Origin: Candidatus Zixiibacteriota bacterium
GTDB lineage: Bacteria > Zixibacteria > MSB-5A5 > GN15 > FEB-12
Direction of reading: 5' to 3'
DNA length: 64,000 bases
NCBI GenBank assembly: GCA_024280215.1
Contig: JAJRQO010000032.1
Coordinates: 62,001 to 126,000, forward strand
Positions 1-64,000 of this stretch are shown here, piece by piece. Below the pieces are notes generated by a model. That model ran no database searches, was not told where the DNA came from, and was given only the letters and a program-made list of their open reading frames with translations. A program made the position numbers and the translations under genes. Every line of letters starts with the position of its first letter. Position 1 is the stretch's first letter.

Positions 1-2
1 AT

Positions 3-533
3 TCTCAGGTTATCAGAGAAATCAGTTTTTTAACGGGAACAGCTATATTGTTATCAGTAGGAATAATCTGGTTTCACAATACAGTTTTGTTTAATGCTGA
101 GATTTATGCTTTATATTCTGAAGTTGAACTGGCTGGAATTACATTTATGCCGTATATGATTTCTGGGGCTATTTCTGCCTTAGTGGCGTTATATATTATG
201 CACTATATTCCTACTATGAAAAGTAAGGAGTCGTCGCATCAGATAGCGGTTCGGATTCGTTCGCTTGGTGAGGGTGATTTGGTGACTTTTGCACGAATTA
301 ATTCCGAAAATCAGGAAATTAATGAAATAGCAAGAGAACTTAGTACAACTGTTGGGCAATGGAATTCGCAGATGTCACAGATGAAAATTATTAATCGTCA
401 GCAATGGGATTTATTACAAGAAATCAAACAAGCTGCGACTCGAAATGATTCGGTAAAGATTTTATTACATTTGGAAAAGATAGAAGAGAATTGGTCGAAG
501 ACTGCTGAGATTGAAGAATTAATCCAGACTTGA
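3..533 (+). CDS. Partial two-helix membrane protein with HAMP-like cytoplasmic tail
   Basis: The reading frame is open to the left edge of the window, so the N-terminus is missing; an internal TTG at 48 is probably not the start. What remains shows a hydrophobic segment (about codons 7-22), a short loop, and a second membrane helix ending near 'IMHYIP'. A charged, helical cytoplasmic part follows. The sequence after the second helix ('IRSLGEGDL') resembles the start of a HAMP linker as found in sensor kinases and chemoreceptors, but no kinase or methyl-accepting domain follows before the stop. It is convergent with lpxD, with 2 bases between the two stops. A signal-transducing or structural membrane protein is a guess. 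Confidence 0.6.
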   Translation, partial: SQVIREISFLTGTAILLSVGIIWFHNTVLFNAEIYALYSEVELAGITFMPYMISGAISALVALYIMHYIPTMKSKESSHQIAVRIRSLGEGDLVTFARINSENQEINEIARELSTTVGQWNSQMSQMKIINRQQWDLLQEIKQAATRNDSVKILLHLEKIEENWSKTAEIEELIQT

Positions 534-535
534 AA

Positions 536-1570
536 TTATTTTTCTTCGAGTTTTTTGATTCGTTTTAACATGTCTGGAAGACGATTAAGGAGAGCTTCTA
601 TTCTTTTTGATTTCATGATTTCACGAGCAGGAGTACCGAAAACTTTTGTTCCTGATTTGATAGATTTAGTTACACCTGACTGTCCACCCGCCATGACCCC
701 ATCACCGATTTCAAGATGACCAGCAACGCCGACTTGTCCAGCGAGGATGACACCATTACCGATTTTGGTTGAGCCTGATATACCAACTTGGGCGACGATG
801 ATTGAGTGTCGTCCGATTTGGACGTTGTGGGCGATTTGTACCAAGTTGTCAATTTTGGTTCCCATACCAATATGAGTAGGTCCTAAAGCACCTCGGTCGA
901 TTGAACAGTTTGAGCCGATTTCGACATTGTCTTCAATTATAACATTGCCAATTTGTTTAATCTTTTTGAGACCTGTATCTGATTCTGCAAATCCAAATCC
1001 ATCAGAGCCTATGACCGTTGATGAGTGGATGATGACATTGTTGCCAATTTTGCAATCGTCCATAATCCGTACACCTGGGTAGAGAATGCAATTGTCGCCG
1101 ATGGTGGCATTTTTACCTATATAAACAGATGAAATCAATCTGGACTCTTTGCCGATAGTCACGCCTTTACGAATGTGACAAAGTTCGCCTATACGAGAGG
1201 TTGAGTCAATGGTTGTAGAATCTTCTACGATAGTTGATTGTGCGACACCAGTTGTGACATCAGGCAAATCAGGATAGAGGATGTCCAAAACCATGGCAAA
1301 GGCAAGGTATGGGTTGTAGTGACGAATAATAGCAACGTTGGGAGCTTGGACTTGGTCGTCTAAGATGATTGCTGTTGCATGGGTGTTTGAGATATGTTTT
1401 AGGTATTTTTCATTGGCGATAAATGTTATTTCGCCAGTAGACGCTGATTCGATAGGGGCAGCTGAGTGAATCACTAAGCTGCCGTCACCATCTACTTTAC
1501 CGCCGATTTTATCGGCTAACTCTAAAAGAGTATAAGAATTTTTATTCTGCGTTTGCGTCAAGGTAGTCAA
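536..1570 (-). CDS. lpxD: UDP-3-O-(3-hydroxyacyl)glucosamine N-acyltransferase LpxD
   Basis: This enzyme adds the second hydroxyacyl chain in lipid A synthesis, using acyl-ACP, in the cytoplasm. Residues 13-105 form the N-terminal uridine-binding domain. Residues 110-310 are a left-handed beta-helix of hexapeptide repeats, and the motif 'QIAHNVQIG' carries the catalytic histidine (about His248). A short helical C-terminus follows. At 344 residues the length is normal for the family. The start is a TTG at 1570, inside the last codons of ompH (29-base overlap); a second TTG at 1561 is possible, and there is no ATG nearby. Its place after bamA and ompH is the classical arrangement and indicates an LPS-bearing outer membrane. 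Confidence 0.95.
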
Positions 1571-2084
1571 TAACCTTTTGGGTTATGTCGTAGGTTTCCT
1601 TGATGTATCCTAAGCCTGAGCCAGAGACTGTGAAGACAACATCGTAGTTACCTTCCAAGGAAACGGCTTCAATCGCTTTTGTGACTGCTTCAAGGACAGG
1701 GCGAGTGAGAGCATCTTGTTTTTTTTCAGCAGAACCACCAGGACCAAAAATTCTACGAGTGTAGGCATCTAAGTCTTCTTCTTTGGCTCTGATAGCAGCT
1801 TCTTTTTCTTTCCGTTTTTCATCGGATAAAATCAATTTTTGTTTTTCGTACTCAGCAAATAACTCTTGGATTTCAACCTGTTTATCCTGAGCTTCATCTT
1901 GCCATGCTTTTGATTCAATATTCCAGTCTTCCTGTGCTTTGATCCATGCTTTGTTGGCTTGTAATATTTGTTGATCGTCAACATAGCCGATTTTCATACC
2001 TTGGGCATTGGAGCTTGTAGCACTCAAAGATAAAAGGGTGAAAGCAAATAAAGCGGCAGAAATAAATTTTGTGACTTGTTTCAT
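1542..2084 (-). CDS. OmpH/Skp-family periplasmic chaperone
   Basis: This is a periplasmic holdase that would carry unfolded outer-membrane proteins to the Bam complex. The ATG at 2084 gives a clear signal peptide (positive start 'MKQVTK', hydrophobic core, cleavage after 'SNAQ'). The frame extends upstream to 2159 but that part has no signal features. The mature protein begins with '[10 protein letters not shown]', typical of the family. Next come a long lysine- and glutamate-rich coiled coil (the Skp tentacles) and a C-terminal beta segment. It is about 180 residues. It lies between bamA and lpxD and its 3' end overlaps lpxD, which suggests translational coupling. Confidence 0.9.
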
Positions 2085-2115
2085 CTGTAACCTCAATATG
2101 TTTATAATTATTTTA

Positions 2116-4725
2116 CTATTTAAATGTTGTTCCAATTTGGAAATGGTTTCTCCAACCATTGTCCTGATTTCTAATATTGCTCAATGGTTTGGCAAAGTCA
2201 AACCCTATTGTGCCGATTCCTGGAACTGCAATACGGAAGCCTACTCCAAGTGAGGAATAAAAATCCGGTCGTGTGAAGAGTTGGATATCTTCAAATTTAT
2301 GCCAAGAATTACCCGCATCAAAAAAGAGAATACCATAAATAGATTTACTTACAATTGGTATTTGTAACTCTATATTTGAAACGAGCATAAAGTTACCCCG
2401 AACACGAGTATAGACATCTGCACCGATTGAATCAGTTACGGCTGATGTATAAGTCGTTGAATCATTCGGGTCAAAGGTTGTGCCGTTTCGAATTATTGTT
2501 GAGTCCGAAAAATAATATATTGTTCTTGTCGCATCTGTTTGTTTCAGGGTTGTGTCAGGTGTTATGGAACCGTCGTCATACCCACGAATAATACCATCGT
2601 AGGCAACACCTCCTGGGGTGAATCTATCAGAAATTAGTGTATGTCTGTCGTCGGTAAACTTGGAAGGTTTAAAGATTCCACCAAACTGAGTTCGGATTGC
2701 TAAAGCTATACTTTTATATATGGGGAAGAACTTAGCGTAAGAAATTTTATGTTTTGTGTAATGCCAAAAACCACCAAGAACTCCACCTGTTTTTTCAAAA
2801 GTATAAGCGAATTTGGAACCTGCAGTCGCAAATTCAGGAAGGTTGCGAGAATCACGAGTGATAGTGAATGACAGTCTTGAGGCGATGTTCCATTCTTCAT
2901 TATAATTCAAAATAGAACCAGGGTAAGTTCCTTTGACTATTGCTTCATTGAATGAAGTCAAAGTCTTGACAGTATCTCTTCCAACTTCAAGGCCATTATC
3001 ATCGTATAATATATTAACCTTGTCATAAGTGAAAAATTCGCCAGTAGTAGAGTCTATTTTATAGAAAGTGTGATAATCTTTATAAGATTGAGATTCGATG
3101 AAGCTTTGTTCAAAGTCTTGGTATCTGTCACGTTCTAAACGGTAGGACGCAAAGACTCGAAAGAAATTGTCTGGCCAGCGGAGCCGTTTACCTAACTTGA
3201 CAGAAGCACCTTGACGAGATTCAGTGTAGTCAGAAAACCATTGACGTTTGGTAGAATAGATGTCCGTACCAAAAAGCGTCGGGCGACCATTGAGCCACGG
3301 TTCTGTAAATGAAATTGAGAAAGAGTTTCGTCTTTTACCAAAATCAGTATTAAAGGAAAGATTTTGTCCCATACCTCTGAAATTAGGAATTCCAACTCCT
3401 AAGTTTCCAACTAATTTATCTCGGCTGTTGTATCCTGCACCAGCAGATGCTTGGGCAGTTTGTTTCTCTTCTATTTGAAATTCTATATCTACATCACCGT
3501 TTGGTAAGTCGACTGGAACTGGGTTGACATTGGTGAAGAAGTTTAATGCCATGGCATCACGCACTGAACGAATAAGAATCTCACGATTGAATTTTTGACC
3601 AGGGAGTGCTGAAAGTTCTCGACGGATAACTTTGTCTTTTGTTTTTGAGTTACCAACGATTTTTACAAGATTTATTTTTGAAGGAAGACCTTCGGTGATG
3701 TCATAGTTGATGTCAATAAGAGAATCTTCACGAGTAGTGCGTTCATCTATGAGGCGGATATGCAGATGTCCTATGTTGTAATAGGCGGAGTAGATTTCCT
3801 CAATGGAGGATTGATATTTTTCCATGTCAAAAACATCATTTTCACTATATTTAATTTTTTTCTTGAGAAACTTTTCAGGCATCTCTTCAATATGTGTGAA
3901 AGTGGCGTTTCCAAAGAAATAGCGAGGACCTTCGTAGACGTTGAGATAAATTGTCATACGATTGGTGGTTGTATCAATTGTAGATGAATCCGAAATAAGA
4001 TAGGCGTCGATATGGCCTCTTTTATGGAACTCGTTGATGATTTTTTCTAAATCTTCTTCGTATTTATCTTTTGCAAAATCAGAAGATTTTAAGAACCCAC
4101 GCTTGCGGTTACGCATTTTTTTGATAATTTCCTTTGATGGAACTCTTTCGTTGCCAGTAAGGATAACTTTTTCAACTTTAACTTTTGATTTTTCGTCAAT
4201 ATTGTAACTTAAAATAGCCGATGTTGAATCATCAGAGTATTCTAAAGCCGACATCACTTCAGCTTGGAAATATCCTTTGTTACCGTAGAGGTCGAGGATT
4301 TCATTTTTCTTTTGATTCATTAAATAGGGAGAGATATAGCCCCCAACGCCGAGTCCAAGCTTGTCTTTGAGTTCATCGGAGTCAATGCGATTGTTACCTT
4401 TGAATTCAATGCCAATGAGTTTAGGTAGTTCTTTAACAATGATAAATACTTTGAGTCCGCCTGTAACAATTTCCCCTTCAATTTTAATATCTGAAAAAAT
4501 ACCAAGTGCGTATAATCGTCGGATAGTAGTAGTTGTTGATGTTGGGGAAAGGGGAGAACCTAAATCGATTGCTGAGACCCCTAAGATGAGAGAGCGAGAG
4601 GCAACATGGTTGCCTTCTACGACGACCTCTACAACTTTATAATCCGATTGAGCATTGACAATTGGAACAAAGCAAATTGATAAAAAAAGAAAAATGAGAG
4701 CTATCCTTGCTCTGGATTTTGTCAT
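2116..4725 (-). CDS. bamA: Outer-membrane protein assembly factor BamA
   Basis: This is the central component of the Bam machine, which folds and inserts beta-barrel proteins. A signal peptide ends near 'PIVNAQ'. Residues of about 30-430 form a series of POTRA domains (for example 'KVVEVVVEGNHVASRSLI' and 'INLVKIVGNSKTKDKVI'). The C-terminal half is a 16-strand-type barrel containing the loop-6 motif 'GIIRGYDD', equivalent to VRGF, and it ends in an aromatic/basic strand. Length (869 residues) is within the family range, slightly long because of barrel loop insertions rich in Ser and Thr. The start is 6 bases from the rplU stop, so it is probably cotranscribed with rplU. Confidence 0.95.
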   Translation of the reverse strand: MTKSRARIALIFLFLSICFVPIVNAQSDYKVVEVVVEGNHVASRSLILGVSAIDLGSPLSPTSTTTTIRRLYALGIFSDIKIEGEIVTGGLKVFIIVKELPKLIGIEFKGNNRIDSDELKDKLGLGVGGYISPYLMNQKKNEILDLYGNKGYFQAEVMSALEYSDDSTSAILSYNIDEKSKVKVEKVILTGNERVPSKEIIKKMRNRKRGFLKSSDFAKDKYEEDLEKIINEFHKRGHIDAYLISDSSTIDTTTNRMTIYLNVYEGPRYFFGNATFTHIEEMPEKFLKKKIKYSENDVFDMEKYQSSIEEIYSAYYNIGHLHIRLIDERTTREDSLIDINYDITEGLPSKINLVKIVGNSKTKDKVIRRELSALPGQKFNREILIRSVRDAMALNFFTNVNPVPVDLPNGDVDIEFQIEEKQTAQASAGAGYNSRDKLVGNLGVGIPNFRGMGQNLSFNTDFGKRRNSFSISFTEPWLNGRPTLFGTDIYSTKRQWFSDYTESRQGASVKLGKRLRWPDNFFRVFASYRLERDRYQDFEQSFIESQSYKDYHTFYKIDSTTGEFFTYDKVNILYDDNGLEVGRDTVKTLTSFNEAIVKGTYPGSILNYNEEWNIASRLSFTITRDSRNLPEFATAGSKFAYTFEKTGGVLGGFWHYTKHKISYAKFFPIYKSIALAIRTQFGGIFKPSKFTDDRHTLISDRFTPGGVAYDGIIRGYDDGSITPDTTLKQTDATRTIYYFSDSTIIRNGTTFDPNDSTTYTSAVTDSIGADVYTRVRGNFMLVSNIELQIPIVSKSIYGILFFDAGNSWHKFEDIQLFTRPDFYSSLGVGFRIAVPGIGTIGFDFAKPLSNIRNQDNGWRNHFQIGTTFK

Positions 4726-4731
4726 ACTAAT

Positions 4732-5046
4732 TTAAGCGGTTACAATTTTATTGATTTTGATTTCACTATAATCTTGACGGTGACCTTGACGGCGACGGTA
4801 TTTCGTACGACGTTTGTATTTATAAATCAATACTTTGTCATGTTTACCGTGGCTGATAACTTCTGCTTCTACTTTTGCATTTTCGATAAATGGTGTCCCC
4901 ACAGTGGCATCATCATTGTTTTTAACAAGTAAAACTTCACTAATGTCAATTTTGTCACCAGCTTTTACATCTTGTAATGGGATTTGTAATACTTCGCCTT
5001 CTTGGGCTGAGTATTGGAAACCTGAAATTTGGAATACAGCGTACAT
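4732..5046 (-). CDS. rplU: 50S ribosomal protein bL21
   Basis: This is a large-subunit ribosomal protein. The N-terminus 'MYAVFQISGFQYSAQEGE' matches the family start 'MYAVI..GGKQY'. The C-terminal basic block 'KYKRRTKYRRRQGHRQ' is the 23S rRNA-binding tail. The length of 104 residues is normal. In most bacteria rpmA (bL27) follows immediately; here the next gene is bamA and no rpmA is seen anywhere in the window. It appears to be the first gene of the envelope operon. Confidence 0.97.
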   Translation of the reverse strand: MYAVFQISGFQYSAQEGEVLQIPLQDVKAGDKIDISEVLLVKNNDDATVGTPFIENAKVEAEVISHGKHDKVLIYKYKRRTKYRRRQGHRQDYSEIKINKIVTA

Positions 5047-5101
5047 ATTTAATATGTCCTCTCAATATAGAAATTACTAATTTACATAAAGTTAAGCTGT
5101 A

Positions 5102-5130
5102 AAAAGTAATAAAATCTCTGTTTAAGTCAA
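5102..5130 (-). promoter_or_regulatory. Possible promoter for rplU-bamA-ompH-lpxD
   Basis: Reading the minus strand, TTGACT (5130-5125) is followed after 16 bases by TACTTT (5108-5103), upstream of the rplU start. The pattern is of the sigma-70 kind; the -10 match is weak. Confidence 0.3.
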
Positions 5131-5282
5131 GGCAAATTTTTCAGTTTTTTAAGGAACTTTGCCAACATTTCAACATTTAAACTAAATATGTGGGTTACGG
5201 TTCCATAAAATATTATAAATTACTGAAAAACAATCAATTGTGATTGCCAGATAATCATATTTTCAATATATTTGAAACTACT

Positions 5283-7325
5283 ATGGATGAAATGACAACA
5301 AAAAAAGAGACAAAGATTTACGTACCACGAGCAAAATTTGATATTCAATCCAAATTTGAGCCTAAAGGAGACCAACCTGTAGCAATCAAACAACTTGTTG
5401 ATGGTTTAGCACGAGGCGATAAACATCAGACACTTTTGGGAGTGACAGGCTCAGGGAAGACTTTTACTATTGCCAATGTGATTGCTCAAACTGGACGACC
5501 AGCTTTAGTGATGTCGCATAATAAGACATTGGCAGCACAGCTGTATGGGGAATTGAAAGCATTTTTTCCAAACAATGCGGTTGAGTTTTTTATTTCTTAC
5601 TATGATTATTATCAACCTGAGGCGTATGTGCCTACGACGGATACCTTTATTGAAAAAGATACCGCAATTAATGATGATATTGATCGGTTGCGGTTACGGG
5701 CGACATCGTCACTATTGGAACGGGATGATGTAATAATCGTTGCATCGGTATCTTGTATCTATGGTTTGGGGTCTCCAGAAGAATACAAAAGTCAAAAGAT
5801 TGAAATTGTGCAAGGCTTGGAGATGGACCGTGATGAGATGATTCGAAAGTTGATTTCGATACATTACAATCGCAATGATGTTGCGTTCGTACGGGGGAAC
5901 TTTCGTGTGCGTGGTGATACTATTGAGTTAATTCCGTCATATCATGAACATGCTTTTCGGATTGAGTTTTACGGGGATGAAGTTGAAAGGATTTCAGAAA
6001 TCGACCCATTGACTGGCGAAATCTTTAAAGAACGGGATAAGATTTCTATCTATCCAGCCAAACATTTTATAACATCTAAAGAGCAATTGAAAACATCAAT
6101 AAAACTTATTCAGGATGAACTAAAGACGACAGTCAAACATTTTGTGAGTGAAGATAAGTTGCTTGAAGCACAACGGATAGAAAGTCGGACCAAGTATGAT
6201 TTGGAAATGCTCAAAGAGATTGGTTATTGTTCGGGTGTTGAGAATTATTCAAGACATTTGACTGGTCGTAAAGAGGGCGAGCGTCCATTTACATTAATAG
6301 ATTTTTTCCCTGATGATTTTATAACTATTATGGATGAGTCACATCAGTCGATTCCACAAGTACGTGGAATGTTTGCGGGGGATAGAAGTCGGAAGGAAAC
6401 ATTAGTGGCTCATGGCTTCAGATTGCCGTCGGCACTTGATAACCGTCCTGTATTTTTTGAAGAATTTGAGTCGATGCAGAATCAGACAATTTATATATCA
6501 GCGACTCCTGCTGATTTTGAGCTTGAGCAATCGAATGGGGTAATTGTCGAACAGGTGATTCGTCCGACTGGTCTGCTTGACCCTAAAATCACATTAAAGC
6601 CTTTAGCAACACAAGTAGATGATTTGCTTGAAGAGTGCAATAAGAGAGCTGCTAAGGGTGAACGGGTATTGGTGACGACGCTTACCAAACGAATGTCTGA
6701 GGATTTATGTGATTACTTTGAAAAGATGGGTGTGCGGGTTCGGTATTTACATTCTGAGGTCAAGACTATTGACCGAACTGAGATTATTCGGGATTTACGG
6801 TTGGGTGAGTTTGATGTGCTGATTGGAGTCAATTTGCTTCGTGAAGGACTTGATTTGCCCGAAGTTTCATTGGTAGCTATTTTGGATGCTGACAAGGAAG
6901 GATTTTTACGTTCGGAGCGAGCCTTGATTCAGACTGTTGGTCGGGCTGCTCGTAATAAAAATGGTGAAGTTATATTGTATGCTGATAAAATTACCAAGTC
7001 AATGCGAAAAACAATTGATGAGACCGATCGTCGTCGTGAAAAACAAATGGCTTATAATAAAGAGCATAATATTGATCCTGAGACAATTTTTAAAACTCGT
7101 GATGAGATTCTCAGGACGACCGAGTTTGCTGATTCTAAAACTATTGAGCAGAAAAAATTTGATAAACCGACCTCGTTTGAGATGATGTCTGCTGAGGATC
7201 AGGTTGTCTTTATGATGAAAGCAATGAAAAATGCGGCTGAAAACCTTGATTTTGAGACGGCAATGATGATTCGCGATGAAGTGAATGAACTGAAAAAAAA
7301 CATAAAGAATCTTAAAAACAAATAA
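5283..7325 (+). CDS. uvrB: Excinuclease ABC subunit B (UvrB)
   Basis: This is the DNA-damage verification helicase of nucleotide excision repair; it works with UvrA and UvrC. It has the Walker A motif 'GVTGSGKT' (about residues 53-60), the damage-probing beta-hairpin region '[12 protein letters not shown]', the helicase motif 'IMDESH', the C-terminal helicase domain with '[17 protein letters not shown]' and 'QTVGRAARN', and a final UVR motif that contacts UvrC. Counted from the ATG at 5283 it is 680 residues. A TTG at 5244 would add 13 unconserved residues and an ATG at 5292 is also possible. No strong ribosome-binding site decides between them. It is divergent from rplU. Confidence 0.97.
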
Positions 7326-7387
7326 CGGCTTGAATTCGTCTCTATTTTGACTTTATATATAGATATGTTTTAGCCGAAAGGATAGTT

Positions 7388-8374
7388 TTGAAAAAGATAC
7401 TTATTATAGCTGCACTTACAATTTTGTTTACTGCGGGATGTGAAGAAATTGAGATATTTCCCTTCTCTGATGAAGTTGAAATTGAACGATATCTTGTTGA
7501 TGATGATTTAGGTAAAATTTTCTTTTCTGTGGAGCATTTAAAGCAAGATCAACGATTTGACTATCCACTTGATGTAAACGCTTACTATGTTGATTTGTAT
7601 GATTCTCTCGATAGAGAGGTGATTTCCTATTTTCGACTCAAAGATTATGTGACTGGTTATACAGATGCATGGCAGGAGTTTGGTCCTCCATTTGGCTCAT
7701 CTCAAGATGCTGAAGTTGAAGTGAGAGATAGAGTATATGGGCGTACTATTCGGATTGAAGGGGTTGATACAACTATTGTTAAAGATTTGACTATACGTGA
7801 AATAAAGCGTCATGGCTATTTTATGAAGCTTGGTGATGACGGTCAACGTTTTTCAGGATGGATTCTCAGAGCATTTTCAGGTGGTTCCCCTGATAACGGG
7901 ACAAGAATGGATATGTTACATGCTAATAATGAATGGTTCCCTGGGGACACATTTTCCTATGTTCATTATTCTTCCCGAATTTTATACGATAGTTTGTCTG
8001 TCATACTGAGGGTTCCAAAATCTGATACTTTGTCAAGGCAAGGGTATTTGTTGCTAAATGTAGATCAGACAACAAACAGAACTATCGAACGAGTTGCTAT
8101 TGGAGAACAGCTTCGTGCGGAAATTACGTTATCAAACCTTGGTCTTTTTTATACTGTGTCAAATTTAGTGGGTGACTCTATGAATCTTAATAATTTTGTT
8201 ATTAATTCAAGTCAAAACTATGAAGTGTCTATTGAATCATCTGTTACGACCAGTAATTCTTGGGATTTCTTCTATTTTCAGGAGTTTGTCCGAAATTCAA
8301 ATGATACATCGTCTGTGCCTGATTTTCAATCATTAAGGCGGAGAAACTGGGTTATTCCCGTAAGCATTGAATAA
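7388..8374 (+). CDS. Hypothetical lipoprotein
   Basis: I do not recognise a family. The protein starts at a TTG preceded by 'AAAGGA'. It has a short lipoprotein signal (basic 'MKK', hydrophobic core, 'FTAGC'), so it is probably lipid-anchored and periplasm- or surface-facing. The remaining 310 residues are rich in Asp, Ser, Tyr and aromatic beta-type sequence, without repeats or a recognisable catalytic motif. A strong terminator follows within 30 bases of the stop, so transcription of this gene ends here. Its relation to uvrB upstream (62-base gap) is probably only positional. Confidence 0.75.
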   Translation: MKKILIIAALTILFTAGCEEIEIFPFSDEVEIERYLVDDDLGKIFFSVEHLKQDQRFDYPLDVNAYYVDLYDSLDREVISYFRLKDYVTGYTDAWQEFGPPFGSSQDAEVEVRDRVYGRTIRIEGVDTTIVKDLTIREIKRHGYFMKLGDDGQRFSGWILRAFSGGSPDNGTRMDMLHANNEWFPGDTFSYVHYSSRILYDSLSVILRVPKSDTLSRQGYLLLNVDQTTNRTIERVAIGEQLRAEITLSNLGLFYTVSNLVGDSMNLNNFVINSSQNYEVSIESSVTTSNSWDFFYFQEFVRNSNDTSSVPDFQSLRRRNWVIPVSIE

Positions 8375-8402
8375 TTAATAGAAAGATAAATAAGATTTTG
8401 AA

Positions 8403-8427
8403 AAAAACCGGTTGATACCGGTTTTTT
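8403..8427 (+). terminator. Rho-independent terminator after the lipoprotein gene
   Basis: Perfect 8-bp stem AAAACCGG / CCGGTTTT with a TTGATA loop, running into a T tract. The same stem sequence is used by the trxA terminator at 35534. Confidence 0.85.
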
Positions 8428-8510
8428 TATTGAATACCTTGTCGTTTATGAAGTATATATCTTATATGCCAAAATGGAATTTCACACTAATAATATTCAA
8501 GGAGAAAAAG

Positions 8511-9317
8511 ATGAAAACAAAACAATTAATACCTCTCTTACTACTGATGGTTATGTCGGTAAGTATGATTGGTTGTGGTACCGAAATCTCATCAGGACAC
8601 CGTGGTGTCTTCTATGCTAAGTTTGGTTCTGGAACCGAATTTGGCAAAATTTACACAGAAGGTTTCAACTGGCACTTGCCGTGGAACAATATTTTTGTCT
8701 ATAAGATTCAGTTACAGGAAAGTAAAGAAAATTTATCAGTACTTTCAAATGATGGTGCTGCGATACGGATGGAAGTTTCTATTATGTACCGTCCTGATGT
8801 AACAAAATTAGACTCTTTACAATTTACCATTGGGCCAAACTATTATGCGGTCGCTATAGCTCCACAGATTAGGTCAATAGCTCGTGAAGTTGCAGGTAAT
8901 TTTAAACCGGAGGAAATCTACTCCACTAAACGTGATGTGATAGCTGCCAACATTATAAAGAGACTGTCTGATGAAGTGAAAGATAAGTTTGTTACAATTG
9001 AAAATGTGTTGATTCGTGATGTTGCGATTCCTCCCAAAATTGCCGAGGCGATTAACTTTAAGTTAGCTGCCGAACAGGAAGCGTTGCGAATGAAGTTTAC
9101 AATTGACAAAGAACGGAAAGAAGCTGAGCGTAAGAAAATTGAAGCTCAGGGTATTTCTGATTTCCAAAAGATTGTATCTGCGGGAATTACTTCTTCATTG
9201 TTAAAATGGAAAGGTATTGAAGCAACGCAAAAAATTGCTGAATCTCCGAATTCAAAAGTAATTATCATCGGTAATGATGCTGGTTCGCTACCTGTGATTT
9301 TGAGTGCTGGTAAATAG
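8511..9317 (+). CDS. SPFH/prohibitin-family lipoprotein
   Basis: This belongs to the stomatin/prohibitin/flotillin/HflKC superfamily, whose members form membrane-associated scaffolds. The ATG at 8511 is preceded by 'AAGGAG' at 8499; the frame extends upstream to 8412 but that stretch overlaps a terminator. The N-terminus is a signal with a possible lipobox 'SMIGC' instead of the usual transmembrane anchor. The SPFH domain covers about residues 27-190 ('GHRGVFYAKFG', 'GFNWHLPW', 'VLIRDVAIPPKIAEAI'). It is followed by a charged coiled coil ('KERKEAERKKIEAQG') and a prohibitin-like tail ending 'DAGSLPVILSAGK'. It is a single-gene unit between two terminators. Confidence 0.9.
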   Translation: MKTKQLIPLLLLMVMSVSMIGCGTEISSGHRGVFYAKFGSGTEFGKIYTEGFNWHLPWNNIFVYKIQLQESKENLSVLSNDGAAIRMEVSIMYRPDVTKLDSLQFTIGPNYYAVAIAPQIRSIAREVAGNFKPEEIYSTKRDVIAANIIKRLSDEVKDKFVTIENVLIRDVAIPPKIAEAINFKLAAEQEALRMKFTIDKERKEAERKKIEAQGISDFQKIVSAGITSSLLKWKGIEATQKIAESPNSKVIIIGNDAGSLPVILSAGK

Positions 9318-9343
9318 ATAGAAAATTTACAGCAATATTGTAG

Positions 9344-9376
9344 GGCGGAATCCTTTAGTGGTTCCGCCTTTTTTTA
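9344..9376. terminator. Terminator, possibly bidirectional
   Basis: GGCGGAA pairs with TTCCGCC across a short loop, followed by a T run ending near 9375. It lies between the convergent SPFH gene and the ATP-grasp gene. An A-rich stretch is lacking on the left, so it should work best for the plus strand. Confidence 0.8.
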
Positions 9377-10294
9377 TTGTAACTTACTTTGAATCATTGC
9401 TTGGAAAGCTTTTTTTGCCATGTTGCCTGAGGCTTTTTCGACGTCGGGGGAGTAGTTGGTTGTGCCGTTGATGTCGTAAGTGTAGATGGCACCGTTGATT
9501 GCTTCGACGAATTCAATCCCAGCCATGTCAAAGCCGACAGCGTTGCAGATGTCTATATATTTGGATACAATCTGATGCTCAAAATTGGGGATGTATGAAA
9601 AAAGAGAGTCGCCTTCGGAGATTTCACATACTGCTTGCGAATTGGTGTCAGCTCGACAGGCATCGGCAGGGCAGAGTTCAAAACCTTGTTCGGTTGAAGA
9701 ATGGAAGGCATAGACAAGTTTGCCATCACAGATTTCAACTCGAGTGATACGGTCGTTTTTTGGTTTAATATATTCTTGTAAGAGTAAGATGCCATCGGGT
9801 GATGGGATGTAAGAATCGGAATTTAGGTAGTCTTTGAGTTCTGCGACGGTGTTACAAAGGGTGATGCCGAGACCCTTGCCAGAGCAGTTATGCTTTGTTA
9901 AAAATGGTAAAGGCATTTGAGCGGCAGCTTTGAGGAGTTCGTCGATTTCTGAACCAAAAACAGTTTGTGGGTATGAAAGCCCATGACGTTTGAGTAGTTT
10001 GATTTGTTCAACTTTGCTCAGTTCATAGTTTATGGTGCGGTAGTCGTTGATGACGGTGCGGTTGTATGTTGCTAAGTATTCAAGATACATTTCGCCATTG
10101 ATATAGGCGTGGTTATGTCCACGAGTGTGTGATGATGGCGAGATGCGGTTGATATATAAAATATTATCAGGTGGTTGGTTTAAGTCTAAAGTGAATTCAT
10201 CTATCTTGTTGAGACGATATTTAACGTCGATTTCATTCAAGGCGTTTGTAAAAAACGGAAGCCAGTCTGCATTTTCGTATATCAGTTCTACCAT
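9374..10294 (-). CDS. ATP-grasp ligase, RimK/glutathione-synthetase-like
   Basis: This is an ATP-dependent carboxylate-amine ligase of the ATP-grasp fold. The central lid and nucleotide-binding region includes 'PFLTKHNCSGKGLGITL' (about residues 130-146). The C-terminal metal-binding segment 'YTYDINGTTNYSP' has the Asp/Asn pattern expected for Mg-ATP binding. The N-terminal 110 residues form a pre-ATP-grasp-like domain, including a His-rich 'SSHTRGHNHAY' stretch. The substrate cannot be inferred; no peptide, lysine-biosynthesis or ribosomal-protein partner lies next to it. The ATG at 10294 is 108 bases from the divergent neighbour. Confidence 0.8.
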   Translation of the reverse strand: MVELIYENADWLPFFTNALNEIDVKYRLNKIDEFTLDLNQPPDNILYINRISPSSHTRGHNHAYINGEMYLEYLATYNRTVINDYRTINYELSKVEQIKLLKRHGLSYPQTVFGSEIDELLKAAAQMPLPFLTKHNCSGKGLGITLCNTVAELKDYLNSDSYIPSPDGILLLQEYIKPKNDRITRVEICDGKLVYAFHSSTEQGFELCPADACRADTNSQAVCEISEGDSLFSYIPNFEHQIVSKYIDICNAVGFDMAGIEFVEAINGAIYTYDINGTTNYSPDVEKASGNMAKKAFQAMIQSKLQ

Positions 10295-10402
10295 TTGGCT
10301 AATAACGGTTGTTTTTGGAAAAATAGCAAATTGGTAGTTTTTTTATTTAAACTTATGATAGCTCATGTAGTATAATTAATTACACTCTAAGGGAGATTCA
10401 AT

Positions 10403-11470
10403 TTGTTCTTTGCGTTGACTGTTTTTTATATATTCTATTTTATCCTACTTTCTTATTTTACAGATGATAAATGTTATCCAATAATCAGAAAAGGGATAGT
10501 TGTTGGAGTCATGGTTTATTATCTCGTAGAGGGGTATTACACTGACTATACTGATGGGTTGATATGGGCTCTTGTAATCAATTTTCTTATTTGTTGTTAT
10601 ATCGCAGTTTTGTCTTTGTTCAAAGAGAAAGCTGGTCAAATTATAAAAGGAATCATAGTTGCTCTTGGAGTATTATTTATTATTATCGTTCACGCATTTT
10701 CAGATTTTGCACGATTCGGAGGTAGTGGTCCAATTGTTGTAAATTCAATTGAAAATGAACGGTTTCTTGTTGAAGAAATTCGTTACGATAATGCTGGTCC
10801 GTATAGTCATGAATATTCAGGAGAAATTTATTATGTTGATAAATCTCAATTCCCAAAGGATAAGAACAAACTTATACTATTACCATACTTTAGTAACAGA
10901 AGCTTGTCTTTCAAATTTAAAGATGAAACTAACTTGCAAATCGATTTGAATGTTGGTGAAAGCTCTCTAGAAAAAATATATTATGAGCCTATAGTAGTTG
11001 ATCTCACATCTGAGCCTGGGTATTTAAACTATAAGTATTATGATGCTATTCATAAAGTTGACACTGCAAAAGCTTTAAAGGATTTGGAGATTATAAGTAA
11101 TGCTTATAATGATACATATGCAATGACATTTAGGCGATTAAAAGCAAAAGAGAATCAAGTCGAGGGGGATTATGTTATCACCTATGGATCGATTTATCAA
11201 GAAGAAGCGGAAATTCTTTTTGATGTTCATAAAGGTGATTACGTGAGGTTTGAATTTATAACTGATTCAAAGGTACAGATAATATATTATAGCAATATTC
11301 CATTAACAAAAAATGAATCAAATTATGATGTTATATTAGATTACAGTTTTAATATCTCAAAAAACTATAACCATATAGATAGTTATGTTTTTGACTATAA
11401 CGAAATTCCGAACAAAAACTTATTACAAAAAAGAAGAGAAGTTGAAGCAAAGAAACGAAGAAGAAATTAG
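10403..11470 (+). CDS. Hypothetical membrane protein
   Basis: I do not recognise a family. It starts at a TTG with 'GGGAGA' at 10391. Four hydrophobic segments lie in about the first 100 residues, ending at '[14 protein letters not shown]'. They are followed by about 250 residues of soluble, beta-rich sequence with many Tyr, Ile and Asn and a basic end 'KKRRRN'. Low-complexity AT-rich codon use is stronger than in the neighbours. Its stop overlaps the acs stop in convergent orientation by 3 bases, with no terminator between them. Confidence 0.65.
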
Positions 11471-13425
11471 TCTTCTTCGTATTTTTGTTTGATTTTGTTT
11501 AGGACATCGGGGTCGGCGAGGGTGGTTGTGTCACCCATTACTTTTCCCATTGCAATATCACGAAGTAATCTCCGCATGATTTTTCCTGAACGAGTTTTTG
11601 GCAGGTCACCTGTGAAAATTATTTTTTCAGGTTTAGCAATCGCTCCGATTTTTCGAGCGACAAAGTCTTTTAAGATTTTTTCTGTTTTCTCACCAGCGAC
11701 AATTTTTCCACCCATTGTAACAAAGGCAATCATGCACTGACCTTTCATCTCGTGAGGCATACCGACAATAGCCGCTTCGGCGACATCGGGATGAGCCACC
11801 AAAGTAGACTCCACTTCGGTCGTTGCAATACGGTGTCCAGAGATGTTGAGTTCATCGTCGATACGTCCAAGCACCCAAAGGTATTTGTCTTTGTCAATTT
11901 TGGCACCATCACCTGGGAAATAGATGTTGTCCCATTTCGACCAATAGGTTTCAATGAACCGTTTGCGGTCGCCCCATATTCCTCGAAGCATCCCCGGCCA
12001 TGGTTTGGTTATTGCTAAAAGTCCACCACCTTCTTTGACCTGTTTGCCATCTTCATCGAGGATGACTGATTCTGTCCCTGGGAAAGAATGAGTTGCCGAG
12101 CCTGGTTTGGTTGCCGTGATTCCTGGGAGAGGGGTTATCATGATGTGACCAGTTTCGGTCTGCCACCATGTGTCGACAATTGGACATTTTTTGTTACCGA
12201 TGACTTCGTTATACCAAATCCACGCTTCAGGGTTGATTGGTTCACCAACTGAACCTAAAAGTCTGAGTGATGAGAGGTCATGCTTGGCGGGGTGTTCTTT
12301 GCCCCATTTCATAAAGGCACGGATCGCAGTTGGAGCGGTATAGAAAATTGAGACGCCGTAATCTTCGACGATTTGCCAGATGCGATCTTCCTCTGGCCAG
12401 TTTGGAGCGCCTTCATACATGACCTGAGTGGCACCATTTGCGAGAGGTCCATAGGTGATGTAGGAGTGACCAGTGATCCATCCGCAATCGGCGGTACACC
12501 AGTAGACATCGTCATCTTTGATGTCGAAAACATATTTTGTAGTTGTATAGACACCAACTAAGTAACCGCCAGTCGTATGCATGATTCCTTTTGGTCGGCC
12601 TGTTGTACCAGAAGTATAGAGTATAAAAAGAGGATGTTCGGCGTCGACGTATGTTGGCTTGCAATATGCGTCAGCATCCTGCATGAGGCGGTGGTACCAA
12701 TGGTCACGACCTTCTTTGATGCGAAGCAAGAAATCGCCACGTTTGACAATGACTACATTTTCAATTGATGGGCAGTCGGCAATTGCGATATCAGCGTCAT
12801 GTTTGAGTGGGATAATTTGTCCTCGACGGTAGGAACCATCGGCTGTGATAAGAAGTTTGCATTCGGAGTCATTGATGCGATCACGAAGTGAGTCAGGGGA
12901 GAAGCCACCGAAGATTACTGAGTGGATTGCACCGATTCTGGCACAAGCAAGCATAGCTATAACGAGTTCGGGAATCATCGGGAGGTAGATAGCAACACGG
13001 TCACCTTTTTTGATGTTTAGCGATTTGAGTACATTGGCAAATTTGTTGACATCGCGATAAAGTTCATGGTAGGTGATAGTTTTTTTGTCGCCTGGTTCAC
13101 CTTCCCAAATGATGGCGGCTTTGTTGCGACGACCTTCGGAGATGTGGCGGTCAAGACAGGTCTCGGTGATGTTGAGTTTTCCGCCAACGAACCATTTAGC
13201 ATCGGGTGCTTTCCATTCGAGTGCTTTAGTCCATTTCTTTTTCCAAACGACTTCATTCGCCATTGATTCCCAGAATTTTATAGGGTTTTTCTTGGCTTGA
13301 GCGTAGACCGATTTTTTTACGTTGGCTTGTTTAGTAAAAAGAGAGGAAGGTTTGAATTTTCGGTTCTCATTTAAGAGGTCACCGATATTTTCTTTATGAG
13401 GTTTTGATATGTTTTTTTTAGGCAT
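11467..13425 (-). CDS. acsA: Acetyl-coenzyme A synthetase
   Basis: It activates acetate to acetyl-CoA through acetyl-AMP. The adenylate-forming core motif '[15 protein letters not shown]' and the 'WWQTETG' motif are present. The C-terminal '[11 protein letters not shown]' contains the lysine that is acetylated in regulated Acs enzymes. At 652 residues it is full length and typical of AcsA rather than of other acyl-CoA ligases. It is a single-gene unit; the upstream 110 bases hold a candidate promoter. Confidence 0.96.
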
Positions 13426-13474
13426 ATAAAAGACTCCGTCTAAATAGACTCCGTTTGTTATTTTTCTTTGTTCT

Positions 13475-13504
13475 AATATGCGAAAGTTTTACTATGCTTG
13501 TCAA
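13475..13504 (-). promoter_or_regulatory. Possible promoter for acsA
   Basis: On the minus strand, TTGACA (13504-13499) is followed after 18 bases by CATATT (13480-13475), about 50 bases before the acsA start. Confidence 0.35.
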
Positions 13505-13535
13505 GTTAAGAGCTTAGAATGAGTATTGGATACGT

Positions 13536-16500
13536 CTATTTTAAGAATACCATTTTTTTTGTTTGAGAGGATTCGTTGGTGAGGAGGCGATAGAGGTAGA
13601 TACCTGTCGAAACAGTCTTGCCATTTTCGTTTTTTCCATCCCAATAGTATGTGTGTAAGCCGCTTGGTAATTGTGTCGTTGGTAAAATAGTTTTTATCTT
13701 TTGACCTAAAACATTAAAGAGTTCGATGGTCACTTGAGATTTTTGCGGAAGTGTAAAAGAAAATGATGTTTGGGCATTAAATGGATTAGGGTAGTTTTGG
13801 TTGAGGATGATTTCTTGTTGTATTGTGGTTGATTGGTAATGTGTTGATTGTTTATTAAAAAGATAACGGACTAATAGTTTCGCAGGTTCGAGTTTCATTG
13901 ACCAAAGATGAAATCCAAATGTAAAGATTTGGTTGTTTTTGTTTTGTTTTATAACACCAACAGCCTTGCCATGTTGTTCTGAGCTTTCAGGGTAGGCGGA
14001 CTGGAAAGTATACATAATCTCTGCCTTTTGTGTAGGTACAAATGTTGGAATGTATGGTACATAGTTGTCAAAAGTGAAGAGCTGTTTAATAAATGGTTTG
14101 TAAAATGTTGGAGCAGATTTGATTGGTAAGTCAGGTAATATTTGAATGTTTGAAACTGCTTTGTTGAAACCGCCTAAGCTGTCAACAGCATCAAATACGT
14201 CATAGCTTCCAAACCACGCTTTAAGATTGACTTGGTCAAGTCCCATATAGTTTCGTTCAAATGAAAATTCATTGTATGTTATGTTGTTTGCATAACTTCC
14301 AATGTTTATATCTTTATCACCTGTTGGAATGCCAAAGAAAGCGATGTTGTTGCCAAAGTCAGAGAGCTTGGTGAAAAGTTTTGATTGAGATTCTGACTTC
14401 TCCGTTAAGAGCTTTGGCGATGGGTATTCATTTATCAGAATGAGTTTGTATCTGGCGAGATCCTTCCAGTTTAGACAGACTTCGGTGCTACATTCTCTTG
14501 AAACAAGCATACTGTCTGTCCAGTAGTAAAGATCGTAATTGTATCCATCTAAAAGTTGGTCGTAGTAATTGACGATTGAATCCTCTATGGCAAAGTCAAG
14601 TTCATCGGTGGTTGCACCAATTATCGCAAGTATATCTTTATCGAGTTCGATGTTTTTTACTGCCTTGATTAAGTGGGATATGTCAGACTCTATACCGTAG
14701 GGATTCACTGCTGTCACCCAATAGTAATTATTTTCAACAACGATACTGTCGGTGTACTGCTGGATGTTGCCAGGGATAGAATCATACGCTTCTAAAGCAA
14801 AATAACAAATAGTACTATCATCAGTTTCAAAACATTTGACTGGCTGAAATGGTATGTCGTCAGGTTGTGAATACAAAAATGGTTGGTACCTCATGATAGC
14901 CGAGAGGGAATCCTCGGCTTTGTAAATTTTAAAATATGCGACATCATAATTGTCGGGGTAATACCATTTGAAGGTGGCTATTTCTAAATCAGGGTGTATC
15001 GGTGTGAATTCTTGGGTAGGATAGGCAGGGGCTGGTTTGTTGAATGGGTTGTTGCAACCTAAGTAGATATGATCTGATAGTGCTCCCTCTTCAGAAAGAG
15101 TTGTGTGGGCGACAACAGCAATGTACGATTTATGTGGGCTCAGGTTAGATATTGTAATATTGTTTGTCTCCGAAGTATATAGGGTAAGTTCTGATGGGAT
15201 AGTTTCAAAATCAATATTTGGTATTGGTATGTTGTGAGAAATTAAATATTCGTCAGGAATTTCTTTTATGTAAACATTGTAACCTAAGACTTCTGGCAGT
15301 ACATAATTGTCCCAGTTTAATTGATATGTGGTCGAATCAAGAGGGGTTGCTTTGAAGCCGTAAGGTTTGTTGAGAGGGGATAAGTATTCGTTGGTGAGTA
15401 TATTGGCAAATCGAATATTGTCCTCAAGAAATCCAAAATAGAGGTTGTTGTAATATGTCTCGTAATTTTCATCTAATAAGTTTTGAAAATTATTTTTGTT
15501 GAGATGTACTAAATCTGCTCCAATGATAGCAAAGACAGTTCTTATCGAGCTGTCTGGTAATAAATTGATAGGTCCCAGAGAAAGCAACGAGTTAGGAGTG
15601 CTGCCTTGAGAAATAGCAGTGAGTATAGAGTCATCAGCAGTAACCCATGAAGAGTCATTTTGAATTGTCGACTTTGTCGCATATTGGTCGAAGTCCCATT
15701 CGGGTTTGCTCATGACGTAATATCTATTTGTGTCACCTTGTGGCGTCCCATATGCTGCATTGCTTAATTCACGATAAGGAAATTCGACTGTTCCTTTTTT
15801 TTGTGGAGCGTAGTCTCTGCTCAAATTTGTCCACCAGTTAAAATTAGTGTCTGAAACCGGAGGGTAAGTTGTCATTGTTTTGAGAGCCATTACACCAGAT
15901 GCTCGTTCTTCAGTACAATTTGAAGCACTTAACTCACCGTCATTGTCAATGAAGTATACCAAACCTTCTTCTCTAAAAGAACCGACTAAGTCATCTTGAT
16001 AATTGTCTAAGGTATCAATTGCACATTTTCCGCTAACCGATGAATTAGTATACAGTCCGATATAGGCAGAATTAATAGGTATGTCATTTTTATTAGTAAT
16101 GATATAGTCTAATATGACAATGTTTGTAAATGGAGGTTTATTTTTAGTGTAAGTTTTAAATTGCACTTCAATTTCCATCGGTTTATGTTCTATGAAATAT
16201 GGCAACCACCATTGTTGTTCTGGAATAAAAGTATCATTAAAAACTGTGTGAAATAGTTCTTCATTCTCGGATTTATATAAAATTGTAGTAGCAGTATCTC
16301 CGTTTACAAAAGGTGCATGGAATTCATTATTTATATGTGTAAGAGTAAACGGATTGTTTATAGAATAATAAAATTCTTTGCAAACAGATGTCGAGACAAG
16401 AGTGTCATTGTCAACGATTCCGCCTACCCATAATCCCGACTGAGAAAAATAGTATGTGTTTCTATTGGCGGGGAATTCAAGACCAGCTTCAAATTTGTTA

Positions 16501-16742
16501 GTACCTGGATTGCGAATATATGTACCGATGATTCCTTGTCCAGAGGTGGTCGTTTTGACTTTTGAGGTTTGTACAATACCACCATAAGTAGGGTAGAGGG
16601 GTTGAGGTTGTATAAATTGGGCAGAAAAGAGGGATTGTGCAAATGTACTGAAGCCGAATTTGGTAGTGTCACCAGCAAATGTAGGCATAACTATATAAAA
16701 AGAAATAAAAATGACCAAAAGATTGCAATAAAATCGGTTCAA
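13536..16742 (-). CDS. Large secreted protein with fibronectin III-like segments and C-terminal sorting domain
   Basis: Start is TTG at 16742 with 'GGGGAT' just upstream. A signal peptide ends near 'MPTFAG'. The first ~450 residues are unrecognised extracellular sequence. Residues of about 460-700 contain two fibronectin III-like segments ('FKATPLDSTTYQLNWDNY', 'ATFKWYYPDNYDVAYFKIY'). After a further unrecognised part, the last ~90 residues form a FlgD/Por-type C-terminal domain ('LNQNYPNPFNAQTSFSFTL', 'GLHTYYWDGKNENGK', 'STGIYLYRL') ending 'KKMVFLK'. By family knowledge this domain directs export by a type IX-like system or cell-surface anchoring. It is divergent from the giant repeat protein with the same kind of end. 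The function is unknown. Confidence 0.75.
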   Translation of the reverse strand: MNRFYCNLLVIFISFYIVMPTFAGDTTKFGFSTFAQSLFSAQFIQPQPLYPTYGGIVQTSKVKTTTSGQGIIGTYIRNPGTNKFEAGLEFPANRNTYYFSQSGLWVGGIVDNDTLVSTSVCKEFYYSINNPFTLTHINNEFHAPFVNGDTATTILYKSENEELFHTVFNDTFIPEQQWWLPYFIEHKPMEIEVQFKTYTKNKPPFTNIVILDYIITNKNDIPINSAYIGLYTNSSVSGKCAIDTLDNYQDDLVGSFREEGLVYFIDNDGELSASNCTEERASGVMALKTMTTYPPVSDTNFNWWTNLSRDYAPQKKGTVEFPYRELSNAAYGTPQGDTNRYYVMSKPEWDFDQYATKSTIQNDSSWVTADDSILTAISQGSTPNSLLSLGPINLLPDSSIRTVFAIIGADLVHLNKNNFQNLLDENYETYYNNLYFGFLEDNIRFANILTNEYLSPLNKPYGFKATPLDSTTYQLNWDNYVLPEVLGYNVYIKEIPDEYLISHNIPIPNIDFETIPSELTLYTSETNNITISNLSPHKSYIAVVAHTTLSEEGALSDHIYLGCNNPFNKPAPAYPTQEFTPIHPDLEIATFKWYYPDNYDVAYFKIYKAEDSLSAIMRYQPFLYSQPDDIPFQPVKCFETDDSTICYFALEAYDSIPGNIQQYTDSIVVENNYYWVTAVNPYGIESDISHLIKAVKNIELDKDILAIIGATTDELDFAIEDSIVNYYDQLLDGYNYDLYYWTDSMLVSRECSTEVCLNWKDLARYKLILINEYPSPKLLTEKSESQSKLFTKLSDFGNNIAFFGIPTGDKDINIGSYANNITYNEFSFERNYMGLDQVNLKAWFGSYDVFDAVDSLGGFNKAVSNIQILPDLPIKSAPTFYKPFIKQLFTFDNYVPYIPTFVPTQKAEIMYTFQSAYPESSEQHGKAVGVIKQNKNNQIFTFGFHLWSMKLEPAKLLVRYLFNKQSTHYQSTTIQQEIILNQNYPNPFNAQTSFSFTLPQKSQVTIELFNVLGQKIKTILPTTQLPSGLHTYYWDGKNENGKTVSTGIYLYRLLTNESSQTKKMVFLK

Positions 16743-17186
16743 AATATCCCCAAGAGGTTATCAGTTTCACTTACAATATAATACAAGAAATACAGTTTAT
16801 GAATAAAAGGTGAAACTTATTTCACACAAGTGAACATTGAGTTCATATTAAGAGACTTTCAAATGTAAAAAACGTTTAATCTAAAAGATAATTAGTTAGA
16901 ACTTAAAGAGTTATCCGTTGGCAACAAAGTTGCTTTTAGGTACCTCAGATAAAGCTAAGTTCTTGACAAATTAAGCAATTGAGGTATATTGATTTTGAAA
17001 TTTGAACTTTATATAGATACTACATTAGGTTACTTCTTAAATTCACCCAGTTTACTTTTTAAACATAAAAGTGGCGAAATTTGCGTTGTAAAAAGGCGAG
17101 ACCTTGTGCTACGCTCAAAAATGAGATGATGGATGATGGGTTCATTTAGGAAAGTCGTATATAATACTTATCTCTCTGGAGGAAAG
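16743..17186. promoter_or_regulatory. Divergent control region between two secreted-protein genes
   Basis: This is a 444-base gene-free stretch. On the plus strand TTGACA (16963-16968) and TATATT (16985-16990) are 16 bases apart and would serve the giant gene. A palindrome GTGAAA-N4-TTTCAC lies at 16810-16825 and could be an operator for either gene. No RNA gene or further ORF is visible. Confidence 0.4.
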
Positions 17187-20100
17187 ATGAAGCAAGTTGG
17201 GTATAAAAACTTAGCAATTTTCTCTTTACTATTTTTATTATTTACTACCACAGTTTTTGCCGTTGAAACAGACAAAGATATTATTGATATTTCAAAGAAT
17301 GTTACTTCTCAATTATCTCTTGTTTCGACGACACTTCCCGTAATCGCCGATACATTTTATGTATGTCCTGGCGATTCTATTTATGATACAGTTTTTTATG
17401 CATGTAATCTTGTTACTGTTCCACCAGTTGAGATTATTGTCTGGAGTGGCCTTGGGTCAATCACGACAGAAGTCTCGGCGACGCAAGATACTATGTATGG
17501 TTATTATGCTTATCTTCCATTGGTAGAGGAATCAATTCCTGTAGTCTATCTGGTTGTAAGGGAGACTGGCGATACCGTTTATTATCGTCATGAGTATACG
17601 GTTCTTTTTGACAATGCTCCACCAATAATTGAAGACCAGTCTTTTTCATCTGCGGCATGTGATTTGACTTCGCTTAGGAGTCTTCAAATTGTAGCAACTG
17701 ACTCATCTTCAAATTCATTGACCTATTCATTACTTTCGGGTCAAGGAACTATTGATGCTTTTTCTGGTATGTTGACATATCAGCCAGATACATCAGGTGT
17801 CTTTGAGTTTATGGTTCAAGTCGAAAATGGTTGTGGAGCTGATACTGCTCTTGTAATTGATTCATTGCATCTGAATACACCTCCACAAGTTTTCTGTTAT
17901 GATTCATTGGTTACTCTTTGTGCTGTAGAAGAAATTTGTTTTGATGTTATTGGTTTTGATGTTGATTCTGATCTTCTTGAAATAAATATGCTTGAGGGTA
18001 TTGGCAATTTCTCTATGACTTCTGATTCAACCGGTCAGGCATGTTTTATTCCTGCCGATGTTGATTCAGCTGTCTACCGATTTATTTTCCGAGGTTCTGA
18101 TAGTTGTTCGCTGAATCCTCAAAACCTTGCTTTAATTGGGGGAGAGTGTTGTACGGATACATCGTTGATTACGGTAGTAATAAACCGTCCTCCTGTTTTT
18201 ACTGATTTAGAACCTCAAAACTTTTTTGCATGTGATTCTTCTGAATTTAGTTTTGATTTAATCGCTGATGATTATGAAAATTCAGTTTTAACATATAATA
18301 TTTTATCGCAAAACGCTTCTATAGTTAATAACATTGTAACGGTAACTGCGATTATGGCAGATTCCTTTGATGTAGTGATTGAAGCCGTTGATGACTGCGG
18401 ACACGCTGATACGACTATTGTTCCTGTCATAATACAAATGAACAATGCACCTGTTGTTAACTCTGCTGCTGATTTTGCGATGACACTTTGTGAACCTGAA
18501 CCGGTTTGTTTTAACGCAACTATTGATGATGTCGATTTTAATGTTGCTGATATAGTTGTGAATTTTGGTACTTATAATGCTGAACTGAATCAGGTTTGTT
18601 TCACTCCTGATACATCGGGTGTCTATTCTATCATTATTACCGCAACTGATTCTTGTGGTGTTGCTGATTTTTCTACTACAAATGTTACTGTTGAACTAAA
18701 TGAAGCACCGACGATTGATTTAGGAGTTGATTACGCTTTAGAAATTTGTGCTGAACAAGAAGTTTGTATTGATCCTCTTATTATAGATAACAACTTAAAT
18801 AGTGTGAATACAAATTTTAGTTTTTATAATACTCAAACAGGTCAAATCTGTTTCACTCCTGATACGTCGGGCTCTTATCAAATCATCGCTGAAGCGATTG
18901 ATGATTGTGGGCTGGTTTCTGTTGATACACTCAGAATTGATGTGACTATAATAGAGAGACCAACTTTAGAGTTGGGTGATTCGTTGTCATTCACTATGTG
19001 TACACCTGAAGAAATTTGTATCGATGTTCTTACTAATAAAAATTATTCCGATGTTTTATATAACTTTGGTCAAATGAATGCCGAAACTGGTCAAATCTGT
19101 TTCACTCCTGATACTTCTGGTGTCTATGTGTTAGAAGCAGAGCTTATTGATTCATGTGGTTTCAAAGTTGTTGATACAAAAGTTATTACTGTTGAATTCA
19201 AATCAGCACCAGTAATAGCGAATCTTTCTGATACACTTGTCTATTTATGTCAGCCAGTATCTATTTGTTTACCTGTTTCGATATCTGATGTTGATAATGA
19301 TATAATGTCTATAACTACAAATCGTGGTTCTTATGCTGACGGTTCGATTTGTTTTGTCCCTTATGATTCAGGTACATACGAAATTATTGTGACTGTTACT
19401 GATAGTTGTGGTAATGTTTCAGTTGATACTGCTAACGTTCAAGTATTGACTGATCAGGATGTCGCTATTGTCGTTCCTAATGATACCTCATTCTTTGTCT
19501 GTCAATTAGATACATTCTATTTCCCTGTCTCAGGTATTCCAAGTGGGGCAGAGGTTTCTGTGACTGGAATCAATACTTGGTATGATGCTGCTAACTCACA
19601 AGTTGGATATTATGCTGAATGTTCAAGCAATAATAAAATTACGCTGACCGTTGTGACTGAATGTAATACATTTACTGAACAGTTTAATGTTACAATAATT
19701 TGTAATACCGATCCTCTTGTAATATTACCGCAGGACACAACAATCTTTATGTGTGACCTTGCTCCGATTTCTCTTCCTGTTGGTGTCACTGATGTTGATA
19801 ATAATCTTGTTGATGTTACTGCCATTGGTGGTACATACGACAATGTTTTAAATATAATGACATTTACACCTGACACATCAGGTATATATATTCTTTCTAT
19901 CTCTGCTACTGATTCTTGTGAAGCAAATGATTATGATGAGATAGCTGTAACAGTTGTTCTTAATGATGCACCTGTTGTGGTTGTTCCTGAGGATGCTATC
20001 TTAAATTTGTGTGAACCAACACAACTTTCGCTTCCTGTTTTTGCCTTAGACAATGATAGTAATAATGTTGTCCTTGATATTGTTTCAGGTGGCGGTCAGA

Positions 20101-23100
20101 TTGTCGATGGTAACTGGGTCTATAATGCGGTTGCTGATGATTCTATAACTGTTATAATTCGTGCTACAGATAATTGTGGTGTTTCGGATGAAAAGACTTT
20201 TACGATTTTAGTTCATATGAACAATGCTCCACAATGGACTGGTGAGTCAGTCTTCTTCTTTGAGCAGTGTACACCGACTGAAGTGTTTATTCCGTTTGAA
20301 GCATTTGACATCGATGGGGATGCGTTGACATTCCGTCTCCCATTTGATATTGGTCCATTTAATGATTCTGGCTGGGTGTATACACCAACTGGTTCTGAGA
20401 CTGTTGAGTTTGTCGCTCAGGTTTCTGATTCATGTGGTGCCTTTACTGAAAAAACATTTACGGTAACATTTAAAATTAACGAAGCACCATACGTAAACGC
20501 TGGTGATGATTTCTCGACCTTCTTATGTGAACCTGGGGAAGTCTGTTTTGATGTTGTCATAACTGATGACAACCGAGCCTATACGTCGATTCCAAACGGC
20601 TTCTTTAACTGGACAACTGAACAGTATTGCTTTAATGCTGATACATCAGGTGTCTATGAAATAGAAGTTTCTGCTACTGATTCATGTGATGTCAGAACTG
20701 TTGATACGGTTGTGGTTACGGTGACAATCAATGAAGCTCCAGTTGTTGAAACTCCAGCTGATACTTCGTTTATTTTCTGTGATACTCCACAGGTTATCAG
20801 TTTGCCATATACTTCTTATGATGCGGATAGCAATTTAGATTTATGTGAAATTGTTTCTGGCCCTGGTTTATTAGTAAACGGAAATTGGGAATATAACGCT
20901 CTGCAAAGTGAAGATATTTCTGTAACTATTCGCTGTACTGATTCATGTGGAGTAGCTTCTGAGTCAACTTTCTCTGTCTCGATATACTTCAATCAGCTGC
21001 CAGAAATACTTAACCAAAACTTTGCACAAAACTATTGTGATGCTGGAGTTGAAAGAACACTTGCTGTTTTAGCGACAGATTTAGATGACAAAAATCTTAC
21101 CTACGAACTTATCTCTGGTGCGGGTGTAATAGATGCTCAAACTGGCGTAATAACATATTCGCCTGATACATCAGGTGCATATCTGTTTACTGTCGTTGTT
21201 TCTGATGAATGTGGTTCTGCGACTGCGTTGATTACTGATGTCATCGGAATTAATAATCCAGCTCTGTTTAACCCATTTGATTCTACGGTTTACTTGTGTA
21301 ACGTTGAAGATATAAGTTTTGATATTTCAGCGACTGATCCTGACGGTGACCGAATTATTCTATCTCAAAATTCTGGATTAGGTAAGTTTACTCAGTTAAC
21401 CGACTCTACTGGTCAAACTGTATTCACGCCTGCTGATGTTGACTCTGCGACCTATACATTTGTATATTGTGTGACGGACTCATGTGGTGACTATCCTGAA
21501 CAATTTATTGCGGCAACTTGTGCTGATACAGTTCGGATTACGGTTATTATAGACCAAGCTCCACAGATTGTTTGTCCTACTGATTTGAAATTCTTTACTT
21601 GTGAAATAGATACTTTTACTTTCAATATTGATGCTAATGATCCTGAATTTGGTCAATTGACTTATAACATTCTTTCGGGTAACGCTACTTTAAATAATCA
21701 AACAGTTTCAGTAGTTGGAACTCAAGCGGACTCATTTGATGTTGTTATCGAAGTTGTTGATGAGTGTGGTCATGCTGATACTTGTACCGTTCCAGTTGTT
21801 ATTGACAGTAATCGACCACCATATATAACTTCAGCGGATGATTTCTCACTTGATATGTGTGATGTTGAGCAAGTTTGTTTTGCGGTCACAGCTGATGATT
21901 TAGATTTTAACCTTTCTGATATTTCTGTAAACTTTGGAACATTTGATGCGGTCAATGACCAAGTTTGTTTCACTCCTGATACATCTGGAGTGTACACTAT
22001 TATAACAACAGCGACCGATTCATGTGGTGCTGTTGGTCTTGATACAACTGTTGTGACAATTGATGTGAATGAAGCACCAATTGTTGATGCTGGTGCTGAT
22101 TTTGCTGTCTCACTTTGTTCTCCTGGTGAAGTTTGTTTTGATGTCAGCATTATTGATAACAACAGAGCCTATACATCAATTCCAAATGGCTTCTTTAATT
22201 GGACTACAGAGCAGTATTGCTTTAATGCTGATACTTCTGGAGTCTATGAAATCGAAGTTTCTGCAACGGATTCATGTGGACTGATGACTTCTGATATTGT
22301 TGTTGTTACTGTTACAATTAGTGAAGGTCCATTTGTTGATTTAGGTTCAGACCTTGATTTGTTTGTCTGTGAATTGACCGAATATTGTGTGGATATAAGT
22401 ACAATCAATAACTTTGATTCCATCATTGTAACTGGTGATGCTGTTTATAATGCTCAAACATCTCAAATTTGTTTTAGCCCTACTGAAGCTGGTTCTTACT
22501 TCGCATCTGTTCAAGTATTCGATTCATGCGGGTTGTCTGCTTATGATGAAATCAATGTGAATATAACAAGTAATTTGACTCCAACGATGTCAATGATGCC
22601 TGATACTACAGTATATCTTTGTCAACCAACATCGATATGTCTTCCAATAGATATACAGGATGATAATATGGCCTCTATAACTGTTAATCGTGGGAGCTAT
22701 GAAAACGGTCAGGTTTGTTTTGTTCCGTATGATTCAGGTTCTTATGAAATTATAGTGACTGCTATTGATAGTTGTGGACTGGTTGTCGCTGATACTGCTT
22801 TAGTTCAAGTATCCACCGACCAAGGAATTCAACTTTCTGGTCAGGTTGATACAACGATATTTGTTTGTGAGCTTGATACAATGTGCTTCCCAGTTTATGG
22901 AATTCCAGCGGGTGCTGATGTAACTGTCTCTGGTATTAACACATGGTATAATGCTGAGACAAATGAAGTCTGTTACTTTGCTGAGTGTTCGTCGGCAAAT
23001 AAAATAAAAGTAACTGCGACGACTGAATGTGGTAGTTATGATTATAGCTTTACAGTGACTGTTGTATGTAATACAGCACCACTTGTTATTCTTCCTCAGG

Positions 23101-26100
23101 ATACAAGCTTAACGATTTGTTCTCCTCAAGATATTTCTCTTCCTTTGGGGATTACTGATGTTGATAATAACTTAGGGGCTGTAACTGTCTCAAGTGGGAG
23201 TTATGATCCAGTTTTATCGTTACTTACTTTCAGAGCTGATACTGCTGGTACATACATAGTAGGTGTTACTGCCAATGATACTTGTGGTGCTTCTGATTAT
23301 GATGAAATCGTTGTGACTATCAAAATGAATTCTGCTCCTACAATCTCATATACAGCAATAGATACAACAATGAGTTGTTCTGGTGCTGAGATTTGTCTTC
23401 CTATTGATATAGGAGATATAGATAATAATCTGCTCTCAGTTACGACAACATTTGGTACATATTCAAATGAAAATAATCAAATTTGTTTTGTTCCTGATAC
23501 TTCAGGTTACTATTGTATCGAAGTGACTGCTACTGATGAGTGTGGACTTATTACTGTTGACACCGCTTGCGTTATAGTTGAAGTTGGTGGATTTGTACAG
23601 CTTGAATGTCCAACTGTTATAGTTGCCGACTCAATTTGTGGTGCTGATTCTGTAAGTGTCCCGCTTGTGATTTCAGGTGAAGTCTTATCAGTTGTATCAT
23701 CACTTGGTCAATTCAGCAATGGTCAACTTAGTTTCTTTGCTGATACAGCAGGTCTCTATACCGTTTCTGTGACTGCAACTGCTGATTGTAATGAAGTGAC
23801 TTGTGAGTTTACAATAGAAGTGAATAATAAAATTGATGTTGAATTAGTATGTTCAGGTGATCTTGATACACTATTATGTGGTGTTGATACGCTGTACTTT
23901 GACTATACTACATCATCAGCGGTTGAATCAATCATAGTCTCAAGCCCTGCTTATATAAGTAATAATCAGGTTGTGGTTCCTATCGCAACTGCTGGTTCAT
24001 ATACTATTGAAATGGTTGCTTCGGGTGCTTGTGGTATTGATACATGTAGCTTTACTGTCAATGCTTTGTTTAACTCCGCACCTACGATTACATCGATTGA
24101 CACAACTCTTACTGTATGTGCGATTGATACAATTTGTATACCTTTTGAAGCATTTGATATAGATACTAACTTAGTTGATGTCAGCTCATCTGTGGGTGTT
24201 GTAAGTGGAAACACAATATGTGTTCTTCCTATAGCGTATGGTCAAACTTCGGTCGTATTAACAGCTACCGATGCTTGTGGTGCTACTGGAACGTATGTCA
24301 CTAATATTAACCTTACTCAAGGTGCTACGGCAGCAATCATTTGCCCTCAAGATCAGTTTGTTGATCTTTGTGGTCCAGACTCCGTTTGTATTGTTCTTCC
24401 GATTACTCCATTTGATGCGACGATAACTATTTTAAATAACGGCGTTCCAGCAACAAATGCGAATTTTGACCCTGAGTCTGGTTCGCTCTGTCTGTTCGTT
24501 GAAGAAGCTGGAGTTCAAAGTATCACAATTATTGCTGATGCGATGTGTGGAACTGATACTTGTAACTTTGATATTACATCGTCTATGTCTCAACTGCCAA
24601 CTGTTAGTTCTCCAGTTAGTATTGACTCGACAATCTGTCTTGCTCAGAATTCTGATATTTGTTTTGATGTTCAAACAAGTGGAACTGGTGTTCAGGTTTC
24701 CGTGAGCAATGGTGGAACATTCTCCGCTGGTGTTGTCTGTGTCCCTCTTGATGCTGGTGGTACGTTTGAAATTGAAATTATAGCCTCAAATGATTGTGGT
24801 GCTGATACAACATTTACGACTTTAAATATAGCTGAAAATATTGCTCCAATCTTAAATCTTCCTGCAACACAGACCTTTACGTGGTGTCCTGATGACACTA
24901 ATACCATTTGTATTGATGGAATCTTTGCTCAAGATGCCGTTCAAATTATAGCACTTGATTTGGTTTGTGGTGTTGGTGAGTTTAATAAAGTCTTCTCAGA
25001 TACTGGTGTTGTCTGCTTTATTCCTGACTCTGTTGGATTATATAGCTTCTGTGTAGAAGCATCTGATGGATGTCAAACTGTGACTGATACATTTTATGTA
25101 GAAGTTGTCGAACGAGAAGATTGTGATGTGTGTGTCCGTTTATCAATTGATGGTGGGGCACAAATACCAGTTGGTGTTCAAACTGATGTTATCTTAAATA
25201 TCGAGACAAATACAATAATAGGTGGCTTTGATGTACTGTTGAGTTTTGATGCTTCGGTGATGACATTTAACACTGCTACAATCGTTGGATCTGAAATTGA
25301 AGGATGGGAATACTTTACATACCGTCTCGGTTCTGAAGACTGTGGTGCTAATTGTCCTTCTGGATTAGTTCGCTTAGTTGGTCTTGCTGATTTAAGTAAT
25401 GGCCCAGTACATCCACCAGTCGAAACTTTGGAACCTCAAGGTACTTTAGTATCAATGAACTTTTTGGTAGCGAATGACCAAAACTTAGGTGATCTTTTCT
25501 TACCTATTGAATTTGCTTGGTATGATTGTGGTGACAATACGTTCTCGAATACATTAGGATCTATCTTATACTTAGATACACGAATATATGGTGCTGAATT
25601 TAATCTTCTTTGGGATGAAAATGATGATATATTTTTCCCAGAGTCTTCACGCCCGTTTGGCTTGGGTGCTGTTGACCAGTGTTCTGTTGGGGCATCATCT
25701 GCTCCAATTCGATGTGTCGAATTTATCAACGGTGGTATCAAAGTGATTCATCCAGATTCAATTGATGCTCGTGGTGATATTAACTTAAATAATATTTCAT
25801 ACGAAATTGGTGATGCGGTACTTTACTCAAACTACTTCATATATGGACTTGGTGTCTTCACGATAAATGTTGCTGGTCAAATTGCGGCATCGGATGTAAA
25901 CGCTGATGGTCTGACATTGTCTGTCGCAGATTTAGTCTTAATGATTCGTATTATCGTTGGTGATGCTACTCCAATTCCTAAGTTGGTTCCATACGCTGAA
26001 GCTTTACAGCTTGAGAGTAATAGGTCGTCGTCTGTGATATCTGTCTCAACCAATTCAGTTTCTGAAATCGGTGGTATGCTTTTAGTCTATGATATAGCCA

Positions 26101-26624
26101 ATGATATAAGTATTGATGCGGTCAAGCCGACAGATGCAGCATCTGATATGCAGATGATGTACGATGTTGTTGATGGTCAGCTTCGAGTTCTTATGTATGA
26201 CATGGGTCGCAACTATATTGAATCAGGAGAGAATTCGGTTCTTGAAATTCTCTTTAATGGTGAAGGATCTATTGACCTTGTAAAAGTTGAGGTCGTAGAT
26301 TATCAGGGTAGACCATATAATGTAAACTCAAAACTAAGTCAGCTACCTCAGGGATTTGCTTTGAGTCAGAACTATCCGAATCCATTTAACCCGACTACGA
26401 CGATAGAACTTGCATTACCTATCGCAACTGATTGGTCACTGTTAGTCTTTAATATCAATGGGCACTTAGTACATAAGTTTGCTGGTAATAATGAAGCGGG
26501 AATCGTCTCGGTCGAGTGGGATGGAACCAATGAATCGGGACAACAAGTTGCCTCGGGTATGTATCTCTATCGTATTGAAGCTGCTAATTTCACTCAGACT
26601 AAAAAGATGATATTACTAAAATAA
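17187..26624 (+). CDS. Giant secreted repeat protein with cohesin-like, dockerin-like and C-terminal sorting domains
   Basis: The start is ATG 17187, preceded by 'GGAGGA' at 17178; an earlier in-frame ATG at 17133 would precede the signal peptide ('MKQVGYK', hydrophobic core, 'VFAVE'). The product has 3145 residues. Residues of about 80-2650 form 29 Ig- or cadherin-like repeats of roughly 80-100 residues. Many contain 'VCFxPDTSGxY', an 'ATDSCG' turn and an 'NxAP' linker, and most have paired cysteines that probably form disulfides. Next comes a cohesin-like domain ('VLLSFDASVMTFNTATIVG'), a dockerin-like pair ('RGDINLNNISYEIGDA', 'DVNADGLTLSVADLVL'), and a C-terminal sorting domain ('NYPNPFNPTTTIELALP' ... 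'KKMILLK'). It is probably a surface adhesin or scaffold; the ligand is unknown. Blocks of repeats are internally duplicated. Confidence 0.85.
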   Translation: MKQVGYKNLAIFSLLFLLFTTTVFAVETDKDIIDISKNVTSQLSLVSTTLPVIADTFYVCPGDSIYDTVFYACNLVTVPPVEIIVWSGLGSITTEVSATQDTMYGYYAYLPLVEESIPVVYLVVRETGDTVYYRHEYTVLFDNAPPIIEDQSFSSAACDLTSLRSLQIVATDSSSNSLTYSLLSGQGTIDAFSGMLTYQPDTSGVFEFMVQVENGCGADTALVIDSLHLNTPPQVFCYDSLVTLCAVEEICFDVIGFDVDSDLLEINMLEGIGNFSMTSDSTGQACFIPADVDSAVYRFIFRGSDSCSLNPQNLALIGGECCTDTSLITVVINRPPVFTDLEPQNFFACDSSEFSFDLIADDYENSVLTYNILSQNASIVNNIVTVTAIMADSFDVVIEAVDDCGHADTTIVPVIIQMNNAPVVNSAADFAMTLCEPEPVCFNATIDDVDFNVADIVVNFGTYNAELNQVCFTPDTSGVYSIIITATDSCGVADFSTTNVTVELNEAPTIDLGVDYALEICAEQEVCIDPLIIDNNLNSVNTNFSFYNTQTGQICFTPDTSGSYQIIAEAIDDCGLVSVDTLRIDVTIIERPTLELGDSLSFTMCTPEEICIDVLTNKNYSDVLYNFGQMNAETGQICFTPDTSGVYVLEAELIDSCGFKVVDTKVITVEFKSAPVIANLSDTLVYLCQPVSICLPVSISDVDNDIMSITTNRGSYADGSICFVPYDSGTYEIIVTVTDSCGNVSVDTANVQVLTDQDVAIVVPNDTSFFVCQLDTFYFPVSGIPSGAEVSVTGINTWYDAANSQVGYYAECSSNNKITLTVVTECNTFTEQFNVTIICNTDPLVILPQDTTIFMCDLAPISLPVGVTDVDNNLVDVTAIGGTYDNVLNIMTFTPDTSGIYILSISATDSCEANDYDEIAVTVVLNDAPVVVVPEDAILNLCEPTQLSLPVFALDNDSNNVVLDIVSGGGQIVDGNWVYNAVADDSITVIIRATDNCGVSDEKTFTILVHMNNAPQWTGESVFFFEQCTPTEVFIPFEAFDIDGDALTFRLPFDIGPFNDSGWVYTPTGSETVEFVAQVSDSCGAFTEKTFTVTFKINEAPYVNAGDDFSTFLCEPGEVCFDVVITDDNRAYTSIPNGFFNWTTEQYCFNADTSGVYEIEVSATDSCDVRTVDTVVVTVTINEAPVVETPADTSFIFCDTPQVISLPYTSYDADSNLDLCEIVSGPGLLVNGNWEYNALQSEDISVTIRCTDSCGVASESTFSVSIYFNQLPEILNQNFAQNYCDAGVERTLAVLATDLDDKNLTYELISGAGVIDAQTGVITYSPDTSGAYLFTVVVSDECGSATALITDVIGINNPALFNPFDSTVYLCNVEDISFDISATDPDGDRIILSQNSGLGKFTQLTDSTGQTVFTPADVDSATYTFVYCVTDSCGDYPEQFIAATCADTVRITVIIDQAPQIVCPTDLKFFTCEIDTFTFNIDANDPEFGQLTYNILSGNATLNNQTVSVVGTQADSFDVVIEVVDECGHADTCTVPVVIDSNRPPYITSADDFSLDMCDVEQVCFAVTADDLDFNLSDISVNFGTFDAVNDQVCFTPDTSGVYTIITTATDSCGAVGLDTTVVTIDVNEAPIVDAGADFAVSLCSPGEVCFDVSIIDNNRAYTSIPNGFFNWTTEQYCFNADTSGVYEIEVSATDSCGLMTSDIVVVTVTISEGPFVDLGSDLDLFVCELTEYCVDISTINNFDSIIVTGDAVYNAQTSQICFSPTEAGSYFASVQVFDSCGLSAYDEINVNITSNLTPTMSMMPDTTVYLCQPTSICLPIDIQDDNMASITVNRGSYENGQVCFVPYDSGSYEIIVTAIDSCGLVVADTALVQVSTDQGIQLSGQVDTTIFVCELDTMCFPVYGIPAGADVTVSGINTWYNAETNEVCYFAECSSANKIKVTATTECGSYDYSFTVTVVCNTAPLVILPQDTSLTICSPQDISLPLGITDVDNNLGAVTVSSGSYDPVLSLLTFRADTAGTYIVGVTANDTCGASDYDEIVVTIKMNSAPTISYTAIDTTMSCSGAEICLPIDIGDIDNNLLSVTTTFGTYSNENNQICFVPDTSGYYCIEVTATDECGLITVDTACVIVEVGGFVQLECPTVIVADSICGADSVSVPLVISGEVLSVVSSLGQFSNGQLSFFADTAGLYTVSVTATADCNEVTCEFTIEVNNKIDVELVCSGDLDTLLCGVDTLYFDYTTSSAVESIIVSSPAYISNNQVVVPIATAGSYTIEMVASGACGIDTCSFTVNALFNSAPTITSIDTTLTVCAIDTICIPFEAFDIDTNLVDVSSSVGVVSGNTICVLPIAYGQTSVVLTATDACGATGTYVTNINLTQGATAAIICPQDQFVDLCGPDSVCIVLPITPFDATITILNNGVPATNANFDPESGSLCLFVEEAGVQSITIIADAMCGTDTCNFDITSSMSQLPTVSSPVSIDSTICLAQNSDICFDVQTSGTGVQVSVSNGGTFSAGVVCVPLDAGGTFEIEIIASNDCGADTTFTTLNIAENIAPILNLPATQTFTWCPDDTNTICIDGIFAQDAVQIIALDLVCGVGEFNKVFSDTGVVCFIPDSVGLYSFCVEASDGCQTVTDTFYVEVVEREDCDVCVRLSIDGGAQIPVGVQTDVILNIETNTIIGGFDVLLSFDASVMTFNTATIVGSEIEGWEYFTYRLGSEDCGANCPSGLVRLVGLADLSNGPVHPPVETLEPQGTLVSMNFLVANDQNLGDLFLPIEFAWYDCGDNTFSNTLGSILYLDTRIYGAEFNLLWDENDDIFFPESSRPFGLGAVDQCSVGASSAPIRCVEFINGGIKVIHPDSIDARGDINLNNISYEIGDAVLYSNYFIYGLGVFTINVAGQIAASDVNADGLTLSVADLVLMIRIIVGDATPIPKLVPYAEALQLESNRSSSVISVSTNSVSEIGGMLLVYDIANDISIDAVKPTDAASDMQMMYDVVDGQLRVLMYDMGRNYIESGENSVLEILFNGEGSIDLVKVEVVDYQGRPYNVNSKLSQLPQGFALSQNYPNPFNPTTTIELALPIATDWSLLVFNINGHLVHKFAGNNEAGIVSVEWDGTNESGQQVASGMYLYRIEAANFTQTKKMILLK
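17623..25110 (+). repeat. Array of 29 extracellular protein repeats within the giant gene
   Basis: The repeat count was made by following the recurring (D/E)xCG turn: 29 occurrences from about 17830 to 25080. Units 1-9 and 14-22 are recognisable copies of each other, spaced about 3.36-3.38 kb (13 units). Confidence 0.8.
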
Positions 26625-26651
26625 AAAATAACCCATCTCTTATCTTTCCTC

Positions 26652-26687
26652 AAAACAGCTATTACTTTATTGTAATGGCTGTTTTTT
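26652..26687 (+). terminator. Terminator of the giant gene
   Basis: AAAACAGC pairs with GCTGTTTT, with an inner ATTAC/GTAAT pair, followed by a short T run. It overlaps the end of the convergent rlmH. Confidence 0.8.
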
Positions 26688-27156
26688 ATTTGTGATAATC
26701 AGTGTTGTTCGAGATAGAGAAAGCACGATAGAGTTGTTCAAAGAGAACTAAACGGACTAATTGATGTGAAAATGTAAGAGGTGAGAGTGAAAGTTTAAAT
26801 GACGCTTTGCTCAATAATTTTTCATCAAGACCGTAGGCACCACCTATAAGAAAAATCAGTTGTCCAGCCGAGGTTGAGATGAGTTTTTCAAGCTGTCTTG
26901 AAAATGCTATTGAGTTGTAGTAAATTCCACTGTCAATTAAAGCGATGAATTTACTCTTGCCGATTTGTTTTTCAAAAAGTTCAGCTTCTTTTTTTTTGAT
27001 TTCTAACGGTGTTAAAGATGGTGAAAGTTTTGGAGAGGGGATATAAATTGATTCAAGTTTGGCAAAACGGGAGAGGAGTTTTGTAAAATGTGCTTGTCCT
27101 TCAGTAACCCATTTGTTTTTGTCTTTACCGATAGCTATTACTTTAATTTTTATCAA
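26686..27156 (-). CDS. rlmH: 23S rRNA pseudouridine-1915 N3-methyltransferase RlmH
   Basis: This SPOUT-class methyltransferase modifies helix 69 of the large subunit using S-adenosylmethionine. The start 'MIKIKVIAIGK', the knot motif 'FLIGGAYGLDEKLLSKA', the substrate segment 'LSPLTFSHQLVRLVLFEQLYRA' (given here in two parts: 'LSPLTFSHQL', 'VRLVLFEQLYRA') and the C-terminal 'YHK' are all diagnostic. At 156 residues it is full length. It overlaps yjbQ by 14 bases and is the last gene of the minus-strand cluster. Confidence 0.96.
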   Translation of the reverse strand: MIKIKVIAIGKDKNKWVTEGQAHFTKLLSRFAKLESIYIPSPKLSPSLTPLEIKKKEAELFEKQIGKSKFIALIDSGIYYNSIAFSRQLEKLISTSAGQLIFLIGGAYGLDEKLLSKASFKLSLSPLTFSHQLVRLVLFEQLYRAFSISNNTDYHK

Positions 27157-27547
27157 AAGATTGTACCTTTAAAATCAGGTTTCTGTTTCGTGGTCCATCA
27201 AATTCGCAAAAATATATTCCTTGCCATTGTCCTAATACTAACTGCCCCTTTTCAATAAGAATTTGCTCAGAGAACCCAAAGAGTGACGCTTTGAGATGGG
27301 AATCTGAATTACCTTCAGCATGTAGGTAGCCGTCTTCGTGTGGAATTTCCTTTTTGAGTTTATAAAGTAAATCTCTTTTTACGTCAGGGTCAGCATTTTC
27401 ATTAATCGTTAATGCTGCTGTTGTGTGTGGTACAAAACAAAAAACCAAGCCACTTATTATGCCTGACTTTTGAACATGTTGGGATATAATATGAGTTATA
27501 TCTATTAATTCATCTCGAGAACTGGTTTGTATTGAGAGCTGTTCCAC
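27143..27547 (-). CDS. YjbQ/UPF0047-family protein
   Basis: This is a small conserved protein. Some members have weak thiamine-phosphate synthase activity, but the physiological role is unclear. Family signatures are 'FVPHTTAALTINENADPDV', 'HLKASLFG' and the closing 'GQWQGIYFCEFDGPRNR'. The conserved His residues that would bind metal or phosphate are present ('PHTTA', 'DSHLKA'). The GTG start overlaps the ftsY TAG stop, so the two are probably translationally coupled. Confidence 0.92.
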   Translation of the reverse strand: MEQLSIQTSSRDELIDITHIISQHVQKSGIISGLVFCFVPHTTAALTINENADPDVKRDLLYKLKKEIPHEDGYLHAEGNSDSHLKASLFGFSEQILIEKGQLVLGQWQGIYFCEFDGPRNRNLILKVQSFDKN

Positions 27548-28458
27548 TATGAGAACAGTGCCTCAGAAAATTGTTTCGCGTCAAACCTTTGAAGATCATC
27601 AACACCTTCACCAATACCTATGAAATCAACTGGTACACCAAGCTCTTCCGCTACAGCTATCATAACTCCACCTTTTGCAGTACCATCAAGTTTTGTGACA
27701 ATAATACCGTCACATCCAACCGCTTCTGAGAATATTTTTACCTGTGGGATTGCATTTTGCCCTGTAGAACCATCAATGATAAGTTTTGAATATATCGTTG
27801 AGTCTGGAGCCGCTTTTTCAACTACACGTCGGATTTTTATGAGTTCTTCCATTAGATGATCTTTTGTGTGAAGTCGTCCTGCGGTATCTATGAGAAGAAT
27901 GTCAACACCACGTGCTTTGGCGGATGATGCCGCATCAAATGCTACCGATGCTGGGTCAGCACCAATTTCACTTTTTATAATGTCCACATTACTACGTTCA
28001 GCCCAAATAGCAATCTGGTCGATGGCGGCTGCTCGAAATGTATCACAGGCGGCTATCATAACTTTTTTACCTTCAGATGAAAGCTGTGTGGCAAGTTTTC
28101 CAATTGTAGTTGTTTTTCCTACGCCATTGACACCGATGATGAGCCAGATAACTGGCTTAGTATCGCCATCTGAAAAAAGTTTAGAATCTTCACGAGAGAG
28201 AATAAGGGAGATTTCTTCTTTAAGAAGGTTAATCAAATCCTCACCATCTGTTAGTTTTTGCTCTCTTGCTTTTTTACGAAGAGTTTCAATTAGTTTCATT
28301 GAAGCTTGTACGCCAACATCGGCACCAATTAATATCTCCTCGATTTCCTCAAGAAGTTCTTCATCTATTTTTCTCCGGCTTACAACGTCAGAAATTTTCC
28401 CAAAGATATTATCTTTGGTTTTTGATAATGATTTTTTTAGTTTGTCAAAAAATGCCAT
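27547..28458 (-). CDS. ftsY: Signal recognition particle receptor FtsY
   Basis: This SRP GTPase docks ribosome-nascent-chain complexes at the inner membrane. It has an N-terminal helical N domain (to about residue 95), G1 'GVNGVGKTT' (about 109-117), the 'DTFRAAAIDQ' and 'DTAGRL' motifs, and 'TKLDGTAKGG'. There is no long acidic A domain, so this is a short FtsY (303 residues) as in many non-enteric bacteria. It sits 2 bases after smc, an order also seen in other bacteria. Confidence 0.96.
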   Translation of the reverse strand: MAFFDKLKKSLSKTKDNIFGKISDVVSRRKIDEELLEEIEEILIGADVGVQASMKLIETLRKKAREQKLTDGEDLINLLKEEISLILSREDSKLFSDGDTKPVIWLIIGVNGVGKTTTIGKLATQLSSEGKKVMIAACDTFRAAAIDQIAIWAERSNVDIIKSEIGADPASVAFDAASSAKARGVDILLIDTAGRLHTKDHLMEELIKIRRVVEKAAPDSTIYSKLIIDGSTGQNAIPQVKIFSEAVGCDGIIVTKLDGTAKGGVMIAVAEELGVPVDFIGIGEGVDDLQRFDAKQFSEALFS

Positions 28459-28460
28459 TG

Positions 28461-31400
28461 TTATTCTTCGTTGCTTTCTATGTCCTCAGTTGGTGCGGTC
28501 ACTGTTTCATTCATTCGTTCTACAATTTTCTCAGGGAGGTCTTCAACGGATTTTGGAATATCGTCAGTCGCAACATCTTTATTTTCAGTAGTATCAAATG
28601 GCTTATGACCATTGTTTTCTTCAGGTTTTGGAACGAACTCATTAAGCATGTCAATTTCTTCTTTTTCCAGTTCTTCTTTTTCAATAATAAGAGTGCTTTC
28701 CGAAACATTGTCAGGTTCAAATTCAGAGAATTTAACACCAACAAGTTTTGTTACGCCAAACTGTTCCATGGTTACACCATAGAGATTGTGCGAAGCTTCC
28801 ATAGTAATCTTATTATGAGTGATAAGAATAAATTGCGTTTGGTTAGAGAAGGTATCAATAATTTTTAGGAACCTGCGACAGTTTGCATCGTCAAGTGGTG
28901 CATCGATTTCATCTAAGATACAGAATGGTGAAGGTTTCACCATATAGAGTGAGAAGAGAAGAGAAATAGCAGTCAAGGCTCTCTCACCACCTGACATCAT
29001 AGTGATGGAAATCAGTTTTTTCCCTCGAGGACGTGCGATGATTTCAATATCTGACTCAAGCGGGTCACTTGGGTCAGTTAAGAAAATATCTGCTTCACCA
29101 CCAGTAAATAGTTCGGTGAAGAGCTTTTTAAAGTTGATTTTAACCTGAGCAAAGGTCGCTTCAAAAAGTTCTTTTGCGGTTTGATTTATTTTTGAAATAG
29201 TATCATTCAAGTCTTTTTTGGCTGTTGCTAAGTCACCAAGTTGTTCACATAAGAATTCTTCACGTTCGTTAGCCGCTTTGTATTCTTCTAAAGCAAGTAA
29301 GTTGACAGCACCAAATTTTCTGATTTGTTCTTTGAGTTCATGTAGAAGTTTGGTCGAATCAGCAGATGACATAGTCTCATCTGGATTTGCCACTTCAACT
29401 GTTCGTATGTCAGTTGAATACTCTTCGGTAATGCGTTCTGAAATCTGAGATGATTCTGACTCCAAAGTGTTAAGGCGAATGTCTATTTGATGTGAGCTAT
29501 TGTTGATAGTTTCTTTTTCACTACGAGTCACACGCAATTCTTTTTCTTTTTGGTTTACTCTTTCAACTATTGAACTTTGTCGTTCACGAAGTTCGGACTG
29601 TTCTTTTGTTAATTCTTGACGTTGGTTAAACTTGACCCGAAGTGCTTCTTCCAAAGAGACGGATTTGTCTTTTGATGAATCAATAACCTCTTTCGCTTGA
29701 GTGATTTCTTCGGTTTTACGTTCTACTGAATTTTGTAATTCAACGACCAACTCGCTAATATGCTTATTTTTACTTTCAGTTTGGTCAATGAGAGAGCGAC
29801 ATTCAACTAACTTAATCTGTGACTCAGATACTGTAGTGAGAGCATTGCTTGCTTTTGATTCAAGTTCCGCTAATTGTTCTGAACTGAGTGAAATAGATGA
29901 AACTAAATTATCTTTTTGGTCTGAAAGTTGGTTGAAGTCCAAGCTGAGAGAATATTGACGATGCTTAATAGCACCCAGTTTTTCATTGAGATTCGTAACA
30001 GTTTTTTCGAGTCTAATAATTTCAGAATCTACCGTTCGTAGTTGATATTCAACTTCGTTGAATTCCTCTTGGGCTTGATTGAGTTCATCTGTTAATGTTT
30101 CGATTTTGTCCGAAAGGGTTCCAAGATCGGATCTTGTTGATGCGATGTCAGCATTAACTTTATTTTTTTCTAATATTTTAGATTCTATCTCTTTGTTAAA
30201 TTCATCAATAAGTGTGTTCTGCTCGTCAACTTTTTCCTGTCTCCTGAAAAGTGGGAACGATTCGTCACTGGAACCACCTGAAATTATATGTTTGCTAAAG
30301 AGTTCACCAGTAGTTGAAACTGCTGTGAATCCATAGGGGAGACGTTCCAGAATTGCATCAGGTGAATGACCACTTTTAAATACTGCTGTTCGAGAGAGTA
30401 CTGCCTGCATGAGCGGAGTGAGGTGGTCGTCAGTATTTACAAAGCTGTCCATCCATCCGACAAATTCTTCAAGTTGTAGCTCAGGGCGTTTAATAACAGG
30501 GTTCAGAGTTCCAGAGTCTGGAACTAAGATGCCGATTTTACCTTTTTCTTCATCTTTGAGATATTTAATAATCGCATTAGCAGAGTCACGGTTGTCGCAG
30601 ATAATGAACTTTGCCATTTCTGACAGTGCTGCTTCTACAGCAGCTTCCATCCCATCAGATGGGACAAATTTCTCGGCTACAGTACCGTAAATTCCAGGCC
30701 AGCGATTTTTGAATTCCATGACTGATTTAACACCTGATTCGTATCCTTCATAATGTAAAATCATTTCTTCAAGAAGAGACTTTCGTGCCTGACTTGCTTC
30801 GACAGATGCGTTGATGTTGGCAATTTCAGAAGTTAGTAGTTCGTTTGTTTCAATAAGTTCTTCAACTAATGCAGTCTTTTGAGTTAGCTCAGTTTCGGCT
30901 GATTCTTTTTGTTGATGAATTTCATCTTTTTTGGCTCGTTTGTTATTACGGTCGACCAATAATTGTTCTTTAGAAATACTGTCAGTTTCAAGTTCAGCAG
31001 AATATTTCGCGACTTCTTCTGTTAGGTCAGATTCTTGTTTCTTTAAACTGGTCTCTTCTGTTTTACCAGATGAAAGTTTACCCTCAAGCTCAATCATTCT
31101 TTGGTTGTGGTCTTCTTTGCTTGTACGGGCAGAGAGGAGAAGCATGTCGGCTTCTGCTTGATCAGTTCGAGCATTTTCGAGTTTGTTTGTTAGAGTCTCA
31201 TTGAGTTCTTGATGTTCTTTTAAATTTTGAATATTTTCTTCTTGTTGTTCAGAAAGCATCTGCAGGCGAATGTTGTGAGCTTCAATGTCGTTATTGTTTC
31301 GATTAATCAGTTCCTGAGCATTTGTCTTTTTCTCTCGAAGAATAGTAATGTCAGTCTCAAGAGTATGAGCTTCTTCAGTCGCTTCATACATGTCATTACC

Positions 31401-32258
31401 AATTTTTGTAATCATTTGTTCTAAATCAATTTGTTCTTTTCGTTCGACTTCAAGCTCGGAAGAAAGTTTGTTGATGGCAGTTTCAGAGGCTGAAATTTTA
31501 TCGGTCATCTGGTCATGTTCAGCTTTGATAGTGCGTCGTTCTTGTTCAATTTCATTCATGCGCGTAGAGGAGAGGTAGAGTTCCCAGTTTTTGATTTGGT
31601 CAGTAATAGCAACATGTCGTTCAGCTTTTTTCTGTTGGCGTTTTAAAGAGCGAACCTGAGTTTGTACTTCAGAGTAAATATCATTTAATCGTAAGAAATC
31701 ATTTTCGGTTGCATCAAGTTTTCTCAGAGCAGCTTTTTTGCGTTGTTTGTACTTTGTAATACCAGCAGCTTCTTCAAAGAGAAAACGACGTTCTTCGGCT
31801 TTGTCAGAAATAACCGCTTCAATCATATCCTGTTGAATCACCGAATAAGAGTGTGCGCCCATTCCAGTGTCAAAGAAAAGGTCGTTGATGTCTTTGAGAC
31901 GGCACGGAACTTTATTTATAAGGTATTCGGATTCACCAGATCTAAATAGACGACGGGTGATTTGTACTGTAGTGTATTCTGTTGGAAGGACGCCTTTGTC
32001 GTTGTCGAGTGTGAGAGTTACTTCCGACATGCCAAGAGGCTTCATGTCACGGGTACCATTGAAGATAATTTCTTCCATTTTACTTCCACGAAGCATACTG
32101 ACTTTTTGTTCACCTAAGACCCATCGAAGGGCATCGAGAATATTAGTTTTTCCACATCCGTTTGGGCCGACAATAGCGGTCATGCCTCGGGAAAAATCTA
32201 TCACAGTTTTATTGGCAAAAGACTTAAAGCCTAAAATTTCGAGTTTCTTTAAATTCAC
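28461..32258 (-). CDS. smc: Chromosome segregation protein SMC
   Basis: This is the condensin ATPase that organises the chromosome. It has Walker A 'GPNGCGKTNIL' (about residues 31-41), a first coiled coil to about residue 500, a hinge (about 515-660, 'GYESGVKSVMEF', 'GFTAVSTTGELFSKHIISGG'), and a second coiled coil. The C-terminal ATPase has the ABC signature 'MSGGERALTAISLLFSL' and Walker B 'FCILDEIDAPLDD'. An acidic, unstructured tail of about 80 residues after the ATPase head is longer than usual. scpA and scpB are not in the window. At 1265 residues it is otherwise normal. Confidence 0.97.
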   Translation of the reverse strand: MNLKKLEILGFKSFANKTVIDFSRGMTAIVGPNGCGKTNILDALRWVLGEQKVSMLRGSKMEEIIFNGTRDMKPLGMSEVTLTLDNDKGVLPTEYTTVQITRRLFRSGESEYLINKVPCRLKDINDLFFDTGMGAHSYSVIQQDMIEAVISDKAEERRFLFEEAAGITKYKQRKKAALRKLDATENDFLRLNDIYSEVQTQVRSLKRQQKKAERHVAITDQIKNWELYLSSTRMNEIEQERRTIKAEHDQMTDKISASETAINKLSSELEVERKEQIDLEQMITKIGNDMYEATEEAHTLETDITILREKKTNAQELINRNNNDIEAHNIRLQMLSEQQEENIQNLKEHQELNETLTNKLENARTDQAEADMLLLSARTSKEDHNQRMIELEGKLSSGKTEETSLKKQESDLTEEVAKYSAELETDSISKEQLLVDRNNKRAKKDEIHQQKESAETELTQKTALVEELIETNELLTSEIANINASVEASQARKSLLEEMILHYEGYESGVKSVMEFKNRWPGIYGTVAEKFVPSDGMEAAVEAALSEMAKFIICDNRDSANAIIKYLKDEEKGKIGILVPDSGTLNPVIKRPELQLEEFVGWMDSFVNTDDHLTPLMQAVLSRTAVFKSGHSPDAILERLPYGFTAVSTTGELFSKHIISGGSSDESFPLFRRQEKVDEQNTLIDEFNKEIESKILEKNKVNADIASTRSDLGTLSDKIETLTDELNQAQEEFNEVEYQLRTVDSEIIRLEKTVTNLNEKLGAIKHRQYSLSLDFNQLSDQKDNLVSSISLSSEQLAELESKASNALTTVSESQIKLVECRSLIDQTESKNKHISELVVELQNSVERKTEEITQAKEVIDSSKDKSVSLEEALRVKFNQRQELTKEQSELRERQSSIVERVNQKEKELRVTRSEKETINNSSHQIDIRLNTLESESSQISERITEEYSTDIRTVEVANPDETMSSADSTKLLHELKEQIRKFGAVNLLALEEYKAANEREEFLCEQLGDLATAKKDLNDTISKINQTAKELFEATFAQVKINFKKLFTELFTGGEADIFLTDPSDPLESDIEIIARPRGKKLISITMMSGGERALTAISLLFSLYMVKPSPFCILDEIDAPLDDANCRRFLKIIDTFSNQTQFILITHNKITMEASHNLYGVTMEQFGVTKLVGVKFSEFEPDNVSESTLIIEKEELEKEEIDMLNEFVPKPEENNGHKPFDTTENKDVATDDIPKSVEDLPEKIVERMNETVTAPTEDIESNEE

Positions 32259-32288
32259 AATTCCTCCGAGCTATTTTCATCCAGTTGT

Positions 32289-32843
32289 TTACGCAATTTG
32301 TTGGTTTTTCATAATACCAATCGTGTCAAATATAGATCGGTAAATATTTCGTTCGTCGCGTAAATATTTGGTTTTAATCTCTAAGTTATAAAATGGATTT
32401 CCTCTATGGTTCCCACGTCCTATACGGAGAGCTTCAGGGAAATGTAATAATATTGATGATGTAAAACTTGAAGTTTGTAAATTCAAGTCTAAGACAACAT
32501 CAAATTTTAATTCTTTTAATTGTTCAATGAATGAGTTCTTAGCAAGCCCAGCCCAGCTAAGGTGGTCTGAGTTTGGCGATAAAATTTGAAAGCCTTTACG
32601 AGGAAAGATGTCAGTAACTTTTATACCAGGCATACTAAGGAGTACAATGTCTGCTGGTTTAAAAAGTTCAGTAATCGTTGGTAAAAATTGTTTAACTAAA
32701 GTAAGTTCACGTAATCCTCCTGGGAGGCAGACCAAAATATGTTTTGGATGCTGCACGGCATCAGGGAAAATGAAATCTTGTGGTTCCATTTTTTTGCGTA
32801 ATTGTCTTAACTTTAGGCTTGCAACAAAATTTTTAACACTCAC
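32289..32843 (-). CDS. GT9 (heptosyltransferase)-like protein, N-terminal half only
   Basis: The sequence 'HILVCLPGGLRELTLVKQFL' followed by 'FDVVLDLNLQTSSFTSSILL' and 'EALRIGRGNHRGNPFYNLEI' resembles the N-terminal Rossmann half of glycosyltransferase family 9 enzymes. Those enzymes add heptose or similar sugars to the lipopolysaccharide core. Usual members have about 350 residues; this one has 184 and stops before the nucleotide-sugar-binding half. No remnant of the second half is seen between here and smc. It may be a reduced, repurposed protein rather than a working transferase. It lies between the rodZ-like gene and smc. Confidence 0.6.
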   Translation of the reverse strand: MSVKNFVASLKLRQLRKKMEPQDFIFPDAVQHPKHILVCLPGGLRELTLVKQFLPTITELFKPADIVLLSMPGIKVTDIFPRKGFQILSPNSDHLSWAGLAKNSFIEQLKELKFDVVLDLNLQTSSFTSSILLHFPEALRIGRGNHRGNPFYNLEIKTKYLRDERNIYRSIFDTIGIMKNQQIA

Positions 32844-32857
32844 GATAAAAGCCTTTG

Positions 32858-33766
32858 TTATTCGTTTGCTTCATTGTTTTTTGTAGAGACGGAGTCACTG
32901 GAAGCAACTACTTGTTGATTTGTTGCTTTTGGTTGGACAGTCGCTTTTTTAGGAACAGAAGCTTCTGCTTTGGATTCGTCTCTGTTTAAAAAATCATCTA
33001 TATTCATTTGATTAATTAAGACTTTGTAAATTCGTCTTGATTCGCTGTTTCGTAAATCAACTTCTTGTCCGTTTAATGTAATAGTTACCGCAGATGGGAT
33101 ACCTACAGAGACAGTCATACGATAATCAGCTTCAACTTGATAGGTACGTCCAGCTCGAAGGGTGCGATAGATAGCAGTATCACCATCAGCAAATATTGCG
33201 GACCAACTATCTTGTCTGGCAGAAAGTGTCATCTTCATTTTCGTTGGCTTGTTAAATTCTTTGTTATCCCAGTCGTAGTTTTTATAGGCTTCAGTAAGTT
33301 TTTTGGATGCGACCGATTCTTGTTCTGTTGCATCCTTTTTTGATAGAGAGTTTTCATCTGAATTTAAAATATATTTGTCCACTCCAAGATAGACCAATGA
33401 CAATGAGATAATGACAGCAAAAACTATCCCTGCTTGTTTTGCCTTATTACTTTTTGGCTCAATCTCGTCACCGTTTTCATCTAATTGTTTTTTGTCGTTA
33501 GATTTTTCAGACTCTTTTGTATCGTCAGTATCGATTTTAATTGCATCGACTGTTCTTGAGTAATCAATCCCAAGTGCTTCAGAGTATGATTTGGCAAATA
33601 AGGTGAAATATAATTCCGAGGGTAGCCCTTCAGTGGTGCCATTTTCAATTGCTTGTAAATAGGGGAGGGAAATTTTTAATTTTTCAGCCAAATCTTCAAT
33701 CTTAATTGACTGTCTCTCTCGTTCTTTTTTTAAAAGAGCCCCAAGTTTTTTATTCACTTCACTCAT
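32858..33766 (-). CDS. RodZ-like helix-turn-helix membrane protein
   Basis: Domain order is that of RodZ: an Xre-type cytoplasmic helix-turn-helix (residues 9-70, 'IKIEDLAEKLKISLPYLQAI'), a charged linker, one transmembrane helix (about 112-130, 'GIVFAVIISLSLVYLGV'), and a periplasmic DUF4115-type beta domain (about 180-260, 'TVSVGIPSAVTITLNGQEV'). A low-complexity Lys/Ala/Ser tail follows. RodZ links MreB to the elongation machinery and helps set rod shape. Cell shape, SMC and FtsY genes together make this a cell-cycle cluster. Confidence 0.85.
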   Translation of the reverse strand: MSEVNKKLGALLKKERERQSIKIEDLAEKLKISLPYLQAIENGTTEGLPSELYFTLFAKSYSEALGIDYSRTVDAIKIDTDDTKESEKSNDKKQLDENGDEIEPKSNKAKQAGIVFAVIISLSLVYLGVDKYILNSDENSLSKKDATEQESVASKKLTEAYKNYDWDNKEFNKPTKMKMTLSARQDSWSAIFADGDTAIYRTLRAGRTYQVEADYRMTVSVGIPSAVTITLNGQEVDLRNSESRRIYKVLINQMNIDDFLNRDESKAEASVPKKATVQPKATNQQVVASSDSVSTKNNEANE

Positions 33767-33775
33767 AAATATCTT

Positions 33776-34384
33776 CTACATTCCTTTGCTGATGATTTGT
33801 CCAGCTAACTTTGTAAGTAATTCCCGTGGAAAACCTATGACATTATCTAAATTTCCATCGATTCTGTCAACTAAAAAGGCACCCATCCCTTGAATTCCAT
33901 AAGCACCAGCTTTGTCCATGGGTTCATCAGTTGCGATATAATCTCGTATTTGTGTTTCGCTGACTTTGTTAAAATAGACTTTTGTAGTTTCGAAATCATT
34001 GACAAGGAGCTTTTTATGTGTTGTAAAGGCAAGCGAAGTTGCTACGATATGTTGTCTGCCAGCAAGCAAGCTGAGGATGTCGAAGGCATCCTTGGAATCT
34101 TTTGGCTTCCCTAAAACTTTGTCATTTAAAATGACGATAGTATCACAACTTATTGCTAATTGACTGTTTGTGAGTTTTTTTGCGAGCGATTTTCCTTTTT
34201 GAGCCGACATGCGAATTGCAAAATCATACGGTTTTTCATTTGGCAGGATAGTTTCGTCGATGTCTGGGGTCATCTGTGTGAAAGGGATGTTCAGCTCTTT
34301 AAGTAATTTGACTCGTCGAGGGGAGCCTGAACCTAAGATGATTTCGTATTTGTTGGTTAAATCTTTCAAATTGTTATTCGTCAT
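33776..34384 (-). CDS. maf: Maf-family nucleotide pyrophosphatase
   Basis: Maf proteins hydrolyse non-canonical or modified nucleoside triphosphates (dTTP/UTP or m7GTP types). Signatures: 'ILGSGSPRRVKLLKEL', 'AISCDTIV', 'LGKPKD', and 'DKAGAYGIQGMGAFLVD'. At 202 residues it is full length. The sequence does not show with certainty which Maf subfamily it belongs to. It overlaps dtd by 11 bases. Confidence 0.93.
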   Translation of the reverse strand: MTNNNLKDLTNKYEIILGSGSPRRVKLLKELNIPFTQMTPDIDETILPNEKPYDFAIRMSAQKGKSLAKKLTNSQLAISCDTIVILNDKVLGKPKDSKDAFDILSLLAGRQHIVATSLAFTTHKKLLVNDFETTKVYFNKVSETQIRDYIATDEPMDKAGAYGIQGMGAFLVDRIDGNLDNVIGFPRELLTKLAGQIISKGM

Positions 34385-34817
34385 GGTCTATCAAAATCGT
34401 AACAGGTCCATCATTATTAAATTGTAAGTCCATCGTAGCACCAAATTGTCCTTTTGATATTTGTAAAAAAGATTCCTGAAGCAGAGCTATGAATTTTTCA
34501 TATAAAATCTCTGCATCTGCGGGGTTTTGTGCCTCGTTAAATGATGGGCGTCGACCTTTTGATGTATTGGCGTACAAAGTAAATTGTGAAACGACCATAA
34601 TTGATGCCTTAGTATCTAAGGCAGAGAGGTTCATCTTCCCATCAGAATCTTCAAATATACGCAGGTTGATGATTTTATCTGCAAGTTTGGGTAGTAAAGA
34701 TTCGGTGTCACCTTCTTTGGTGCCGAAAAGTACAAGTAATCCTTTTTTGGATTGTGAATAAATCTTGTTAGAGATATATAACTTGACGCCTGAGGTTCTT
34801 TGTATTATTGCTCGCAT
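34374..34817 (-). CDS. dtd: D-aminoacyl-tRNA deacylase
   Basis: It removes mischarged D-amino acids (and glycine from tRNA-Ala), acting as a proofreading enzyme. It starts 'MRAIIQRTSGVKLYI' and carries the paired active-site motifs 'SQFTLYANTSKGRRPSF' and, near the end, 'NNDGPVTILID' (the Gly-cisPro-type NxGPVT motif). At 147 residues it is full length. It is the first gene of the eight-gene minus-strand cluster. Confidence 0.96.
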   Translation of the reverse strand: MRAIIQRTSGVKLYISNKIYSQSKKGLLVLFGTKEGDTESLLPKLADKIINLRIFEDSDGKMNLSALDTKASIMVVSQFTLYANTSKGRRPSFNEAQNPADAEILYEKFIALLQESFLQISKGQFGATMDLQFNNDGPVTILIDHDE

Positions 34818-35185
34818 TGTTTCCTTTAAGTTACCTGAATATAGTTGCTTAATCTTGAATTTTCAACTGATTTCATCTTTTTTATCTAACTATTGTTAAT
34901 TACATGCAAAACATGCTTAAACCTCTCTTACTTGAAGTATTACTTTAAGGGAGTTAAGGCTTGTTTTGCATTTGTCTTGTAATTTGAATAGTTTGAATCG
35001 ATTCTTTTCTTTTGTTGAGGTAGAGCTTCATTGTCGTTCTGCTTGACAAATATATTTTAAATCTCTTTACTGTATAAAGCTGTTTAAAAACAGCTTACTG
35101 AGTTCTTTGGAATGAATTGGAACTATTTATTGAAAATGCTGTTATGAGTATAAAAATAAATGAGTTTATAAATGGAGATTAGAAA
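34818..35185. other. Divergent intergenic region between dtd and trxA
   Basis: The stretch holds a long imperfect hairpin (34904-34971, described separately) and a TTGACA at 35043 that could be a -35 box for trxA, although no well-spaced -10 was found. No ORF or RNA gene was recognised. Confidence 0.5.
34904..34971. repeat. Long inverted repeat / hairpin
   Basis: The outer arms ATGCAAAACA and TGTTTTGCAT are perfect 10-bp complements. Inner arms (TTAAACCTCTCTTA against TAAGGGAGTTAAGG) pair imperfectly, leaving a loop of about 18 bases. No T tract follows on either strand. Confidence 0.7.
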
Positions 35186-35509
35186 ATGAGTACACCTCTT
35201 AATATTACAGATGCTGAATTTGAAAAAGAAGTACTGCAATCAGATGTTCCTGTTGTAGTAGATTTTTGGGCTACATGGTGTGGACCTTGTAAAATGATTG
35301 CCCCGATTTTGGAAGAGATTGCTGGTGAATTTGCTGACAAAGTAAAAATTGTAAAAATCGACGTTGATTCCAACAGTGCTACTGCTGCTAAACACAATAT
35401 TATGTCGATTCCATCACTTTTGTTTTTCAAAAATGGTGAAGTTGTTGACCAAGTGGTCGGAGCTATTCCAAAAGCACAGTTAACAGAACGTATTAACAAA
35501 ATCGCTTAA
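35186..35509 (+). CDS. trxA: Thioredoxin
   Basis: This is the cytoplasmic disulfide reductase. The active site 'ATWCGPCK' has Cys32 and Cys35, with the conserved cis-proline loop 'IMSIPSLLFFKNG' and the closing 'GAIPKAQL'. At 107 residues it is a standard single-domain Trx. A clear ribosome-binding site 'GGAGA' is at 35174. It is followed by its own terminator, so it should not be cotranscribed with the candidate selenoprotein downstream, although their neighbourhood may be meaningful. Confidence 0.97.
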   Translation: MSTPLNITDAEFEKEVLQSDVPVVVDFWATWCGPCKMIAPILEEIAGEFADKVKIVKIDVDSNSATAAKHNIMSIPSLLFFKNGEVVDQVVGAIPKAQLTERINKIA

Positions 35510-35533
35510 TTTGTTTTTAATAAGTATTTATGG

Positions 35534-35557
35534 AAAACCGGTGGAAACCGGTTTTTC
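35534..35557 (+). terminator. Terminator of trxA
   Basis: Perfect stem AAAACCGG / CCGGTTTT with loop TGGAAA, then TTCTTTT. The stem is identical to the terminator at 8403. Confidence 0.85.
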
Positions 35558-35658
35558 TTTTATTTGAAATTATAGTTGAACATCTCGCTTGTATTACTGT
35601 TATATTGATTGTAAGTGAAGATATGTAACTTTAATGCTAACTTTTTTAAGGAAATAAC

Positions 35659-35856
35659 ATGGATTTATATGATATTCTTTCAGTCATTGTTTTTATAGCA
35701 ATTTGGCTGTTTTTAGTAACAAAAGTATTTCCAAGGTTTGGAATTCATTCCTGAGCGACTGCACCTTGTGATCTCCCGGCGGGAGATAAGAAAAAAGAAG
35801 TAAAAGAAGTTCAAATTGAAAAATCAGATGATTCTAATGATTTCAATAAACCATAA
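35659..35856 (+). CDS. Candidate small membrane selenoprotein (in-frame UGA at codon 32)
   Basis: The gene has an ATG with ribosome-binding site 'AAGGAA' at 35648 (5-6 base spacing) and a 65-codon frame ending in TAA, interrupted only by UGA at 35752-35754. Read as selenocysteine (U), the product has a short acidic N-terminus ('MDLYD') and one membrane helix ('ILSVIVFIAIWLFLV'). Then come 'TKVFPRFGIHS', U32, 'ATAPC' (Cys37) and a Lys/Glu/Asp-rich tail ending 'DFNKP'. A hairpin begins 16 bases after the UGA and has the layout of a bacterial SECIS element. A U-x4-C pair next to the membrane suggests a redox function, perhaps with the neighbouring thioredoxin. I cannot match it to a named selenoprotein family. 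The alternative is a 31-residue peptide followed by chance open frame, or a nonsense mutation of a Trp or Cys codon. Confidence 0.65.
35752..35790 (+). other. Candidate bacterial SECIS element
   Basis: UGA (35752-35754) is followed by a 7-bp perfect stem ATCTCCC (35771-35777) / GGGAGAT (35781-35787) closing a GGC loop. The loop starts 23 bases after the UGA and its first base is G, both within what is known of bacterial SECIS structures. The stem can extend by CTT/AAG across a 3-base bulge. The element is G+C-rich in an AT-rich surrounding. It lacks a T tract on either strand, so it is not a simple terminator. Confidence 0.6.
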
Positions 35857-35908
35857 ATAATAACGACAAATTTTAATGTATTTCATATAGATTCCGATAG
35901 TAAAACAT

Positions 35909-36739
35909 ATGAGCTATTATCAACAAAATTCAGGTTTTAGGCGTCCTGGTTTCCAGTTTGGACCAGGTGCTTTATCGCCATTTATCAAAACCATAATGAT
36001 AGTTAATTTTGTGCTGTTTGTGATGCAGCAGGATTATCTGTTCCCAGCGATGACGCAAATATTTGCCTTGACCCCTCAAACATTTTTCAGAGAATTTCCT
36101 AATCATCTGTTTCAGCCGTTTACTTACATGTTTTTACATGGTGGTTTTGGGCATATCTTCTTTAATATGTTAATGCTCTGGATGTTTGGGACTGAAATTG
36201 AACTTAGATGGGGAACGAAAAAATTTGCTCGGTTTTACCTTTTAGGTGGGCTTGCTGGAGCGATTTTGACTCTTGTTGTGAAATCATCACAGATTGCTCC
36301 TATGGTCGGTGCCTCTGCGGCGATATATTCGGTGATGGTGGCATACTGGTTTATGTTTCCAAACAGACAATTATATATTATGATGGTTTTGCCAGTTCAG
36401 GTGAAATGGGCTATCCCGGGGATAATGGTGATAGGGCTACTCTTTGGTGGAGCTAATGTTGCTCACTTTGCCCATTTGGGTGGAGCATTGTTTGGCTTTT
36501 TATATATGAAATCTGACTTTAGTATGTTATCATTATCACGAAAATTCAAAGAGAGAAAACAGAAAAAGCAGGAAGCGAAGCTTGAAGCAAATCGCAAAAA
36601 TGCTGAACGAGTTATGAAGTCCGTTGATGAGGTCTTAGACCGTATTAACGAAGTAGGGTTTGAAAATCTTACTAAAGAAGAACGTAAAATTTTAAATGAT
36701 GCCTCAAATGGTCTTTCTAATAAAGATCAGATGAAATAG
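35909..36739 (+). CDS. Rhomboid-family intramembrane serine protease
   Basis: It cleaves transmembrane substrates within the inner membrane. A conserved 'HGGFGHIFFNM' lies in helix 2, the catalytic serine is in 'VGASAAIYS' (about Ser136), and the histidine is in 'AHFAHLGG' (about His189). Six helices are visible, followed by a charged coiled tail of about 80 residues ('FKERKQKKQEAKLEANRK') ending in a small helical segment 'LTKEERKILNDAS', as found in many rhomboids of this type. The catalytic pair is intact. The start ATG has only a weak ribosome-binding site. The gene lies 52 bases after the candidate selenoprotein and may be cotranscribed with it. Confidence 0.93.
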   Translation: MSYYQQNSGFRRPGFQFGPGALSPFIKTIMIVNFVLFVMQQDYLFPAMTQIFALTPQTFFREFPNHLFQPFTYMFLHGGFGHIFFNMLMLWMFGTEIELRWGTKKFARFYLLGGLAGAILTLVVKSSQIAPMVGASAAIYSVMVAYWFMFPNRQLYIMMVLPVQVKWAIPGIMVIGLLFGGANVAHFAHLGGALFGFLYMKSDFSMLSLSRKFKERKQKKQEAKLEANRKNAERVMKSVDEVLDRINEVGFENLTKEERKILNDASNGLSNKDQMK

Positions 36740-36757
36740 AGAAAGCAGATTATTGTA

Positions 36758-37951
36758 ATGCCAAAGAGAATTTTACTTGCTGAAGAATCTGATACGATTA
36801 GAAAAATTGCCGAATCGCTGCTGAGACAAAACGGATTCGAGGTACTTTCTATGACAACTGGTACAAAAGCTCTCGAGGTCTTACAGTTTACTTCTCCCGA
36901 TTTAATCCTTGTCGCTTTTGATATGAACTTTAAAGGTGATACTTCACTTTTTGACAAACTACGGTCTGATACGAAATTGTCATTAGTGCCTCTTGTATTA
37001 CTTGCCAATGAATCAGAACAAAATCTTCCTTTACCAGACGAATCGGTCATTAGGAAACCATTTGACCCAAAGGAATTTATCAAAAAAGTTAATTTGTTTA
37101 CAGGTCAATCACAGTCTTCACAGTCGAACCCACTATCTACTTCTACCGTGGAAGATGATTTCTTAGACGCTGCTTTAGGACTCGACCAGTTAGATGTTAC
37201 CGATTCTGAAATATTAGGTAATGCTACCTCTGGTAAAATCAAAGTCACTCAAAATCATGACAATATGATGGGCTATGAGCATAAAGATGAGACCAATAAT
37301 GGTTCTTCTGATTCAGGTAAAGTCGAATCTCTGATGATTACCGATGATGATGTAACTAATATAAGGCATACGAGCCACAATTCGCCAACTTCTCCTAAAT
37401 ATTCGTCAGGTACAGGCAAACTTGAGATATTAGATGACCAGTTTGGGATAGGAAATCAGGATATAGGTCAACAGAAAAATGAAAATGCTGACCATGACTA
37501 TAATTGGTTTCTTGATGAACTGTCTAATGATAATAACGACAATGCTCAAGCTCCTCAGCAAACTCAATCAAAAAATTTACAAGATTCGGGTTCATTGGCT
37601 TTTGAAGAGACATCATCGTTTGTCGATCCTGTGACCCCAGCAAACCCTGTAGAAAATTCATCATCAGTTGATAAATTTATTGATGAGTTCAAAAAAGAAG
37701 TTGAAAAATTTGGCTCGGATGAACCTGAGTCAATTACTATAAAAGAAACCGAACAAAAATTTTCCGAATCTGGTTCAGTATTACAATGGACTGACTCAAG
37801 TGAGAAAATCACACCTCAGCAAGTTCAACTTTTCAAAAAGGAATTTGTACAGGAATTAGCAGAAAAAATAGCTACCAAGATTGCTGATAAAATTGATGCG
37901 GACAAATTATTACAACTGATAAATCAAGAAATTAGAAAAAAATCAAAATAA
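36758..37951 (+). CDS. Receiver-like protein with degenerate phosphorylation site and long acidic tail
   Basis: Residues 3-115 have the CheY fold ('RILLAEESDTIRKIAESLL', 'VIRKPFDPKEF' with the conserved Lys). In the segment 'PDLILVAFDM' the position of the phospho-acceptor aspartate is alanine (Ala53), with an aspartate two positions later. Phosphorylation in the normal way is therefore doubtful. About 220 residues of low-complexity Asp/Asn/Ser/Gln sequence follow, then a C-terminal helix pair ('FVQELAEKIATKIADKI') that looks like an interaction or oligomerisation module. It starts 18 bases after the rhomboid gene. The output is unknown. Confidence 0.75.
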   Translation: MPKRILLAEESDTIRKIAESLLRQNGFEVLSMTTGTKALEVLQFTSPDLILVAFDMNFKGDTSLFDKLRSDTKLSLVPLVLLANESEQNLPLPDESVIRKPFDPKEFIKKVNLFTGQSQSSQSNPLSTSTVEDDFLDAALGLDQLDVTDSEILGNATSGKIKVTQNHDNMMGYEHKDETNNGSSDSGKVESLMITDDDVTNIRHTSHNSPTSPKYSSGTGKLEILDDQFGIGNQDIGQQKNENADHDYNWFLDELSNDNNDNAQAPQQTQSKNLQDSGSLAFEETSSFVDPVTPANPVENSSSVDKFIDEFKKEVEKFGSDEPESITIKETEQKFSESGSVLQWTDSSEKITPQQVQLFKKEFVQELAEKIATKIADKIDADKLLQLINQEIRKKSK

Positions 37952-38027
37952 TTTAAAATTTATTAAACTATTCTTATCTCCGATTGTTATACCTTACATC
38001 TATAATTTATTTACTTGAGAATCAATC

Positions 38028-38056
38028 TTGACAAGAGTTGATTGTCAACCTAATTT
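38028..38056 (+). promoter_or_regulatory. Promoter with overlapping inverted repeat, upstream of the DsbD-like gene
   Basis: TTGACA (38028-38033), 17-base spacer, TAATTT (38051-38056). An inverted repeat TTGACAA-N7-TTGTCAA (38028-38048) covers the -35 box and spacer and could be an operator. Confidence 0.45.
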
Positions 38057-38088
38057 GTTTGCTTACTAATGACTTGGAAGGATACAAA

Positions 38089-39990
38089 ATGCCGTTCTGT
38101 TTTTTTAAAAAAATTAACGTACAACTTTTTTATGCAATACTTTTATGTTCAGTAATTGTGTCACCACTTTCGGCTCAAATTGATTTTGGTGGAGGTAGTA
38201 GTGCTGAGCCTATTGTTACAGTAGAACCTCTATTTTCATCAACAGAGGCAGAACTTGGGGAGATATATGATGCCGCACTTGTTGTTAATATCATTGAGCA
38301 TTGGCATATAAACTCTGCGAACCCAAACCAAGATTTTCTGATTCCCGCAAAGCTTGAAGCTGTTTCTTCTGATGGTAGTTATGTTATTTCGGAAATCAAT
38401 TATCCTCAGGCTACTAAAATTTTAGTCGCAAATGATGAGATGTCTGTTTACAGTGGGGAAGCGGTCGTTCGTTTTAAAGTTCTTATAAATGAAAAGTATG
38501 ATGGTTCTTCAATTTCTATTCCTCTGAAATTTTCTTTTCAACCTTGTGATGATAAAACATGTTCTGCTCCTGATGAAATAATAAAAAAATTGCAAATTAA
38601 GATTGGTTCCAATGGGACACCAATTAATCAAACTGTATTCGCAAAAGCAACTCCTCAGACGAATACTAAGGATGCAATAGAACCAGCAGTAGTAGTAACA
38701 TCTGGTGAAGCGTCGGAGCTTCAAAAAATCATTGATGAAAATGGATTCTGGGGATACTTTATGGTCTTAGGAATTGCTTTTATCACGGGCTTGCTACTTT
38801 CATTTTCTCCATGCACCTATCCGATGATTCCGATAACAGTTTCGATTTTTGCGGGACAATCACGATCTATGGGGCGGGGGTTTATTTTGTCACTTTTCTA
38901 TGTTGGCTCTATGGCGGTTGTCTATGGAATAATGGGACTGATAGTTTCGTTGGTCGGTGGAGTATTTGGGGCGTGGCTTGCAAATCCGATAGTAGTTATC
39001 AGTATGTCGGTAGTGTTTGTTATATTTGCCCTTTCAATGTTTGGACTCTACAATCTTGAAGTACCAATGGCACTCCGTAATAAATTAAGCTCGACTGATA
39101 GAAAAGGTGGGGTTGGTGGTGTCATAATCTTAGGTGCTATTGCTGCCTTAGTCATCTCACCTTGTGTGGGGCCGTTTGTGGCTGGGATCTTAGCATATAT
39201 CTCTACTTTTCAGGATCCTGTCTTTGGCTTTTTAATTCTCTTTGTCTTTGCTATAGGATTGGGAACTTTATATATTATTGTTGGAACATTTTCATCTGCG
39301 ATAACTTCTTTGCCCGGGGCAGGAGGGTGGATGGAAACTGTCAAAAAGTTTTTTGGTTTTGTTCTTCTTATGATGGCACTGTATTTTGCTCGGACAATTA
39401 TTCCTGAATCGGTTTTGGTTGTTCTCACAGGTTTATTACTTTTAGCACTCGCAGTATTTGGTGGCGGACTCGACAGGTTGTCGTCTGATTCACCATTCTT
39501 TGACCGTCTTAAAAAGTTTATTGGTATCTTATCATTCCTTGTTGCGATTTATTTGTTGGGTGGAAGTTTGATTAGCAATGGATTTATTTTGCCAAAGATG
39601 TCTTCGGTCGGAATAGGTTCTGCCGCTCATAACAAAGTTGAGATTGATTGGAAAACAGATTTACAGGCAGGACTTAAACTTGCCAAAGAAACAGGTAAAC
39701 CAATCATCATTGATACATGGGCAACGTGGTGTGCAAACTGTAAGGTGTTGGATAAGAAAACGTTTCAAAATGAATCAGTTGTCAATGAATCAAGACGATT
39801 TGTCGCTTTAAAAATTCAACTTGAAAAATCGGATTCGCCTGAGTCAAAAGAGTTTATGAAGCGGTTTGGCATGAAAACATATTCGTTACCATCAGTCTTG
39901 ATATTGGATTCAAACGGGAACCTTAAAAAACTTATCACAGGTGTTATTGGTCCTACCGAGATGATTTCGGAAATGCAAAAAGTGAAATAG
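38089..39990 (+). CDS. DsbD-type thiol:disulfide interchange protein
   Basis: It passes electrons from cytoplasmic thioredoxin across the inner membrane to periplasmic disulfides. The ATG at 38089 follows 'GGAAGGA' and yields a signal peptide ending 'SPLSAQ'; the earlier frame start at 38038 overlaps the promoter. The N-terminal domain (about residues 30-170) contains the pair in 'FQPCDDKTCSAP'. The membrane domain of about eight helices carries its two cysteines in 'FSPCTYPMIPI' and 'ISPCVGPF'. The C-terminal thioredoxin domain has 'TWATWCANCK'. All three redox pairs are present. It would serve cysteine-rich exported proteins such as the giant repeat protein. Confidence 0.93.
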   Translation: MPFCFFKKINVQLFYAILLCSVIVSPLSAQIDFGGGSSAEPIVTVEPLFSSTEAELGEIYDAALVVNIIEHWHINSANPNQDFLIPAKLEAVSSDGSYVISEINYPQATKILVANDEMSVYSGEAVVRFKVLINEKYDGSSISIPLKFSFQPCDDKTCSAPDEIIKKLQIKIGSNGTPINQTVFAKATPQTNTKDAIEPAVVVTSGEASELQKIIDENGFWGYFMVLGIAFITGLLLSFSPCTYPMIPITVSIFAGQSRSMGRGFILSLFYVGSMAVVYGIMGLIVSLVGGVFGAWLANPIVVISMSVVFVIFALSMFGLYNLEVPMALRNKLSSTDRKGGVGGVIILGAIAALVISPCVGPFVAGILAYISTFQDPVFGFLILFVFAIGLGTLYIIVGTFSSAITSLPGAGGWMETVKKFFGFVLLMMALYFARTIIPESVLVVLTGLLLLALAVFGGGLDRLSSDSPFFDRLKKFIGILSFLVAIYLLGGSLISNGFILPKMSSVGIGSAAHNKVEIDWKTDLQAGLKLAKETGKPIIIDTWATWCANCKVLDKKTFQNESVVNESRRFVALKIQLEKSDSPESKEFMKRFGMKTYSLPSVLILDSNGNLKKLITGVIGPTEMISEMQKVK

Positions 39991-40014
39991 TAAAAAAGTA
40001 AAATTAAATTTTGT

Positions 40015-40050
40015 AGGTGTGCATAGTCAAATTATGTGCACCTTTTTTTT
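40015..40050 (+). terminator. Terminator of the DsbD-like gene
   Basis: An 11-bp stem with two G-T wobbles (AGGTGTGCATA / TATGTGCACCT), loop of about 7 bases, then nine T residues. Confidence 0.85.
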
Positions 40051-40070
40051 TGATTATTTTTTATTGATGC

Positions 40071-40099
40071 TTGACTGAGATTTTTCAACAAAGTATATT
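40071..40099 (+). promoter_or_regulatory. Promoter upstream of the DUF2064 gene
   Basis: TTGACT (40071-40076) and TATATT (40094-40099) are separated by exactly 17 bases, about 40 bases before the start codon and directly after a terminator. Confidence 0.5.
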
Positions 40100-40139
40100 T
40101 GAGTCAGTTAAAGATTAATTAAAACAGAGTGAAAAAATT

Positions 40140-40895
40140 ATGTCGTCTACAAAAAAGAAAAAAACGGTAATAGCTGTTTGTATTCAAGAACCTCAAGAAG
40201 ATGGTTCCTCAATGGACTTTGGTGCAATTGACGGTGATAACCTCCGTTTCTTACATCAAGCATTTATTACTGATACAATTATTAATGCTTCAACATTTCA
40301 GGAGGCTGATATACGTCTCTATTTTGTTGATGACCCTGAAAGAAAAAAACTGGTTAAAATTGTTACTGAATATATTACAAAGCAAACAAAAGATATCGAA
40401 CCAACATTCATAAAAGAGCGCTTTAAGAAAGTGAAGCTTGATAAAGAACGATGGGGAATTCGGATTGAAAAATTGTTTGATGACTGTTTTAAACAAGGAT
40501 ATGAAAATGTTTTGGTCATCGGAAGCCGAACACCTACGGTATCTATTGATATGATTAATTCAGCCTTACAACTATTGGAAGATTCTGATGCGGTATTTGG
40601 ACCAACTCCAGAGGGACGTTACTATATAATTGGTATGTCTGGCAAACAACATATACCACTTTCTCAATTTGACTGGAAATCACCTACAATTTATCATGAT
40701 GTTGTGAATGCTCTCAAAGAAAAAAATCTTGAATGGAAAGAACTCGATATTTGGTACTGTGTTGAACGAGTTGAAGAGCTTGAAATGGCAATTCGTGATA
40801 TAAACCAATTACGTTTACAAGGTGATGAAATTACCGCTCATGAAACTGAAAAAGTGCTTGAACGTATTTTTTCAAAATTAGAAGAACAGGATTAA
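40140..40895 (+). CDS. DUF2064 / TIGR04282-like glycosyltransferase-fold protein
   Basis: The pattern 'NVLVIGSRTPTVSIDMINSA' followed by 'LLEDSDAVFGPTPEGRYYII' and 'FDWKSPTIYHDVV' matches the DUF2064 family, a GT-A fold distantly related to nucleotidyltransferases. In the usual motif a DSP precedes T; here it is 'GSRTP', so the acidic metal ligand may be missing. The 251-residue length fits. The family is often near sugar or lipid modification genes, but here the neighbour is a creatininase-family gene 4 bases downstream. The substrate is unknown. Confidence 0.75.
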   Translation: MSSTKKKKTVIAVCIQEPQEDGSSMDFGAIDGDNLRFLHQAFITDTIINASTFQEADIRLYFVDDPERKKLVKIVTEYITKQTKDIEPTFIKERFKKVKLDKERWGIRIEKLFDDCFKQGYENVLVIGSRTPTVSIDMINSALQLLEDSDAVFGPTPEGRYYIIGMSGKQHIPLSQFDWKSPTIYHDVVNALKEKNLEWKELDIWYCVERVEELEMAIRDINQLRLQGDEITAHETEKVLERIFSKLEEQD

Positions 40896-40899
40896 TCGT

Positions 40900-41634
40900 T
40901 TGGAAAGAGAATTACAAAAACTTTCATGGTTGACGATTCAAAAACTTGTTCCGTCTGAAATTGATACGATTATTTTCCCTGTTGGTACGGTCGAAGCTCA
41001 TGGCTCTGCATGTATTGGCACCGACAATTATATTCCCGAAACAATCGCACAGGGTATTGCTGAACGTATTAATTCTTTGGTAGCTCCGACGGTGAACTAC
41101 GGTATTACTAAATCATTGTATCGCTATAATGGTGGTTCGACGATAAAACCAGAAACATTTCAATTATATGTTCGAGATATTCTTGATTCATTTGTTGACA
41201 GCGGATTTAAAAATATAATTCTTATGAACGGTCACGGTGGCAACAACGCTGCTCTCAAGCCTGTCGCATACGAATTTCATAAAGAACAATCTGCCAATAT
41301 TGCTGTCATTCATTGGTGGGAATTGTGTGCAGATATGACCGATAAGTTTTTTGGTCATGCTGGTGGTCACGCAGGTACTGATGAAACTGCGATGGTACAA
41401 GCGATTGACGAAAAGCTTGCAGACAAAGCGACCTACGACCCTGAACTTGCTTATACGTTTAAGCTGGGTGCTGATGTCTATCCTGTGCCGGGTTCGATAC
41501 TTCTGTATAAAGAGGGAGAGGGCTATCCTAACTTTGATGTCAAGCAGGCGAAAGAATACCGCAAAAAAGTTGTTGAAACTGTCGGTGACTTTTGCGAAAT
41601 GGTGCTTGGTCGTTGGAAAAAATTTGGGCTGTAG
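40900..41634 (+). CDS. Creatininase-family amidohydrolase
   Basis: This is a metal-dependent amidohydrolase of the creatininase/MftE/FAPy-deformylase family. Metal and active-site motifs are present: 'FPVGTVEAHG', 'GTDNYI', 'MNGHGGNN', 'GHAGTDETAM'. It has 244 residues. It starts at a TTG 4 bases after the DUF2064 gene, so the two form an operon. Family members act on creatinine, formamidopyrimidines or peptide precursors of mycofactocin; no mycofactocin genes are present, so the substrate is left open. Confidence 0.88.
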   Translation: MERELQKLSWLTIQKLVPSEIDTIIFPVGTVEAHGSACIGTDNYIPETIAQGIAERINSLVAPTVNYGITKSLYRYNGGSTIKPETFQLYVRDILDSFVDSGFKNIILMNGHGGNNAALKPVAYEFHKEQSANIAVIHWWELCADMTDKFFGHAGGHAGTDETAMVQAIDEKLADKATYDPELAYTFKLGADVYPVPGSILLYKEGEGYPNFDVKQAKEYRKKVVETVGDFCEMVLGRWKKFGL

Positions 41635-41653
41635 GGACAAACACACTTGCCTA

Positions 41654-41683
41654 ATGTCATTCCCAACTTGATTGGGAATCCAG
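41654..41683 (+). repeat. Palindromic dispersed repeat, family B
   Basis: Core ATTCCCAA-N5-TTGGGAAT flanked by ATGTC and CCAG. The exact reverse complement over 30 bases occurs at 59149-59178; diverged members are at 43619 and 58238. Confidence 0.8.
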
Positions 41684-41781
41684 TCTTTATACTTTTTCTC
41701 TATAATCTCCTCACATTCTTAGTGTTACAGCGAATTGGGTTTGTTTTCTCATTTTTTATTTTTCTTGATTTGTCTGTTTTC

Positions 41782-41848
41782 AAAATGGGTTCGTTTCTCA
41801 CAGGCTGAAGCCTGATTTATTAATTATAAAATGGGTTCGTTTCTCACA
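41782..41848 (+). repeat. 21-base direct repeat, two copies
   Basis: AAAATGGGTTCGTTTCTCACA occurs as two exact copies (shown here as 'AAAATGGGTTCG' then 'TTTCTCACA'), at 41782 and 41828. A degenerate third copy is near 41730. Confidence 0.7.
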
Positions 41849-42087
41849 TTTAGGGAACCTTAAACTTCTATTTTTCATAATTTTTTAGACTTAATCAAAA
41901 CAGACGCAGGGTGTTACAGAGAAATGGCTTTGGCTGAAAAAATGGCTTAAAGCCATTTTCGTTTATTAAATTTGTAGTGTTTTTGTGCATCGATTTTCTC
42001 TTTCAAAATTTAGTCGTTCATTGAAAGGAATGTGTTGCGAATGTGGTGAAATGCTGTAGGGAATTTGGAAGTGATTTCTAGGGGCAG

Positions 42088-42095
42088 ACGAGGGC
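42088..42095 (+). repeat. Target-site duplication, left copy
   Basis: ACGAGGGC directly before the IS; the same 8 bases follow it at 43375-43382. Confidence 0.85.
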
Positions 42096-42146
42096 TGTAT
42101 AGTATCATAAGATGCATTACAGTTTGTATCATGACATGCATTACAC
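42096..42146 (+). repeat. IS terminal inverted repeat, left
   Basis: 51 bases, pairing with the right end at roughly 38-40 positions; the inner part (ATGCATTACAC) matches perfectly. Confidence 0.85.
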
Positions 42147-42184
42147 ATTAGGTATATTGAAACTCAAATGATAGGAGATTAGAT

Positions 42185-43320
42185 ATGCCATGGGAAACGT
42201 CAAGTGTTATGGAAAAACGTATAGAATTCGTGATATTAGCCAATCAAGAAAGTGTTAATTTCCGTAGTTTATGTAATAACTTCGGTATCAGTCGTCCGAC
42301 CGGTTATCGGTGGGTAGAACGGTACCGTGAGACAAACAGTTTATCAACTTTATCAGAATATTCACGTTGTCCTCATCGCATTGCCAATAAAACCTCACCA
42401 GAGAATGAACGTCGTGTCATAGAGTTACGTCTAAAGTATGGTTGGGGAGCAAAAAAGATTCGTGTTTTGCTGTTACGCAATGGTTTAGATATGAAAGTTG
42501 CTACTATTAACCGCATCTTAAAACGAAACAACTTCATAGATGTCAAAGATTCCCATCGTCCTGCTTTGAAGCGTTTTGAGCGTGAGCATCCTAATGAGCT
42601 GTGGCAGATGGATTTTAAGGGTGATTATCCTTCAGAGTCAGGTCGTTGTTATCCGTTGTCTCTTTTAGATGATCATAGTCGGTATGCGGTTGGCTTGTAT
42701 GCCCTTAAACATCAAGACACCGAAACAGTCTTGTTAATGCATTTCAAACTTATGGGCTACCCGATGCGATACTAACAGACCATGGTGTTCCTTGGTGGAG
42801 TAATAGTAATAACCAAGGTTTGACTCGTTTATCAGTTCGTTTAATCAATCAAGGTATCAAACTATATTTTTGTGGTATCAGACATCCCCAGACACAGGGT
42901 AAAGTAGAACGGTTTCATCGTACTTTAGAACATGCTGTTCGACATCACGGTCGACCTTCAACACTCACAGAATGGAGTAAACTGCTTGAGTTCTTTCTTA
43001 ATGAATACAACCATATTCGTCCTCACGAAGCACTTTCAATGGATACTCCCAATCAACATTATCAACCAAGTAAGAAAGTGTATAATCCAAATCCTAAAAC
43101 ATGGGAATATCCTGAAGGTTCTATCGTAGAAAGGCTTAATACTCGTGGATGGTTAGGGAAAAGTAGAACACGATATTTTGTTAGTGAAGCTTTGGCTGGA
43201 CAACAGGTCAGAGTAGAACAAGTCGAAAAGAAACTGATAGTTAGTTACAGACAAATGTATGTCAGAGAAATAGATATTATAACAGGGAAATCAGTATCAT
43301 TGCTGACTCCTATAAATTAA
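42185..43320 (+). pseudogene. IS481-family transposase, frameshifted
   Basis: The 5' fragment (42185-42775) has an N-terminal helix-turn-helix ('LCNNFGISRPTGYRWVERY') and the start of the DDE domain ('LWQMDFKGDYPSESGRCY', 'LLDDHSRYAVG'). It then leaves frame near 42740. Reading in the -1 frame from about 42733 restores 'FQTYGLPDAILTDHGVPWW' and runs through 'HPQTQGKVERFHRTLEHAV' and 'NEYNHIRPHEAL' to 43320. A single-base deletion explains this. The break lies between the first and second catalytic acids, so neither fragment holds a complete DDE triad. There is no obvious slippery heptamer, and IS481 members normally have one continuous frame. The element may be mobilised only in trans. Confidence 0.88.
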
Positions 43321-43323
43321 AAA

Positions 43324-43374
43324 GTGTAATGCATGTGCTGATACATAGTGTAACATATCTCTTGACACTTTACA
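43324..43374 (-). repeat. IS terminal inverted repeat, right
   Basis: 51 bases, complementary to the left end at 42096. Confidence 0.85.
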
Positions 43375-43581
43375 ACGAGGGCGTCTGCCGCCCACAAATC
43401 CCGTAACCGGCTTTGTCTTTTTTTGTCTGCATACATATATGCTATTAATTTCAGTACTGTTAAGCAAGACCTTTTTCAACAAGCCAAGGGGTGGGGCACC
43501 CGTGCCGGGGATGCTGTGGGAGGAGTTGGGGATGACATTGATGAGCATAATTCGACAAGCTCAGCATGACAAGCGATTGAA

Positions 43582-43608
43582 GTCGGAACCACAGGGGTTT
43601 CGACCTAC
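43582..43608 (+). repeat. Palindromic dispersed repeat, family A
   Basis: GTCGGAACC / GGTTTCGAC arms with one G-T pair, followed by CTAC. Related members are at 57112 and 60157. Confidence 0.7.
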
Positions 43609-43618
43609 AAAAGCTATA

Positions 43619-43647
43619 CTGGATCCCCGATCAAGTCGGGGATGGTG
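43619..43647 (+). repeat. Palindromic dispersed repeat, family B (variant)
   Basis: CTGG, then ATCCCCGA-tcaag-TCGGGGAT; same architecture and loop as the copies at 41654 and 59149, with compensating changes in both arms. Confidence 0.7.
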
Positions 43648-43690
43648 TAGGGTGAGGAACAGGCATGCCAGTTCCCTACAAATTAATTAG

Positions 43691-44500
43691 TTAAAACTTA
43701 TCGATGTAGTTGATTCGGATTTCGCGGGTGATTGAGTCGGAATCTCTACGGTTGATAAACAAATCTTTGGCAATAGCTTCCAGTTCCAAATTATCAGTGA
43801 ACAACCATTTTATTCCAATGTTGAAATAGCCACGTCCTTTACCACCAAATTCGTTTGCAGATATTCCATCGGGAAGAGTTGAGCGGTCATCGTTGAGCCC
43901 TAAATCATATTCTGCGATAAAGGCAAGGTTATATTGGAAAGTCGCATCGAAACCTCCAAAGAAATTGAGGTCATCTTCTTTGTCAAACCTGTTTTCCTGT
44001 GAATAGTTTATTCCAAAATGCCAGCCTGCTGTCCATTGGTAAAAATAAAACGAGCGTGAAGCGACAACATAGAATCCTCGAGACTTAAATGTGTATCGTT
44101 CATAAGAACTAATATAGGTACCGTTTCCTTGAGAAGAAAAACCAAATGTATCCCCAGGGAAATATTCAAGTTCGTCGATTAATCGAAATTTAAGGTTGAA
44201 CTCTATTGACGGATTCCAGTCTGGGGCGACATTTGAAAGGATAGCATCACCACCATACGATATTCCGATAGTAAGACGATTGGAAAGTCCGATGTCGGTA
44301 TTTACAATTGAGCCACCACCTGGGTATATACGGAAACCAATATTGTAGTTGCCACGGGGAAGTGTACCAGCAGTTGGAAGATCGACGAGCCATCTTGGCG
44401 GGATGTCGTACATTGAGGTCGCGGTTTCATCTTGGGCGTGTGATAATTTTGGAGTGAATGCGATTAAGCATACAATTATTAATAGATATATTTTCTTCAT
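43691..44500 (-). CDS. Predicted outer-membrane beta-barrel protein
   Basis: The ATG at 44500 follows 'AAAAGGA' and encodes a signal peptide ending 'KLSHAQ'. An upstream in-frame extension to 44653 runs through a dispersed repeat and is rejected. The mature protein of about 245 residues has alternating amphipathic strands with many Gly, Tyr and Phe ('NYNIGFRIYPGGG', 'GYFNIGIKWLFTDNLELEA') and ends in an aromatic residue ('RINYIDKF'), as expected for a barrel inserted by BamA. No function can be named. It lies between repeats and is probably transcribed alone. Confidence 0.7.
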   Translation of the reverse strand: MKKIYLLIIVCLIAFTPKLSHAQDETATSMYDIPPRWLVDLPTAGTLPRGNYNIGFRIYPGGGSIVNTDIGLSNRLTIGISYGGDAILSNVAPDWNPSIEFNLKFRLIDELEYFPGDTFGFSSQGNGTYISSYERYTFKSRGFYVVASRSFYFYQWTAGWHFGINYSQENRFDKEDDLNFFGGFDATFQYNLAFIAEYDLGLNDDRSTLPDGISANEFGGKGRGYFNIGIKWLFTDNLELEAIAKDLFINRRDSDSITREIRINYIDKF

Positions 44501-44603
44501 TAGAATTCCTTTTCTATTTAAAGTTCTTACAAAAGAAGTATAGAAAAGTTCATGGTATAATGTCAATTTAAAAACTTGGATATTAAATTTGTCATTCAAG
44601 ACC

Positions 44604-44670
44604 CTTCGACTCCGCTCAGGGTGACTTGAATGCGATAACTTATAATCTGCCATGCTGAGCGGAGTCGAAG
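44604..44670. repeat. 15-bp inverted repeat pair (CTTCGACTCCGCTCA)
   Basis: CTTCGACTCCGCTCA at 44604-44618 and its exact complement TGAGCGGAGTCGAAG at 44656-44670. Repeats of this sequence are widespread in intergenic DNA of many unrelated bacteria. Confidence 0.75.
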
Positions 44671-44684
44671 TATGTTCAGCTGTT

Positions 44685-45536
44685 TTAAATTAAGCCAGCA
44701 AGTTTTTCAAATCTTGTATAGAGTGTTGAGGCAAGCTGTCCATCTGAAATTGTATGCATCTTGTTACCAAGTTTGATTTTTGAAATTGGAAGTACAAATT
44801 TGAGCGATGAGGTGATGAAAACTTCATCCGCTTTGAGGAGGGTTTCAAGTTTGCCGTTTTTTTCGATTATTGTATAGCCGATTTTTTTAGCTTCACGAAT
44901 CAAAATTTTGCGGGTGATACCCTCAAGACAACCTGCGGTAAGTGGAGGAGTGTAGATTTTGTTTTTCTTGACCCAAAAGATATTTGCAGATGTAACCTCG
45001 GCTACTTGGTCTTTTCCGTTGAGCATCAGAGCATCATCGCACTTTCTTTTATGAGCAAGCTTTAAAGCGACGGCATGAATGGCATACGAGATAGTTTTGA
45101 TTCGTCTGAATTCGGAATCTTGGTCAATACGAAACTCGGAGACATTAACAACGAAAGGTTTTGTCAGCATCGTATGTGGAGATGCGGATAAAATAACTTG
45201 TGGCTTACCTTGTACACCTACCCATCGTGCAGCTTCGCCAGAGGTAAATGTAAGACGAAGTTTTGTGATTTTATCTGGGTGTGCTTTGACGGTTTTAATC
45301 ATCCATTTGATAAGAGTTGCTTTGTCAATAGGTAGTTTGAGTCCCATCACTTTGGCACCTTTGTAGAGCCGTTTGATATGGTCGTTCATGAAAATAATAT
45401 TATCGTCGATTGCTAAAAAAGTTTCAAATATCCCGTCTGCGTATAATAGTGAGTTGTCAAAGACCGAAATTTTATCATTACCACGTTTGACAATTTTGCC
45501 ATTGATGGTTGTTACGGTGTGTAACGAATTATTCAT
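44685..45536 (-). CDS. pabC: Class IV aminotransferase fold, probable aminodeoxychorismate lyase
   Basis: This PLP enzyme of fold type IV would convert aminodeoxychorismate to p-aminobenzoate for folate synthesis. It shows 'NSLLYADGIFETFLAIDD' and the PLP-lysine region 'RRIKTISYAIHAVALKLA'. The substrate segment 'DDALMLNGKDQVAEVTSANI' and 'TPPLTAGCLEGITR' are also family marks. It has 283 residues. Branched-chain and D-amino acid transaminases share the fold. The assignment rests on the 8-base overlap with pabB directly upstream. pabA is not in the window. Confidence 0.82.
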   Translation of the reverse strand: MNNSLHTVTTINGKIVKRGNDKISVFDNSLLYADGIFETFLAIDDNIIFMNDHIKRLYKGAKVMGLKLPIDKATLIKWMIKTVKAHPDKITKLRLTFTSGEAARWVGVQGKPQVILSASPHTMLTKPFVVNVSEFRIDQDSEFRRIKTISYAIHAVALKLAHKRKCDDALMLNGKDQVAEVTSANIFWVKKNKIYTPPLTAGCLEGITRKILIREAKKIGYTIIEKNGKLETLLKADEVFITSSLKFVLPISKIKLGNKMHTISDGQLASTLYTRFEKLAGLI

Positions 45537-46800
45537 CTTGTAATCCTACTGCTTTAAATAAATTTTTAGCTTTGAGGAGCATTTCGTCGTATTCTTTGTC
45601 AGGGTCTGAGTCTGCGACAATGCCACCACCAGCGTGGATGAAGTATGAGTCGTCTTTGTGATAGATTGTTCGTATGGCGATGTTGAAATCGGATTTTTCT
45701 TTAGTCATATAACCGATTGAACCAGTATAAACAAATCGAGGTGTTTCTTCTAACTCGTTTATGATTTCGATTGCTCGTTTTTTCGGAGCCCCTGTGATAG
45801 AACCACCAGGGATTATAGCATCTATAATGTTTGAAAATGATATATCATTTTTTAATTTTGCTGAGATGTCAGCAACAAGATGAATGAGCGATGAGTATAT
45901 CTCAGGTTTGAAAAGTGAATCAACATTGACAGTTCCTGTTTGAGCAATCTTACCTAAGTCGTTCCGCATCAGATCGACAATCATGAGTAGTTCGGCTTTA
46001 TCTTTTTCAGAGTTTAAAAGAGTCTCAAGATTTGTTTTTTGTTTTGTGGTAGTATTGCCTAAGGCAATAGTGCCTTTGATAGGGCTGGTTGAAATTTTGT
46101 CACTGTCTATTTTGAACATTCTCTCTGGCGAAGATGACAAAATTTGGTAGTTTCCAAAATTGAGATATGCTGAGTACGGTGCTGGGTTTAATTTTCTCAA
46201 GTTTTCATACACTTCAAATGGTGTCAGGGGAGAGGATAACTCAAATCGTGAGGTAAAGTTTGCCTGATAGATATCCCCCTCTTTAATATGGCTTTTAATT
46301 TTGAGAACTTTTTTGACATACTCGTCTTTAGGTATTTGTTTTTTTATAACAACATTTTTAACCTCAGTTTTTGAGGTTTCTTTGTTATCTATAGATTCAA
46401 TAGCAATCTGAGATATCTTTTCATATAACAGAAAGCGAGTTGAGGGAAGGTTATTTGTTGTTTTATTATGAATATAAAATTTATCAAGAGTCGATTCATA
46501 GGAGATATAACCGACTGCACATAAATCAAATTGATGTACCAATTGTTCAACGACATTATAAATATTTGAATCTGATGAACTGAATTCTAATGTATTAGAA
46601 AATTGTTTAATATGCATCTTACCGTTTAATTCATAAATATCGGCAATCGGGTTTGAGAGCAGAAACGAATTATGCCCTTTATTGCCGATTTTCATCGAAG
46701 AATCGAGCCATGCAAAGCCGAATTTGGACGAATTTTCTTTAATAGAGTCAAATTCTTTGTTTTTACAGATTTCTGTTCTTTTTTCTAATTTCGTATGCAT
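45529..46800 (-). CDS. pabB: Aminodeoxychorismate synthase component I
   Basis: It is a chorismate-binding enzyme. The conserved motif 'PIKGTIALG' contains the lysine that marks PabB; anthranilate synthase TrpE has alanine at this place. Further conserved blocks are 'LSSSPERMFKI', 'IVDLMRNDLGKIA', 'IIPGGSITGAPKKRAIEII' and 'HAGGGIVADSDPDKEYDE'. Length is 423 residues, with a normal N-terminal part. It would need glutamine amidotransferase PabA from elsewhere. It forms an operon with pabC. Confidence 0.9.
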   Translation of the reverse strand: MHTKLEKRTEICKNKEFDSIKENSSKFGFAWLDSSMKIGNKGHNSFLLSNPIADIYELNGKMHIKQFSNTLEFSSSDSNIYNVVEQLVHQFDLCAVGYISYESTLDKFYIHNKTTNNLPSTRFLLYEKISQIAIESIDNKETSKTEVKNVVIKKQIPKDEYVKKVLKIKSHIKEGDIYQANFTSRFELSSPLTPFEVYENLRKLNPAPYSAYLNFGNYQILSSSPERMFKIDSDKISTSPIKGTIALGNTTTKQKTNLETLLNSEKDKAELLMIVDLMRNDLGKIAQTGTVNVDSLFKPEIYSSLIHLVADISAKLKNDISFSNIIDAIIPGGSITGAPKKRAIEIINELEETPRFVYTGSIGYMTKEKSDFNIAIRTIYHKDDSYFIHAGGGIVADSDPDKEYDEMLLKAKNLFKAVGLQDE

Positions 46801-47062
46801 AGTGGCTTCAAATTATAAAAAATGTCCTAATTGTCAAGTTGTATGAAGTAAATAGCCCCAAGCAAACATCAGAACGGCTAAATAGCTGAATTTGAGATAA
46901 TTATGTTATATTTGCTGAAAATAGCTGTTTTTTCTTTGAAAACTGGTAAAATATGGTAAATTATTGTATCGGAATAGTATACGTCTCATAATATTTCTTG
47001 TTTTTTTGGAACTATTTGGCGTTTCGATGGTATTATTATTAAACGAATAACAAAGGTGACAT
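46801..47062. promoter_or_regulatory. Control region between pabB and the ECF sigma gene
   Basis: A divergent region of 262 bases. A GGAAC at 47008-47012 could be the -35 box of an ECF-type promoter about 50 bases before the sigma gene, which would fit autoregulation, but no clear -10 is seen. For pabB, TTGACA (46837-46832) and TAATTT (46815-46810) on the minus strand are 16 bases apart, close to the start codon. Confidence 0.25.
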
Positions 47063-47665
47063 ATGAGTAAACCGACAGAAAAAGATATTGATTTTGCCTT
47101 AATGAGAGCTATCCAGAATGGTGACATGGTTTCATTTAATGATATGGTAGATCGATATAAAGATCGTCTTATGAATGTAATCGGCAGGATGTTATCATCA
47201 ACAGAAGAAGCCGAAGATGTGGTTCAGGAGACATTTGTACGTGTATATCAACACCGTCAATCGTTTAATTTTCAACATTGTTTTTCAACGTGGATATATA
47301 CAATAGCTCTGAATTTAGCACGTAATGAATTACGCAAGAGAAAGAAATTCAAGTTTTTAGAAATATCAGAAATGCAAGGAAACGAAAAAGAATTCGCAAT
47401 TGAAATGAAGCTTCCATCTCGTTTACCTGAAATTTTAAAAGCGGCCATCGGTGAACTTCCTGAAAAATATAAAACAGCATTTATGCTTCGGGATATACAA
47501 GAGTTTCCGTATGAAGAAGTCGCCACAATATTATCAGTTCCTCTTGGAACAGTAAAGTCACGAGTTAATCGTGCCAGAATGATGTTAAGAGAAAAGTTAT
47601 CCCCAAAACTGGAGAGTCATAATGCGTTGTCAAAAAGTACGCTCTTACCTGTCGGCTTATTGTAA
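47063..47665 (+). CDS. ECF-family RNA polymerase sigma factor
   Basis: Sigma region 2 is at about residues 20-85 ('FNDMVDRYKDRLMNVIGRML', 'AEDVVQETFVRVYQHR', 'FSTWIYTIALNLARNELR'). Region 4 is at about 125-180 ('LPEKYKTAFMLRDIQEFPYE', 'VPLGTVKSRVNRARMMLRE'). No region 1 or 3, as expected for ECF factors. It overlaps the anti-sigma gene by 44 bases, an unusually long overlap that ties expression of the two. With the downstream envelope genes this resembles the RpoE system. Confidence 0.95.
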   Translation: MSKPTEKDIDFALMRAIQNGDMVSFNDMVDRYKDRLMNVIGRMLSSTEEAEDVVQETFVRVYQHRQSFNFQHCFSTWIYTIALNLARNELRKRKKFKFLEISEMQGNEKEFAIEMKLPSRLPEILKAAIGELPEKYKTAFMLRDIQEFPYEEVATILSVPLGTVKSRVNRARMMLREKLSPKLESHNALSKSTLLPVGLL

Positions 47666-48302
47666 TGATGAGTTAGCGGGACGTAAGAAGCTTGCGGTTG
47701 ACGAGCATCTATCGACCTGTGCTCTCTGCCGTAAAGAGGAATCATTATATAATGCGATGTTTGTCGCAAAGGCTGAGATTCCATCATTAGAAGTTTCCAA
47801 AGATTTTAATAACAGTTTATTAAATAGAATTGCCAATGAACGATTTGCTGAGACACGAACAAAAGCGTATCATCCACAGAATCCTCCTCTGATGGCTTGG
47901 TCAAAAGTTGTCCCAGCAGTTGCATCGGCATTTGTTGTTGTCTTTACATTGTTTACACTTTTTTCAGGTGACGAACAAATCAATTCAACTAATTTCGCTA
48001 ATTTGGGAAATAGTCTTGATGATTCATATTTGACTGCACAACCTACCAATAACCCAAATATGAATAAAAATTGGTCACTTGATAATCATTTAGCAAAAGT
48101 CGAACGAAGCAATCGTATTTCTCGGAATATGATGCCAACTGAATCTTTTTCTGGTAATCAGAATATGTCGCTCGCATCGGTGAAGTCACGTAGCAATACG
48201 CAAGTACCGTATGTGACAACATATTATAAGGTTCGTAAAGTTATTCGTCTTCGTCTGATTCCTCACACTGACTCCATCAAGGAGGTAAACGGGGAATACT
48301 AA
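47622..48302 (+). CDS. Zinc-finger anti-sigma factor
   Basis: This is a single-pass inner-membrane inhibitor of the sigma factor encoded just upstream. The cytoplasmic anti-sigma domain has the ZAS motif H29-x3-C33-x2-C36 ('DEHLSTCALC') with an N-terminal Cys14 as further ligand. One membrane helix lies at about residues 96-115 ('VVPAVASAFVVVFTLFTLFS'), followed by about 110 residues of Asn/Ser-rich periplasmic sequence. The start ATG is preceded by 'GGAG'. Release would need proteolysis or a redox change at the zinc site. Confidence 0.9.
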   Translation: MRCQKVRSYLSAYCNDELAGRKKLAVDEHLSTCALCRKEESLYNAMFVAKAEIPSLEVSKDFNNSLLNRIANERFAETRTKAYHPQNPPLMAWSKVVPAVASAFVVVFTLFTLFSGDEQINSTNFANLGNSLDDSYLTAQPTNNPNMNKNWSLDNHLAKVERSNRISRNMMPTESFSGNQNMSLASVKSRSNTQVPYVTTYYKVRKVIRLRLIPHTDSIKEVNGEY

Positions 48303-49483
48303 TGATAAATTTCTTCTCTAAAATGACCGTTGTGAAAATGCTGCTGATGCTTTTTCCGGCGGTCTTTTTTTCGACCGCTGTTGTAGCTCAGGATTCAGCA
48401 CTTATAAATTTAGAATTTGGGCTTAACGAGTTGGTCTACGATGTCGCTCGAACAGTTGTCACTGTTGAGGCATCGGAGCCTATCTATCCTCATAACTTTA
48501 GTCAAAATACTACTGAGGCGGTTTATTCGCTTATTTCCACTGGTCTTATTTATGATACCAGTGGGTTTGTGATTGCTCCAGCAGAATCGGTCTCGAAATA
48601 CGGGGCAATATTTATTCGTTTTGATGATAGGACCGTCCCAGCTAAAACAGTAGCAATTGACTATCAAAATGGTGTCGCTCTTTTAAAAATGGATAAACCG
48701 TATGGTTGGCCTATAAAACTGAAGTCGCAAGTCGGTTGTGCTGGGCAGATGATTTTGGCGGTTGGTAATGTTGAAGGGGTACGAGCTTCTCCTGCATTGG
48801 GGATTTGTGCTGGCTATCGACCAGACGGGATGATGCAGTTTTCGGCAACATTTTCTCCAAGTTCTCAAGGTGGTGGGTTGTTTTCAATGGAAGGGAAATT
48901 GCTTGGAATTATCACCGCTCAAATTGGTACAAATGGTGAAATCGGACTTGCTATTCCTGCTTATAAAATTCCTGAAATAGTTGATTATTTGAAAAAGAAT
49001 GGTACTCGTTATGCTGGATACCTTGGATTGCAAACAAGAGAAATTTCAATATCACCACCTCTTATAATCCATAAAACGCCAACATCAAGTCAGATTTCTA
49101 TGGCAGTGAATAAAAATGGATTAGAGATTAGTCATGGTTTGATTGTTGAAAGAGTTGCCGCACATTCACCAGCTTATGATGCAGGGTTACGAAAAGGTGA
49201 TTTGATTTTTCAGGCAAACGGCTTGAGTATCGATAATCCACTTAAATTAGCTTCATTTATTCGAAAAACAGATCCAGGTAAAAAAGTTAATTTTGATTTT
49301 TTACGTCATAATGCGATTTACAATGTTGATGTTACAATCGGAAAACAAACCCCTCTGATTACGTCTTCACAGGCACCACATGGTGATAAATCTGAACTGT
49401 TGATAGATTCTATTTTAAAAGAGATGCAAGTAATGAGAGAGAATCTTAATGCATTGGATAAACGTCTTAAACAGTTGCGATAA
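48302..49483 (+). CDS. HtrA/DegP-like protein lacking the catalytic triad (predicted pseudoprotease)
   Basis: A signal peptide ends near 'AVVAQ'. Residues of about 45-230 have the chymotrypsin-like fold of S1C proteases, and residues of about 265-350 form a PDZ domain ('AAHSPAYDAGLRKGDLIFQA'). The three catalytic positions are replaced: His by Glu95 ('IAPAESV' in place of 'TNAHVV'), Asp by Gly124 ('NGVALLKM' in place of 'DLALLKV'), and Ser by Gln189 ('SSQGGGLF' in place of 'GNSGGPLV'). The surrounding fold is well kept. A coiled tail follows. The ATG overlaps the stop of the anti-sigma gene, so it is cotranscribed. It may sense misfolded envelope proteins through its PDZ domain without cutting. 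Confidence 0.85.
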   Translation: MINFFSKMTVVKMLLMLFPAVFFSTAVVAQDSALINLEFGLNELVYDVARTVVTVEASEPIYPHNFSQNTTEAVYSLISTGLIYDTSGFVIAPAESVSKYGAIFIRFDDRTVPAKTVAIDYQNGVALLKMDKPYGWPIKLKSQVGCAGQMILAVGNVEGVRASPALGICAGYRPDGMMQFSATFSPSSQGGGLFSMEGKLLGIITAQIGTNGEIGLAIPAYKIPEIVDYLKKNGTRYAGYLGLQTREISISPPLIIHKTPTSSQISMAVNKNGLEISHGLIVERVAAHSPAYDAGLRKGDLIFQANGLSIDNPLKLASFIRKTDPGKKVNFDFLRHNAIYNVDVTIGKQTPLITSSQAPHGDKSELLIDSILKEMQVMRENLNALDKRLKQLR

Positions 49484-49529
49484 TAAAATTTACGTTGCCA
49501 TTTCATAAGATTTTTCTTTTACTATCGAT

Positions 49530-50198
49530 ATGAATATTTCAGCGAATAAAAGCAAATTCCATACAAATCTCTTACAATTTAATCCTGATGTTCATCTTAA
49601 TGAAAGAATGTTAGCACTGTTTGCAGCAGCGGTGACATTTGACGAATCTCAAATCACAAAAAGTGCTATTCTGAAGGCTCATGATTTTAAAGTTAGCCGT
49701 GAAGAGATGTACGAAATTGTTATACAGTCGTATCTCTTTTTAGGGTTTCCTCGTATGCTACAGGCGGCAGATGTCTTGCAACAAGTTATTCCTGTAAATT
49801 GTCGCGGAAATGAAAATTCTAACTTTTTATCAGAAAATTCACTCTCTGAATGGTATAAAGATGGAGAAGAGGTTTGCCAGAAAGTTTATAAAAAAAAGTA
49901 TGAACCTCTCAAAGAAAAAGTATTAGCTTTTGCTCCAGAAATCTATCATTGGATGATTGCTGAGGGGTACGGAAAAGTTCTCTCTCGAAAAAACTTACCA
50001 TTGGTAACACGAGAATTAGCTATTGTTTCTTTTTTGACTATGGAAAATAGAGAGAGACAACTTCGCTCACATATTATCGGTGCGGTTAATGTTGGTGCGA
50101 CTAAGGAATTAGTGAAGTTGGTCATCGATGATATCGGTGAGGCAGCAGGTGATGGCTATGGTACTGCATTGTCACTTTGGAAAAAATTAAAGGAATGA
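49530..50198 (+). CDS. Carboxymuconolactone decarboxylase (CMD)-family protein
   Basis: The all-helical C-terminal half ('LPLVTRELAIVSFLTMENR', 'QLRSHIIGAVNVGATKELV') matches the CMD fold. The N-terminal half ('ITKSAILKAHDFKVSREEMY') may be a second, diverged copy. The AhpD-type CxxC is absent and only the conserved His of 'RSHIIGA' remains. A peroxide-reducing role like AhpD is therefore unlikely and the substrate is unknown. It has 222 residues. It overlaps the start of the TamB-like gene and sits in the envelope-stress cluster, so an envelope-linked role is possible. Confidence 0.8.
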   Translation: MNISANKSKFHTNLLQFNPDVHLNERMLALFAAAVTFDESQITKSAILKAHDFKVSREEMYEIVIQSYLFLGFPRMLQAADVLQQVIPVNCRGNENSNFLSENSLSEWYKDGEEVCQKVYKKKYEPLKEKVLAFAPEIYHWMIAEGYGKVLSRKNLPLVTRELAIVSFLTMENRERQLRSHIIGAVNVGATKELVKLVIDDIGEAAGDGYGTALSLWKKLKE

Positions 50199-50200
50199 GT

Positions 50201-53200
50201 GTGAGACGAATTTTAAAATATCTGCTCTATATTGCTTTGACTTTCTTTGTGTTTATTCTTTCAGGCTATTTGTACGTCTTTCAGTTTGGTGGTCTTGAAA
50301 ATATAGTAAATGATAAATTGTCTTCACTTGTTGATGAAAAGTATCTTTTGGATATTGAAATCAATGAAATCAATGGGAACTATGTCTCTGGTTTTGTTCT
50401 TGAAAATATTGATATTTATTATAATGATTCCCTGAACAGATACCGTATAGTTCGAATTCCAAAGTTAAAAACAGCTTATTCATTTTCCAATTTGTGGGAT
50501 AAGAAATATATGCTTAATTTCCTTACGATTGATTCTGCTGAAATTACGCTTATTCGAGATTCTGCTAATAATTGGATAATTCCAGATTTTCGTCCGAAGA
50601 AAAATTCTACAAGTATGTTGAAACTTCCATCATTTTCGATTGGGACTTTTGATATTTCAAACATGTCTGTGACACTTTTGGACAAGGGAGATTCGGTTCG
50701 TTTTAAAGATATATTTTTATCGCTTGAATTAAAAAGTGAAGAAAAAAGCTACGCTTTTGATATTGAGAAATTTCAGTTTTCATCAAATCAGGATGATATT
50801 CACTTGAGTACTGCTGGAGGACAGATAACATTTGATAACAGTAATCTTCTTTTTCAAAATGTCGCTCTTGTTACAAGTGGAACAAGATTAAAACTGGATG
50901 GAAATATAAACTTGGCTGAGAAACCATCTGGTGCCATTGATTTTGCGATTGATAATCTTGATCTGACAAAAATAGCCCGTCATATAGGACCAAAACTAAA
51001 AGGGGTTGTAGATTTAAATGGGAAAGTGCAATTTTCGGAGTCCGAGATTTCGGGTTCGGCAACTATTGGGGGAAGTATCTCAATTGTTGATATACAGAAT
51101 GCTCTTGTTGATTTTTCTTATAAAGATAAAATATTAAGTTTTGATACTTTAATCGGTACTGTATTTGGTGAGTGCGATATTGTTGGTAGTGGGTATATTG
51201 ATTTCACTAAAGCATTAAAATCGTATCATCTCAATGCTGATGTGAAGCAATTTAATTTAAAAAGTTTGATAAATAATTCTTTCTCATCTAATTTAAGTGG
51301 CTCGATTGTCATGGATGGTTCTGGGTTTAAAAAAGAAAATTTTCAGTTGAAATTTGATGCGGAGCTATTAGAATCACAGTTTGACGATTATCCGATTCAC
51401 GCGGCTTCAGGGCATCTTGAAATGGATGGAGACTCTATTCGGTTTTTTGAGCCATTTCTTATAGAATATTTTGAAAATGTTTTTTCTGTTGATGGCACTA
51501 TTGTCTATCGGGATGAAATGGATTTACATGTTACTGCTGATTTAAAAAATCTTGATAGGTATCAGCAAAAACTTTTTATTGATCAACCTGGGGGGAGAGG
51601 ATTTGCAGAATTTGTTCTTGATGGGAAGACTATTGATCCGAACCTCAAAGGATACTTCCTCTCAGACTCTGTTTGGATTTATGGCTTGTATGCGGATTCA
51701 TTATATGCGACAATTGATATTGATAACTTCTTGCATGCAAAGCAAGGCTTTGTCGAAGTCGGATTTACCGATGGGTTTGCATGGGCGGTTCCTTATGATT
51801 CGGGTTATACTTATTTGACTATCGATTCAAATATTGTGCATATTGAAAATTCAACTTTTGCTAATAAATTTACAAATATCGCTACGAATGGACGTTTTGA
51901 TTATGAAGCAGTTCCGAATCTTCTGACGCTTGATTCGCTTTATCTTAACTTAGCAAGGCAATCTTTTTATAATCGTGATGCCATCGTTGTCGAAATCGAT
52001 TCACTTGGTTTTGTATTCGAACAGGCATCAATTGGGTTTGTCGACCAATGGCTTGCGGTCAATGGACGGACGAATTTTAATGAGACTTTTGATTTATTGT
52101 TTTCTATCAATCACATTCCAATTAAACCATGGAAAAATCTTTATGAAGATTCACTTTCGGTTGATGGGATAGTATCATGCGAGGCATCGCTTAAAGGATC
52201 TTTTAAGAATCCTGAATTTGTTTTGAGAGGACAGATAGATTCTTTGGCGTATCAAGAACTTGTCTTAGGTGATTTAAATACTGTTTTGAGTTATAAAAAT
52301 AACAAGCTTACCATAGATTCGGTTGTCGTATTCGCACATCCAGGTAATTATCGTGCAGAAGGATATATGTATATTGATTTAGAATTTACCTCTGGTGATA
52401 TAAATCGATTCCCTAATTATCCTATGCATATACAATGTAATGCGACCGATAGTCGATTTGATTTAGTATCGCACTTCTTACCATCTGTTGAAAATATTGA
52501 TGGTAACTTTTTTGCTGATTTTATCCTCTCAGGTACACCGAATAAACCTCACTTAAAAGGTGAAGCATATATAAAGAGTTATTATGATGAGACGAATAAA
52601 TTGCAACCAGCTCGGTTAAAGTATTTTGATTTGGAAGCACCTATTTATACTGATTCTGCTGGTGTGACAATGTCTGATAATAGAATTCAGATTGATAGAA
52701 TTGATACTTATGTTCGTGAAGATGAAAGAAAACGGCACGCATTTATAGAAGGTAATTTAACGGTAAAGACACTTGGTAATTTATATTATGATCTTACCGT
52801 CGAAATACCTGAACCAATGCCATTTGTGTATGAGCTTGATGATATTAGAGGGAAAGTAAAGACACAAAAAGATACTTTGTTATATATTCAAGGTGACACA
52901 CCTCCTCTTGTGATGGGTGGTATTGAAATATCAGAAATGAAATATGATGTGAACTTTGCCGAGGTTGATCAAGGGTCGCCAATTATGCTTGCCTTAGAAG
53001 GAGAAAATAGTTGGGATTTAAATATTGGTATCATTATGCCGGCAAACTATTGGATTCGAAATGAAGATATCTCAGCCGAGTTTGCTGGAGAAATTAATTT
53101 GAAACGAACTGATGGTCTTTATAGCTTTGGGGGCGAGATGGAAATATTGCATGGGAACGGCTATCTTTTTGATAAAAAAATTCGTCTTGACCCTGGTGGG

Positions 53201-53758
53201 GTTGTTGTCTTTCAAGGTGATGATAAATTTAATCCAGTCTTGGATATTACTGGATATACAACAATATCTGGTACACGAGATAATCTTGAAGAAGATAATT
53301 CATCTGAACAATTACGACTTGGGTTACATATTACAGGTACTTTAGAGGAACCTATAATAAATGTAACAGAAGATTCTGATTTTGAGTCAAATGAAGAGAT
53401 CATACCTTTGCTAATTGCAAATTATTCTGGCGGAAATACTGAGGTTACGAACTCAGTTGAAGAAAGAGTCGTCGGATTACTTTCTACACAAGTATCTCAA
53501 ATTGGAATTAGATACTTGGGTGTTGAAACATTTGAAGTCGATGCCCAGTATACTGCTGGACAGATTGATCCGAATAAAACAAGAGTGACGCTTGGGGCGT
53601 ATCTTGCTCCAAAGTTTTATACATATGGTCGGTTTGGTACTACACGTCGAGAGATTGGTGTCGAGTATCGTTTAAGCAGATATTTACTTATGCAAGGGTT
53701 AAGTGATGAAGATGGTTTGTATCATCTGAATTTAAAATTTAATAAGGAGTTTGAGTGA
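50201..53758 (+). CDS. TamB-like translocation and assembly module protein
   Basis: This is a very long, inner-membrane-anchored periplasmic protein of the AsmA/TamB class that would bridge to the outer-membrane partner encoded next. An N-terminal membrane helix ('ILKYLLYIALTFFVFIL') precedes about 1100 residues of repetitive beta strands forming the groove of such proteins. The last ~350 residues are the DUF490 domain ('LHITGTLEEPIINVTEDSDF', 'TRVTLGAYLAPKFYTYGRF', closing with a Glu/Phe end). The GTG at 50201 is chosen because 'AGGA' at 50191 is 6 bases away. The ATG at 50195 touches the same site. The gene ends overlapping the TamA-like start. Confidence 0.88.
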   Translation: MRRILKYLLYIALTFFVFILSGYLYVFQFGGLENIVNDKLSSLVDEKYLLDIEINEINGNYVSGFVLENIDIYYNDSLNRYRIVRIPKLKTAYSFSNLWDKKYMLNFLTIDSAEITLIRDSANNWIIPDFRPKKNSTSMLKLPSFSIGTFDISNMSVTLLDKGDSVRFKDIFLSLELKSEEKSYAFDIEKFQFSSNQDDIHLSTAGGQITFDNSNLLFQNVALVTSGTRLKLDGNINLAEKPSGAIDFAIDNLDLTKIARHIGPKLKGVVDLNGKVQFSESEISGSATIGGSISIVDIQNALVDFSYKDKILSFDTLIGTVFGECDIVGSGYIDFTKALKSYHLNADVKQFNLKSLINNSFSSNLSGSIVMDGSGFKKENFQLKFDAELLESQFDDYPIHAASGHLEMDGDSIRFFEPFLIEYFENVFSVDGTIVYRDEMDLHVTADLKNLDRYQQKLFIDQPGGRGFAEFVLDGKTIDPNLKGYFLSDSVWIYGLYADSLYATIDIDNFLHAKQGFVEVGFTDGFAWAVPYDSGYTYLTIDSNIVHIENSTFANKFTNIATNGRFDYEAVPNLLTLDSLYLNLARQSFYNRDAIVVEIDSLGFVFEQASIGFVDQWLAVNGRTNFNETFDLLFSINHIPIKPWKNLYEDSLSVDGIVSCEASLKGSFKNPEFVLRGQIDSLAYQELVLGDLNTVLSYKNNKLTIDSVVVFAHPGNYRAEGYMYIDLEFTSGDINRFPNYPMHIQCNATDSRFDLVSHFLPSVENIDGNFFADFILSGTPNKPHLKGEAYIKSYYDETNKLQPARLKYFDLEAPIYTDSAGVTMSDNRIQIDRIDTYVREDERKRHAFIEGNLTVKTLGNLYYDLTVEIPEPMPFVYELDDIRGKVKTQKDTLLYIQGDTPPLVMGGIEISEMKYDVNFAEVDQGSPIMLALEGENSWDLNIGIIMPANYWIRNEDISAEFAGEINLKRTDGLYSFGGEMEILHGNGYLFDKKIRLDPGGVVVFQGDDKFNPVLDITGYTTISGTRDNLEEDNSSEQLRLGLHITGTLEEPIINVTEDSDFESNEEIIPLLIANYSGGNTEVTNSVEERVVGLLSTQVSQIGIRYLGVETFEVDAQYTAGQIDPNKTRVTLGAYLAPKFYTYGRFGTTRREIGVEYRLSRYLLMQGLSDEDGLYHLNLKFNKEFE

Positions 53759-55833
53759 ACTATCTAAAGCCTCTTATTATTGTTTTTCTTTTCTGCTTTT
53801 GTGTCTCTCAAGTAGATGCTATTGAAAAAGCACATCTTCGTTGGCTTCGAAAAAAACCGTTGATTGATTCTATTGTAATCAATATCGACGGAGGATCTAC
53901 ATTTTCTAAATCTGAAATTAAAAATAGAATGTATTCTCGTGAGCAAAGTCTCTGGAGAAAAATTAAAAAAGATCGCCGTATTAAAGTGCAGAGAGAATCT
54001 TTAGGGCGGGATACACTTGAAATTAAATACCTCTATCTAACTAAAGGATATTTGAATATTCAAGTAAGTGAAACGTTTCATCCATTACCAAAATTTCAAG
54101 CAAGAAACGACAAGGACAAAATTGATTCGATAGCTATGGCGATGATTTGGGTGAATATTCAAGAGGGACGCAAGTTCCAATATGGTAAGATGAGCTTAAA
54201 AGGTGAGTATGAAGCGAAGTTTAATTGGCCTTTGACGAAAATTATGCAAAAATTAAAAGAGGGAAAGCCAGCAAATCATATAGAAATTCAACAAATAGTT
54301 TTTGACTTAAAAACTGAACTTGCCAATGATGGGTATCCGTATTCTACAGTGAATTATACTTTTGATACTACCGCTATAAACAATATCGTGGACATTACAT
54401 TTTATATTCAGGCTGATTCGTTGGTGCATTTTGGGAACGTACAAATTGAAGGGATCAATAAGTATCCTGAGTTTGTGGGGATAAGAGAATTAAAATTAAA
54501 AACGGGTGAAGTGTATCGAAGGAAAGCGATTTTAGATTCACAAAAAAGATTGTTTGAATCGGGCTATTTTACTTTTTCTCAACTTACACAATCGGATTCT
54601 ATCTCTGATAGGTTACATCCTGACTTTGTTTTAAAAGTAAAAGAGCGTAAGCCAGTCTTTATTAGTACAACCGCCGGTGCTGGACAATCAGAGTTAAAGG
54701 ATTTACTTTGGGATTTTAATTTTGGTGCTGGAATAAGAAATGTTAACTTTCCTAAAGGTAAATTTTTCTCAGGTGGGAGTCATCGGATTTCTGTGTATGC
54801 CGATTATTCGTTTACCGTTCCACATAGAGATAAAATTGAATTGTTCACTCATCGCTATCGATTACGCTACACGACTCCATGGACCTTAGGAATTCGGATG
54901 CCACTGAGTTTGACGGCAGAATGGGAACCATCGATTCAATCTCAATTAGGTGATTATAATATTCGTAAATGGAGTTTTTCTGCTAAAACTCAAAAATGGT
55001 ATGGTGATGAAATTTTTGCAACTGCTGGTTTAGAGTATGATAACGTCAAGTACTCTGACTTTGGACCTGGGTTTAATACTCTTGCTAATACTGTTATTGA
55101 TACTCTTACTGGAGACACAATTACCATAGATGAATTGACTATTTTAAATGATGTTTCGATTAGGCGTAAGTTTTTTACAACATTTCGTATGGATACTCGT
55201 GATAATATTTTTGTTCCACGGGTAGGACAGTTTACTTTTTTCTCCGCAGAAGTTTCAGGTGGTATATTAGGTGGTGGGGACAATTATTATAAAGTCGAAG
55301 CGGCGTGGTCTACCTACCAACCTGTTTGGCCAGGATGGATATATGCCGTCAGGCTCAAAGGTGGCATTGCCAAAGAGTATGGAGATTCTAAAGAGGTACC
55401 AATCGATGAACGATTGTATCTTGGAGGTGCTAATACTGTTAGAGGTTTTGCTGAAACTTCGCTTGGTCCTCTTCAGGTTATTTATGATTCAACTGGAGTT
55501 CCAATCGACACAAATGTCGTAGGAGGAAACTATTCGATTATTATAAATAATGAGTTTAGATGGAAAACTGTACAGGTTCTCAATGTCTTACCGTTTGGAA
55601 TAGGGGCTCTTTTTAAAAAATTCCCTCAATGGCAGTCTCTATTCTTTGATGCTGGAAATGGTTTTAAAGATAGCAAGGAAATCAATCTAAACCAGTTTGC
55701 TTTTTCCTATGGAACAGGTTTTCAAATATTGTCGCCTGCGGGACCTATCCGAATTGACTATGCAAGAACACTAAATACCGATAGATACGATGTTGATTCT
55801 CGCTGGCATTTTACTATATTATATGCTTTCTAA
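53755..55833 (+). CDS. TamA/BamA-like outer-membrane protein (surface antigen D15 family)
   Basis: The GTG start has 'AAGGAG' at 53744 and overlaps the TGA of the tamB-like gene, so translation is coupled. A signal peptide ends near 'SQVDA'. Three POTRA-like domains follow (about residues 40-320, for example 'HFGNVQIEGINKYPEFVG'), then a 16-strand barrel with the loop-6 motif 'LGGANTVRGFAET' and a C-terminal barrel signal ending in Phe ('HFTILYAF'). At 692 residues it is shorter than BamA (five POTRA), which supports the TamA branch. Together with the gene upstream it forms the TAM complex for assembling a subset of outer-membrane proteins or lipids. Confidence 0.9.
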   Translation: MNYLKPLIIVFLFCFCVSQVDAIEKAHLRWLRKKPLIDSIVINIDGGSTFSKSEIKNRMYSREQSLWRKIKKDRRIKVQRESLGRDTLEIKYLYLTKGYLNIQVSETFHPLPKFQARNDKDKIDSIAMAMIWVNIQEGRKFQYGKMSLKGEYEAKFNWPLTKIMQKLKEGKPANHIEIQQIVFDLKTELANDGYPYSTVNYTFDTTAINNIVDITFYIQADSLVHFGNVQIEGINKYPEFVGIRELKLKTGEVYRRKAILDSQKRLFESGYFTFSQLTQSDSISDRLHPDFVLKVKERKPVFISTTAGAGQSELKDLLWDFNFGAGIRNVNFPKGKFFSGGSHRISVYADYSFTVPHRDKIELFTHRYRLRYTTPWTLGIRMPLSLTAEWEPSIQSQLGDYNIRKWSFSAKTQKWYGDEIFATAGLEYDNVKYSDFGPGFNTLANTVIDTLTGDTITIDELTILNDVSIRRKFFTTFRMDTRDNIFVPRVGQFTFFSAEVSGGILGGGDNYYKVEAAWSTYQPVWPGWIYAVRLKGGIAKEYGDSKEVPIDERLYLGGANTVRGFAETSLGPLQVIYDSTGVPIDTNVVGGNYSIIINNEFRWKTVQVLNVLPFGIGALFKKFPQWQSLFFDAGNGFKDSKEINLNQFAFSYGTGFQILSPAGPIRIDYARTLNTDRYDVDSRWHFTILYAF

Positions 55834-55939
55834 CTGGTAAAGCCTGTATTGATTAAATTGTAACTTATTTAAATAATTACAAACAATTTTAACTTTTTAA
55901 AGTATAGATTGATAGATTTAACGAACAAGGAATTAGAAA

Positions 55940-57103
55940 ATGAAATCGATATATTTAGACCATAATGCTACCACACCAGTCGACCCGATAGTTGTCGAAG
56001 CGATGCTTCCATACTTGTCTGGTGTCTACGGAAATGCATCGTCGGCTCATAACTTTGGACGGGATGCAAAGGTTGCTTTGGAAAATGCTCGTGATGCGGT
56101 TGCGTCGCATATCAATTGCGAACCATCAGAACTTTATTTTACCTCTGGAGGAACTGAGTCTGATAATATAGCACTCTTAGGAACTGCTGAAAAATACAAG
56201 AAGACAAAAAATCATCTGATGGTCGGTGCGACCGAACATCATGCTGTTTTAGAAACTGCCGAGTATCTGCAAAATAAACATGATTTCAGATTAGATATAA
56301 TACCTGTAAATCATGATGGGTTTATTTCTACAGGTGCTATTAAAAATCTAATAACAGACAAAACTTTTTTGACCTCTATCATGCTTGCTAATAATGAAAC
56401 AGGGACTATTCAGAATCTTGTTCCACTTGTTGAAGCAACTCACGCACAGGGTGCATTATTTCATACAGATGCGGTGCAGGCGATTGGCAAAATTAAAGTA
56501 GATGTAAAAGAGCTTGGTGTTGATTTACTATCATTGACGGCTCATAAAATATATGGTCCAAAAGGAATTGGGGCATTGTTTATCAAACAAGGTGTCCGAG
56601 TTTCACCTCTATTTTATGGTGGGTCGCATGAGAAAAAACGTCGTCCAGGTACTGAAAACATCGCAGGTGCAGTTGGGCTTGCTAAGACGCTTGAGATTGC
56701 TCAAAGCCGTATGGATGCTGATCATAAAATGCTGACTGAGCTTTCGGATTATTTTATTTCAAAAGTGCAAGCGTTGTTACCTGATGTCTATCTGAATGGA
56801 CCTGTTTCAAATCGGATTCCTCAGACAGTTAATCTGTCGTTTCAAGGAGCCGAGGGTGAGTCATTGCTCTTGGGTTTAGACCTCAAAGGGGTGGCGGTTT
56901 CATCGGGGTCGGCATGTACATCGGGAGCAACTGAACCATCGCATGTCTTGCAGGCAATGGGGATTGATAAAGTAATTTCGCAGGGTGCGATTCGTTTTTC
57001 GATGGGACGTTCGACGACAAAAGATGAGTTGGATTATGTTCTGTCGGTACTTCCTGAAGTCGTGAATCGTTTACGAGAACTCTCACCGATTTATAATAAA
57101 TAG
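55940..57103 (+). CDS. Cysteine desulfurase (NifS/IscS class)
   Basis: This PLP enzyme takes sulfur from cysteine. 'YLDHNATTPVDPIVVEAM', the PLP lysine region 'LLSLTAHKIYGPKGIGAL' and the catalytic cysteine loop 'SSGSACTSGATEPSH' are all present, and the length of 387 residues is typical. The short active-site loop belongs to group I. It is separated from mnmA by 45 bases that contain a palindrome. The pairing suggests that it supplies persulfide for tRNA thiolation. By itself it gives no evidence for selenium metabolism, although some NifS-like enzymes can deliver selenium. Confidence 0.95.
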   Translation: MKSIYLDHNATTPVDPIVVEAMLPYLSGVYGNASSAHNFGRDAKVALENARDAVASHINCEPSELYFTSGGTESDNIALLGTAEKYKKTKNHLMVGATEHHAVLETAEYLQNKHDFRLDIIPVNHDGFISTGAIKNLITDKTFLTSIMLANNETGTIQNLVPLVEATHAQGALFHTDAVQAIGKIKVDVKELGVDLLSLTAHKIYGPKGIGALFIKQGVRVSPLFYGGSHEKKRRPGTENIAGAVGLAKTLEIAQSRMDADHKMLTELSDYFISKVQALLPDVYLNGPVSNRIPQTVNLSFQGAEGESLLLGLDLKGVAVSSGSACTSGATEPSHVLQAMGIDKVISQGAIRFSMGRSTTKDELDYVLSVLPEVVNRLRELSPIYNK

Positions 57104-57111
57104 AAAGTTTG

Positions 57112-57137
57112 TAGGTCAGAACCCCTGTGGTTCTGAC
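57112..57137 (+). repeat. Palindromic dispersed repeat, family A
   Basis: GTCAGAACC-CCTGT-GGTTCTGAC, perfect 9-bp arms, at 57115-57137, within the 45-base nifS-mnmA gap. Confidence 0.75.
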
Positions 57138-57148
57138 AAAGTTAAATT

Positions 57149-58237
57149 ATGGCAAAAAAAGTATTAGTCGCAATGTCGGGAGGAGTGGATTCATCAGTCG
57201 CTGCCTTTTTGTTAAAAGAACAAGGCTACGATGTTGTCGGAGCTCATATGAAACTGTGGGATTATGTCGAAGTCGGTGGAGATATTTATAAAGATGGTCG
57301 TTGCTGTACGATTGACTCTATTACTGATTGTCGGGTCGTTTGTGATGCTATCGATGCACCATTTTATGTGCTGAATATGTCTCGTCATTTTCGGGATACC
57401 GTTATAGATGATTTTATTTCAGAGTACGACAAAGGTCGCACACCGAACCCATGTATCCAGTGTAATTCAAATGTTAAGTGGACGGAGTTTTTGCGTAAAG
57501 CGGAAGAACTCGGATGTGACTATATTGCGACGGGGCATTATTCATTTATTGAACAGAACAAAAATGGTCGGTGGCATATTCGCAAAGGGGTCGATGTGAC
57601 CCGTGACCAGTCGTATGTGCTGTGGGGTGTTTCGCAGGAAGCACTTTCGAAAACGCTCATGCCACTTGGTGGCTTGCTTAAAAAAGAAGTTCGTGAGATT
57701 GCTCATAAATATAAATTACGTACAGCAGACAAAGCGGAGTCTCGCGAAATTTGTTTTGTCCTCGATGATGACTACCGTCGTTTTTTAGTCGAGATGGCTG
57801 AAAAAAATCAAAAATCGTATCAGCCTGGTGAGATTGTTCATACCGATGGTCGGGTTTTGGGACAACATAAAGGGACACCGTTTTATACGATAGGACAACG
57901 CAAGGGGATGGGGATATCACATCCAACACCGCTCTATGTGCAGGTGATTGATGTTGAAAATAATCGGGTCATTGTCGGTGATAATGATACGCTGTTTAAG
58001 TCTGAGCTTGTTGCTGATTCGCTTAACTGGATTGGTGTGGCTCCGCAATCGGATCCATTTGATGCACTTGTTAAAATCCGTTATCTACATGACCCGTCAA
58101 ATGCGAAAGTGACCCCTCAAGGGGATGGTACGGTTTGTATTGAATTCAAAAATTCCCAACGTGCTATTACCCCCGGACAATCGGTAGTCTTTTATGATGA
58201 CGATGTCCTGCTCGGTGGTGGGTTGATAGTCTCTTAA
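57149..58237 (+). CDS. mnmA: tRNA-specific 2-thiouridylase MnmA
   Basis: It makes 2-thiouridine at the wobble position of Lys, Glu and Gln tRNAs. The PP-loop 'AMSGGVDSSVAAFLL' is at about residues 8-22. The catalytic Cys lies in 'TPNPCIQCNSNVKW' and the second Cys in 'SREICFVLDD'. A C-terminal RNA-binding beta barrel runs from about residue 280. It has 362 residues, the normal length. It receives sulfur from a cysteine desulfurase, which is the gene directly upstream. Confidence 0.96.
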   Translation: MAKKVLVAMSGGVDSSVAAFLLKEQGYDVVGAHMKLWDYVEVGGDIYKDGRCCTIDSITDCRVVCDAIDAPFYVLNMSRHFRDTVIDDFISEYDKGRTPNPCIQCNSNVKWTEFLRKAEELGCDYIATGHYSFIEQNKNGRWHIRKGVDVTRDQSYVLWGVSQEALSKTLMPLGGLLKKEVREIAHKYKLRTADKAESREICFVLDDDYRRFLVEMAEKNQKSYQPGEIVHTDGRVLGQHKGTPFYTIGQRKGMGISHPTPLYVQVIDVENNRVIVGDNDTLFKSELVADSLNWIGVAPQSDPFDALVKIRYLHDPSNAKVTPQGDGTVCIEFKNSQRAITPGQSVVFYDDDVLLGGGLIVS

Positions 58238-58266
58238 ATGTCATTCCCGTGAAAACGGGAAACCAG
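58238..58266 (+). repeat. Palindromic dispersed repeat, family B (variant)
   Basis: ATGTCATTCCCGT-gaaa-ACGGGAAACCAG; arms TTCCCGT/ACGGGAA are perfect. It starts within the last codons and stop of mnmA and may act as its 3' hairpin. Confidence 0.7.
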
Positions 58267-58308
58267 TTTTTTGAACTCCTTTTATGTGAAGGAAGGATTC
58301 CGCAATTC

Positions 58309-59028
58309 TTAACTCTGTTCTGTGTAGAGATTTGAAAGTTGTAACTTCAAATGACCATTGTCAACTTTTTCTCTGATAGACTCTAGACCACTTTCAATCG
58401 TTCTTATTAAGAAAATTGGAGGAATTCCAAAACAAGTCTGTTGAGGTTCTAATTTCCCGTTAATAAATTTATTCAGATTTGAGTAATATGGAATTTCATG
58501 ATTTTTAATGTTCATGGCTTGTTCTAATTGTATTGCAGACTCATGTACTGAAGCATTACGATAAGCATTCCAAAGAATTGCCGTGTAGTCAAACTTCTCA
58601 ATATCTTTAAGTATTAGATTATATTTGTCTGTATGTATTTTAGCCTTACATTCAGACAATAATTCTTCGGTGTGTATGTCTGGGTTATTATCTAAATTAA
58701 TAAAATCTGAAGTTCTAGCACCTAATCTATTCAATAAATTTATTAAATCATCATAATACTTGAAGTCTCTTGACTCAGTATATTGCCTTAAGAGTATTAA
58801 ACTTACTTTTTTCCATGTATTTGACTGAGTAGTACATTCAATTAAGAATTTTTTAAACCTAATATAGCTACTATTGCCACCGTATGTATAACCTGCTAGG
58901 GAATCAATATATGAACATAATAAAATAATACCTTCTATCCGCTCTAAGCAGTTTATATTTACAAAATTTAATCGTTCTTTAAAAAAATCAAAAAAATTAT
59001 CATTATTGTCATTGTTTGAATTAGTCAT
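58309..59028 (-). CDS. Hypothetical protein with HEPN-like R-x4-H motif
   Basis: I do not recognise a specific family. It is 239 residues, nearly all helical, with an Asn/Asp-rich N-terminus. The segment 'LWNAYRNASVHESA' contains R-x4-H in a helix context like that of HEPN-domain RNases and related abortive-infection proteins. There is no adjacent nucleotidyltransferase (MNT) partner, which is the usual companion of HEPN toxins. It is flanked by dispersed repeats on both sides and its AT content is higher than in mnmA, so it could be acquired. The ORF and its ATG look sound; the function is inference. Confidence 0.6.
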   Translation of the reverse strand: MTNSNNDNNDNFFDFFKERLNFVNINCLERIEGIILLCSYIDSLAGYTYGGNSSYIRFKKFLIECTTQSNTWKKVSLILLRQYTESRDFKYYDDLINLLNRLGARTSDFINLDNNPDIHTEELLSECKAKIHTDKYNLILKDIEKFDYTAILWNAYRNASVHESAIQLEQAMNIKNHEIPYYSNLNKFINGKLEPQQTCFGIPPIFLIRTIESGLESIREKVDNGHLKLQLSNLYTEQS

Positions 59029-59148
59029 TTATTCTCCTCAATTATTATTTAAATGATATTCAAAGATACAAGTTATATAGGCGAAAACAATCACATTTTC
59101 ACTCGAGATCAACAACTTGACTTTGGTTTGGAGTATTGTCTTTTAGTT

Positions 59149-59178
59149 CTGGATTCCCAATCAAGTTGGGAATGACAT
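59149..59178 (-). repeat. Palindromic dispersed repeat, family B
   Basis: Exact reverse complement, 30 of 30 bases, of the copy at 41654-41683. Confidence 0.8.
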
Positions 59179-59234
59179 TGAGGGGAGGAGTAGCATAGTC
59201 TGATCCTTCGACAAACTCGCAGCCTTCAGGCTGT

Positions 59235-59303
59235 CGGAACGCCGATCTACTAACTATCGTCAGTTCACAATTTTGATACATCAAAATCAGGAACTAACGG
59301 AAC
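59235..59303 (+). repeat. 69-base palindromic repeat, copy 1
   Basis: The repeat contains nested inverted arms: AGTTC...GAACT outside and TTTTGAT / ATCAAAA inside. Copy 2 at 59344 differs at 5 of 69 positions. Confidence 0.8.
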
Positions 59304-59343
59304 GATATTTGTCGGGTTTCTCGCAATTATGATTTTATAGAAT

Positions 59344-59412
59344 CGGAATGCCGACCTACTAACTGCCGTCAGTTCACAATTTTGATATATCAAAATCAGG
59401 AACTAACGGAAC
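59344..59412 (+). repeat. 69-base palindromic repeat, copy 2
   Basis: Direct repeat of 59235-59303 with the same nested hairpin preserved; outer arms CCGTCAGTTC / GAACTAACGG pair with one mismatch. Confidence 0.8.
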
Positions 59413-59706
59413 AAAAACTGGCTTTAACTGCCTAAACTGTCGTTTTAGTCAATTTATCGCTGAGTTAGCAGTAATAAACTATAATTTTCAATAATAAACG
59501 TAGGTTTTATTCATACGAACCGATATATTAAGATGTAACTAATTTTTTGAGTTCGATCTTTTTGTCGTCTTGTTTTGAATCACAATACTCCCAAAAGCTT
59601 AATCTCGAATTATCGTGCAATCATGCACAAATTATATAAAATCTTAGAGTGTATCACAGTCAATTTTGATTGAGGGTATTTCAAGATTAAAACAACGGAG
59701 TGTAGG

Positions 59707-60000
59707 ATGAATATCTACATAGGAAATATGTCGTTTGATACGACAGAAGATAATTTACTTGAAGCGTTCAAAGCTTTTGGAGAAGTTTCAACAGTTAAAG
59801 TTATTATGGATAATGATACCAGTAGACCAAAAGGATTTGCATTTATAGAAATGCCTTCAAAAGATGAAGCTCAAGCTGCTATTAGCGGGCTGAATGGTAC
59901 AGAGCTTAGTGGTCGTACCTTGAATGTCAGTGAAGCAAAATCTAAAAGTGAAAAAAGTGGAAATAGAAGCGGTGGTAACGGCTACCGTAAAGTATATTAA
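59707..60000 (+). CDS. RRM-domain RNA-binding protein
   Basis: This is a single RNA recognition motif protein of 97 residues. RNP-2 is 'IYIGNMSF' (residues 3-10) and RNP-1 is 'RPKGFAFIEM' (about 40-49), both with the aromatic RNA-stacking residues. A short Gly/Ser/Lys-rich tail follows. Bacterial members of this kind (well known in cyanobacteria) bind single-stranded RNA and are often cold-induced. A ribosome-binding site 'ACGGAG' is at 59695. The gene is monocistronic, with a terminator 45 bases downstream. Confidence 0.93.
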   Translation: MNIYIGNMSFDTTEDNLLEAFKAFGEVSTVKVIMDNDTSRPKGFAFIEMPSKDEAQAAISGLNGTELSGRTLNVSEAKSKSEKSGNRSGGNGYRKVY

Positions 60001-60043
60001 TAAAAGCTATTGATTTAAAATTCTATATTAGAGTTTTAGGTTT

Positions 60044-60075
60044 GGAGACTAACAGAGGTTGGTCTCCTTTTTTTT
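60044..60075 (+). terminator. Terminator of the RRM gene
   Basis: GGAGAC / GTCTCC stem with a 12-base loop, followed by a run of T residues. Confidence 0.85.
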
Positions 60076-60156
60076 GCATATTGTTGAAGTCATTGAGATA
60101 CTTTATTGTGTTTGTCGATTTCAAGTCAACGGAACGGCGACCTGCTATATTGTAAT

Positions 60157-60184
60157 GTCGAAACCGCAGGGGTTTCGACCTACA
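60157..60184 (+). repeat. Palindromic dispersed repeat, family A
   Basis: GTCGAAACC-gcagg-GGTTTCGAC, perfect 9-bp arms, followed by CTACA as in the copy at 43582. Confidence 0.75.
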
Positions 60185-60303
60185 TTCTTTTATATTCTTT
60201 CAACTAAAATATAACTATATTGTATAAGCTTGATATTAAGTTATTATAATGTACCGATATTATATAAGTCGGTTTAACTGAGATTGTTGGAAATTAATTT
60301 GTA

Positions 60304-61488
60304 ATGAAAATGAGTGGTTCTACAATGAAATTAGTTATTCCGATTATAGTCGCTCTTCTTGACATGTTTCTGATAAATGCTCAAGTTCTGACAGGTTCAA
60401 CACTCTTTATCATACAGCTAATTCTGTTTATTTCTATAATTTTTGTTATATGGGAAAGCTCCGATTTGCTTGTCGATGCTTCGCAGAAAATTGCAAAACA
60501 TTTTAAGGTTTCGCCATTTTTGATTGGGTTGACGGTTATCGCATTTGGTACCAGTGTCCCAGAGTTGGGGACTTCGTTACTTGCGGGGCTTGGCGGACGG
60601 GGTGATATAGCGATTGCTAATATTGTCGGTTCAAATATATTAAATATCTCGGTAATTCTTGGGGGATTAGCGTTTCTTACCAAGGGTGGACTTGCAATTA
60701 ATCGTCAGTCAATCAAGCTGGATACTCCGCTTTTGATTTTTGGGACATTACTTGTTTTGTTGTTTATAGGGCATTCTCCGATTAGTTCTTCATTTACAGA
60801 TAAATTAACTGAGTATGGATTACTCGATTTGAAGCTCGGTTTTCTTGAAGCGATGGTCTTGTTATCTCTTTTTGTCATATATATTTTTATAATAATCAAA
60901 AGGAGAGAGAAGGCTCATGATGTTTCTGTTGAGCCAGAAACTAAGATTGATTCTGCTACAACTGAGCGACCAATTTATTTCGATATTTTTCGTATCATAA
61001 TCGGGTTAGTATTTGTGATGTTAGGATGTCATGTCTTAGTTGGTGAAGTAAGTCTTGTCGATGGAGTTCGGGCAGGGTATGGGGCGGTATGGTTTGCCTC
61101 GGTTTTTGGAGTTCCTGATTTTCTTGTCGGATTGTCTATAGTCGCTCTTGGGACTTCTGCCCCTGAAATTGTCGTGTCGCTTTCGGCGGTAAAGTCGAAG
61201 TCGGTTGATATTGGAATTGGGAATTTGTTAGGGAGTGCGATTTTTAATCTGTTTGCAGTTTTAGGTATAGCTGGGTTGTTTGTGCAGCCACCACTGGCAG
61301 ATGCTATTTCGATTCATGCAGAAGCAATTCAGAGTTTGTTTGCGATGGGGATTCTGTTTATAATGCTTTTAGTGTTTTTTATAACTCGTCGACGATTATC
61401 TCGTCGGGAAGGGCTTATCTTGTGTAGTACAGGTTTAGCTTATATGATTTACGAAATAATCGTAACAATGCCGTCAATAAATTTATAG
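60304..61488 (+). CDS. Sodium/calcium exchanger family (CaCA) antiporter
   Basis: This is an inner-membrane cation exchanger with two homologous Na_Ca_ex domains. The two alpha-repeat motifs are seen as 'FGTSVPELGTSLLAGL' with 'NIVGSNILNISVILG', and 'LGTSAPEIVVSLSAV' with 'NLLGSAIFNLFAVLG'. About ten helices are visible, with a basic cytoplasmic loop near residues 198-220 ('KRREKAH'). It has 394 residues, near the family norm with an extra N-terminal helix. It is followed after 9 bases by nhaA, forming a cation-homeostasis operon. Confidence 0.93.
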   Translation: MKMSGSTMKLVIPIIVALLDMFLINAQVLTGSTLFIIQLILFISIIFVIWESSDLLVDASQKIAKHFKVSPFLIGLTVIAFGTSVPELGTSLLAGLGGRGDIAIANIVGSNILNISVILGGLAFLTKGGLAINRQSIKLDTPLLIFGTLLVLLFIGHSPISSSFTDKLTEYGLLDLKLGFLEAMVLLSLFVIYIFIIIKRREKAHDVSVEPETKIDSATTERPIYFDIFRIIIGLVFVMLGCHVLVGEVSLVDGVRAGYGAVWFASVFGVPDFLVGLSIVALGTSAPEIVVSLSAVKSKSVDIGIGNLLGSAIFNLFAVLGIAGLFVQPPLADAISIHAEAIQSLFAMGILFIMLLVFFITRRRLSRREGLILCSTGLAYMIYEIIVTMPSINL

Positions 61489-61497
61489 GAATAGATT

Positions 61498-62814
61498 ATG
61501 CAAAGCAACTATGAACTAAAATTACGACCTGTACAAAAACTTACGAAACCATTCCAACGGTTTTTTCATTTGGAAGCATCGGGCGGAATAGTACTTCTTT
61601 GTTGTACTATAATTGCATTGTTGGTTGCCAACTCACCATATGCCTCGACATATCATGCTTTCTGGAATCAATTTCTAAGTTTTACAATAGGTAAGTCGTC
61701 AATTTCCTATCCATTATGGTACTGGGTCAACGATGGTCTGATGGTCATATTTTTCTTCGTAATAGGTTTGGAGTTGAAACGAGAACTTACAAGTGGTGAA
61801 CTAAGCGAAACGCATAAAATTATTTTGCCTGCTGCTGCCGCTGTAGGCGGAGCTATTATACCAGCTATAATTTATATGACTCTACAAAATGGTCAACCAG
61901 CAGAAGCGGGCTGGGCGATTCCGATGGCAACTGATATTGCCTTTGTGGTTGGGATTTTAAGTCTCTTAGGAAAACGAGTACCCCATAGCTTGAAAATATT
62001 TTTGTTATCGGTAGCGATTGTTGATGATCTTTTAGCGGTATCGGTGATAGCGATATTTTTTACTGAGGCGATTAATATGGTATCGCTTGCTCTCGCTGTC
62101 TCGGGTTTCGGATTGATTTATCTTATGAACAAACTTGGTGTGCGAAATATTGGTGTCTATCTCATTGTTGGATCTGCAATTTGGTTGTTCACCCTTAAGT
62201 CAGGGGTTCATCCTACTATTGCAGGTGTAGTTCTCGGTTTGATGACGCCAGCGACAGGTATGGTGAATCGTAAAACAGTGAAAAAAGCTATCGAGTCGCT
62301 TGGAGTGATGTTTGCAAAAAGTGAAAAGAGTAATATTGAGAAATCAGAATTTAAAATGTCGACAGAAGTTCAGTTTACCCTCAGAGAATCAATTTCTCCC
62401 CTTGAACGTCTTGAGACAGCTCTTCATCCGTGGGTTGCGTTTGTTATTATGCCATTGTTTGCTCTTGCCAATGCGGCTGTGTTGATTGATATATCAAGCT
62501 TACAGGAATCATTGTCGATAGCAATTATCCTTGGATTAGTGCTTGGAAAACCAATCGGAATTCTTATGGCGTCTTCATTAGTTATTGGAGTTGGCTGGGC
62601 GAAGTTGCCTCACAATGTTAACTGGTTAACGATGGTCGGAGCGGGACTACTTGCTGGGATTGGGTTTACTATGTCATTGTTTATCGCATCGCTTGCATTA
62701 GAGGGTAGCCTGCTTGAGATTGCTAAAGGTGGAATTCTTGTCGGTTCAGGTATTAGCATGGTATTAGGGGCAGGGTTGTTACTCTTATCGCTCAAGAAGC
62801 TTAAAGAAGTGTAA
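61498..62814 (+). CDS. nhaA: Na+/H+ antiporter NhaA
   Basis: It exchanges sodium for protons at the inner membrane. Conserved parts are 'FFFVIGLELKRELTSGEL', 'GWAIPMATDIAFVVGILSLL', the ion-binding aspartate pair 'VAIVDDLLAV', and 'GIGFTMSLFIASLA'. At 438 residues it is slightly long because of an inserted loop around residues 255-300. It has the same direction and short spacing as the CaCA exchanger, which suggests joint expression. Confidence 0.95.
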   Translation: MQSNYELKLRPVQKLTKPFQRFFHLEASGGIVLLCCTIIALLVANSPYASTYHAFWNQFLSFTIGKSSISYPLWYWVNDGLMVIFFFVIGLELKRELTSGELSETHKIILPAAAAVGGAIIPAIIYMTLQNGQPAEAGWAIPMATDIAFVVGILSLLGKRVPHSLKIFLLSVAIVDDLLAVSVIAIFFTEAINMVSLALAVSGFGLIYLMNKLGVRNIGVYLIVGSAIWLFTLKSGVHPTIAGVVLGLMTPATGMVNRKTVKKAIESLGVMFAKSEKSNIEKSEFKMSTEVQFTLRESISPLERLETALHPWVAFVIMPLFALANAAVLIDISSLQESLSIAIILGLVLGKPIGILMASSLVIGVGWAKLPHNVNWLTMVGAGLLAGIGFTMSLFIASLALEGSLLEIAKGGILVGSGISMVLGAGLLLLSLKKLKEV

Positions 62815-62820
62815 GAAGGG

Positions 62821-62862
62821 ATGTCATGATACTTTGTGTCAACTATGTTATGATACTATACA
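62821..62862 (-). repeat. Solo sequence related to the IS481-type left end
   Basis: Read on the minus strand it begins with the same 15 bases as the IS left end (TGTATAGTATCATAA) and closes with the same 12 (GTATCATGACAT) over the same total length of 42 bases; the 15 bases between differ. No transposase is nearby. Confidence 0.6.
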
Positions 62863-62884
62863 GCAAAGCCAGTTCCCGGCAATA

Positions 62885-62903
62885 GACAGGGCAATGCCCT
62901 GTC
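62885..62903. repeat. 19-base palindrome
   Basis: GACAGGGCA-A-TGCCCTGTC, perfect 9-bp arms. Confidence 0.75.
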
Positions 62904-62980
62904 GGTACAGTATAGATTTCACCTTATGTTAAAACAGGGGAGTACGACATAATCACGATACATATTCATATTATCAAAAA

Positions 62981-63002
62981 GGGTTGAGGTATACCTCAAC
63001 CC
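62981..63002. repeat. 22-base perfect palindrome
   Basis: GGGTTGAGGT-AT-ACCTCAACCC, 10-bp arms (11 with the central AT). Confidence 0.75.
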
Positions 63003-63135
63003 TACAAAAGTAGGGCAATATATAATTTTAATTTTAGAAAATAACGTAAAAAAAACGTCTCTCTCTATTGTCTATTTTCATCTCTCATGTTATATATAGA
63101 GCCATTGTAATTTGAATTGTAAGTAGAAAGAATAT

Positions 63136-63981
63136 ATGTCAGAATTTAGAATTATGTTTGTCGCCGATATTTGTGGAAAAGCAGGTCGTCAAGCCGCTGC
63201 CCACATGATAAAACCACTTCGGGAAAAGTTCAATATCGACTATGTTATATGCAATGTTGAGAACGCTGCCGGAGGTTTTGGGGTCACTCCTGAAATGTCG
63301 AAAAAGATATTTTCATACGGGGTTGATATCCAAACATCAGGAAATCATATTTGGGACAGACAGGAAATTATAAAGTATTTTTATACCAAACCAAAGCTTA
63401 TCAGACCAGGGAATTACCCTGACGGAGCCCCTGGGGTTGGTGCTATGATTGATGAAATAAACGGTGTCAAGATTGGCGTAATGAACCTTATGGGAAGAAC
63501 TTATATGCGTGACCTCGACTGTCCCTTTAAGAAAGCAACTGCAGATGTCGAAATGCTTCGTGAGGAAACCAATTTGATATTTTTGGATATGCATGCCGAG
63601 GCGACCTCTGAGAAACAAGCGATGTTCTACCATCTTGATGGGATGATTACCGCACTTGTTGGGACGCATACCCATGTGCAGACTGCTGATGAAAAAGTCA
63701 GTAAACGGGGAACTGCTTATCTGACTGATGGTGGAATGACGGGTGCATATGAATCAGTCATTGGGATGAATATCAAGCCGTCTGTTGACCGTTTTATTCG
63801 AGGCTTGCCGATTCGGTTTACGCCCGCATCTGAGGATGTTCGTATTTCTGGAGCAATTATTACTGCTAATCCCGAAACTGGTGAAGCTATGAGAATTGAA
63901 CGATATTGTGAAAAATTTGATATAAATAATCCTCCGAAAAATGCTCCCAAAGAGCTTGATGTAGATGAGGGGAAGCTTTAA
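63136..63981 (+). CDS. YmdB-family (TIGR00282) metallophosphoesterase
   Basis: This is a dimetal phosphoesterase of the YmdB type, known to hydrolyse cyclic nucleotides in Bacillus. It starts 'FRIMFVADICGKAGR', where most relatives have 'GDIVGK', so the first glycine is Ala; the metal-binding Asp is kept. Other ligands are in 'VICNVENAAGGFG', 'TSGNHIWDRQEI', 'FLDMHAEATSEKQAM', 'VGTHTHVQTADE' and 'TDGGMTGAY'. It has 281 residues, slightly longer than usual at the C-terminus. The rny gene often found beside it is not visible. Confidence 0.92.
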   Translation: MSEFRIMFVADICGKAGRQAAAHMIKPLREKFNIDYVICNVENAAGGFGVTPEMSKKIFSYGVDIQTSGNHIWDRQEIIKYFYTKPKLIRPGNYPDGAPGVGAMIDEINGVKIGVMNLMGRTYMRDLDCPFKKATADVEMLREETNLIFLDMHAEATSEKQAMFYHLDGMITALVGTHTHVQTADEKVSKRGTAYLTDGGMTGAYESVIGMNIKPSVDRFIRGLPIRFTPASEDVRISGAIITANPETGEAMRIERYCEKFDINNPPKNAPKELDVDEGKL

Positions 63982-63983
63982 GT

Positions 63984-64000
63984 ATGGTAACGCAAATCAT
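63984..64000 (+). CDS. Possible start of the next gene, cut by the window edge
   Basis: An ATG at 63984, three bases after the YmdB-family stop, opens 'MVTQI' to the window end with 'GGGGAAG' upstream at 63969. Too little remains to identify it. Confidence 0.3.

Follow-up and report, generated by a model that had tools for sequence, protein, structure and literature searches.

In bacterial selenoproteins that depend on SelB and a selenocysteine insertion sequence (SECIS), an in-frame UGA is followed, within the coding region, by a hairpin with G in its loop, and the genome carries sel genes. The published rule describes a loop of 3 to 9 nt on a stem of 4 to 16 bp, with G in the first two loop positions, a distance of 16 to 37 nt from the UGA and an MFE of at most -7.5 (PMC13188914). 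Nearly all selenoproteins possess Cys homologs (PMC13188914), and the hypothetical selenoprotein families of the GOS and Sargasso collections were defined using such homologs (PMC2398784, PMC1088965); Sec/Cys pairing is a usual sign of a bacterial selenoprotein, not a defining one. SELENOK and SELENOS, which are the closest functional likeness to the protein described here, have one N-terminal transmembrane helix in type III orientation, a Sec in an unstructured cytosolic tail, and no thioredoxin fold (PMC10650576).

We analyzed a stretch of 64,000 nucleotides from a Candidatus Zixiibacteriota bacterium (the window), in which a first-pass annotation had proposed a small membrane selenoprotein gene. 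All the elements it had listed, namely, a start with a ribosome-binding site, a membrane helix, a UGA at codon 32, 33 open codons beyond it and a closing TAA, were confirmed in the sequence, as was a hairpin, ATCTCCC-GGC-GGGAGAT, beginning 16 nt past the UGA with its loop 23 nt past it (Table 1). The gene shares with known bacterial selenoproteins the in-frame UGA, the coding-region hairpin with a loop G and the accompanying sel genes, and it almost certainly yields a full-length protein through predicted insertion of selenocysteine at its UGA.

Table 1. Features of the predicted selenoprotein locus (window coordinates)
Feature	Position	Strand	Basis or remark
trxA, thioredoxin (WCGPC), conserved upstream neighbor	35186..35509	+	Pfam PF00085; synteny
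Terminator-like hairpin between trxA and selenoprotein gene	35532..35557	+	Consensus scan, 0.3 expected for region
Shine-Dalgarno-like AAGGA	35648..35652	+	6 nt 5' of ATG; sequence
Predicted selenoprotein gene	35659..35856	+	65 aa, Sec at codon 32, TAA stop; homologs with TGA at same column
Transmembrane helix codons (residues 6-24), predicted Nout-Cin	35674..35730	+	Hydropathy and flank charges
UGA, predicted to be read as selenocysteine	35752..35754	+	Invariant column in alignments A1 and A5; TGA in all inspected members except one possibly degenerate copy
Bacterial SECIS-type hairpin, 7 bp, loop GGC	35771..35787	+	Position, loop-G rule, covariation
Rhomboid protease, conserved downstream neighbor in Zixibacteria	35909..36739	+	Pfam PF01694; synteny
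Response-regulator-like protein behind rhomboid gene, conserved in Zixibacteria	36758-37951		Only receiver domain recognized

The complete selenium machinery was found in the same genome (G000; 3.03 Mb, 96% complete). One contig, C40, carries selA (532 bits), selB directly after it (322 bits) and the tRNA-Sec gene selC (63.7 bits; anticodon UCA by ARAGORN), and selD (372 bits) lies on contig C39. This selD (L130, G000:C39:48581-49501) also encodes a selenoprotein (SCAGU): an in-frame TGA stands at its active-site position, and 20 nt downstream there is a hairpin whose loop is 3 nt long (GUU). It provides an internal control indicating that UGA is decoded as Sec in this organism by means of the same kind of element. 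Among carriers of the family, SelB scored above the cut-off in 31 of the 32 genomes tested and in 27 of 27 high-quality ones, the sole SelB-negative carrier being an 89% complete draft. Some SelB-bearing Zixibacteria genomes had no detected family member; many of these are fragmented drafts.

A read-through search with the 65-aa query returned relatives from most of the genera in the order, every one of these relatives containing an internal TGA. Homologs conserved past the UGA, which the first-pass annotation had called for, were found in about 100 genomes, and none of those inspected ends at the UGA. With the profile of alignment A1 (57 members), the family was present in 64 of the 132 genomes of the class and phylum (E<=1e-4); outside the phylum, 24 genomes were found with A1 and about 40 with the broader alignment A5 (386 genomes per search), spread over almost as many families as genomes. 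The distribution is therefore not local and covers at least three phyla: Zixibacteria, the phylum of G235 and G371, represented in the collection searched by those two genomes alone, and others. A patterned contig scan with a 13-row subset of the alignment gave 11 loci, several of them from Candidatus Zixiibacteriota. One genome, G483, harbors two copies (L206 and L207), the second lying between DUF302 and OsmC genes.

Every member read individually, with one exception, has TGA at the Sec column, and neither TAA nor TAG replaces it in any inspected member. The exception, G376 (L196), carries CGA (Arg) where the Sec codon would be, and its short tail likewise points to degeneration; it is possibly a decaying copy. 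In G137, first listed without a stop, the UGA is present just beyond the matched stretch. The frame stays open for at least 17 codons past the UGA in 107 of 108 relatives, compared to 116 of 189 control TGAs that end ORFs; openness is thus informative only because it is kept in nearly every relative. At least 14 codons follow the Sec in every member. Of the orthologs aligned at codon 32 that the first-pass annotation proposed to look for, UGA-containing ones were found and Cys-containing ones were not: no Cys homolog was detected in roughly 500 genomes with profiles that carry Cys at the Sec column, against which Cys orthologs would have scored best.

We then examined the hairpin in its own right. 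With its 3-nt GGC loop, 7-bp stem, distance of 23 nt and folding energy of -10.6 kcal/mol for 45 nt, the hairpin of the window agrees with the bacterial rule. Taken as a single sequence, however, it is not unusual by shuffling (z of -1.1), and an Rfam search of the window at gathering thresholds gave no match. Across relatives, by contrast, it lies far outside what chance would give. G occurs within the first two loop positions in 104 of 108 relatives, but at only 78 of the 188 control sites, which follow TGAs that end ORFs, and the loop sits at +22/+23 in 66 of 108 relatives versus 10 of 188 controls. Under synonymous recoding, the loop-G rule would be expected to hold in 29 of 57 sequences and holds in 50; downstream of the UGA, folding energy is likewise below that of the recodings (mean z of -1.12, versus -0.21 for an upstream control). 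Among 37 members, drawn from the family to which the window gene belongs and from equally spaced relatives, 92% of the cells of the 7-bp stem are paired and both sides have changed at six of seven pairs. The covariation score is 0.494, whereas shuffles give 0.223 (sd 0.022) and slid partners 0.05 to 0.17. Family f4 gave the same covariation picture with a 5-bp stem and an AGUU loop. The hairpin site codes for DLPEGD in f1 and for DVQLDK in f4. In f2 (L036, L057, L067, L069 and L073), the hairpin lies 35 to 38 nt past the UGA, at or slightly past the usual range and in this respect different from known bacterial selenoproteins, and codes for APEEP. That the same hairpin overlies different amino acids in these three families indicates selection on the RNA rather than on the protein. 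As far as sequence comparison can establish it, the SECIS is proven by these comparative tests and not by single-sequence folding.

These results bear on the simplest alternative, namely, that the UGA is an ordinary stop, in which case the gene would yield a membrane peptide of 31 aa and the frame beyond it would be a relic or go untranslated. A UGA would indeed terminate translation without SelB, and the unremarkable shuffling result for the single hairpin fits this alternative, but we give it almost no credence, since the frame is kept open in nearly all relatives, TAA and TAG never substitute, two genomes fuse the frame to thioredoxin (see below), the SECIS covaries and the family co-occurs with SelB. 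Comparison among genomes thus supports predicted Sec insertion, the putative SECIS and the conservation of the family, in line with the first-pass proposal of Sec at codon 32, which withstood each of the refuting conditions that it had set.

The encoded protein is predicted to span the membrane once with its N terminus outside and its C terminus inside. Residues 6 to 24 have a mean Kyte-Doolittle hydropathy of 2.64, over 89 members the flank preceding the helix has a charge of -1.0 and the one following it +1.9, and the C-terminal side is the more positive one in 83 of the 89; the single helix and a putatively disordered cytosolic tail are both read from hydropathy and charge. Pro25 and Sec32 are invariant in A1 and A5, and Gly28 and Trp16 are nearly so within Zixibacteria. 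The U-x4-C redox pair that had been proposed from the window is not general, since 53 of 89 members have the Cys at U+5 and 15 of the 89 have no Cys at all; Sec alone must therefore suffice. An intramolecular selenenylsulfide can presumably form in many members but would not be required.

We next considered the genomic context. The position beside a thioredoxin gene, already pointed out by the first-pass annotation, turned out to be conserved: trxA adjoins the selenoprotein gene in nearly all Zixibacteria carriers examined and lies upstream of it in four families. In f1, f2 and f4, trxA is followed by the selenoprotein gene, from which CoA_binding_2 separates it in f2 and f4; the rhomboid gene and the response-regulator-like gene come next, and then DsbD in the window, G019 and G004. 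In f17, trxA and CoA_binding_2 lie upstream and the rhomboid gene is absent. CoA_binding_2 (PF13380) was seen between trxA and the selenoprotein gene at L156, L164, L025, L028 and L031 (f2, f4 and f17). In the window genome, the terminator-like hairpin suggests that trxA and the selenoprotein gene may lack a common transcript. Outside the phylum, 8 of 43 loci have a thioredoxin (E<1e-30) at a distance of no more than about 2.5 kb: directly upstream with a gap of 3 nt (L138), directly downstream (L146), within about 1.2 kb (L134, L136 and L213, the first two clustered with ArsR) or 2.2 kb away (L148). At the other two of these eight, each in a different genome, the Sec-containing membrane segment and a thioredoxin domain C-terminal to it form a single in-frame fusion (L201, 176 aa, WCAPC; L202, 212 aa, WCGPC).

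On the basis of this context, we consider it likely that the UGA is decoded as Sec and that the product is a membrane selenol in Nout-Cin orientation acting as a surface reductant recycled by thioredoxin. SelB and tRNA-Sec would decode codon 32, directed by the SECIS loop 23 nt downstream. The single-pass product would then carry one selenol at the end of the helix, at the cytoplasmic face; the tail beyond it would be short, charged and probably disordered. From chemistry and context, we infer that this selenol could reduce peroxides, disulfides or sulfane sulfur (persulfides) at the membrane surface. The Nout-Cin topology would place it on the same side as cytoplasmic thioredoxin, encoded nearby in most members and fused in two genomes, which would re-reduce it; direct reduction of this kind would serve all members, with or without a Cys at U+5. 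Topology, partnership and redox role are predictions. Counting against this reading are the linkage of thioredoxin at some but not all loci outside the phylum, the terminator-like hairpin after trxA in the window genome and the third of members without a Cys at U+5.

The selenol might instead carry sulfane sulfur or selenium, or bind a soft metal, at the membrane, the protein being a selenoprotein that thioredoxin does not recycle. Outside Zixibacteria, OsmC is found near L148, L159 and L207, DUF302 near L152 and L207, ArsR-type regulators near L134, L136, L146 and L197, and RND efflux pumps near L199, L200 and L203, rubrerythrin being a further neighbor; a single conserved Sec without a resolving Cys in the members devoid of Cys would also suit such a carrier. 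These neighbors are diverse, however, and thioredoxin recurs more widely than any of them, so that together with the in-frame fusions and the recurrent trxA adjacency they make a carrier function unlikely. The rhomboid gene raises another possibility. Single-pass proteins of Nout-Cin topology are typical rhomboid substrates, and the neighboring protease could set the level of the selenoprotein or release it from the membrane, as would be compatible with the predicted topology and with the rhomboid gene lying directly downstream in nearly all Zixibacteria carriers examined. A BLAST search with the rhomboid of the window, however, found no adjacent rhomboid at the loci outside Zixibacteria or at those of f13 and f17, and we regard this explanation as highly improbable.

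We also compared the family to described ones. Unlike nearly all known selenoproteins, it is an apparently new family for which no Cys homologs were found. No Pfam or NCBIfam model matched the protein or the family when all members were scanned, and searches of members and alignments against Pfam, NCBIfam and solved structures for a known domain or fold returned noise only. Among the 119 prokaryotic selenoprotein families inventoried in 2026, none is of this kind by name and motif (PMC13188914), and the NCBIfam models of that inventory gave no match. The family is thus apparently undescribed, as judged from open-access papers, and an earlier account elsewhere is possible. As for SELENOK and SELENOS, neither homology nor membership is claimed: the Sec of the new family adjoins the membrane and not the C terminus, no member has it second or third from the C-terminal end, the Gly-rich segment is missing and the SECIS is bacterial. 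With thioredoxin and thioredoxin-fold selenoproteins (UxxC), the family shares the redox context and, in two members, a fused thioredoxin domain, but its Sec lies outside that fold, in the membrane segment, and the fused thioredoxins retain their own CxxC. The FeoB-associated Cys-rich membrane protein (PF12669) is also small and single pass, its helix being followed by a chalcogen residue; weak matches occurred in 5 of 57 members (best E of 0.1), not significant and below the curated cut-off, the Cys cluster is lacking, and no FeoB was recognized among the adjoining genes examined, so that membership was rejected.

More tentatively, these genes may constitute a pan-bacterial, Sec-only family of single-pass proteins, a functional counterpart of SELENOK and SELENOS that couples cytoplasmic thioredoxin to the reduction of peroxides or persulfides at the membrane and in which Cys is unable to substitute; we hold this to be quite possible but stop short of calling it probable. 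Such a family would have been missed because discovery methods depend on the existence of Cys homologs and because ORF callers treat UGA as the end of a gene. If this is true, a widespread family with an architecture absent from the 2026 inventory would be added to the bacterial selenoproteome, surveys based on Sec/Cys pairs would be overlooking Sec-only families, and there would be a testable case of sulfur seemingly unable to stand in for selenium, with the thioredoxin fusions providing a direct handle on function. It would also offer a reason why many uncultured lineages retain the Sec trait.
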